Source of the DNA: a virus
DNA length: 32,015 nucleotides
Virus record (IMG/VR): IMGVR_UViG_3300027742_000029
Coordinates: 1-32,015 of that record
Direction: 5' to 3' (one strand)
Each line of letters starts with the position of its first letter. The first letter of the stretch is position 1. The notes below the pieces were generated by a model. It was given only the letters and a program-made list of their open reading frames with translations. It was not told where the DNA came from and ran no database searches. The translations under genes and the position numbers were made by a program. Below are positions 1 to 32,015 of the stretch, in pieces.

Positions 1-636
1 GTATCTCATTTAGATATTCCTGTCATTGAAGTTAAAAGCGTTCAAGATGTAAAAGATGCTTATAGGTTTATTACTGAAGCACAAGAAGCAAAATCATTTG
101 AAACAGCCTGCCTAGATTCAATCACAGAAATAGCACAAGTACTTCTCACACAATATAAGTCTGAAGAAAAAGACCCTAGACAAGCATACGGAAGATTAAT
201 TGATGACATGAGTTCATTGATTAGACAATTCCGTGACTTGAAAGGAAAGCATGTTTATTTCTCTGCAAAAATGACAAGAATGGAAGATGATTACACTGGT
301 ATCACTACATTCAAATCTATGATGCCTGGAAAAGCACTCGTAAATGATCTACCATTTTTCTTTGATGAAGTTTTTGCTCTAAGGATAGGTGCCGCTGAAG
401 ACAAATCAACTTTCAGATATATTCAAACTCAGCCTGATTTACAGTATGCGGCAAAGGATAGAAGTGGTAAACTTGATAAAATGGAAAGACCAGACTTAAC
501 TTTTATTTTTGATAAAATTCTAAAAAGAAATGATGAAAGTAAAGAGAAAGAAATAGAAAATAAAGAAGATCCTAAAGCCGAACAAAAAGAAAAGGCAGAA
601 CCAGAACCAGAAGAACAAAGCAAAAAGCAAGCATAA
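1..636 (+). CDS. Sak4-like RecA-fold phage recombinase (5' end missing)
   Basis: The frame is open from base 1, so the gene begins upstream and only its last 211 codons are seen; the internal ATG at 208 is not a credible start because the conserved domain begins before it. The Walker B-like strand TACLDSITEIA (about residues 37-47 of the visible part) is followed by a region about a short-lived complex with ssDNA and RMEDDYTG, typical of the AAA_24/Sak4 phage nucleotide-binding family. These proteins are RecA-like ATPases that anneal single strands in phage recombination. Walker A must lie upstream of the window. The last 40 residues are a Lys/Glu-rich, probably disordered tail. Its neighbours, a DUF669 protein and a Cas4/RecB-like nuclease, form the usual recombination set. 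Family assignment rests on motif and context. Confidence 0.75.
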   Translation, partial: VSHLDIPVIEVKSVQDVKDAYRFITEAQEAKSFETACLDSITEIAQVLLTQYKSEEKDPRQAYGRLIDDMSSLIRQFRDLKGKHVYFSAKMTRMEDDYTGITTFKSMMPGKALVNDLPFFFDEVFALRIGAAEDKSTFRYIQTQPDLQYAAKDRSGKLDKMERPDLTFIFDKILKRNDESKEKEIENKEDPKAEQKEKAEPEPEEQSKKQA

Positions 637-795
637 GAATCTGCGCCTCACTCATCGTGCAGATAAGATACCGACTGGCGTTACATACTGGTGGTTGGTC
701 GGTATTATTTAAACCAGTATGACTATAGATGTATGGGGCCGCCGTCATGTTGGCAACCTTCCTCGATCAGTCTATAGCGGTTAATACACGCTAAG

Positions 796-801
796 TATAA
801 T
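796..801 (+). promoter_or_regulatory. Possible -10 box (TATAAT)
   Basis: A perfect TATAAT lies inside the leader, 109 nt before the DUF669 start. No TTGACA-like -35 is found 16-18 bases upstream (the bases there are around TATAGC) and there is no extended TG. If used, transcription would start near 808 and cut into hairpin 802-826, leaving only the downstream pseudoknot in the leader. In AT-rich DNA such a hexamer can occur by chance. Confidence 0.25.
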
Positions 802-836
802 CCTGCCTCTCCCCTAACGAGGTAGGTGCAAATAAG

Positions 837-867
837 GTAGCATATTCAGAGCTACTTAAATCTGAAT
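837..867 (+). promoter_or_regulatory. Compact H-type pseudoknot upstream of the DUF669 start
   Basis: Stem 1 pairs GTAGC (837-841) with GCTAC (851-855). Stem 2 pairs ATTCAGA (844-850) with TCTGAAT (861-867). Loop 1 is two bases, there is no spacer between the stems, and loop 3 is TTAAA (856-860). This geometry allows coaxial stacking. The element ends 43 bases before the ATG at 910 and is followed by an A-rich tract with no pairing partner. Known precedent: the T4 gene 32 mRNA carries a compact pseudoknot at a similar place, where gp32 binds to block its own translation. A like role here is inferred. Confidence 0.55.
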
Positions 868-909
868 GAAATAAAACTAAACCAAAACAAACAACGCAGG
901 AATAGAAAA

Positions 910-1392
910 ATGGCAGAATTAATTTTTAATGGCACAAACCAAGAAGCAATGGATGACTTTTCTGTAATCCCTGTTGGTTACTACAATGCCCAAGTAGTTA
1001 AGTCAGATGTTGTACCTACCAAAGCAAAAACTGGTACTCGTATGAACCTTCAATTCAAAATCATTGATGGTGATTACAAAGGTCGAATTATCTTTGCTGG
1101 CTATAACATCACAAACCCTAATGAAGTTGCAGTAGAGATTTCTCGCAAAGAAATCAAATCTCTTTGTGATGCAATTGGTAAGCCTGATGGGATTCGTGAT
1201 ACTACTGAATTGCATAACATTCCTTTGCAAATCAAATTGAAGATTGTTCCTGAAAATGGGCAGTATGCTGCAAAGAATGAAATTTCATTCTATGAACCTT
1301 ATGAAGGCGTTTCTACTGGTTCAGAAGTCAGTGGTGAATTCATACAGGCAAGTGAAGGATCAGGCTCTACTAAGCCAGAATGGGCGCAATAA
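910..1392 (+). CDS. DUF669 phage protein, probable ssDNA-binding partner of the recombinase
   Basis: The 160-residue product matches the phage DUF669 family: an N-terminal ELIFNGTNQE segment, the conserved IPVGYYNAQVVKSD strand (about 20-34), a central beta-rich part with NLQFKIIDGDYKGR (47-60), and a disordered Gly/Ser/Glu-rich C-terminal tail ending in a short acidic/aromatic end (PEWAQ), similar in style to SSB tails. Family members are encoded beside Sak-type recombinases and behave as OB-fold-like ssDNA-binding proteins. The start is supported by AGGA at 898-901, eight bases upstream. It lies between the structured leader and an intrinsic terminator, so it may be controlled apart from the genes that follow. 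Function is by family and context. Confidence 0.8.
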   Translation: MAELIFNGTNQEAMDDFSVIPVGYYNAQVVKSDVVPTKAKTGTRMNLQFKIIDGDYKGRIIFAGYNITNPNEVAVEISRKEIKSLCDAIGKPDGIRDTTELHNIPLQIKLKIVPENGQYAAKNEISFYEPYEGVSTGSEVSGEFIQASEGSGSTKPEWAQ

Positions 1393-1411
1393 TTAAACAG
1401 TAAGTTAACAT

Positions 1412-1436
1412 AGGCAGGCTTTTAGTCTGCCTTTTT
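1412..1436 (+). terminator. Rho-independent terminator after the DUF669 gene
   Basis: An 8-bp stem (1412-1419 with 1425-1432, one G-U) with a five-base loop TTTTA is followed directly by a run of T (1432-1436). It lies 20 bases after the DUF669 stop and 25 bases before the next start, so it would lower transcription into the nuclease and replication genes. Confidence 0.8.
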
Positions 1437-1461
1437 ACTCTCTACAACAAGGGATTTTATC

Positions 1462-2322
1462 ATGGCAGATATTGGAAGTTTCTTAGATAATGAAAAAACA
1501 AGGATAGTTGATTTAATTGATAAGACTAATACTACGGAAAGCTTGCCTAGACCTTACCTCGGAATGAGCCAATTAGGCGAAAATTGTGCACGGAAGTTAT
1601 GGTTTTATTTTAGATGGACAGCCAAAGATAAGATTGATGGCAGAGTTAACAGAATTTTTACTACTGGTCATAATGCTGAAGCAGATATGATTAGAGATTT
1701 AGAGTCAATAGGCGTGAAAACTTGGGACACCCTCGACTCCCAAGCTGGCTTTCACGCTGTAAGCAACCATTGTCGCGGCCATTCTGACGGGATGGCTCTT
1801 GGTATTCCTGGGGCAGAAAAAACAACGCATTTATTAGAATTCAAAACTTCATCTGATAAGCTGTTTAAATTAGTTAAAAAGAATGGGGTTGAAAAAGAGA
1901 AATATATACACTTTTGCCAGATAATTCTATATATGCATTTTTCAAAAACGACAAGAGCGTTGTATTTAGTATACAATAAAAACACCTCTGAATATTATGC
2001 TGAAAGAGTGCACGCAAATAATGAGCTGGCCAAAGATTTAATATTCAAAGCTACCCTAATTATTGGCTCTGAAAATGTTGCCGATTTTATGAAGATTGGA
2101 AATGGCAGTCCATCATTCTATAAATGCAAATTCTGTAACTTTTCTAGTGTTTGTCATGGTCAAGAGAAAGCTTTGAAAAATTGTAGAACCTGCAAATATG
2201 CTGATGTTCTCGATGATGGCAAATGGGGCTGTAGTTTACACGAACTAGATGATGTTGCTACTGAGAACCAAGCCAAGGGTTGTGGCTCCCATGAATATCT
2301 TGAGTGTTTGGAGGAACTTTAG
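1462..2322 (+). CDS. Cas4/RecB-like PD-(D/E)XK nuclease with Cys clusters
   Basis: 286 residues. The core motifs of the RecB nuclease family are seen in order: His70 (TTGH), Asp109 (GHSDG), Glu126-x-Lys128 (LLEFKTS) and Gln153/Tyr157 (QIILY). Cys42 together with Cys222, Cys225 and Cys231 (CxxCx5C) has the spacing of the [4Fe-4S]-binding cysteines of Cas4, AddB and related nucleases. A second set, Cys241, Cys244, Cys257 and Cys274, follows and may bind zinc. The likely role is 5'-3' resection or end processing for recombination with the Sak4-like and DUF669 proteins. AAGGGA precedes the ATG. It is separated from DUF669 by a terminator, and the next gene starts 2 nt after its stop. Confidence 0.8.
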   Translation: MADIGSFLDNEKTRIVDLIDKTNTTESLPRPYLGMSQLGENCARKLWFYFRWTAKDKIDGRVNRIFTTGHNAEADMIRDLESIGVKTWDTLDSQAGFHAVSNHCRGHSDGMALGIPGAEKTTHLLEFKTSSDKLFKLVKKNGVEKEKYIHFCQIILYMHFSKTTRALYLVYNKNTSEYYAERVHANNELAKDLIFKATLIIGSENVADFMKIGNGSPSFYKCKFCNFSSVCHGQEKALKNCRTCKYADVLDDGKWGCSLHELDDVATENQAKGCGSHEYLECLEEL

Positions 2323-2323
2323 T

Positions 2324-3046
2324 ATGAGACCTCAAAGCATATTGATAGACCAGAAATACCAATTAAATAACGGTGGATGGGCAATAGCAACAGAGTATAT
2401 AAACTCAAAGAGGGTTCGTATAGTCACAGATACTGGTTATAAAACAACAGTTCGTGCCGACCAGATAAATAATGGCAATGTGCTTGACCCTTTTGCAAAA
2501 ACAACATTTGGCATTGGGTATTTTGGCGAGAGGTTTCTGACTGGTAACTATACTAAAAAGGAGTTGTCACGCTGGAAGAAGATGTTCGAGCGATGTTACT
2601 CAAGTATTTATCTATTAGATCACCCAGAATGTGAAGGTTTATCAATTGATCCAGAGTGGCACAACTTCTCAAACTTTGTTGATTGGTCGAAAGAAAATTA
2701 TGTTGAAGGATACCAGCTTGACAGAAACATTTTATCTTTTGGCAATAAGGTTTATGGCCCTAAAACCTGCATTTATGCCCCAAGAAAAATAGCTTATTTC
2801 TTTAATGGAAACGCCAAAAGTAGAGGTGAGTTATCTTTAGGGGTAAGCAATAGGACTGACTACAAAACAAATAGTTTTAGAGCATCAGGAACTAACAAAT
2901 CGTTCAAGTCAGAGGAAGAGGCTAAAGCTGAATATTGGAGGGTAAAAAGAGGAAAGCTTGATGAGCTAATAAAAGAATTCCCCAAGTTTGAAGTTATATT
3001 GATTGATTGTTTTGATATGTTTAAAGAGAGGAACAATGAAGTATGA
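2324..3046 (+). CDS. HNH/AP2-type homing-endonuclease-like protein
   Basis: 240 residues from the ATG at 2324, chosen because GGAGGA lies 8 bases upstream; a longer in-frame start at 2249 lies inside the nuclease gene. The order of features is that of a phage family often annotated as HNH or AP2/ERF DNA-binding proteins: a basic N-terminal beta domain (YKTTVRADQI), GIGYFGE (about 63-69), RWKKMFERCY (83-92), PEWHNFSNFVDW (110-121), LDRNILSFGNKVYGPKTC (132-149) and a C-terminal AP2-like segment ending in an A.AEYW helix. Such genes are usually free-standing mobile elements that cut DNA. A clear His-Asn-His set is not obvious, so activity is uncertain. It is wedged between the nuclease and helicase genes and overlaps the helicase by 11 nt. 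Confidence 0.6.
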   Translation: MRPQSILIDQKYQLNNGGWAIATEYINSKRVRIVTDTGYKTTVRADQINNGNVLDPFAKTTFGIGYFGERFLTGNYTKKELSRWKKMFERCYSSIYLLDHPECEGLSIDPEWHNFSNFVDWSKENYVEGYQLDRNILSFGNKVYGPKTCIYAPRKIAYFFNGNAKSRGELSLGVSNRTDYKTNSFRASGTNKSFKSEEEAKAEYWRVKRGKLDELIKEFPKFEVILIDCFDMFKERNNEV

Positions 3047-4598
3047 CGATAGGTGGTATCAAGCAGAAGCTTCTGATTCTTTATTGGAAAGAGTGCTTGT
3101 ACCAGATGTAAACCCTATAGCAGCAATTCCTACTGGAGCAGGTAAAACATACATTGCAGTTCTTTTTATAAGGAAGTTTTTAGAAGTTTATCCTGATAAA
3201 AAGATCATCGTTTTATCCCATGTTCTTGAGATAATACAGCAAAACTACAAGGCGCTTTATCAGCATTTTGGTGATGAGATTGCTGTTAACTCAGCTAAGA
3301 TGAATCGTAGAGAAGCCGGGAAGATAACTGTTGCTGGTATTCAGTCTGTTTATAAAAATCCTGGACAGTTTGGTGATGTTGGTTTAATCATTGTTGATGA
3401 ATGTCATTTGGTTGGTGAAGACAATGCCGGAATGTATAGAACATTTATAGCAAACTTCAAATGTCCTTGTGCTGGTCTTACTGCAACACCATTCAGGTCT
3501 CGTGGTTATCTGCATACAATGGAGAATGCTTTATTCACTGAGATTTCGTATGATCTGACTTCTACTGAAAATGTCAATAGGCTTATCAGTGAAGGCTACC
3601 TTTCAAAAATGTATTGCAGATCAACTAAAATGCAGATGGATACAAAAGGGATACCAAAACAAGGAGGCGATTTTAGCAATAAAGCATTGGATTTAAAATT
3701 TAATACTAATACTGTAACAGAAACTGCTTTAAACGAGGTTATTGAGATAGGTGGAAGTTATAAGAAATGGTTGATATTTGCCATAAGCATAGATCATGCC
3801 GAGCATATACAGGAATTTCTTAACGAGAATGGAATCAACACTGGTATTGTACATTCAAAAATGGATAGAGACCGTGAACAAACTCTTGACTGGTTTAGGG
3901 ATGGTTTTTATAGAGGTATAGTAAGTGTAAATGCTTTAACGACTGGTTTGGATATTCCAGATGTTGATATGATTGTAATGTTAAGGCCAACTGATTCTCC
4001 AGTTGTTTATGCTCAATCTGCTGGTAGAGGTTTCAGGGTAGCAGAAGGAAAAGATCACTGTTTGGTGTTGGATTTTGCTAACAATGTTGCAACTCATGGC
4101 CCTATTGATAAAATAAGAGTTAGAGAAAAAGGAAAGAAAACTAAAGGTGAACCGATAACAAAAGTTTGTCCTAAATGCTCTCTTATAGTTCATCCAACTT
4201 GCAAAGTTTGCCCAGCTTGTTTAACTGAATTTATCTTCAAAGTAAAAATAGAAAACTCTGCATCTGATCTTGATATTATCAGTAAGAGCCAACAGTTTTG
4301 GGCCGATGTTGATTATATGAACGTCAAAAGGCACACAAAAAGAGGAAAGCCTGATTCTCTAAGAATTGATTTTACTTGTGGTTTAAGGCGTTATACTCAA
4401 TGGGTTTCAGTAAGGTCTCCTAATTGGGATGCTTCACACGCTGCAAGGTATGCATTAAGAGAGTACTGTGATTTAGACGATGTTTTTCTTTTAACAGTAG
4501 ATACAATACTAGGAATAAAAGATACATTTAAAGTTCCAAAAAGAATATATGTCGATGAAAGCGGCAAATGGCCTGAAATAATTAATAAGGAGTTTTGA
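3036..4598 (+). CDS. SF2 DNA helicase with zinc ribbon
   Basis: 520 residues from the ATG at 3036, supported by AGAGAGG upstream; the longer in-frame start at 3003 lacks a good site. Walker A IPTGAGKT (31-38), DECH box (121-124), TATPFR (149-154) and a motif VI of the form QSAGRGFR are those of superfamily 2 (DEAD/UvsW/RecQ-like ATPases). After the second RecA fold a zinc ribbon CPKC...CPAC sits near residues 377-395, and about 120 further residues follow that I do not recognise. It likely unwinds DNA in replication or recombination; the class is secure, the exact role is not. Confidence 0.85.
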   Translation: MKYDDRWYQAEASDSLLERVLVPDVNPIAAIPTGAGKTYIAVLFIRKFLEVYPDKKIIVLSHVLEIIQQNYKALYQHFGDEIAVNSAKMNRREAGKITVAGIQSVYKNPGQFGDVGLIIVDECHLVGEDNAGMYRTFIANFKCPCAGLTATPFRSRGYLHTMENALFTEISYDLTSTENVNRLISEGYLSKMYCRSTKMQMDTKGIPKQGGDFSNKALDLKFNTNTVTETALNEVIEIGGSYKKWLIFAISIDHAEHIQEFLNENGINTGIVHSKMDRDREQTLDWFRDGFYRGIVSVNALTTGLDIPDVDMIVMLRPTDSPVVYAQSAGRGFRVAEGKDHCLVLDFANNVATHGPIDKIRVREKGKKTKGEPITKVCPKCSLIVHPTCKVCPACLTEFIFKVKIENSASDLDIISKSQQFWADVDYMNVKRHTKRGKPDSLRIDFTCGLRRYTQWVSVRSPNWDASHAARYALREYCDLDDVFLLTVDTILGIKDTFKVPKRIYVDESGKWPEIINKEF

Positions 4599-4599
4599 C

Positions 4600-5343
4600 A
4601 TGAGAGCAATTTTCAGCTCTAAATTTCCACCAGTAAATTCAATTGCAAGAAGCATTGCTTTTAACTCATTGATAGTTAACAAAGGAAAAAAGATGTATTG
4701 TGATTTCTTGCCTCTAATGGAAAAGATGGGCTATTTTGATAATGAGTCTTGTTTTTCTATACATGATTTATACAAAGAGTTTGGCATTAATCCTTTTGGC
4801 GTGTTATCAAAAAGATATTTTTACTCAAAATACAAGAATGGAATAGTTGTTGGAGCAGGCTCTGGCGAGGATTGCATAGATATAATAGATAACCCAAATT
4901 GGCATTTGTTTGATCTTACAGATTTGAGGATGATTAATCAGGCAGTTAGTTATGAATGCGGGGTTGGAGAGTTCAATGTAACATCAACTAACGATGGAGA
5001 TACAATCGTTGAAGTTTCAGATAAATACAAAGTTGAGTCTAAGGCCATAGAATTTGTTTCCATAGATAGCCTTAATTTTTCAAGATGCGATTTAATATCT
5101 ATTGACGCAGAAGGATCAGGACTTGATGTTCTAGCAGGAGCAGTTGATACAATAACCAGACATAGCCCTGATATATTCGTATCAATTTATCATAACTGGC
5201 AAGAGTATTTGCTGATTATCCCAATGTTGTTTGATATGGGTTATGAAATTGACGTCATAAGAACACCAAACTTTATGCCGCAACAGCCACACTTAGATTT
5301 GACACTTTTGTGTAAAAAACCAAGAGAGGAAGTAATAGGATGA
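4600..5343 (+). CDS. FkbM-like SAM methyltransferase
   Basis: 247 residues. The core has a glycine-rich SAM-binding strand (VVGAGSGEDC, about 86-95), and a second hallmark of the FkbM/Methyltransf_21 family, LISIDAEGSGLDVLAGA (about 165-181), followed by PDIFVSIYH. Family members are usually O-methyltransferases acting on sugars or small molecules. The target here is unknown; options are a host surface glycan, a virion protein or a modified nucleotide. AAGGAG lies 7-10 bases before the ATG, and the gene overlaps the next by 4 nt (ATGA), so it belongs to the nucleotide-metabolism run. Confidence 0.65.
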   Translation: MRAIFSSKFPPVNSIARSIAFNSLIVNKGKKMYCDFLPLMEKMGYFDNESCFSIHDLYKEFGINPFGVLSKRYFYSKYKNGIVVGAGSGEDCIDIIDNPNWHLFDLTDLRMINQAVSYECGVGEFNVTSTNDGDTIVEVSDKYKVESKAIEFVSIDSLNFSRCDLISIDAEGSGLDVLAGAVDTITRHSPDIFVSIYHNWQEYLLIIPMLFDMGYEIDVIRTPNFMPQQPHLDLTLLCKKPREEVIG

Positions 5344-5774
5344 AATTTTATATAGCATCACCATTTTTTAATGATAGGCAAATTGAAATTGTCGAAGAAA
5401 TAAAAAGAATCCTAGATAATAGAGGTTTTCATTATTTCTCCCCAAAAGATGATTGTGTTTTTGAAAACGGTAAAGGTATTGACTCAAGAGAGATATTTGA
5501 TACAAACTGTAGAGAGATTGATGATGCTGATGGCATAATTGCTGTTACTGATGGCTCAGATGCCGGAACTATGTGGGAATGCGGATATGCTTATGAAAAA
5601 AGAAATGTAATTTACGTTTGGGTTGATTATATAGAAGGAAAAGACTTTAATATCATGCTTGCCCATTCAGCAAACGCAGTTGCGAAAGGTATGACAGAGC
5701 TTCGCACAATTCTTGATTTTGTTTTAAAGAATGGTCGCACGCCAAACAAAGAATACATAGGGAATATGAAATGA
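5340..5774 (+). CDS. Nucleoside 2-deoxyribosyltransferase-like protein
   Basis: 144 residues, close to the usual length of the family. It starts MKFYIASPFF, the beta1 and phosphate-loop region, has a DADGIIAVTDG strand (62-72), the catalytic stretch SDAGTMWECGYA (73-84) in which Glu80 corresponds to the nucleophile, and FNIML (103-107). These enzymes exchange or remove bases on deoxyribonucleosides or their monophosphates. With the following phosphohydrolase, kinase and ThyX genes it points to salvage or remodelling of the dNTP pool. It overlaps both neighbours by 4 nt (ATGA). Confidence 0.8.
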   Translation: MKFYIASPFFNDRQIEIVEEIKRILDNRGFHYFSPKDDCVFENGKGIDSREIFDTNCREIDDADGIIAVTDGSDAGTMWECGYAYEKRNVIYVWVDYIEGKDFNIMLAHSANAVAKGMTELRTILDFVLKNGRTPNKEYIGNMK

Positions 5775-6283
5775 CTGAAGAAATTAGTATGAAAAAGTAC
5801 ATAAAGATGATTTATCCATTGTCTTACATAATCAGGTACAGTAATGTTCCAAGGATCAAAGATGAGTCTGTTGCAGAACATAGCTTTTACGTCGCTGCAA
5901 TTGTACAAAAACTGTATGAAGAATATTGTTTTGATCTAGGCAAAGCTTTGAATATGGCAATATCTCATGATATTATTGAAATTCATACTAATGATATTCC
6001 GCACTTGATAAAGAATAGGCATCCAAAGCTAGTAGGACTTCTAAAAAAAATAGAGGTTGAAGAAGCCGAAGGATTCCCATTTGCTGTTAGTGCTGGGATA
6101 AGCGATCTTCTTGAGGATTCAGTTGAGACAAAGATAGTTAAATTGGCGGATGCAATCCAATGCGAGCAATATGCTAGAAATGAAAAACAATTAGGTAATT
6201 CTGGTTATATGGATAAAGTCATAAAAAACTCTGTTGAGAGAATAGAACATATTAGAAAGAGTCTTGAGGATTATGATGCATGA
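5771..6283 (+). CDS. HD-domain (YfbR-like) nucleotide phosphohydrolase
   Basis: 170 residues. The HD metal site is complete: His37 (VAEHSF), His66-Asp67 (SHDIIE) and Asp127 (KLADAIQ). The NDIPHLIK segment after IIEIHT is the YfbR-type substrate loop. YfbR is a 5'-deoxynucleotidase, and the same fold is used by DatZ, the dATP-removing enzyme of 2-aminoadenine phages; the sequence alone does not tell these apart. It most likely trims a dNMP or dNTP pool for the phage polymerase. ATGA overlaps on both sides place it in the coupled run with the deoxyribosyltransferase and proofreading exonuclease. Confidence 0.8.
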   Translation: MTEEISMKKYIKMIYPLSYIIRYSNVPRIKDESVAEHSFYVAAIVQKLYEEYCFDLGKALNMAISHDIIEIHTNDIPHLIKNRHPKLVGLLKKIEVEEAEGFPFAVSAGISDLLEDSVETKIVKLADAIQCEQYARNEKQLGNSGYMDKVIKNSVERIEHIRKSLEDYDA

Positions 6284-6825
6284 ATATTGTTATTTTTGAT
6301 ACTGAAACGACTGGCCTCACTAAAGCTGCGCCTGCAAGGATCGAACTTCAACCTTATATGACTGAAATTTATTGCCTAAAGATAAATGAAAAGTTTGAAA
6401 AGGTCGGAGAACTTGAGTCAATGGTTAAGCCGCCAATCCCAATAAGCAAAGAAATAACAAAAATAACAGGGATAACAGACTATGACGTTGCACATGCCCC
6501 GATATTCTTTTCAATCTATGATAGACTGTATGATTTCTTTAGTGATGTTGATATTGTTGTCGGTCATAATGTTTCTTTTGATATTGATGTTATGCATTAT
6601 GAACTTTTCAGACATGATCTTGACAAAAAATTCTGCTATCCAAAAAGGCATATTTGCACGGTCGAAGAAAGCTACCACATTAAGAACAAAAGGTTAAAGT
6701 TAATTCAGTTGCATGAAGAGTTGTTTGGTGAAGGTTTTGATGGTGGACATCGCGCCAGAAATGACGTCGTTGCCACTGCATCATGTTTTGTAGAACTTGT
6801 CAAAAGAGGTGATATAGCTTTATGA
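6280..6825 (+). CDS. DnaQ-like 3'-5' exonuclease (polymerase proofreading subunit)
   Basis: 181 residues with all DEDDh motifs: Exo I FDTETTGL (Asp7, Glu9), Exo II GHNVSFDID (Asp101) and Exo III GHRARNDVVAT (His157, Asp162). It is about the size of the catalytic domain of DNA polymerase III epsilon and lacks a long C-terminal tail. It ends inside the start of the polymerase gene (4-nt overlap), so the two are almost surely made together and act as polymerase and proofreader. That fits a polymerase whose own PHP domain looks inactive. Confidence 0.9.
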   Translation: MNIVIFDTETTGLTKAAPARIELQPYMTEIYCLKINEKFEKVGELESMVKPPIPISKEITKITGITDYDVAHAPIFFSIYDRLYDFFSDVDIVVGHNVSFDIDVMHYELFRHDLDKKFCYPKRHICTVEESYHIKNKRLKLIQLHEELFGEGFDGGHRARNDVVATASCFVELVKRGDIAL

Positions 6826-9800
6826 TGCATCTAACTCTTAAATCAGAATACTCATTCGGGCAATGTTTTGGCTACTTAAAATCATTGCATGACAACTATT
6901 CTAGTGATGGAGTCATAGGAATAGCAGACACAAATACTTTTAGCTTTTATAAGTTAGAGCAAATGTGCAAAAAATCTGGTGTAAAACCGATTTACGGTTA
7001 TAGATGTACAGTTGTAAATAATGCAACTCAGAAGGTTAAGCCTAGAGGACAGTTCGGGAAAGAGTATATAATAATTGCAAAGAATGTAATTGGTCTTAGA
7101 GAGATTTTTAATCTAACTAAGATAATGTCACAAAATTTTTATTATAGAGGGAATGTGTCTGTATCAGATATAAACTCTCTAAGTAATAATGTTATTGTTA
7201 TATCGACTGACCCAGTAGCCAACAGACTTGATTATTTAGGTATCGGTTTTACAACACCAGAAAGAACAAAGAATTACAGATGTAAGAAAGTTTTTGTAGA
7301 CCAAAACTTTTATAGTTCTGGTGAAGATAAACCAGTATATCAATTATATGCAGGAAGAAATGCAAATGACAAATCTTGCCCTCAGCATATACTTTGCGAA
7401 GAGGAAGCAATTGCATATTTTGGCAAAGAATGTGTTGATTCTCTTTTAGAGATAGAAAAGTCTGTTGATAGATTTGATCTGCCACTTGCTGAGAATGTTG
7501 AGTATAAAGGCAAAGAAAAGATCGCTGACTTATCAATAGAAGGAGCAAAAAGACTTGGTGTTGATTTAACTGATCCAGTTTATCAAGAAAGATTTGATAA
7601 AGAAATAAGTTTGTTAGAAGATAAAGGTTTTTCCGATTATCTTATGGTTGTTGCTGAAATAATAAAAGAGGCGAAGAGGTATTCACTTGTTGGGCCTGGC
7701 AGAGGAAGTTCCGGAGGTAGTCTAATATGCTATCTTCTCGGGATAACAACGTTTGATCCAATAAAATATGACCTAATCTTTGAGAGGTTCATTGATGTTA
7801 ACCGATTCGATGCCCCTGATATTGATTTTGATGTTCCAGATAAGTATAGAGGGAAAGTCGTAAAATGGATGGAAAAAAGATATGGGATTGATAATGTAAA
7901 AACAATATCAAATATTACAAGATTCAAGCCAAAAAGCGCAATTGGTGAGTTTGCAAAAGCTATGGGTATCCCAAGATTCGAGACTGAGGCAGTAAAGGAT
8001 ATGATATTGCACAGAGCACCCGGTGATGCAAGGGCGGCATTTGCAATGGAGGATACATTTCAAGAAACAGATGCTGGTGTAGAGTTTATAGAAAAGTTCC
8101 CAGAAATGAAAACTGTAACACAGATAGAAAACCATGCAAAAAATAAAGGCAAGCATGCTGCCGGAGTAATAATCTGTAATAAGTCTTTGGCTAATTATTG
8201 CGGTATAGATGAAAGAGATGGCACTGTTTATCTTGACAAAAAAGATGCAGAAGGACTCAACCTTTTAAAAGTTGATGCTCTTGGTCTTAGAACCCTATCA
8301 GTACTTCAAGATTGTGCAAAATCAATAGGGATGGACTATAATGATTTTTATGATTTGCCTCTTGATGATGAAAAGTCATTTGAAGTATTCAAAAATAAAA
8401 GGTTGGGTGGAGTATTCCAGTTTGAGGGAGAAGCTGTAAAAAGCATAAACCATTCTGCACCTATGGAGCATTTTGAAGATATAGTTGCTGCTGGTGCACT
8501 TGGTAGGCCAGGTTCTTTATCATCAGGCGGAACATCAAGATATATAAAATTAAGAAACGGAGAAAGAGAGCCAACATTTTATTGTGATAAGCATAAAAGA
8601 ATAACAGAAAGCACTTATGGGGTTGTTGTTTATCAAGAAACAATGATGGCTCTGTGTAAAGAAATTTCTGGAATGTCTTGGGAGGATGTTTCATCACTGA
8701 GGAAAGCAGCATCGAAGTCTTTAGGTGAAGAATTCTTTGATAAATACAGGATAAAGTTTGTGGAAGGTGCTATTGCGTTATCAGGTTATGATGAAGAAAC
8801 TGCAAATAAAGCATGGTTAGATATATCATCAATGGGATCATATGCCTTCAACCGTAGTCATTCTGTAGCTTATGCTTATATCTCATATTGGTGCGTACAT
8901 GGACAAACAAAACTTTTTGACTGGGATAATAAAAGATTCATCACCATTGCAAATGCATACAGAAATGGCGTTGAAAACATAGCATGTTATGATGAGGAAA
9001 CAGGCAAAACAATAAAAGGGAAAGTAAAAAAGGTAATAAGAACAACGGGAGCAAAAAACCTCGGGAAGAAAAAGGCGATAAAGATAAAGCTAAAAAATAG
9101 GAGAAAGATAATATGCTCTCATGACCACAAAATATTGACAGATAATGGTTATATAAGAGCGATTGATCTTTCAATCGGCGACAATATTATGTGTGAAAAA
9201 CTTTGCGTAGAGATTACCGACAGTTTAATAGAAAAAAGGTCAGAGAGTTTTAAAAGAAGATGGGGGTCAGAAGAAAGAGAAGCGTTGATAAAATGTACAG
9301 CCAAAGGTGGTTTTGCTACTGCAAAAAGCGGCAACCATTACTCTCATTATAACCACATGAGTGATTCTGAAAAAGAACAGTTTAGGGAAGATTTCAGAAA
9401 TAATGTTCAACCGCTTGCGGCAGAGGCAAACATAGGCTCTAAGCGATACTTAATGAGTAATGGGAAAAAGACGAATTCTATGTTTGAAACCTTATTTGAA
9501 AATACACTTATTGATTTAGGTGTTGATTATGAATGGCAAAAGCTTGTAGATAACAAGGAGTATGAAAAAGACCAGCACCAATTCAGTGATTTTTTTATAA
9601 ATGGGGTTTATATAGAGCTAGAGTTAAACAAAAGAGATAAGTCATACTATGATGATAAATACTGCTGTGGCGAATCATATATAGTGCTTGGAGGTGATAC
9701 AGGCGTTGAAGACATTAAGCTTGCTGTAGAGCAGTGCTTTCTTGCAGAGCCTATACTGAATGGTGATGAAATAGTTTTATCCAAGATAACCTCAATAACA

Positions 9801-10625
9801 GATTATGAAGATTCTGTCATGTACGATGTTGTTATGGAAAACGAGCCGCATAACTACTTGGCTGATAATATAGTAGTCCATAACTGTTCATACATGAAAG
9901 CTCATCATCCACTTCAGTTTATTGCTGCAATTCTTAATAATTCAAAAGATGACGATAATTCACTAAAAATACTAAGAGAGTTTTATGAGTCTGAAAACTT
10001 GAAATTTAAAGCAGTCGACCCAATGACTTCTGGTGTAAACTGGGAAATAAGAGGTGATGAATTAGTTGGAGGGCTAACCAATATTAAAGGTGTAGGTGCG
10101 GCAAAAGCAATGGATATAATAAAGGTTAGGAAAGGTGAAAAAACTTTAACTCCTGCAATGCTTAATATGCTAGAAAAACCAAAGACTCCATTTTCTATTC
10201 TTTATCCTGCCCGCCATCATTTTGGCAACTTATACAAAAATCCAACTGATTTCGGAGTACCAAAGATACATCTAATAGATGATGTTAATGATCCTGGGGA
10301 ATATTGTGTAATTGGAAAGATGCTTCATGTGGATGATGTTCATGTAAATGACGTCCAAGCCATTGCAAAAAGAGGAGGTGAAGTTCTATCCGGGCCTGAT
10401 ATGAAAGTTCATATACGGATAGAAGATGATACAGGAGTAATAATGTGCATACTTGGTAGGTTTGTATATGAACAAATGGCTGATGAATTCTTGAGAGAAA
10501 AGGTTGGTTCTACTTGGTATTGCATAATGGGTAAAATAATGCCGGGGATAAGAGTTCTTTTTATAACCCAAGTTGCAAATCTAAACAAACAAATAGGTTT
10601 AAATGAAGGTGAGGAAGAGCGATGA
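6822..10625 (+). CDS. dnaE: DnaE-type DNA polymerase III alpha, interrupted by an intein
   Basis: 1267 residues including a 331-residue intein; the spliced protein would be 936, shorter than bacterial DnaE. The N-terminal PHP domain (about 1-90) starts HLTLKSEYS, where two of the three motif I histidines are Thr and Lys, and TDHG has become ADTN, so metal binding is probably lost. The C-family active site is intact: GPGRGSSGG (291-299), PDIDFD with catalytic Asp333 and Asp335, and KVDALGL with Asp485. A conserved FNRSHSVAYAYISYW segment is followed by the intein, then CSYMKAHHPLQF. A C-terminal OB-like region follows (about 1140-1260). ATG at 6822 or 6825 can both serve. The next gene overlaps it by 4 nt. 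Confidence 0.92.
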   Translation: MMHLTLKSEYSFGQCFGYLKSLHDNYSSDGVIGIADTNTFSFYKLEQMCKKSGVKPIYGYRCTVVNNATQKVKPRGQFGKEYIIIAKNVIGLREIFNLTKIMSQNFYYRGNVSVSDINSLSNNVIVISTDPVANRLDYLGIGFTTPERTKNYRCKKVFVDQNFYSSGEDKPVYQLYAGRNANDKSCPQHILCEEEAIAYFGKECVDSLLEIEKSVDRFDLPLAENVEYKGKEKIADLSIEGAKRLGVDLTDPVYQERFDKEISLLEDKGFSDYLMVVAEIIKEAKRYSLVGPGRGSSGGSLICYLLGITTFDPIKYDLIFERFIDVNRFDAPDIDFDVPDKYRGKVVKWMEKRYGIDNVKTISNITRFKPKSAIGEFAKAMGIPRFETEAVKDMILHRAPGDARAAFAMEDTFQETDAGVEFIEKFPEMKTVTQIENHAKNKGKHAAGVIICNKSLANYCGIDERDGTVYLDKKDAEGLNLLKVDALGLRTLSVLQDCAKSIGMDYNDFYDLPLDDEKSFEVFKNKRLGGVFQFEGEAVKSINHSAPMEHFEDIVAAGALGRPGSLSSGGTSRYIKLRNGEREPTFYCDKHKRITESTYGVVVYQETMMALCKEISGMSWEDVSSLRKAASKSLGEEFFDKYRIKFVEGAIALSGYDEETANKAWLDISSMGSYAFNRSHSVAYAYISYWCVHGQTKLFDWDNKRFITIANAYRNGVENIACYDEETGKTIKGKVKKVIRTTGAKNLGKKKAIKIKLKNRRKIICSHDHKILTDNGYIRAIDLSIGDNIMCEKLCVEITDSLIEKRSESFKRRWGSEEREALIKCTAKGGFATAKSGNHYSHYNHMSDSEKEQFREDFRNNVQPLAAEANIGSKRYLMSNGKKTNSMFETLFENTLIDLGVDYEWQKLVDNKEYEKDQHQFSDFFINGVYIELELNKRDKSYYDDKYCCGESYIVLGGDTGVEDIKLAVEQCFLAEPILNGDEIVLSKITSITDYEDSVMYDVVMENEPHNYLADNIVVHNCSYMKAHHPLQFIAAILNNSKDDDNSLKILREFYESENLKFKAVDPMTSGVNWEIRGDELVGGLTNIKGVGAAKAMDIIKVRKGEKTLTPAMLNMLEKPKTPFSILYPARHHFGNLYKNPTDFGVPKIHLIDDVNDPGEYCVIGKMLHVDDVHVNDVQAIAKRGGEVLSGPDMKVHIRIEDDTGVIMCILGRFVYEQMADEFLREKVGSTWYCIMGKIMPGIRVLFITQVANLNKQIGLNEGEEER
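8892..9884 (+). mobile_element. Intein with probable Vsr-like PD-(D/E)XK homing endonuclease
   Basis: Intein residues 1-331 are polymerase residues 691-1021. Block A begins with Cys1 (CVHGQTKLFD). Block B has SHDH at 76-79 (the SxxH catalytic pair). Block F has YDVVMENEPHNYLADN near 311-326, with His320. The end is His330-Asn331, followed by extein Cys+1, so all class 1 splicing residues are present. The middle (about 112-290) lacks LAGLIDADG motifs; instead it shows a SMFETLFENTLIDLG helix (Glu199), QFSDFF (Asp233) and IELELNK (Glu242/Glu244, Lys247), the order seen in Vsr/DUF559-type PD-(D/E)XK nucleases. The insertion point is in a highly conserved polymerase segment. The nuclease assignment is inference. 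Confidence 0.9.
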
Positions 10626-11068
10626 GGTATATCACAGTATCAGGGATAGATAGATCAGGCAAAACATCTCTTATAAAAAGTTATTTAGAGAGGACTAACT
10701 ATATGGATTATATAGTTGATAGAGACCCATCGAATATTTTTGCACTAAACATAATACAGGAGAGGTTTAACGATAGAGACTACAGTTACAATGAGTATCA
10801 AAAGTTTATAAAATCTCATTCAGAACATATAGACTTAGCAATTTTATTAGTTTGTGATATTGATATTTTAGTAGAAAGGTTTATCAGGACAAATGAACCA
10901 GACCTTGTTGGTGTATATGAAATGTGCGAGCACCAAGATATAATAACTGGTTTGTTTCATGATGCTGGGTATAAAAATATATTGCAGATAGATACAACAA
11001 AGATTTCAACAGAAGAAGCAGTAACACTTGTTATAAACAAAATGAAGGGAATAAGAAATGCCAATTAA
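10622..11068 (+). CDS. dTMP kinase-like P-loop kinase
   Basis: 148 residues beginning with an intact P-loop, VSGIDRSGKTS (6-16), the pattern of thymidylate kinases (G-x-D-x-x-GKT/S). Asp35-Arg36 or nearby (VDRDP) could be the DR motif and a LLVCDIDILVERF stretch resembles the later core. It is shorter than typical 200-residue Tmk, so the lid region may be reduced. Its place just before a thymidylate synthase suggests it turns dTMP into dTDP; other deoxynucleotide monophosphates are possible. It overlaps the polymerase by 4 nt and the ThyX-like gene by 11 nt. Confidence 0.7.
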   Translation: MRYITVSGIDRSGKTSLIKSYLERTNYMDYIVDRDPSNIFALNIIQERFNDRDYSYNEYQKFIKSHSEHIDLAILLVCDIDILVERFIRTNEPDLVGVYEMCEHQDIITGLFHDAGYKNILQIDTTKISTEEAVTLVINKMKGIRNAN

Positions 11069-11954
11069 CAATGAATTAGAAGAACGCCCATTATTAGTTC
11101 AGTTAAAAACTGGAGAAAAACCAAGAACAGCATTCATCAATGCTCTTGATGCTGTTGGTGTTAGAATGCTGAATTGTCCAACTGATAAAGAGTTGATGCA
11201 ATACATACCAGAATTCGCATCTGGAACTTGGGAAGATGAACCAAAAACTGATTTTACTGACGAAGAACGGGCTTCAGTAATTGATGATTTGTTTGCTGGT
11301 TATATTCTGCCAACTGCTTTAGAAACTATAAAAATCACCTTTATAGTTAAAGGTTTAGACTTAGTTGATGTTTGTCATTTGATAAGACATAGAACTTTAT
11401 CATTTTCTGCTCAAGGGACTGGCGACCGTGATTTAAGGCATGATGACGTTTTGGTAAAGCCATCAATTTCAAACAGCAGGCATTTTTCAAAGTTCATGAA
11501 ATTGATGATAGATGCTAAGGAGTTATATTCAGAAGTTATGGATGATCCAGATATGCCTATCCTTGATGCAAGAACTTTTATGCCAAGGTGTACTTCGAAT
11601 TATTATTATGTATCTGGTGATCTGAAAGCAATCATGGCTTTTGTTGGTCAAAGGAAAGATGAATCGATCGAACCTGAAACAATGAATATCTTTGCCATTA
11701 AGTTATGGATGGAAGTTGTAAAGAGATTCCCTCAGCTTAAAACAAAGATTGATCTTACTTCTCCTGATTATTTCGCAGTTGAAACATCAAAGGGAGGCAG
11801 AAGTAGTAATTTTTATAGACCAGAACCTAAAAATGACATTTATTCTTACAGGCTAGACTGGTTCATTCGCCAAAAAATGAGGCAGGAAATGATTGGTGGT
11901 GATGAATACATACAAATAAGAGGCGATCTTTTAGCAGAATTTGATCTCCTATAA
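11058..11954 (+). CDS. thyX: ThyX-like flavin-dependent thymidylate synthase
   Basis: 298 residues. The ThyX signature region is seen as LIRHRTLSFSAQGTGDR (RHR at 110-112), followed by a middle with ARTFMPRCTSNYYY (171-184), and FVGQRKDESIEPETMNIFA near 196-214, matching the order of ThyX FAD/dUMP-binding parts. The usual RHRx7S has Gly120 in place of the serine, and the ..GRY.. run is TGDRDLR. The substitution may matter for activity or mark a divergent clade. The role would be dUMP to dTMP for phage DNA. AAGGGA precedes the start, inside the end of the kinase gene. Its stop lies 2 nt from the stop of the opposing endolysin gene. Confidence 0.8.
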   Translation: MPINNELEERPLLVQLKTGEKPRTAFINALDAVGVRMLNCPTDKELMQYIPEFASGTWEDEPKTDFTDEERASVIDDLFAGYILPTALETIKITFIVKGLDLVDVCHLIRHRTLSFSAQGTGDRDLRHDDVLVKPSISNSRHFSKFMKLMIDAKELYSEVMDDPDMPILDARTFMPRCTSNYYYVSGDLKAIMAFVGQRKDESIEPETMNIFAIKLWMEVVKRFPQLKTKIDLTSPDYFAVETSKGGRSSNFYRPEPKNDIYSYRLDWFIRQKMRQEMIGGDEYIQIRGDLLAEFDLL

Positions 11955-11956
11955 AT

Positions 11957-12361
11957 TTATCTCTTGTAATGATGGGGGTGGCTTGGTTCTAATCTTCCAG
12001 AATCAATAAAGCCACCTCTCCATCTTACAGCCCCAGTATCGAAATGAGTAAACCCTTCATAGCAACCAATTCCATTAGTGAAACCAAAATACTCATTCAA
12101 AAATTTTGCTACCTCTCTAGGATCAACACCTTCTACAACGAAATCTGCTGCAATACCAAACATATGCTTTGAGTTATTAACACCGCCAACTTCTTTATTA
12201 TGTGCCCCGCACCGACAACCACTTGTTATTGTAATCCTTGCATTGAATTTATATCTTGTTATCTGTAAAGCAAAAACAATGCATTTTTTGATTTGGTTAT
12301 AACCACAACCACATCCGCATTCAAATTCACTTCTACTGAAATTTTCAGTTAAGTCTCCCAT
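11957..12361 (-). CDS. M15-family peptidase endolysin
   Basis: 134 residues. The peptidase M15_3 zinc-site is complete: SKHMFGIAADF (His66, Asp73) and HFDTG (His106), with R50 and the SGCRC segment upstream. It begins with an FECGCGCG motif typical of the same phage and plasmid peptidases. It should cut peptide cross-links of peptidoglycan to release progeny. No signal peptide or membrane segment is present, so it needs a holin or other help; none is visible in this window. The start (ATG at 12361) overlaps the stop of the upstream gene by 1 nt (TAATG). It is the last gene of the rightward virion module. Confidence 0.85.
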   Translation of the reverse strand: MGDLTENFSRSEFECGCGCGYNQIKKCIVFALQITRYKFNARITITSGCRCGAHNKEVGGVNNSKHMFGIAADFVVEGVDPREVAKFLNEYFGFTNGIGCYEGFTHFDTGAVRWRGGFIDSGRLEPSHPHHYKR

Positions 12362-13185
12362 TAAACTTCTTCTATTGTTAAACTGCTAGAATTTATGCTG
12401 TAGAACTTATTGACTATAGCCATTGTAGAACTGATCTTCCCGTAAAGTTGATATGTCTGCTCAAGCTTACTGTTTGCATCTTCTGGGAATAAACTTGCAA
12501 ATAAAGAAAATCTTACTCCATTATCAACCATTATTTGATTTATATCTCGCCTATCATCATCGTCCATAAAACTCAGACTGATTGTTACGGATTTGCTGGT
12601 AGTTCCTCTATCAACAATGGAATCACCAGCTTCAGTTCTTGAGACTACACTTCTATCTTCATAAGATATTTTAGCTCCATAATCAGCGTTTACTTTAGCT
12701 TCCCAGTATTTGCCAACAATTAAACCGCCAGCTTCTATATATCCCATAGTGTTATTTACATCGTTAATCTCAACCTCAAGCCTCTCTACAGAAGTCTCAC
12801 TAAACCAAGATACTGCATAAGCGCCTCCGCCAATCGAAACCGAATCTATTCCTTCATATTCTATACCAAACATATGGCTTGATATAGGGCCAGAAGGACA
12901 ACAAAGTACAGCGCCAGTATTAAAAACTGGAACAACATCATCAAATAAAGTAAAACCACTAACAGTGAAAGTTGCTGTAGCAGTAAGGTTTGAGAAAGCT
13001 AAAACAAATGCTGATAATAACTGTGGATTTTGAAACTCAACTGTTATTGTTGGGTTTGTAGTAGTACTTCTCCACGGGTTTGTTTTTATATCATCAGATA
13101 AATTATCAATTGATAAATCTTCTTCATCTGCCGATAAAAATGAAAGGCTAGAAAGATTTTTGTTTATTATTCTCATGTTAGGCAT
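12361..13185 (-). CDS. Putative tail-tip or fibre protein
   Basis: 274 residues from the ATG at 13185, chosen because GGAG lies 7 bases upstream; a longer start at 13206 has none. An N-terminal beta region (about 40-130) has features like carbohydrate-binding or discoidin domains (RSTTTNPTITVEFQNPQ, ATATFTVSGF), and a C-terminal part (about 150-270) contains VERLEVEINDVNNT, KSVTISLSFMDDDDRRD and a repeated S-rich beta pattern. I do not recognise a named family. Its place between the S74 fibre and the endolysin suggests an adsorption or baseplate role. It overlaps the S74 gene by 8 nt. Confidence 0.6.
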   Translation of the reverse strand: MPNMRIINKNLSSLSFLSADEEDLSIDNLSDDIKTNPWRSTTTNPTITVEFQNPQLLSAFVLAFSNLTATATFTVSGFTLFDDVVPVFNTGAVLCCPSGPISSHMFGIEYEGIDSVSIGGGAYAVSWFSETSVERLEVEINDVNNTMGYIEAGGLIVGKYWEAKVNADYGAKISYEDRSVVSRTEAGDSIVDRGTTSKSVTISLSFMDDDDRRDINQIMVDNGVRFSLFASLFPEDANSKLEQTYQLYGKISSTMAIVNKFYSINSSSLTIEEV

Positions 13186-14455
13186 TTTTTGACTCCAATC
13201 GCTCAACTTTATCAGATAACTCTTTTATTGCCTCAACAAGAAGCCCAACTAAATTCCCGTAAGCTAAGCTTTTAATTTTATCTTTATCTTTTCCTATTGA
13301 TACAGCTTCGGGTAACACGCTTTCAACTTCATCTGCTATTAAACCAACCTGTCTTTTATCACTTCCAGTATCAGTTCTTTTATATGTTACGCCATTAATG
13401 GCCTTAACCTTACTTAATGCCTCACCTATTAATTCAATATCCGTTTTTATCCTTCTATCTGAATTTTCACCTAAAGTTCCAAGTATCGTCATATCTCCAA
13501 CATCATCAACTTCAACTTTATTTGTAGAATTCCATCCAACAGTCCATAAAGTTGTAGTAGTTGTTGTTCCAGAAGTTGCAACTGTAACATTGTACGCAGT
13601 TCCATCTGCCTCAAGAACAACCTGGCCTCCATCACCTGTGCCAATTGCCGGTATTGATATTGAAGTTGAAGTTTTTAGGTGAAAATCTGCCGCCTCTTTT
13701 CCATCCAAAAGGTCAGAATTTAGATTTGCAACTAGAGTGCTATTATTAGTCTCCATTGCTCCGTCCAAACTTAGAGCTACAGCACCAGTAGCAGCAACTG
13801 CCTCAACTGCAATCCCCGTTGCACCAGTGGCATACCCTCTAACTCCAACACCATTAGTTTTTGCTATGCTTTGCCCTTGTACGCCATAAGTATCGCTACT
13901 TGTTGCACCGCCAAGAACTCCAATATCGCCTGCTGTAGTTCCACTTTCTCCAGCAACGCCAATTGATGCAGTATTACTTTGGTTTCCGTATATTGATGTC
14001 TCGCCAAGAGTATCAGTTACAGCACCAGATGATCGAACATAGCCACTTGTATTTAAATCTCCTGATGTTACAGTACCTAAATCCGCAGATATTAAACTCA
14101 AACTTGCTACATTAATTTCTGCTTCTGTTATTGCGTCTGCAACTACCTGTGCTGTGTCAACAGTATCAGTATTAAGATTTCCAGTAGTTGAATTTATTGC
14201 AGCAATTGTAGTTTCTGCCGCAGTAACAGCTCCGGCATCAATTAATGCTGTTGATATTGTGCTTTCAGTTGCTAACGCTCCTTGGCCTGCAATAGCAGCA
14301 GCAGTATTATCACCAGTAACATCTGCATTTTCTACAGGTTTAGTGCCTGTTATAACAGAATATCCAACAAGAATATTTGATGGTAAGTTTACACTATAAA
14401 CTCGCACTACAGCAGCTTGTAATAGTACGTCTATCTCATTCAGAATAACAGCCAT
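13178..14455 (-). CDS. Tail fibre/spike with C-terminal S74 autochaperone
   Basis: 425 residues. The C-terminus (332-425) is a peptidase S74 intramolecular chaperone: SDRRIKTDI at 332-340, in which the autocleavage falls just before the serine, then KINGVTYKRT, RQVGLIADEVESVLPEAV, and a final coiled coil with LVGLLVEAIKELSDKVERLE. The fibre part is low complexity, rich in Thr, Ala and Ser, with a NSDLLDGKEAADFH motif near 245-260 that is common in trimeric fibres. The S74 domain would help the trimer fold and then be removed. AGGGG precedes the ATG. The likely host-recognition gene. Confidence 0.85.
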   Translation of the reverse strand: MAVILNEIDVLLQAAVVRVYSVNLPSNILVGYSVITGTKPVENADVTGDNTAAAIAGQGALATESTISTALIDAGAVTAAETTIAAINSTTGNLNTDTVDTAQVVADAITEAEINVASLSLISADLGTVTSGDLNTSGYVRSSGAVTDTLGETSIYGNQSNTASIGVAGESGTTAGDIGVLGGATSSDTYGVQGQSIAKTNGVGVRGYATGATGIAVEAVAATGAVALSLDGAMETNNSTLVANLNSDLLDGKEAADFHLKTSTSISIPAIGTGDGGQVVLEADGTAYNVTVATSGTTTTTTLWTVGWNSTNKVEVDDVGDMTILGTLGENSDRRIKTDIELIGEALSKVKAINGVTYKRTDTGSDKRQVGLIADEVESVLPEAVSIGKDKDKIKSLAYGNLVGLLVEAIKELSDKVERLESKNA

Positions 14456-14495
14456 TACAACCCCTAATCAAAAATTATTAGATATTCTTTATCAG

Positions 14496-15995
14496 TTAAC
14501 TTTGGGCTGATTGAAATACACATAAAACACTAACTGTAATCATATTAGTCATCCAGTCAGGGCTTAGTTCAACAACCATCCCGTCTTCTTGGTCAAGCTG
14601 AAATCTTCTATTATCGAGAGTTACTGTATCGCCAAGCCTCAAGTCAAACATTTCAGCAAAGCCTACAAATTGATATATTATAAGTTTGCTTGATTTAAGA
14701 TCAAGCAATCTTGTTGCTTCGCTTTCAGCATCATTAGCAGTTATTAAATTGGTGTCTTTTTGGATTGGCTCATCAGTAAGCATATAACCAGAAGCAACTG
14801 AAGAGTTTGTTTTTGTAAACGTAAGCCATTCATCATAAAATAAATCTTTATGGTCTTCTGGTATTCCAGTTTGTAAATTCTGCTGAACTGTATAATTCTT
14901 ACAATACCCAATTTTTATTGCAGCCGACATTTCAGGCAGGGAAGAAACCTTCATGCTATGTTCTTTTATCTTTTGATCATTAATAAGCATTACTGGGCTA
15001 TTAAAATTTGAGTTGATCTGTATAAGCTGCAATAAACCTTCTCTCGACATTACAACTTGCGCGCCAATTGAAGATGCAAGTTGCTGTATCGCTCTTACCA
15101 CTGTCAGCCTTTGTGATGAATAGATACCAATTGGTTGAGGGTTATCAATATCAAACTGAGCTAAATTTGCGGCATCAAGATCGCCTGCTGTAAACCTAGT
15201 GGATGCTAGGCCATAACCTGTTACAATTCGCTCTATAATTTTAGCTATAGTATTCTCATAAGCGGTATCATTATCACCCTGAACGCTTGCGGTTATTTCT
15301 CCTGCTGGCTGTGCAAATAAAGTAAAAGTTCCATTTGGTAAATCTGAGGATTTATTTACAGGAACCCCATTATCCCTAACTTCAATCACGCTTTCTGATG
15401 AAGAGTTATGAAACTGGTATTTATGAGTAGCAACATCAATTAGTAATGGTCTAACGTTGAAGCATTCCCCAAAAGTCAATGGTATTAATCTATCAGCATT
15501 GCTAGATGACCCTCCAAGTTTTACATCTGTCATTGGAGTGTTAAGGCGTTGTAATTTATCTCTAAGCTTGATGTTTATCGAGTTTCTATTTCTTGAGGCA
15601 ATATTAGCTATAGTTCCATTAAAAATAGTTCTAAAATCCGCTCTCGGCCATCCTACATCACCAATTACAATAAGTATATTCTGATTTGTCCAGGCATACT
15701 TAAATAAGTAATCATAATATCCATCACTGTTATCTATTTCAATATCACCAAACTGTAGGCCAGCATTACCAGTTAAGCTAATTTTTTCTGTAAACTTTAC
15801 TCCACCTTTTATTCTTGCCGGATAATTCAGGTTTGGTGGAGTGTCAGTTGGAGAAGTTGTGTAGCCTTTTGTAGAAAAATATATGCTGTCATCGTAAAAA
15901 GACCCTCTACTCTCATAAGAGTATTCTGCCTCAACTAAAACGCATCTTAAAGCTGACTGATCTTTTAGCCATGCTGTAAATTCTTCATCTGTCAT
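14496..15995 (-). CDS. Tail-tip (baseplate hub-like) protein
   Basis: 499 residues from the ATG at 15995 (MTDEEFTAW), preceded by GAGG at 6 bases; a longer ATG at 16043 lies far inside the tape-measure gene. It is a beta-rich protein with NLNYPARIKGG, QFGDIEIDNSDGYYDY, and a hub-like middle with LTFGECFNVRPLL, ending in LRLGDTVTLDNRRFQL. Position right after the tape measure, at the tail tip, and general pattern suggest a tail-associated hub or distal protein. I see no enzymatic motif. It overlaps the tape measure by 11 nt. Confidence 0.6.
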   Translation of the reverse strand: MTDEEFTAWLKDQSALRCVLVEAEYSYESRGSFYDDSIYFSTKGYTTSPTDTPPNLNYPARIKGGVKFTEKISLTGNAGLQFGDIEIDNSDGYYDYLFKYAWTNQNILIVIGDVGWPRADFRTIFNGTIANIASRNRNSINIKLRDKLQRLNTPMTDVKLGGSSSNADRLIPLTFGECFNVRPLLIDVATHKYQFHNSSSESVIEVRDNGVPVNKSSDLPNGTFTLFAQPAGEITASVQGDNDTAYENTIAKIIERIVTGYGLASTRFTAGDLDAANLAQFDIDNPQPIGIYSSQRLTVVRAIQQLASSIGAQVVMSREGLLQLIQINSNFNSPVMLINDQKIKEHSMKVSSLPEMSAAIKIGYCKNYTVQQNLQTGIPEDHKDLFYDEWLTFTKTNSSVASGYMLTDEPIQKDTNLITANDAESEATRLLDLKSSKLIIYQFVGFAEMFDLRLGDTVTLDNRRFQLDQEDGMVVELSPDWMTNMITVSVLCVFQSAQS

Positions 15996-18900
15996 AGTTT
16001 GCCTCAGCCTCAGATTGTTGGCGCCATGATGCAGATTCAGCAATATTTGCCGATTCTTTTACTTCTGATGATATAACATGCGCTGAAATACCAACCACCT
16101 CAGTATTGCTATTTATAGCAGCAACAACCCTAGCAGTCATTTCTGTAATTGCAGCTTCAACATTACTGTTATCAAGCATTCCTCTTGTTGAGGTATTGCT
16201 AGAAATATAACTTGGCAAAGTATTCTCAAGTTCTGGCCCATTTTCACCAACTATACGAAGACCTCCTGGGTGTGAGCCTCCATTGGCAAATAATCTTATA
16301 TCATCATCGTTAAACCCAGAAGCAATAGCCTCTTCTGATCCTTTAAACTGATCTAATACGTCTCCCCTACTAGCACCAGAAGATAACTGATCCATCCAAT
16401 AACTAAGCCCTCCTGCATCAGCTTCTCTCCCAAAACCTTCAGTATAGAGTTGATCTAAGAAACCAGAATCAGTTAATGGTGCTTGTTCTTGTGCTGCATC
16501 ATACGCTGCTTGGGCATCTTGAAGTGATAAGCTTTCATTTATTCTTGAAAGAAGATCGTTAGCAATAATAAACTGGTCATATTGATCTGTAATTATTTGT
16601 AAAGTTTCTTTTTCAATTTCTGCCGAATTAAATGCTAAAGTTCCAGACATTTCTAGCGCTTCTTTCACCCTATCAAAATCAGTTGTGTACTGAGCGCCAG
16701 ATGCATTTACAGTTCTGCTTTCCTGCAAGAATTTTTCTGAAGATGGTATAAGGTTTGCTAAAGCGTCTTGATCTCCAGTCATAGCTTTTTGGAAAGTGCT
16801 CTCGAAATCTTGCTCTGCTACGCTAAGCCTTTCCATATTAGTAAGAGGGGATAGTTCTGATAAAGATAAATCAGCAGAAGCACTCCTTAAAGCATTTCCT
16901 AAATCAATAAACTTATCTATATAATCTTGCTTTGAATCCATCTCCCTTTCATATGCATCTGCCAAGTCAGAAGTTGATCTTGCCAAGTTATCTTGAAGTT
17001 CTGATATAGAAGTTGCGCTTTCATAAACTCCAATACCAAGACTTGCCATTGCTTTTTCAAGTTCTACAAATGTAGGTGCAAGCTTGACAGCTTGTGCAAA
17101 TGCGGTTTGTCCACTTTCAGTAGTTAAATCGAGAGCGTCTATATAAGCTCTCAAATCAGACCCGCTACTTACAGTCGCACTAAACTCGTTGTTAAAATCT
17201 TGAATTGCTTGGCTATATCCACCTAATGAATTGTTTGCCTTCTCAGTAGCAGAATAAAGATTATCATAATAATAGTCAATAGATTCTGTTAATTCGCTAA
17301 GGCTGCCAAAAGCCTGAACTATATTATCAGATGCAACAAGGCTTTCAACTGACACATCTTGAATTGAAAGCCCAAGTTTATTGAACACTCCATTCATTAT
17401 CAAGAATTCAGATTGCACTCTTGTCAGGGTATTACCTAAAACTTCCCCTTCTTGTATTAGATCATAAAATGGGGCAATGTCGATCATTTCCCCAGTCATT
17501 TCCTCAACTTTTATCTGCCAAGCTTCAGCAAAATCATTTATAGCATTATCAACATCTGCTGCGTTTACTTTATCGAATTCTGCTGACCCAAAGAAAGTTG
17601 GCCCCCAATTGGCATCTTTGCCTGCCGATTTTCCTCCAAGCGTTTGTCCTGTTAGATTAACATTTGTTCCAAGAAGACTGTATAGCCTTGTTAGCCCAGT
17701 ATCAGTTGTCGCTGCCATTTCAGCCATAGAATTAGACATATCAATGCCAGCTTGACCAGTTCTTTTCTGGTAAGCTGTTATTTCAAGCCCTGATTCGCCA
17801 AAAGCTTTTTGCCCAGGTAATTGAGACCCAGGCTCTGTAACAAAACCTAAAGACGTCCTTTTCTTTCCATCGCCTCCAAGTGCGGAATCAATAAGGCCTC
17901 CAGTAAAACTTCCAAGAAAAGCACCGGGTGGCCCCCAGTAAGAACCAATAACACCTCCTATAACTTTACCAAGATCGCTTTGTGCTTCTTTGCCAAAGAT
18001 TTCACTACCAGCTTTACCCCCTGCGAAACTTCCAGCAACACCTGCTCCTGCTGTATATAAAGACCCAAGAGCGATATTTCCTCCACCAGCTTGTGTAAGA
18101 GTACTTCCGAAATTATCAACACCTGTGCTTGCACCCCAAAAACCTCTTTCCGAAAGAGCAAAAGATATTTCATCAAGGCTTGACTGTATAGCATAGCTAG
18201 GAGCAGCTAAAAACTCCCCAGTCTTTAATACGTTTAATCCTTCTTTTGCATAATTTAATATGCTATCTCCAGACCCTCCAGAAGCCTCGCCTAATGCACT
18301 TGATCCTTGACCAATCCCAAGCAAAGAGGTTAAATCTGCACCTAAATTTACGATAAAATCCTTAGCTGCAAGGCGTATTAAATCCTTCAGCATATCATCA
18401 ATCATATCCTTGAAGCTTTCTCCAAGGTCATCAAACGCACTTGTTCCTTCAGACAAGAAGTTTACAAAAGCATCATCAGTTTCGTTTAGGAATTTCTCGG
18501 TATATCCAGCTACAGTTTCATAAACCGTTCCTATTGATTGTTCATAATCCCTAAGACCTCTTGCTAAACCAGCTTGTGCACCTTCAAGAATAGTATAGCT
18601 GCCAGTAAGAGCTGCTGCGCTTTCTACTGAGTTGCGAAGCTGTATATCTATTTGTTCTTGAGCATAAACTACTTCTTCAGCAGACAGTGTTAAATCTTTT
18701 TGTGCATCATCTAAATATGCAAGCGAATCCCTTGCTGTTCTTTCTGCTGCAAGCCTTTTTGAAAAGCTGTTTTCTAAATCTCTTGTGTATAAACCTGTTA
18801 CGACGTCTTTTTGTCTTTCATAAGACTTTGTAAGAGCATCGGTAGCCTCAACTTGCGTCATCTGCAACTTTGAAGTTTTTGTTCCAGAATCCCTATAATA

Positions 18901-21387
18901 TTCATCAAGCTTTACTTGTTTCCTAGTTTGTTCATCTGTGAGGTCTGACAATCTCTTTTTATACTGAGAATAAGCATCGTTATTCTGTCTTCCGCCACCA
19001 ATCAATTTTTGTACTGCCGAATCAGTCTTATCTATTGCTATTTTTATCCCTTCTTCTGCTGCGGCATTTTCATTTAAGATTAAATTTGCTTCTTGAAGTT
19101 TTGTTAATCCGCCAGTATCTCCAACTGATACTTCAGGCATATCAAGCTCGATTCTACCTCTTTCTCTTTGAGTGCGTATCTTTTTCAAAGTATCAGAATG
19201 CTTCTTTTCAATATCGATTATTTTTCCAGAATAAACCCTCTTTTCCATGAGAGTTTTTGTATCTATGTTAATAGAAAGCTGTTGGTTTTCCATAATACTA
19301 TTTATAGCTTTCCTATCAATCTCAGCTATTTTTTCTGCTGTTCGCTTTCTTTCAGCAATAATCATCAAGTCTGCTCTTTCTCGCGATCTAGGAGCAATCT
19401 TCTCTTTTGTTGTTGACTCAATAGCTTGTATTCTTAGCCTTAAAAGCTCTTTTTCCCCTTCTTTATCAGCCCCGCCAATCGACTCAAAGAATTTCTTTGC
19501 GCGCCTTTCTGTTTTCTGACTTATAAGCTCTTCCATATGAGCGTCTGCCGCAAGTCTATTCTTCCTATTTGTCTCAGCCTCTTGAAGCGTCTTCCCTCCA
19601 CGGCTTATGAAGTCCGCAAGCTCTTTTGTTTTATCTTTATGGATTTTTAAATATTTATCATAATTTTCTTCTGTTAGTTGTAGTATTTGATCTGAGTCAG
19701 GGTCTTGAAAAGTTATCGCTTCTACAAACCAAGAGTCGCCTCTAGGTTTATACTTTTTAAGTGCTTCTCCTAGACTGCTTATGTTTTTGCTCATCTTTTC
19801 GATTTTTTCGAAAAAACTATCGCCTATTGAGTTTGTAACTACAGTAAGCCAGAATGCCATATTGTCAAGAACCTGTTTAAAGCGTTCTGTTTCAACAACC
19901 TTGTTAAGAAACAACTCCCAAGCCGTAGAAAGAGAATTTATTTTAGCTTCTACAGTTCCAATTGCCCCAGGAATCCCCTCAATATTATTTTTAAGTTCTT
20001 CAATAGCTTCAATAATCCTGCTATTTGTAATCAAACCCTGAGACGAAAGTTCTTTTAATGATAAAGTTGTATCGCCAAACACTTTCCTTAAAGCAACAGT
20101 AAGCAATGGTAAGTTTTCAGTTACAGACCTGTATTCATCACCCATTAATCGCCCAGCAGACATTGCCTGCGTGATCTGGATTAATGCACCAGTCATTTCT
20201 TGTGTTGAGGTACCAGTTATCCTTGCGCTTTTAACAATAGTTGATGCCCAGTCTGTCATTGTATCTATGCTAAAAGCTCTATCTGTTGCAACTGCAAATC
20301 TAGTAACGATTTTTCCAAGGTCTTGTATTTTTATCCCTGTCTCAAGAGCTACTTCTGATATTTTTCTAAGCCCGTCTGCATCACCAGTAAGAACCCTCAT
20401 CTTTTGGCCTAAAAGATCAATTGCTTCTGATGTTTTTGATATATTTGTCCATGCTCTAACAGCAGCGATAGCTACATAAAGTGCCAAAGAAGCTCTTGTT
20501 GCAACACTCATAGCCCTAGCTATTTTTGCAAATGAGTTCATAGACCTATTTGCTTTGATTACGCTTTTTGTGTAGCGGTCAAGCTTTGCTGCTGCCTGCT
20601 CTGAGGTTAGTGCGCCATTTCTTTGTAAAAAGTTAAGTTCTGATTGAACTTTTGCAAGCTCTTTTTGCGCTCTATATTGTTTGTCATACTTTGCAAGCAA
20701 TCTATCAATTGTTGTGTTTGATCTTTTTAATGCAGCCTCAGATTTCTTACTTTCTGCATTTGCCTTCTTTTCTGCTGCAACTTTTTCTTTATAGGCTGTT
20801 GTTGATGCCCTTATAGCAATCATTTCTTTTTTAAATAATGCTACTGCTGATTTCTTTGTTTGCAGACCAGCAGCTACAGTAAGGTTTAAATCGTTCCTTG
20901 CCTTTTTAGCTCTTGCAAGTGCTCTTGCATTTTCATCATATCGTTGGTTTAATTGTACAACATACTTTTTTAACTTTTCTCCTTCTAACCTTGATTGTTT
21001 CTCTACATCAACTTTTTTCTCTAACTGGATTATCTGTAGCTTTAAGCCAATTTTTCTCTTTGTTTCTTCTTCAGTCAACTCCCTTGTTGCTCTTTCAAGC
21101 TTATTGTACGAACTTACAGCTTCTTTAAGAGCGACTTCTGATTTAGCAACCCCCTTCTCCATAGAGTGAAGGCTAGCAACAGCACTTCTAAGAGATAAGT
21201 TTAGCTTCTGAGTTGACTTCTCATATTGCCTGAATACGTTTTTTGCCCCTCCTTGGGTAACATCGTGAACCTTCTGTTGAAACTGCTCGAGAATTCCAGA
21301 TGACTTACGCACTTCTTTGCCAAACCCAGAAGCTTGGGCAGTTGCTTTTTCAGCATCTAATACTATTTTTGTGTAAAAATCAGTCAT
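15985..21387 (-). CDS. Tape measure protein with C-terminal DUF4214-like segment
   Basis: 1800 residues. Residues 1-300 are long coiled coils; a transmembrane-like or Ala-rich helix is near 300, then the tape-measure N-terminal domain core (GLRKISEVALETGI, MTGALIQITQAMSAG, RSVTENLPLLTVALR; about 345-480). A glycine-rich hydrophobic stretch lies near 1110-1180 (AGAGVAGSFAGG, GGVIGSYWGPPGAF). The C-terminus has a DUF4214-like block LYTEGFGREADAGGLSYW near 1647-1665 and VGENGPEL near 1713-1720. In the known rule of roughly 0.15 nm per residue the tail would be some 250-270 nm; this is inference. It scaffolds tail tube assembly and sets tail length. Its start follows the chaperone extension by 20 nt. 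Confidence 0.93.
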   Translation of the reverse strand: MTDFYTKIVLDAEKATAQASGFGKEVRKSSGILEQFQQKVHDVTQGGAKNVFRQYEKSTQKLNLSLRSAVASLHSMEKGVAKSEVALKEAVSSYNKLERATRELTEEETKRKIGLKLQIIQLEKKVDVEKQSRLEGEKLKKYVVQLNQRYDENARALARAKKARNDLNLTVAAGLQTKKSAVALFKKEMIAIRASTTAYKEKVAAEKKANAESKKSEAALKRSNTTIDRLLAKYDKQYRAQKELAKVQSELNFLQRNGALTSEQAAAKLDRYTKSVIKANRSMNSFAKIARAMSVATRASLALYVAIAAVRAWTNISKTSEAIDLLGQKMRVLTGDADGLRKISEVALETGIKIQDLGKIVTRFAVATDRAFSIDTMTDWASTIVKSARITGTSTQEMTGALIQITQAMSAGRLMGDEYRSVTENLPLLTVALRKVFGDTTLSLKELSSQGLITNSRIIEAIEELKNNIEGIPGAIGTVEAKINSLSTAWELFLNKVVETERFKQVLDNMAFWLTVVTNSIGDSFFEKIEKMSKNISSLGEALKKYKPRGDSWFVEAITFQDPDSDQILQLTEENYDKYLKIHKDKTKELADFISRGGKTLQEAETNRKNRLAADAHMEELISQKTERRAKKFFESIGGADKEGEKELLRLRIQAIESTTKEKIAPRSRERADLMIIAERKRTAEKIAEIDRKAINSIMENQQLSINIDTKTLMEKRVYSGKIIDIEKKHSDTLKKIRTQRERGRIELDMPEVSVGDTGGLTKLQEANLILNENAAAEEGIKIAIDKTDSAVQKLIGGGRQNNDAYSQYKKRLSDLTDEQTRKQVKLDEYYRDSGTKTSKLQMTQVEATDALTKSYERQKDVVTGLYTRDLENSFSKRLAAERTARDSLAYLDDAQKDLTLSAEEVVYAQEQIDIQLRNSVESAAALTGSYTILEGAQAGLARGLRDYEQSIGTVYETVAGYTEKFLNETDDAFVNFLSEGTSAFDDLGESFKDMIDDMLKDLIRLAAKDFIVNLGADLTSLLGIGQGSSALGEASGGSGDSILNYAKEGLNVLKTGEFLAAPSYAIQSSLDEISFALSERGFWGASTGVDNFGSTLTQAGGGNIALGSLYTAGAGVAGSFAGGKAGSEIFGKEAQSDLGKVIGGVIGSYWGPPGAFLGSFTGGLIDSALGGDGKKRTSLGFVTEPGSQLPGQKAFGESGLEITAYQKRTGQAGIDMSNSMAEMAATTDTGLTRLYSLLGTNVNLTGQTLGGKSAGKDANWGPTFFGSAEFDKVNAADVDNAINDFAEAWQIKVEEMTGEMIDIAPFYDLIQEGEVLGNTLTRVQSEFLIMNGVFNKLGLSIQDVSVESLVASDNIVQAFGSLSELTESIDYYYDNLYSATEKANNSLGGYSQAIQDFNNEFSATVSSGSDLRAYIDALDLTTESGQTAFAQAVKLAPTFVELEKAMASLGIGVYESATSISELQDNLARSTSDLADAYEREMDSKQDYIDKFIDLGNALRSASADLSLSELSPLTNMERLSVAEQDFESTFQKAMTGDQDALANLIPSSEKFLQESRTVNASGAQYTTDFDRVKEALEMSGTLAFNSAEIEKETLQIITDQYDQFIIANDLLSRINESLSLQDAQAAYDAAQEQAPLTDSGFLDQLYTEGFGREADAGGLSYWMDQLSSGASRGDVLDQFKGSEEAIASGFNDDDIRLFANGGSHPGGLRIVGENGPELENTLPSYISSNTSTRGMLDNSNVEAAITEMTARVVAAINSNTEVVGISAHVISSEVKESANIAESASWRQQSEAEANYDR

Positions 21388-21407
21388 AGTTTTTACTGCC
21401 CTAAGAT

Positions 21408-21740
21408 TTAGGTTTCAGCCTCTCTTTTCTTTTTTATATTCCTATTGTTTATGCTATTTATTGCATAAATAACACCAACAAACTCTGAAAAACTACCTAT
21501 CAAGCCGAAACTGTCGGAATATGCTTTTAAGTCAGACAATGGGATGGCACCTGACTCCGTTCTTGAGTTAGACAAGACGCCATAAGCCTCAGAGAACCAA
21601 CTGTGCCAAGGGTCTCTTTTTGGTATATGGTCTAATGGCGTCTCTTCTCCATTCCTTTTAAGCTCTTCGAACGTTTTTATATGCTCGCCGTATTCGATTC
21701 TCCATTCTTCTAGGCGGGCAATTTTACAATAGTTTCTTCC
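21408..21740 (-). CDS. Tail chaperone T extension, startless, reached by -1 frameshift
   Basis: In the -1 frame relative to the upstream chaperone gene, an open frame runs from just after a TGA (21743-21741) to TAA (21410-21408). The last 98 codons before the TAA, starting at TGG 21704, read WRIEYGEHIKTFEELKRNGE and continue to a C-terminus with LSDLKAYSDSFGLIGSFSEF. There is no ATG or GTG and only one late TTG, so it cannot be started alone. It lies between chaperone and tape measure, exactly where phage lambda-type G-T extensions are found. The shift must happen between 21740 and 21713. The best site is A AAA TTG at 21725-21719, which is not a standard heptamer because TTG does not re-pair well. 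The product would be a longer chaperone. Confidence 0.75.
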   Translation of the reverse strand, partial: GRNYCKIARLEEWRIEYGEHIKTFEELKRNGEETPLDHIPKRDPWHSWFSEAYGVLSNSRTESGAIPLSDLKAYSDSFGLIGSFSEFVGVIYAINSINNRNIKKKREAET

Positions 21741-22105
21741 TCATTTGACCTCATATAGTTGTCAATATTTTCACTAAATTTAGTGATTGCATCCATTACG
21801 TCTCTATCATCTCGCAATAAAGATTCTGCATTTGGCACAGAATATTTCCATTCTTTGCCATCAATATCAACAAGGTCTTCCCATCCAACAAGTATTGTCT
21901 TGGCAAAACATGCGATCATTAAGTTATCAGCAACGCCATCATCCATACGGCCTTCATCAAACTCTGTTTTGTAAGGTTTTATAACCTCGCGAAACATCTT
22001 TTTAAACTTTGTGTTATTTGATCTTGCTACAAACAATGTTACTCCACGGTAAATGAACTTGGAGCCATCTATTTCAGCTAAATTATCTATCGGTGTAAGT
22101 TTCAT
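21710..22105 (-). CDS. Tail assembly chaperone (G-like short form)
   Basis: 131 residues, the typical length, lying between the major tail protein and the tape measure, as in most siphoviruses. It begins MKLTPIDNLAEIDGSKF, has a FKKMFREVIKPYKTEFDEG helix and an IACFAKTILVGWEDL segment (about 65-80), like other tail chaperones. It likely binds the tape measure and recruits tube subunits; the long frameshifted form adds the T part. ACAGGA precedes the ATG. Function is by position, size and the linked extension. Confidence 0.8.
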   Translation of the reverse strand: MKLTPIDNLAEIDGSKFIYRGVTLFVARSNNTKFKKMFREVIKPYKTEFDEGRMDDGVADNLMIACFAKTILVGWEDLVDIDGKEWKYSVPNAESLLRDDRDVMDAITKFSENIDNYMRSNEEETIVKLPA

Positions 22106-22145
22106 AATTTTTCCTGTGTGTTTTTGATTTTTCCCTGTGTGTTAT
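22103..22145 (-). repeat. Tandem direct repeat carrying the chaperone gene's ribosome site
   Basis: On the - strand, AACACACAGGGAAAAAT and AACACACAGGAAAAATT lie one after the other, separated by a few bases, just before the ATG at 22105. The second copy carries the working AGGA and the first is a near duplicate placed 20 bases upstream. Confidence 0.6.
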
Positions 22146-22153
22146 GAATAAGA

Positions 22154-22186
22154 GGCAGGACTGCCCACAGAAAAAACAGCCCTGCC
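22154..22186 (-). terminator. Stem-loop after major tail protein, weak terminator or mRNA stabiliser
   Basis: A 10-bp stem pairs 22154-22163 with 22177-22186 (one G-U on the - strand) with a 13-base loop. It lies 24 bases after the tail tube stop. The - strand tail after the stem is TCTTATTC, too poor in T for a strong terminator. It could reduce expression of downstream genes relative to the highly made tail tube, or protect its mRNA end. Confidence 0.5.
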
Positions 22187-22210
22187 AATCTCTAGCCAAA
22201 GCTAAAGTCT

Positions 22211-23377
22211 TTATGCGTCAATGCGAGAAAACTTAATCATGTAATCGCCATCTGCATCACGCAAACCTTTCAAAGTTCCAGACTGCATTAAGAATGCATC
22301 TTTACCAGAAACAGGCGTGTCCAAAGTTTCAAATTTACATTTTGGAATGTTCAAGCCAATGCTGTTTCCATCGCCATCTGTCAAAATGATAGTAATATCA
22401 AAAGAAGATGCGGCAAGGAATTTATTGTATAAATCTAAGTTGTTGAAGTAAACTTCAGTGTTGCCAGTAACCATTAAGCTAAATGCTGCAAGGTCACATG
22501 CACCAAGAGTTCCGATTGCTTTTGCTGCATTGATCTGATTATCAATGGTTAAATCGAGGCTTGAAAAAGTACATGAACCAAGAGTTACACCACCAACACG
22601 GATAACACCAACACTAGAAACAGAGTTCATGATAGTGTAAGCAGGAGTTTCAATATCAGCTTGTTCGCCAGTTAAAGGTGTTGATCTAGCTTCTTCGGTA
22701 AGCCCAACAATACCAATAGAACCATTCAATATGCTACCAGTAGCAAAGTTGAAATTCATGGTGTTTACAGCACAACCTTTATAATACCATCTGTAAGTGT
22801 TTCCTTCAGTTGTAGCAGTCTTACGAATAGTATATCCTTCGATTTCATCTGCTCCATTTGTCCTGATTTCTGTAGTTGTTACAACCAAATCAGTTAGAGC
22901 AGCAGTCGCTCCAGTGGCAGGATAAACTGTTACTTCGTTAGTTCCAGAAGCAACAATAACATAAGGCCCATCAATTGTTGAATCAGTTACTGATGAAAGC
23001 CTTACAACGTCACCAATAAGGCATACAGCTTCAATTCCAGTATCACCGATGATAGTATTATCACCAGTTCCATCGTTAGTTACTGCTGTTAATGAAATAG
23101 CTCTTGTTGTTGTGTTCATTAAAACAGAAGCCATAAAATCTTGGTATGGCTCATATGAAAGTTCGTAGTTGAGATCACCAGAAATCTCACCATCAACAAC
23201 AACTAAATCATCTGTCTGGCGATCAGATCGAATAACCTCTGATACCGCAGTTGTAATGTTGTTTACTGGTGATCCACCAGTTGTAGGCAAGATAGTAAAC
23301 TGTGGAGTGGCATTTGTTGTGCCAAATACAGTTTCTTTTGAGTATGCTATATCGGTATAATTCGTGCTTGCGACCAT
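22211..23377 (-). CDS. Major tail (tube) protein
   Basis: 388 residues. The N-terminus, SKETVFGTTNATPQFTILP near 13-31, is typical of phage tail tube proteins, with SEVIRSDRQTDDLVVVDGEISGDLNYELSYEP split over residues 45-78. A middle insertion rich in Thr and Gly (about 95-175) looks like an added Ig-like or decoration segment. It forms the tail tube around the tape measure. GGAGAAAG is strong before the ATG, and a stem-loop follows the stop. Confidence 0.85.
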   Translation of the reverse strand: MVASTNYTDIAYSKETVFGTTNATPQFTILPTTGGSPVNNITTAVSEVIRSDRQTDDLVVVDGEISGDLNYELSYEPYQDFMASVLMNTTTRAISLTAVTNDGTGDNTIIGDTGIEAVCLIGDVVRLSSVTDSTIDGPYVIVASGTNEVTVYPATGATAALTDLVVTTTEIRTNGADEIEGYTIRKTATTEGNTYRWYYKGCAVNTMNFNFATGSILNGSIGIVGLTEEARSTPLTGEQADIETPAYTIMNSVSSVGVIRVGGVTLGSCTFSSLDLTIDNQINAAKAIGTLGACDLAAFSLMVTGNTEVYFNNLDLYNKFLAASSFDITIILTDGDGNSIGLNIPKCKFETLDTPVSGKDAFLMQSGTLKGLRDADGDYMIKFSRIDA

Positions 23378-23400
23378 AATCTTTCTCCAAAAATATATTT

Positions 23401-23796
23401 TTAAACTTCATCTGACAAATAAGGTACATCTACAATCAGAACGTACCGACCACCTTCTTCCTTCCCCGCCCTTCTAGCTTCTGACGCATAAGTAAACAAA
23501 TTAACATCAGATAAGTTATCCATTATTTGACCAATTGCATCAGCATATGAATATGCAGCACCTGATCCTGTATTTTGTTTTGCATAAATAACAATTGAAA
23601 AAACACCTTCATGTCTTTTTCTTCCATTTCCAACTATTGCATTATAAGTTACATTATTTATCATTCTTATTTCAACAAAATAATCATGCAATTTATCATC
23701 AAAAGGAACGTTATCATATTTTATTGGCGTTCTTTCTGCCCAACCAGATATAAATATCTCTTCTAGCTTTGCTCTTGTGCCATCAAGATTAGGCAT
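23401..23796 (-). CDS. Tail terminator/completion protein
   Basis: 131 residues at the place of the tail terminator gene, between the gp10-like protein and the tail tube. Predicted alpha/beta features: an N-terminal helix (RAKLEEIFISGW), strand YFVEIRMI, GVFSIVIYAKQNTGSG, the helix YSYADAIGQIMDNL and strand YVLIVDVPYL. This is the pattern of DUF4128/gpU-like terminator proteins that cap the tail and join it to the head. AGGGGTG precedes the ATG. Confidence 0.7.
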   Translation of the reverse strand: MPNLDGTRAKLEEIFISGWAERTPIKYDNVPFDDKLHDYFVEIRMINNVTYNAIVGNGRKRHEGVFSIVIYAKQNTGSGAAYSYADAIGQIMDNLSDVNLFTYASEARRAGKEEGGRYVLIVDVPYLSDEV

Positions 23797-23805
23797 TATT
23801 CACCC

Positions 23806-24204
23806 CTACTTTAAACTACTTGTAAAAGCTCTCATTTCAAGAGCAGCTTGCGCTATTGCAGTTCCTATAAAACCTGCATTATGCTGGTTTCCACGTATCC
23901 CATCATTTACATACATAACATAAGGAGAGTTGTTTCTTATTGTAAACATACTCCAATCCTTAGTGTATTTTCCTGTAAGAAACGGTTTTGGTCTATCCCA
24001 ATACCTTCCTGTGTTTGGTGTATGCTTAGTTGGGCTACCTGTCTTCCCGGGAGAGCCAACCCAGTTCTTTCTCAGCGTTCCAGTCCTAACTGGTGTCACA
24101 TCTAAAAGTTTTTCGTGTAGCGCTTCGGCAGTTTCTCTTTTATAATCTCCAAAAGCTTCTATTACTGCCTCTCCTAAGTCTTCAAGTCTGCTAACTATTG
24201 GCAT
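23806..24204 (-). CDS. HK97 gp10-like head-tail connector/tail completion protein
   Basis: 132 residues. The TPVRTGTLRKNWVGSPG motif (about 36-52), preceded by an amphipathic helix (RETAEALHEKLL), is the hallmark of the HK97-gp10 family. The C-terminus has SPYVMYVNDGIRGNQHNAGFI followed by an AQAAL helix. It should join the closed head to the tail terminator. It overlaps the upstream closure gene by 14 nt. Confidence 0.8.
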   Translation of the reverse strand: MPIVSRLEDLGEAVIEAFGDYKRETAEALHEKLLDVTPVRTGTLRKNWVGSPGKTGSPTKHTPNTGRYWDRPKPFLTGKYTKDWSMFTIRNNSPYVMYVNDGIRGNQHNAGFIGTAIAQAALEMRAFTSSLK

Positions 24205-24571
24205 ATTTTGGCCTGCATCTTAAAGTGTGCGTTGCTCCTGCTGGATCAGGTTTAAGACCTTTTATTTCGTAGATATTATTATCGATTATTATATCCATAC
24301 CAATCTTAAATGAGTCAATCGATTTTTCACTATCAAGAATCAGAAGGTTAACTATTCCTTCGACCATAGTTTCGTCTGATCCTTTTGACTCTTCATCCTG
24401 TATGATGATGCCTCTTGTTTCATACGATTGAGTCGTAGACACTTGCTCTCCCGCTGCCGCATCATATCCTGTGACGATCGTTTTTGATATTGTAACACTT
24501 TTGACTGTATCGGATAAATCATCGTTAAAAGCCTCAGCTATATCATTTTGAATATCGTCATATAACCCCAT
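24191..24571 (-). CDS. Probable head-closure (head-tail joining) protein
   Basis: 126 residues, lying between the adaptor and the gp10-like connector, which is the head-closure position in siphoviruses. The product begins with an amphipathic helix (LYDDIQNDIAEAFN) and then forms a beta barrel pattern (KSVTISKTIVTGYD, YETRGIIIQD, DSFKIGMDIIIDNNIYEI, HTLRCRPK), as in SPP1 gp16-like stoppers. No clear motif is needed for enzymatic activity. GAGGG precedes the ATG. Assignment by position and fold pattern. Confidence 0.65.
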   Translation of the reverse strand: MGLYDDIQNDIAEAFNDDLSDTVKSVTISKTIVTGYDAAAGEQVSTTQSYETRGIIIQDEESKGSDETMVEGIVNLLILDSEKSIDSFKIGMDIIIDNNIYEIKGLKPDPAGATHTLRCRPKYANS

Positions 24572-24572
24572 A

Positions 24573-24980
24573 TCAAACCCTCACAAGTCTACCAGAAGTA
24601 TTATTACATATACTGGATAAAATTGATATTACTTTTGATAAAGAATTCGGACGCTTTCTTGTGCCGCTTGCATACTCTTTTTCTGTTTCGACTGATCCAG
24701 CCTTAACTCTCTTTAAGATCAGATTATCTTGATTGTCAAAGAATAAATCTCCTTGGCTTAAATAATCGTATCCAAGCAAAGAGTTTGCAAAAACAACTTC
24801 TTCATCTATGTTATCATAGTCAATGACACAATCAAAATTTGCGTCTATATAATACCTTCCCCACAATAAAGCATCTTCTTTCACTTCATCATCTGCGTCC
24901 AACCAGTCATCTTTCAATGGTAGGTAAGAGTCAGACTGTGAAATTGTTGCATACGCATCTTGAACACCAGCAGTCGCCAT
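24573..24980 (-). CDS. Head-tail adaptor protein (often mislabelled DnaT-like)
   Basis: 135 residues. The ATISQSDSYLPLKDDW start and DEVKEDALLWGRYYIDANF helix are features of the phage adaptor family (HK97 gp6-like) often filed as DnaT-like ssDNA-binding protein. It is the first of four connector genes in a row, so head-tail adaptor is the better name. It should bind the portal ring. GGAGGT is strong before the ATG. Confidence 0.75.
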   Translation of the reverse strand: MATAGVQDAYATISQSDSYLPLKDDWLDADDEVKEDALLWGRYYIDANFDCVIDYDNIDEEVVFANSLLGYDYLSQGDLFFDNQDNLILKRVKAGSVETEKEYASGTRKRPNSLSKVISILSSICNNTSGRLVRV

Positions 24981-24993
24981 TCTGTACCTCCAA

Positions 24994-25341
24994 TTAAGCC
25001 TTTGTTATGCGTTGAGTGACAGTAAACTTTCCTGCTATGGATTCCCTACCTTTCCCGCCACCATCTATAACTCTTATATCATAATAATATTTACCTGCCG
25101 CTACAGCAAACAGACCCATATCAATTGAAATTTGACCGTTATTTGCATCGCCAAATACTACGCCTTCTGCCTCAAAAGTATTCGCACCACCACTTCCATC
25201 TTTTGCAGTGTTAACTGTTAGATTCGCAGTCCATCCTGATATATTGAATGCAGTTTGGTTTTTAGTTAAATTCAATATTATATCATCTGTATCAAGAGTG
25301 CTGCGCTCTATATCACAGGCAATTATCTCTCCATAAGCCAT
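24994..25341 (-). CDS. Small beta-sandwich virion protein, BppU N-terminal-like
   Basis: 115 residues, all beta by pattern. TDDIILNLTKNQTAFNISGWTANLTV split over about 18-43, then GQISIDMGLF and KYYYDIRVIDGGGK, resembles the N-terminal domain of BppU and other phage baseplate or fibre attachment proteins. It may connect the repeat protein encoded just upstream to the virion. GGAGAG precedes the ATG, and its start overlaps the upstream stop by 1 nt. Confidence 0.55.
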   Translation of the reverse strand: MAYGEIIACDIERSTLDTDDIILNLTKNQTAFNISGWTANLTVNTAKDGSGGANTFEAEGVVFGDANNGQISIDMGLFAVAAGKYYYDIRVIDGGGKGRESIAGKFTVTQRITKA

Positions 25342-26984
25342 TAATAACTCTCCAATTCTATGTTTATGCTATTATCAATATCAATGCCAATTTCTGAAAA
25401 ATCAATAGAAAATTCGCTTGCTATGAATATTATGTGAGCCTTGTATATCGACATGGCAACAGTATCACTTTGGCTATTATTTATTGAGCTATTAAGAGCA
25501 ACTATATATTTTCGTATTATTTCAATGTCACTAGAGTTATTAGATGACAGTGTGGCAAATGGGTTTATCAAGTTATGCTGAGTAAACAATACATCACTAG
25601 ATATGTTTTCAGATATAGTACTTGCTAAGCGAAGTGTTCCATCAAATGCTATACTAACCTGATCTGATGATGATTCTGATAGAGTGTCAGCTATTGATAC
25701 TACTGAGTTTTCTATAAAAGAAACACTATCAGATAAATTAAAACTGATTGTATCAATGCTAGAAATATTGTGGTTCTGGAATAATAAAGCTTTGTCAGAT
25801 ATTGAGAGAGAAATGGTATCAACCATACCTGCTATGGCGTGCTGAACAAAAACAATATCTCCTGATAATCTTTCAGTTGCAGTATCGCTAAGTATTATTA
25901 AGTTGTTCTGCAATAAATCTAACTGGCTTGATACAGATGATGATAATGTATCAAGCAATGCAATTATAGAATCCTGTAAAATAGTGGCGCTATCTGATAT
26001 ATTAGAGCTAGAAGTATCATTCTGTAATATAGAATTTGCCTGATCCATATTAACTTGATCTGATAGATTAGAACTAAGAGTATCTATTGATGATAGTAAA
26101 GAATATTCTGAATAATCAATACTATCAGATAAACTAAAACTTAAAGTATCCTCAATCAAAAGTGAAAATATTTGGTCAATTACTATTTTGTCAGATAGAT
26201 TCGCACTCAATGTATCATTCTGTAAAATGGAATGAAGTTGTGTAATATCTATTCCATCTGATGTTGAGCCTGAATCAGTATCAAAAAAGCTTATTGAAGG
26301 GTATTCAGTAACATCAACTGAATCAGATGATCTGCTATTCGTTGTTAAACTCTGAACTAAAGAATAAATTTGTAAGAGCAAAACTTCTTCAGAAGCATTT
26401 GATGAAATTGTATCCAGCAAAGAAACCAAATGATTTTGGTCTATCACAATGCTATCAGAATTATTAATGCTGATTGTGTCTGCTTGAGAAAGCGCATTAT
26501 TCTGATCTAAAACTATTCCATCAGATAAGTTTTCACTTAATGTATCAATCAAAGATACCAAGTTATTCTGGAAAACTGCGATTAGCTCAGAATCATTTTG
26601 GCTAAGCGTTTTTAGCTGGTTAAGCACAACATTCTGGTTTATGACTAATTGATCTGATGCATTTGCATTTGTTGTTTTTGTTTGGGCAAGTGTATGTGCT
26701 TGGTCTATTCCAACTGTGTCAGAAAGGTTAGAACTGATAGTATCATTTTGGTTTAATATATGCGATTGTAGAACAGTTGCATTATCCGACACATTTGAAG
26801 ATGATGTATCAAACATTGAAAACTGAATGCTATCAGTATCAAACTTATTTCCACCATAAAGATGAAGTAAGGTCGCCCTATCTTCATAACCGATCGTTCC
26901 ATCAGGTTCAAAAAGATGTTGCCAAGCCCCCGGCATTGCTGCCGAAAGCATGGACATTCTTTTTACTTTAGTATCAATTGCCAT
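25341..26984 (-). CDS. Virion protein built of 21 x 22-residue tandem repeats
   Basis: 547 residues. Residues 1-58 are a small head domain with PGAWQHLFEPDGTIGYEDRA, a motif found at the start of other phage virion proteins. Residues 59-520 are 21 consecutive repeats of exactly 22 residues with no insertion or deletion. Typical repeats start DTLSSNLSD. Ser at position 8 is in all 21; Thr at position 2 in 20; Asp at position 1 in 15, Asp at position 9 in 15 and Gln at position 15 in 15. Positions 11, 13 and 19 are hydrophobic. The last 27 residues are a short beta cap. Such fixed periodicity suggests a beta-solenoid or other rod. It is probably an external fibre or decoration protein. I know no named family. 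Confidence 0.8.
   Translation of the reverse strand: MAIDTKVKRMSMLSAAMPGAWQHLFEPDGTIGYEDRATLLHLYGGNKFDTDSIQFSMFDTSSSNVSDNATVLQSHILNQNDTISSNLSDTVGIDQAHTLAQTKTTNANASDQLVINQNVVLNQLKTLSQNDSELIAVFQNNLVSLIDTLSENLSDGIVLDQNNALSQADTISINNSDSIVIDQNHLVSLLDTISSNASEEVLLLQIYSLVQSLTTNSRSSDSVDVTEYPSISFFDTDSGSTSDGIDITQLHSILQNDTLSANLSDKIVIDQIFSLLIEDTLSFSLSDSIDYSEYSLLSSIDTLSSNLSDQVNMDQANSILQNDTSSSNISDSATILQDSIIALLDTLSSSVSSQLDLLQNNLIILSDTATERLSGDIVFVQHAIAGMVDTISLSISDKALLFQNHNISSIDTISFNLSDSVSFIENSVVSIADTLSESSSDQVSIAFDGTLRLASTISENISSDVLFTQHNLINPFATLSSNNSSDIEIIRKYIVALNSSINNSQSDTVAMSIYKAHIIFIASEFSIDFSEIGIDIDNSINIELESY
25425..26810 (-). repeat. Coding repeat array, 21 units of 66 bp
   Basis: The 22-residue protein repeats correspond to 66-bp DNA units. 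The DNA copies differ much more than the protein pattern does, so the array is old and kept by selection on the protein rather than freshly duplicated. Confidence 0.8.
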
Positions 26985-26985
26985 T

Positions 26986-28545
26986 TTATGGGCCTGTTAC
27001 GACTTTTCCTTTCGTTGCTGTAACTGTATTATCACTCACTGTAGCCTTTTGATCCACTACAGTACCGGCATTATTATACAAGCTGTAATCAGTTGCAGTT
27101 TGTTCAGATTTATTCAACCAAGCTTTAAAAATGTAATTAACTTTATCAGCAAGAGATAGCGTAGAACTAGGATTACCCTGCCCAGGCTCTGCATAAGTAT
27201 CAACACTGATAGCATCAACTACTTCAGCATTAACTTCTGCCGTCATTCCAACACTCATTCCACCCAAGTCGGTTAGTCCGTCACCTGCTGTACCAATTTG
27301 CGCTTGAATATCAGCAACATCTGGGCCAACATCTTGATAAACAACCGCATAGCTCAAAAATACTTGGTCGAGATACAATATAGCACTGGTCAATCCAGTT
27401 GCTTTATAAGCCCTAAGATCAACTTTTCCAGCATCTACACCTGTCCCTGTATGAGCAGATAATAAATTAAATTTACCACTAATATCTGAAGTTGAATTAG
27501 TCCCATGAAAACTTCCGATTTGATCCCAGGATGTAGTTACCCAATTATACCCAAAAATATCAAGGTCATCATTAGCACCATTAAGCCGTCCTGTAAATGT
27601 TACTTCTGATGCAACGCCAGATGAACCAACTAAAAAATTATATTTTACGTCTATTTGTCCAGAATCATCTGCAATTTCATGGTATGATCCATCCAATTGC
27701 TTTGTAGCTTCATAAGTCAGAGTCTCAATACCAACTGTTACAGTTGCTCCGCTCGCTATAGTTGAAATTGCCGCACTACCAGTTGATAAATTTCCTAGCT
27801 GTATTTGTGTAGCAGGAGCGAAATCATCTGTATATCCAGTTCCATCGTACATTGACTCAAGATTATCGGCAGCAACAACATCACCACTAATAGCTGTTAT
27901 ATCGGCAGAAACTTGATTCGCAACAGTTGTTACAGTTGCTACAGTATCAGTTGCTGGGTCAAAATAATCAGCCGACAATAGAGTCCTAGAATTGAATTCA
28001 GATACTGTTGGAATATCGGCAATATCGGCTGAAACACTCGCACCTGCTGGTGCTCCAAGCCTTGAAAAGTTATCGCCAGTCTGTGCTGTATGTCCTGTAA
28101 GAGTTGTTACCGTATCAGCCAACTGAATATCAGTTCCTGATAAATCATTTGCTGTAGTTTTATTCTCAACGTTACCCCAGTCAATACCGCCAGCGCCAGT
28201 AGCAGTAACATCAAGAGTATTACCGCTAGTTACAGTTCGTCTATATAGTTCGATAGTCCTAGTAACTGGTGACATATCAGCCTGAGTAATATGAAAAGCC
28301 ATTTCCTCTGAATTATTTCCAGCACCAATAGTCATATCCTCGTCTAACAATAACTCATACACCCCAGGCATATTTGTTGCATCAGTTTCATTTACTGTTG
28401 GTGTCGTCATCAAAGCAGCGGCAGCACCATTCCTAGAGCGATATACTGTAAAAGTTGTTAACCCAGTTTCTCTAGTTTTTAAATCAGTTGCATCGACAGC
28501 AACAAAGTAAATGTATTTTGAGGTATCACCACTGGATATTCGCAT
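26986..28545 (-). CDS. Large virion-associated protein of unknown role
   Basis: 519 residues. It begins MRISSGDTSKYIYFVAVDATDLKTR in spirit, with YIYFVAVDATDLKTRETG near 11-28, then SFTVYRSRNG-type text and MPGVYELLLDEDMTIGAG (59-76), all beta. The middle (about 120-250) is Thr/Ala-rich low complexity, and 260-400 is a jelly-roll-like part (GRLNGANDDLDIFGYNW). The C-terminus from 450 includes NYIFKAWLNKSEQTATDY. The N-terminal domain is a recurring phage virion domain in environmental phages. No enzyme motif. It probably is a fibre or decoration protein; AGGA precedes the ATG. Confidence 0.6.
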   Translation of the reverse strand: MRISSGDTSKYIYFVAVDATDLKTRETGLTTFTVYRSRNGAAAALMTTPTVNETDATNMPGVYELLLDEDMTIGAGNNSEEMAFHITQADMSPVTRTIELYRRTVTSGNTLDVTATGAGGIDWGNVENKTTANDLSGTDIQLADTVTTLTGHTAQTGDNFSRLGAPAGASVSADIADIPTVSEFNSRTLLSADYFDPATDTVATVTTVANQVSADITAISGDVVAADNLESMYDGTGYTDDFAPATQIQLGNLSTGSAAISTIASGATVTVGIETLTYEATKQLDGSYHEIADDSGQIDVKYNFLVGSSGVASEVTFTGRLNGANDDLDIFGYNWVTTSWDQIGSFHGTNSTSDISGKFNLLSAHTGTGVDAGKVDLRAYKATGLTSAILYLDQVFLSYAVVYQDVGPDVADIQAQIGTAGDGLTDLGGMSVGMTAEVNAEVVDAISVDTYAEPGQGNPSSTLSLADKVNYIFKAWLNKSEQTATDYSLYNNAGTVVDQKATVSDNTVTATKGKVVTGP

Positions 28546-28559
28546 AATCTGCTATCCTA

Positions 28560-30137
28560 TTAATCACGTAAATCTAATGCTTGAGCCATTGCAGGAGACT
28601 GCATTGCATCATCATATACTAAAAATCTTCCTCTAACTCTTTGGTTAACATTATTTATAGGTGGCAAAACAATCCACGGGCCAGAAGACCTGCATAATCT
28701 TGGTACGCCTTCTGAATCCTCAACCCATCTAGCAGTTCTAGTATCAGCAGGATCAACAGGATCACTTCCATTATAAAATTCATCTGGTGTCAGATAATGG
28801 TACGATCTTTCATTATAACCAGAATACGCTTTTTCTGGGGTTCTTCCATCCCTAGTTCTGCCTTCAGTTGGATCAGATTTTTTGGTTATTTTATGCGGAT
28901 TCCAACTCATTAATGGGCTTAACATAACCAACTCAAGAGGAAGACCCCAAGTATATCTGTGAACGTGAGTTCCATCAGATACACCAATTACTCGCTCATT
29001 ATCTGTTAATGAAGCAAAAAAGTTAGAGTCTTTGAAACCTCTGCGCCTATCCCTTCTACCTGAAGCATTCGGTAATGGAATTCCAACAAACCTACTAAAT
29101 TTTGCAGCATTTAATGGTGTTGATGTTCCAAACTTATTTATTGTGAAATCACTGTCAGTTGTTTTATCCCGATATACTTCTTCGAGAGCTCCGCCAGCTT
29201 GAATTCCATAGCATTCACCCATCATGCTATCAATAATCCCTGGTGTGCTACGGTATCTAGCAGTAGGGTTTCCAGCACTATGTACTACTCTATGCCTTAA
29301 ATACCTATTTTGAATTGGTAAATTTTTATTACCACCTCTGCGCTCACCATAAGTATCAGGTCGATTTTCAAAAATATCATTTGGATGGTATTTTCCAAAG
29401 TCACCAACAACTTGTGCTGTCACTCTATTTTTTATAACTCCAAGCTCAGGGTCTTCGTACTCGGTAGTAATGAACGGAACAATTGCCCATAGGCTATTAT
29501 TCTCACCACGACCCATAATACCGCCATATTCATCCTTCCAGTGTTTCCACACCTGTTCCTGTATTTTTGCAGCATCAACTGTATGTCTATCAGAATCAAA
29601 AGTATCAGTGATATGTTCTGAAAATACTTCAGGCCATACTTCTTCTATTGCTAAAGCCCATTTAAAATATTGTCGGTAATCAAAAACGCTATGATCCTTG
29701 TCAATCATAGCCTGGAAATAAGACTGCATCAATGATATTTGTTCAGCTACTGTCCCGTCCATATCAGGAGGAACAATCGGAAATTCGATACTTTCAGTAG
29801 CAAGATAATCCCCAACCTTTGGTTTTCTCAGTTTATAATCAGTATGGCGTGATTTAAAGATATAGCCATTGGCGATACCTTGCCTCTCAGCCATCCCACA
29901 CGTTCCTTTATAGTTACTGTGGTCATGCACATTAAGAGGTCGGTATGTTGAAGTAAAAGGATTATCAGTAACTAAATCTCCACCAGCACGATATTGGCGA
30001 ACGGATAAGTAACCAGAATTACCGCATCCCTGAAAAAATGCTCTCAAAGATGCCCACTGAGTTGCATTCGATAACAAGTCAAGATTGCGCATATCCCTTG
30101 TCATAATGGTCATCCCTCTCAAGCGTCTATATCTCAA
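28560..30137 (-). CDS. Large virion protein of unknown role, probable TTG start
   Basis: 525 residues if begun at TTG 30137, which has AAAGGAG 9 bases before it and overlaps the upstream stop as TTGA; a second possible start is the ATG at 30104 with GAGAGGG 9 bases upstream. The product is rich in Arg, Tyr and Asp, with QGCGNSGYLSVRQYR, HDHSNYKGTCGMAERQG, IQEQVWKHWKDEYGG and RYLRHRVVHSAGNPTARY. It is not low complexity and has no signal peptide or membrane segment. I do not recognise its family. Its place among virion genes suggests a structural role such as a head fibre, spike or minor capsid protein. Confidence 0.55.
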   Translation of the reverse strand: MRYRRLRGMTIMTRDMRNLDLLSNATQWASLRAFFQGCGNSGYLSVRQYRAGGDLVTDNPFTSTYRPLNVHDHSNYKGTCGMAERQGIANGYIFKSRHTDYKLRKPKVGDYLATESIEFPIVPPDMDGTVAEQISLMQSYFQAMIDKDHSVFDYRQYFKWALAIEEVWPEVFSEHITDTFDSDRHTVDAAKIQEQVWKHWKDEYGGIMGRGENNSLWAIVPFITTEYEDPELGVIKNRVTAQVVGDFGKYHPNDIFENRPDTYGERRGGNKNLPIQNRYLRHRVVHSAGNPTARYRSTPGIIDSMMGECYGIQAGGALEEVYRDKTTDSDFTINKFGTSTPLNAAKFSRFVGIPLPNASGRRDRRRGFKDSNFFASLTDNERVIGVSDGTHVHRYTWGLPLELVMLSPLMSWNPHKITKKSDPTEGRTRDGRTPEKAYSGYNERSYHYLTPDEFYNGSDPVDPADTRTARWVEDSEGVPRLCRSSGPWIVLPPINNVNQRVRGRFLVYDDAMQSPAMAQALDLRD

Positions 30138-30799
30138 GAATTATCGCTCCTTTGTTTAGTTGGCAATTCTGCCAAATTCAAATGTCTTACAGCAGTTTTT
30201 AATTGTGAATCAAGATTAACTCTTTCATCATGTGATGTTTGTGGTGTAATGTGCCCTGCCTGCATTCTGAATCTTTCAGTATATGATTCAAGCTGATGCG
30301 TATTTACATTTTCTGTATCAAAGCTAGGGTCATCTTCAGTACATTCTTTCATTAATTGAAGCCACAGTTTAATCTCACGCATTCTATCTCTAGCAGTCAT
30401 CTGCATATTTAACTGTGCAAATTCTAACTCTTCAAGATCAATACCCAATAACTCTTTATCAAGAGGGGCGATTTCTACATCATACCTTCTCTGCACTTTC
30501 TTCTGCTTAATGCAATTGCGTCTATACTCAAAAGAAAGAGTGATTAGGTTCTGATAAAATACTGATAACTCCCTGACAGCCTGCCAATATTTAGATGCTT
30601 GAGTAGGAAATTTTGTGTCATTAAGGACAGAGATTCGCATTTCAGTCTCAGTGCGGAATATTTGCCTTTTAGACCAAACTGCCTGAATTTCGTTTATATG
30701 AGCATCAATATAAGCTGCATCTTCTTTATCTAAAAGAGCAACGATTGCGCTTTTCTCAGGCAATTCTGCTTTATCTTTATTGCTAAGTTCACTGCTCAT
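30134..30799 (-). CDS. Hypothetical helical virion-module protein
   Basis: 221 residues, highly charged and almost all helical by pattern: KDKAELPEKSAIVALL, the repeated RELSVFYQNLITLSFEYRR, KKVQRRYDVEIAPLDKELLG and LEFAQLNMQMTARDRMREIKL are amphipathic. No Cys or Gly-rich parts. A connector, scaffold or chaperone-like role is possible. GGAGGA precedes the ATG; it overlaps both neighbours by 4 nt, so it is tightly linked to the Kelch-like gene before it and the 525-residue gene after it. No family recognised. Confidence 0.5.
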   Translation of the reverse strand: MSSELSNKDKAELPEKSAIVALLDKEDAAYIDAHINEIQAVWSKRQIFRTETEMRISVLNDTKFPTQASKYWQAVRELSVFYQNLITLSFEYRRNCIKQKKVQRRYDVEIAPLDKELLGIDLEELEFAQLNMQMTARDRMREIKLWLQLMKECTEDDPSFDTENVNTHQLESYTERFRMQAGHITPQTSHDERVNLDSQLKTAVRHLNLAELPTKQRSDNS

Positions 30800-31845
30800 T
30801 GTAAAATTCCTCCTAATCCAGCAGACCGTGCTGCACCAAAACCCCTGTCCATGCGCTGCATAGCGCGAAAAATATCACTGGATACTACTGGCTGGCCATA
30901 TTCTTCCGTGTTTACCATGGGGTCAGTATTGCCAGTAGCTATATCATACAAACCGCCGAAACTGAGCGCCAAATCTTGCGCCCCTGCTCCGGCTAGAAAT
31001 CCCCGGGCAGTAATCATGCTATCCCCGAACGTCCAGGTGCTGCCGTCGTAACGCTCAGTGCTTGACATATCAGGCTGGGCTGAATCATTGAGACCGCCGA
31101 AACTTAGCCCTGTGCTCAACCCCCCCGCTGCAGCATTGCTTGATCTCACCTTTATTAAATCACCGCCTGCCGACCAGCTTGTGCCGTTGTATTCCTCTGA
31201 GCTGTCTAGCGTGCCAATGGTGCTGCCTGCATATCCGCCGGCGATTATTGCTGCACTCTGCGTGCCACTGGCGGAAACCCCATCCCGTGCAGTTGTGAGC
31301 GATCCACCGGCTGACCAGGTAGTGCCGTTGTATTCCTCCGTGCTAACCAATCGCCCAGTACTAATACCTGCCGCCGCCAAAGCCGCTGTTTGTGTGCCGC
31401 ACATTGCATGGCTATACCTGGCTGTGGTTAGAGTACCGCCTGCCGACCAGCTTGTGCCATTGTATTCCTCTGAACTGTCCAAAATAGGAATACTATCACC
31501 TGCACAGACCAATGCCGCACTCTGTGTTCCACAAGCAGCAGCATCTTCGCGTACGGTTGCGAGAGTGCCTCCTGCCGACCAGCTTGTACCGTTATATTCC
31601 TCTGTAGTCCCCAGGGCAGCCTGTAGCGCATCAAGCCCACCAACTGCAAGCGCTGCTGTTTGTGTGCCGCAGCCGGCAAGCAGCCAGCGTGCGGTACTTA
31701 ACCCTGTGGCACTACTCCATGTAGTAACAATGATTGTAGAATCATCTTCATTGACCACACCAACCTGAACAAGCGGATATTCAATACCTGTTGAATCATC
31801 ACTTATTATTCCTGTATCTGGATGTGGATATTGGCGCGCAGTCAT
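30796..31845 (-). CDS. Kelch-like six-bladed beta-propeller virion protein
   Basis: 349 residues. Residues 42-317 hold six repeats of about 45 residues, each with a TxWSxxG... start, an L.TAR motif, a CGTQxAAL strand, and a TEEYNG end, the pattern of Kelch or galactose-oxidase-central propellers. The last 30 residues (SSDIFRAMQRMDRGFGAAR) are helical. Blade ends use near-identical DNA, a sign of recent duplication. The DNA is clearly richer in GC than the rest of the arm. Such propellers in phages are usually surface binders; sugar binding or host adhesion is inferred. The start overlaps the upstream stop (TAATG). Confidence 0.75.
   Translation of the reverse strand: MTARQYPHPDTGIISDDSTGIEYPLVQVGVVNEDDSTIIVTTWSSATGLSTARWLLAGCGTQTAALAVGGLDALQAALGTTEEYNGTSWSAGGTLATVREDAAACGTQSAALVCAGDSIPILDSSEEYNGTSWSAGGTLTTARYSHAMCGTQTAALAAAGISTGRLVSTEEYNGTTWSAGGSLTTARDGVSASGTQSAAIIAGGYAGSTIGTLDSSEEYNGTSWSAGGDLIKVRSSNAAAGGLSTGLSFGGLNDSAQPDMSSTERYDGSTWTFGDSMITARGFLAGAGAQDLALSFGGLYDIATGNTDPMVNTEEYGQPVVSSDIFRAMQRMDRGFGAARSAGLGGILQ
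30895..31722 (-). repeat. Six coding repeats (Kelch blades) with near-identical DNA segments
   Basis: A segment of the form TATTCCTC and CAGCTTGT or CAGGTAGT recurs at 31167-31200, 31310-31345, 31440-31475 and 31575-31605 on the + strand with few changes. It encodes the EEYNGTSWSAGG blade junction. The high identity contrasts with the old, drifted 22-residue repeats in the neighbouring gene. Confidence 0.7.
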
Positions 31846-32015
31846 TAGCTCACCACTATTTTTGGGTCAACATAAACTGTTGTGCTTGGTTTTGCTAAAT
31901 GAACCCAAACTGTTACCGGCCCAGGCTGTCTATCCGTGATGGTTACTTCTAACTTTTGTTTGCTGTTTGTGCCTCCAAGCCCTATCCACGCAGCTGTTGA
32001 GCTGGCTTGATCTGC
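31845..32015 (-). CDS. Virion-module protein, 3' end only
   Basis: The frame is open from the right edge to a TAA at 31847-31845; 56 codons are seen. The visible part, with AAWIGLGGTNSKQ and GPVTVWVHLAKPSTTVYVDP, is beta-rich and ends VVS. It overlaps the Kelch-like gene start by 1 nt, so it belongs to the same transcript. The main part lies outside the window and the family cannot be judged. Confidence 0.6.
   Translation of the reverse strand, partial: ADQASSTAAWIGLGGTNSKQKLEVTITDRQPGPVTVWVHLAKPSTTVYVDPKIVVS

Follow-up and report, generated by a model that had tools for sequence, protein, structure and literature searches.

Covarying pseudoknots ahead of phage DUF669 genes and their proposed role as autogenous operators of a single-stranded DNA-binding protein

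The locus described here raises the question of how a single-stranded DNA-binding protein (SSB), indifferent to the sequence of the DNA it binds, picks out its own message. The phage protein gp32 nucleates on a pseudoknot and from there spreads along a tract rich in A and U until it covers the ribosome site (PMC3014915, PMC535899). We examined a 32,015-nucleotide stretch of viral DNA (IMG/VR record IMGVR_UViG_3300027742_000029, positions 1 to 32,015; 'the window') in which a sequence-only reading had pointed out a comparable layout in front of a gene of the DUF669 family and had proposed that the encoded protein controls its own translation.

The window pseudoknot and its gene

Positions 837–867 of the + strand can form, as judged from the letters, a compact H-type pseudoknot with stems of 5 and 7 bp and no spacer (GTAGC AT ATTCAGA GCTAC TTAAA TCTGAAT). 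The two strands of stem 1 (GTAGC, 837–841; GCTAC, 851–855) flank a 2-nt loop 1 (AT, 842–843) and the 5' strand of stem 2 (ATTCAGA, 844–850), and a 5-nt, A/U-rich loop 3 (TTAAA, 856–860) leads into the 3' strand of stem 2 (TCTGAAT, 861–867). The geometry is as the sequence-only reading had described it, and the knot ends 42 nt before the ATG at 910. Those 42 nt (868–909) are 64% A and only 7% U, with a mean pairing probability of 0.14; they comprise an A-rich tract predicted to be unpaired (868–897), which is the proposed lattice for protein spreading, and a Shine-Dalgarno-like AGGA (898–901). Nested folding of the ordinary kind is unable to display a knot; taken singly, the stems are valued at −5.1 and −6.0 kcal/mol.

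A scan for H-type knots, based on a crude energy score of stacking energies and loop penalties, gave this knot the top rank for the whole + strand of the window, and among 500 dinucleotide-shuffled versions of the leader (130 nt) none equalled its score. The T4 gene 32 leader was used as a positive control: there the best knot of the scan fell at the known operator site, with a 4-bp stem 1, a single nucleotide in loop 1, a 7-bp stem 2 and no spacer, and lay 39 nt from the ATG.

Only one relative, L050, carries the window's exact knot (ATAGC AA GCCTAGA GCTAT ATTAAA TCTAGGC). When the two leaders were aligned with MAFFT, unaided, all 12 pairs stood in both and five were changed on both sides, one of them in stem 1 (G-C to A-U) and four among the seven pairs of stem 2; sliding the partner strand by 1–3 columns left 12–35% paired. 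The corresponding shuffle control (11/500) is weak, since it draws on two sequences only. Three further relatives (L001–L003) share a differently proportioned knot (AATAG TATAT GGGA G CTATT CAAAA TCCC) that has two compensated pairs in stem 1, is weak when taken alone (42/500 shuffles) and is followed by a GTAGC-GTA-GCTAC hairpin. The leader of L007, whose protein is 53% identical to that of the window, has no knot. A DNA similarity search with the window leader against phage records gave no match, and a DUF669 alignment search in genome contigs found nothing.

The gene that follows the knot (910–1392, + strand) encodes a predicted ssDNA-binding protein of 160 aa, for which Pfam gives a single family, PF05037 (DUF669; 50.7 bits against a cut-off of 21). 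Its AF2 model, which is of moderate quality (pLDDT 71), displays an OB-like order of strands and helix and matches best, among PDB structures, PrgE of plasmid pCF10 (E 8e-5, TM 0.5–0.6), a protein likewise solved with DNA bound. The DUF669 homologue of phage HK620 is a demonstrated SSB that acts as the partner of Sak4 and stimulates it (PMC5928155), and homology to that protein supports the prediction that the window protein is an SSB that binds ssDNA. The two also share Sak4 as a gene neighbour: positions 1–636 (+ strand; 5' end cut by the window) encode an AAA_24/Sak4-like annealing protein, assigned by Pfam and by Sak4-like annotation in relatives. A nuclease-like gene and a helicase lie on the 3' side. 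The text of the HK620 paper does not mention a pseudoknot, and RNA binding was, as far as searched, not studied there (PMC5928155). A Pro-Trp-type C-terminal tip (aa 155–160 in the window protein) is common to most, divergent, DUF669 proteins; in the HK620 SSB the last six residues are required for binding to Sak4 (PMC5928155).

Recurrence of the knot in other DUF669 leaders

A covarying knot positioned ahead of the DUF669 gene, and attached to it, recurs in unrelated phages. In Septimatrevirus/Kilunavirus-type phages it lies 21–24 nt ahead of the ATG, in about 15 leaders with many compensatory changes, among them those of Ab26 (ACGGT TTA CTTCGCC GCCGT AACCAAT GGCGAAG), KL1 (ACGGT TT TGACCGAC GCCGT ATCAAAT GTCGGTTA), L168 (CAGCT AA TCCGCTA GGCTG AAATT TAGCGGA), L173 (ACGGC GAA TCCGGTAA GCCGT TAA TTACCGGA) and L176 (AGGC GAA TCCGACG GCCT TAAAC TGTCGGA). 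An unaided alignment of the Septimatrevirus-type leaders had 100% of cells paired and four pairs changed on both sides, a result reached in 0/500 shuffles. Rosemountvirus and Loughboroughvirus have a common knot (CGGC CG AACGCT GCCG GTAA AGCGTT), and in KE25 both stems differ from those of Rosemountvirus and are still complementary (GAGC CG AACGCA GCTC CGA TGCGTT). In these three the knot is followed by 32–38 A-rich nt and directly preceded by a promoter-like TTTACG-TATAAT. Missing covariation, or the loss of one stem in relatives, had been named by the sequence-only reading as the way in which its proposal could fail; what we found was that L050 and many unrelated DUF669 leaders retain both stems and show compensatory changes in them.

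Compact knots scoring −14 or better were present in 13 of 33 DUF669 leaders (non-redundant, at least 45 nt long) versus 3 of 108 that precede other genes, taken from eight of the same genomes with a simple gene finder that overlooked some true leaders; the Fisher p of 2.5e-7 for this comparison overstates the evidence, because the leaders are related and do not represent independent events. When strands were permuted among 21 knots of the wider set, stem 2 was 98.9% paired as observed versus 50–56% after permutation, a figure biased upward by the picking of strands for their complementarity, so that the unaided alignments of L050 and of the Septimatrevirus types are the cleaner tests. A division of DUF669 proteins into lineages by single-linkage clustering was set aside, as it over-merges and favours the best of many. 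Fair-scoring knots do occur elsewhere in phage DNA (29 of 110 leaders reach −14 or better if any geometry is allowed), which could be taken to mean that the complementarity arose by chance. That explanation is already contradicted by the compensatory changes (in L050, the Septimatrevirus types and the wider set) and has the window knot's first rank and the 0/500 shuffles of its leader against it as well; we regard it as exceedingly improbable.

In the majority of cases the DUF669 gene directly adjoins Sak4 and a leader is missing (Nonagvirus, Nipunavirus and many IMG/VR contigs). Where tRNA-Gln and tRNA-Leu genes lie between Sak4 and DUF669 (L161 226–300, L173 750–834), the knot still adjoins DUF669. 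This placement bears on one alternative, namely that the knot, as a genuine element of the leader, shields the SSB mRNA at its 5' end or guides the processing of that mRNA, and is not an SSB operator. A −10-like box, as read from sequence, stands just upstream of the knot in Rosemountvirus and in some Septimatrevirus-type leaders (L176, L177), which would put the knot almost at the very 5' end of the transcript, and the record of BP63 has a promoter annotated at that place. Protection of the 5' end, however, gives no reason for clustering at the SSB gene, given its rarity ahead of other genes (3 of 108 leaders), nor for the persistence of the knot with a tRNA gene just upstream, and we consider this account unlikely.

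The Septimatrevirus-type leaders additionally have a conserved hairpin, CTTTTCGAAAAGG, right after the knot and over the Shine-Dalgarno site (559–582 in L156 and also in its relatives L158, L168, L173 and L176; CTTTTGCAAAAGG in L173 and CTTTCGAAAGG in KL1). Cronobacter phage Ss1 (L142 603–682) and Vibrio phage VA-RY-3 (L155 379–482) have a long simple hairpin in the usual place of the knot, beside a −10-like box. A distant DUF669 leader (L064 3517–3589) contains a looser knot, in which CGCTA..TAGCG crosses GTCTA..TAGAC (2/500 shuffles), and possibly represents another lineage of the same kind.

A second structured RNA upstream of the knot

The intergenic region of the window holds, at 668–826 of the + strand, an undescribed structured RNA with covarying helices (element 1) that is absent from the sequence-only reading. 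Two of its helices cross each other (668–675/698–705 and 685–692/713–720), and two more follow (723–729/771–777 and 802–809/819–826). It occurs in one copy each in the window, in L050 (469–642; G003 record), in L002 (2746–2911; G002 record) and in L003 (1023–1226), and among these four, 9 of 20 counted pairs were changed on both sides while 100% of cells remained paired. A search of the G001 record, from which L001 comes, did not find it; L001 has a 54-aa ORF in its place (2753–2917).

The conserved core of element 1, GGTTAATACACGCTAAGTATAATCCT (779–804, + strand), which is common to the four phages in the form TTAATRCACGCTAAGTATARTCCT, includes a −10-like TATAAT (796–801) and no consensus −35. 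Searches with DNA patterns for the core returned L002 and L003 only, the other matches being chance occurrences without the rest of the element. A sigma-70 scan gave no site at the core, and its reading as a T7-like or sigma-70 promoter was set aside for want of the −35. A group I intron, suggested by the resemblance of TAAGTATAGTCC to a J8/7-P7 strand, was dropped because the order of helices is wrong and a match in Rfam is absent.

The presence of element 1 and the knot in the same intergenic region (in the window, L050, L002 and L003), together with the strong covariation of element 1, would suit an arrangement in which the knot forms one sub-domain within a single large structured leader and the real function is that of element 1, whether as a riboswitch, a phage non-coding RNA, a promoter or an origin structure. 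Against this, the knot occurs without element 1 in L001, where it is kept at the DUF669 gene, and in Septimatrevirus and Rosemountvirus leaders. We therefore treat the two as separate and think a single large leader quite unlikely.

Comparison with known systems and proposed role

The gene 32 operators of T4, T2 and RB69 resemble the window leader in placing a compact H-type knot with a 7-bp stem 2, a loop 1 of 1–2 nt and no spacer before a phage SSB gene (PMC3014915, PMC535899). The window and Rosemountvirus leaders also have approximately 40 nt of A-rich RNA, predicted to be unpaired, up to the ATG, which may be comparable to the A+U-rich tract of the gene 32 leader; in the window, U makes up only 7% of it, and Rosemountvirus is similar. 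The differences are that the protein here belongs to DUF669 and is not gp32 (the SSB of Straboviridae), that the knots have no visible sequence similarity and only loosely echo the UUAAA repeats, and that the knot is much nearer the start in L050 (18 nt before the ATG) and in the Septimatrevirus types, in which the long A-rich spacer, seen in the window and Rosemountvirus only, is short or absent. The T4-like layout claimed by the sequence-only reading is accordingly borne out for the knot, whose geometry matches that of the gene 32 operator found by the same scan, and finds no general support for the A-rich spreading tract. As Pfam gives DUF669 only, the window leader would work like a gene 32-type operator without being a member of that group. 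The further suggestion of an independent system in an unrelated phage fits these observations, gp32 and DUF669 being, as we take it, separate Pfam families.

Ribosomal proteins S15 and S4 repress their own synthesis by way of a knot that lies in the leader, close to the start codon. Those operators are ribosomal and cellular, and ribosome entrapment is not implied for DUF669 leaders, but for knots that lie 18–24 nt from the ATG they may offer the better comparison. Pseudoknot leaders serve both ribosomal proteins and preQ1 riboswitches, which lends some plausibility to a different ligand, be it a small molecule or a protein (Sak4, a ribosomal protein or one of the host), or to a platform for translation initiation that has no dedicated repressor; the conserved CTTTTCGAAAAGG hairpin of the Septimatrevirus types could be an independent switch. 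An Rfam search with the window leader (knot and element 1), at the gathering score and at E up to 5, gave no match to a riboswitch or any other family, the stem sequences vary freely, unlike those of a small-molecule aptamer, and it is the SSB gene that recurs beside the knot, not a metabolic gene. A ligand other than the SSB, or a platform of this kind, therefore appears doubtful to us. The STAXI motif of Rfam (Weinberg 2010) is also a pseudoknot RNA that is often found near SSB genes (PMC2864571); it differs in that its knot comes in two or three tandem copies, whereas the knot described here is single, lies in a 5' leader and lacks an Rfam match.

The best reading of the DUF669 knots is that they would be autogenous translational operators, convergent with that of T4 gene 32. 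By analogy with gene 32, we think it probable that the knot in the DUF669 mRNA leader serves as the SSB's own cis-acting operator, to which surplus SSB would bind and so stop translation. The case for DUF669 as the ligand is strengthened by the proven SSB activity of a homologue, by the OB-like model and by the retention of the knot at the DUF669 gene despite upstream insertions and losses (L001, L161, L173). The mechanism might run as follows. SSB in excess of the available ssDNA would bind the leader knot; in the window and in Rosemountvirus it could then spread from the knot across the A-rich single strand onto the ribosome-binding site, while the short distance from knot to start in L050 and the Septimatrevirus types could let it block the start site directly; in either case translation of the SSB mRNA would cease. 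The SSB as ligand, the lowered translation and the spreading are all three what we infer from the comparison with gp32.

More broadly, we lean towards the view that several lineages of tailed phages with no relation to T4 came by pseudoknot operators, whether each through its own evolution or by exchange, for the autogenous control of an SSB that is not gp32 but DUF669. If so, the gene 32 paradigm would be a recurrent, convergent solution and not a peculiarity of T4, and a covarying family of similar leaders ahead of an unrelated SSB would widen what was one case into a general rule that can be tested. The family includes phages with laboratory hosts, namely those of the Pseudomonas phage 73/Ab26 type, Burkholderia phage KL1 and the Salmonella Rosemountvirus phages.

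Elsewhere in the window, a gene of the DNA polymerase III alpha type (6822–10625) contains an intein at aa 709–1021 (Pfam Intein_splicing), which is absent from the polymerase gene of a relative (L005 9366–12182).
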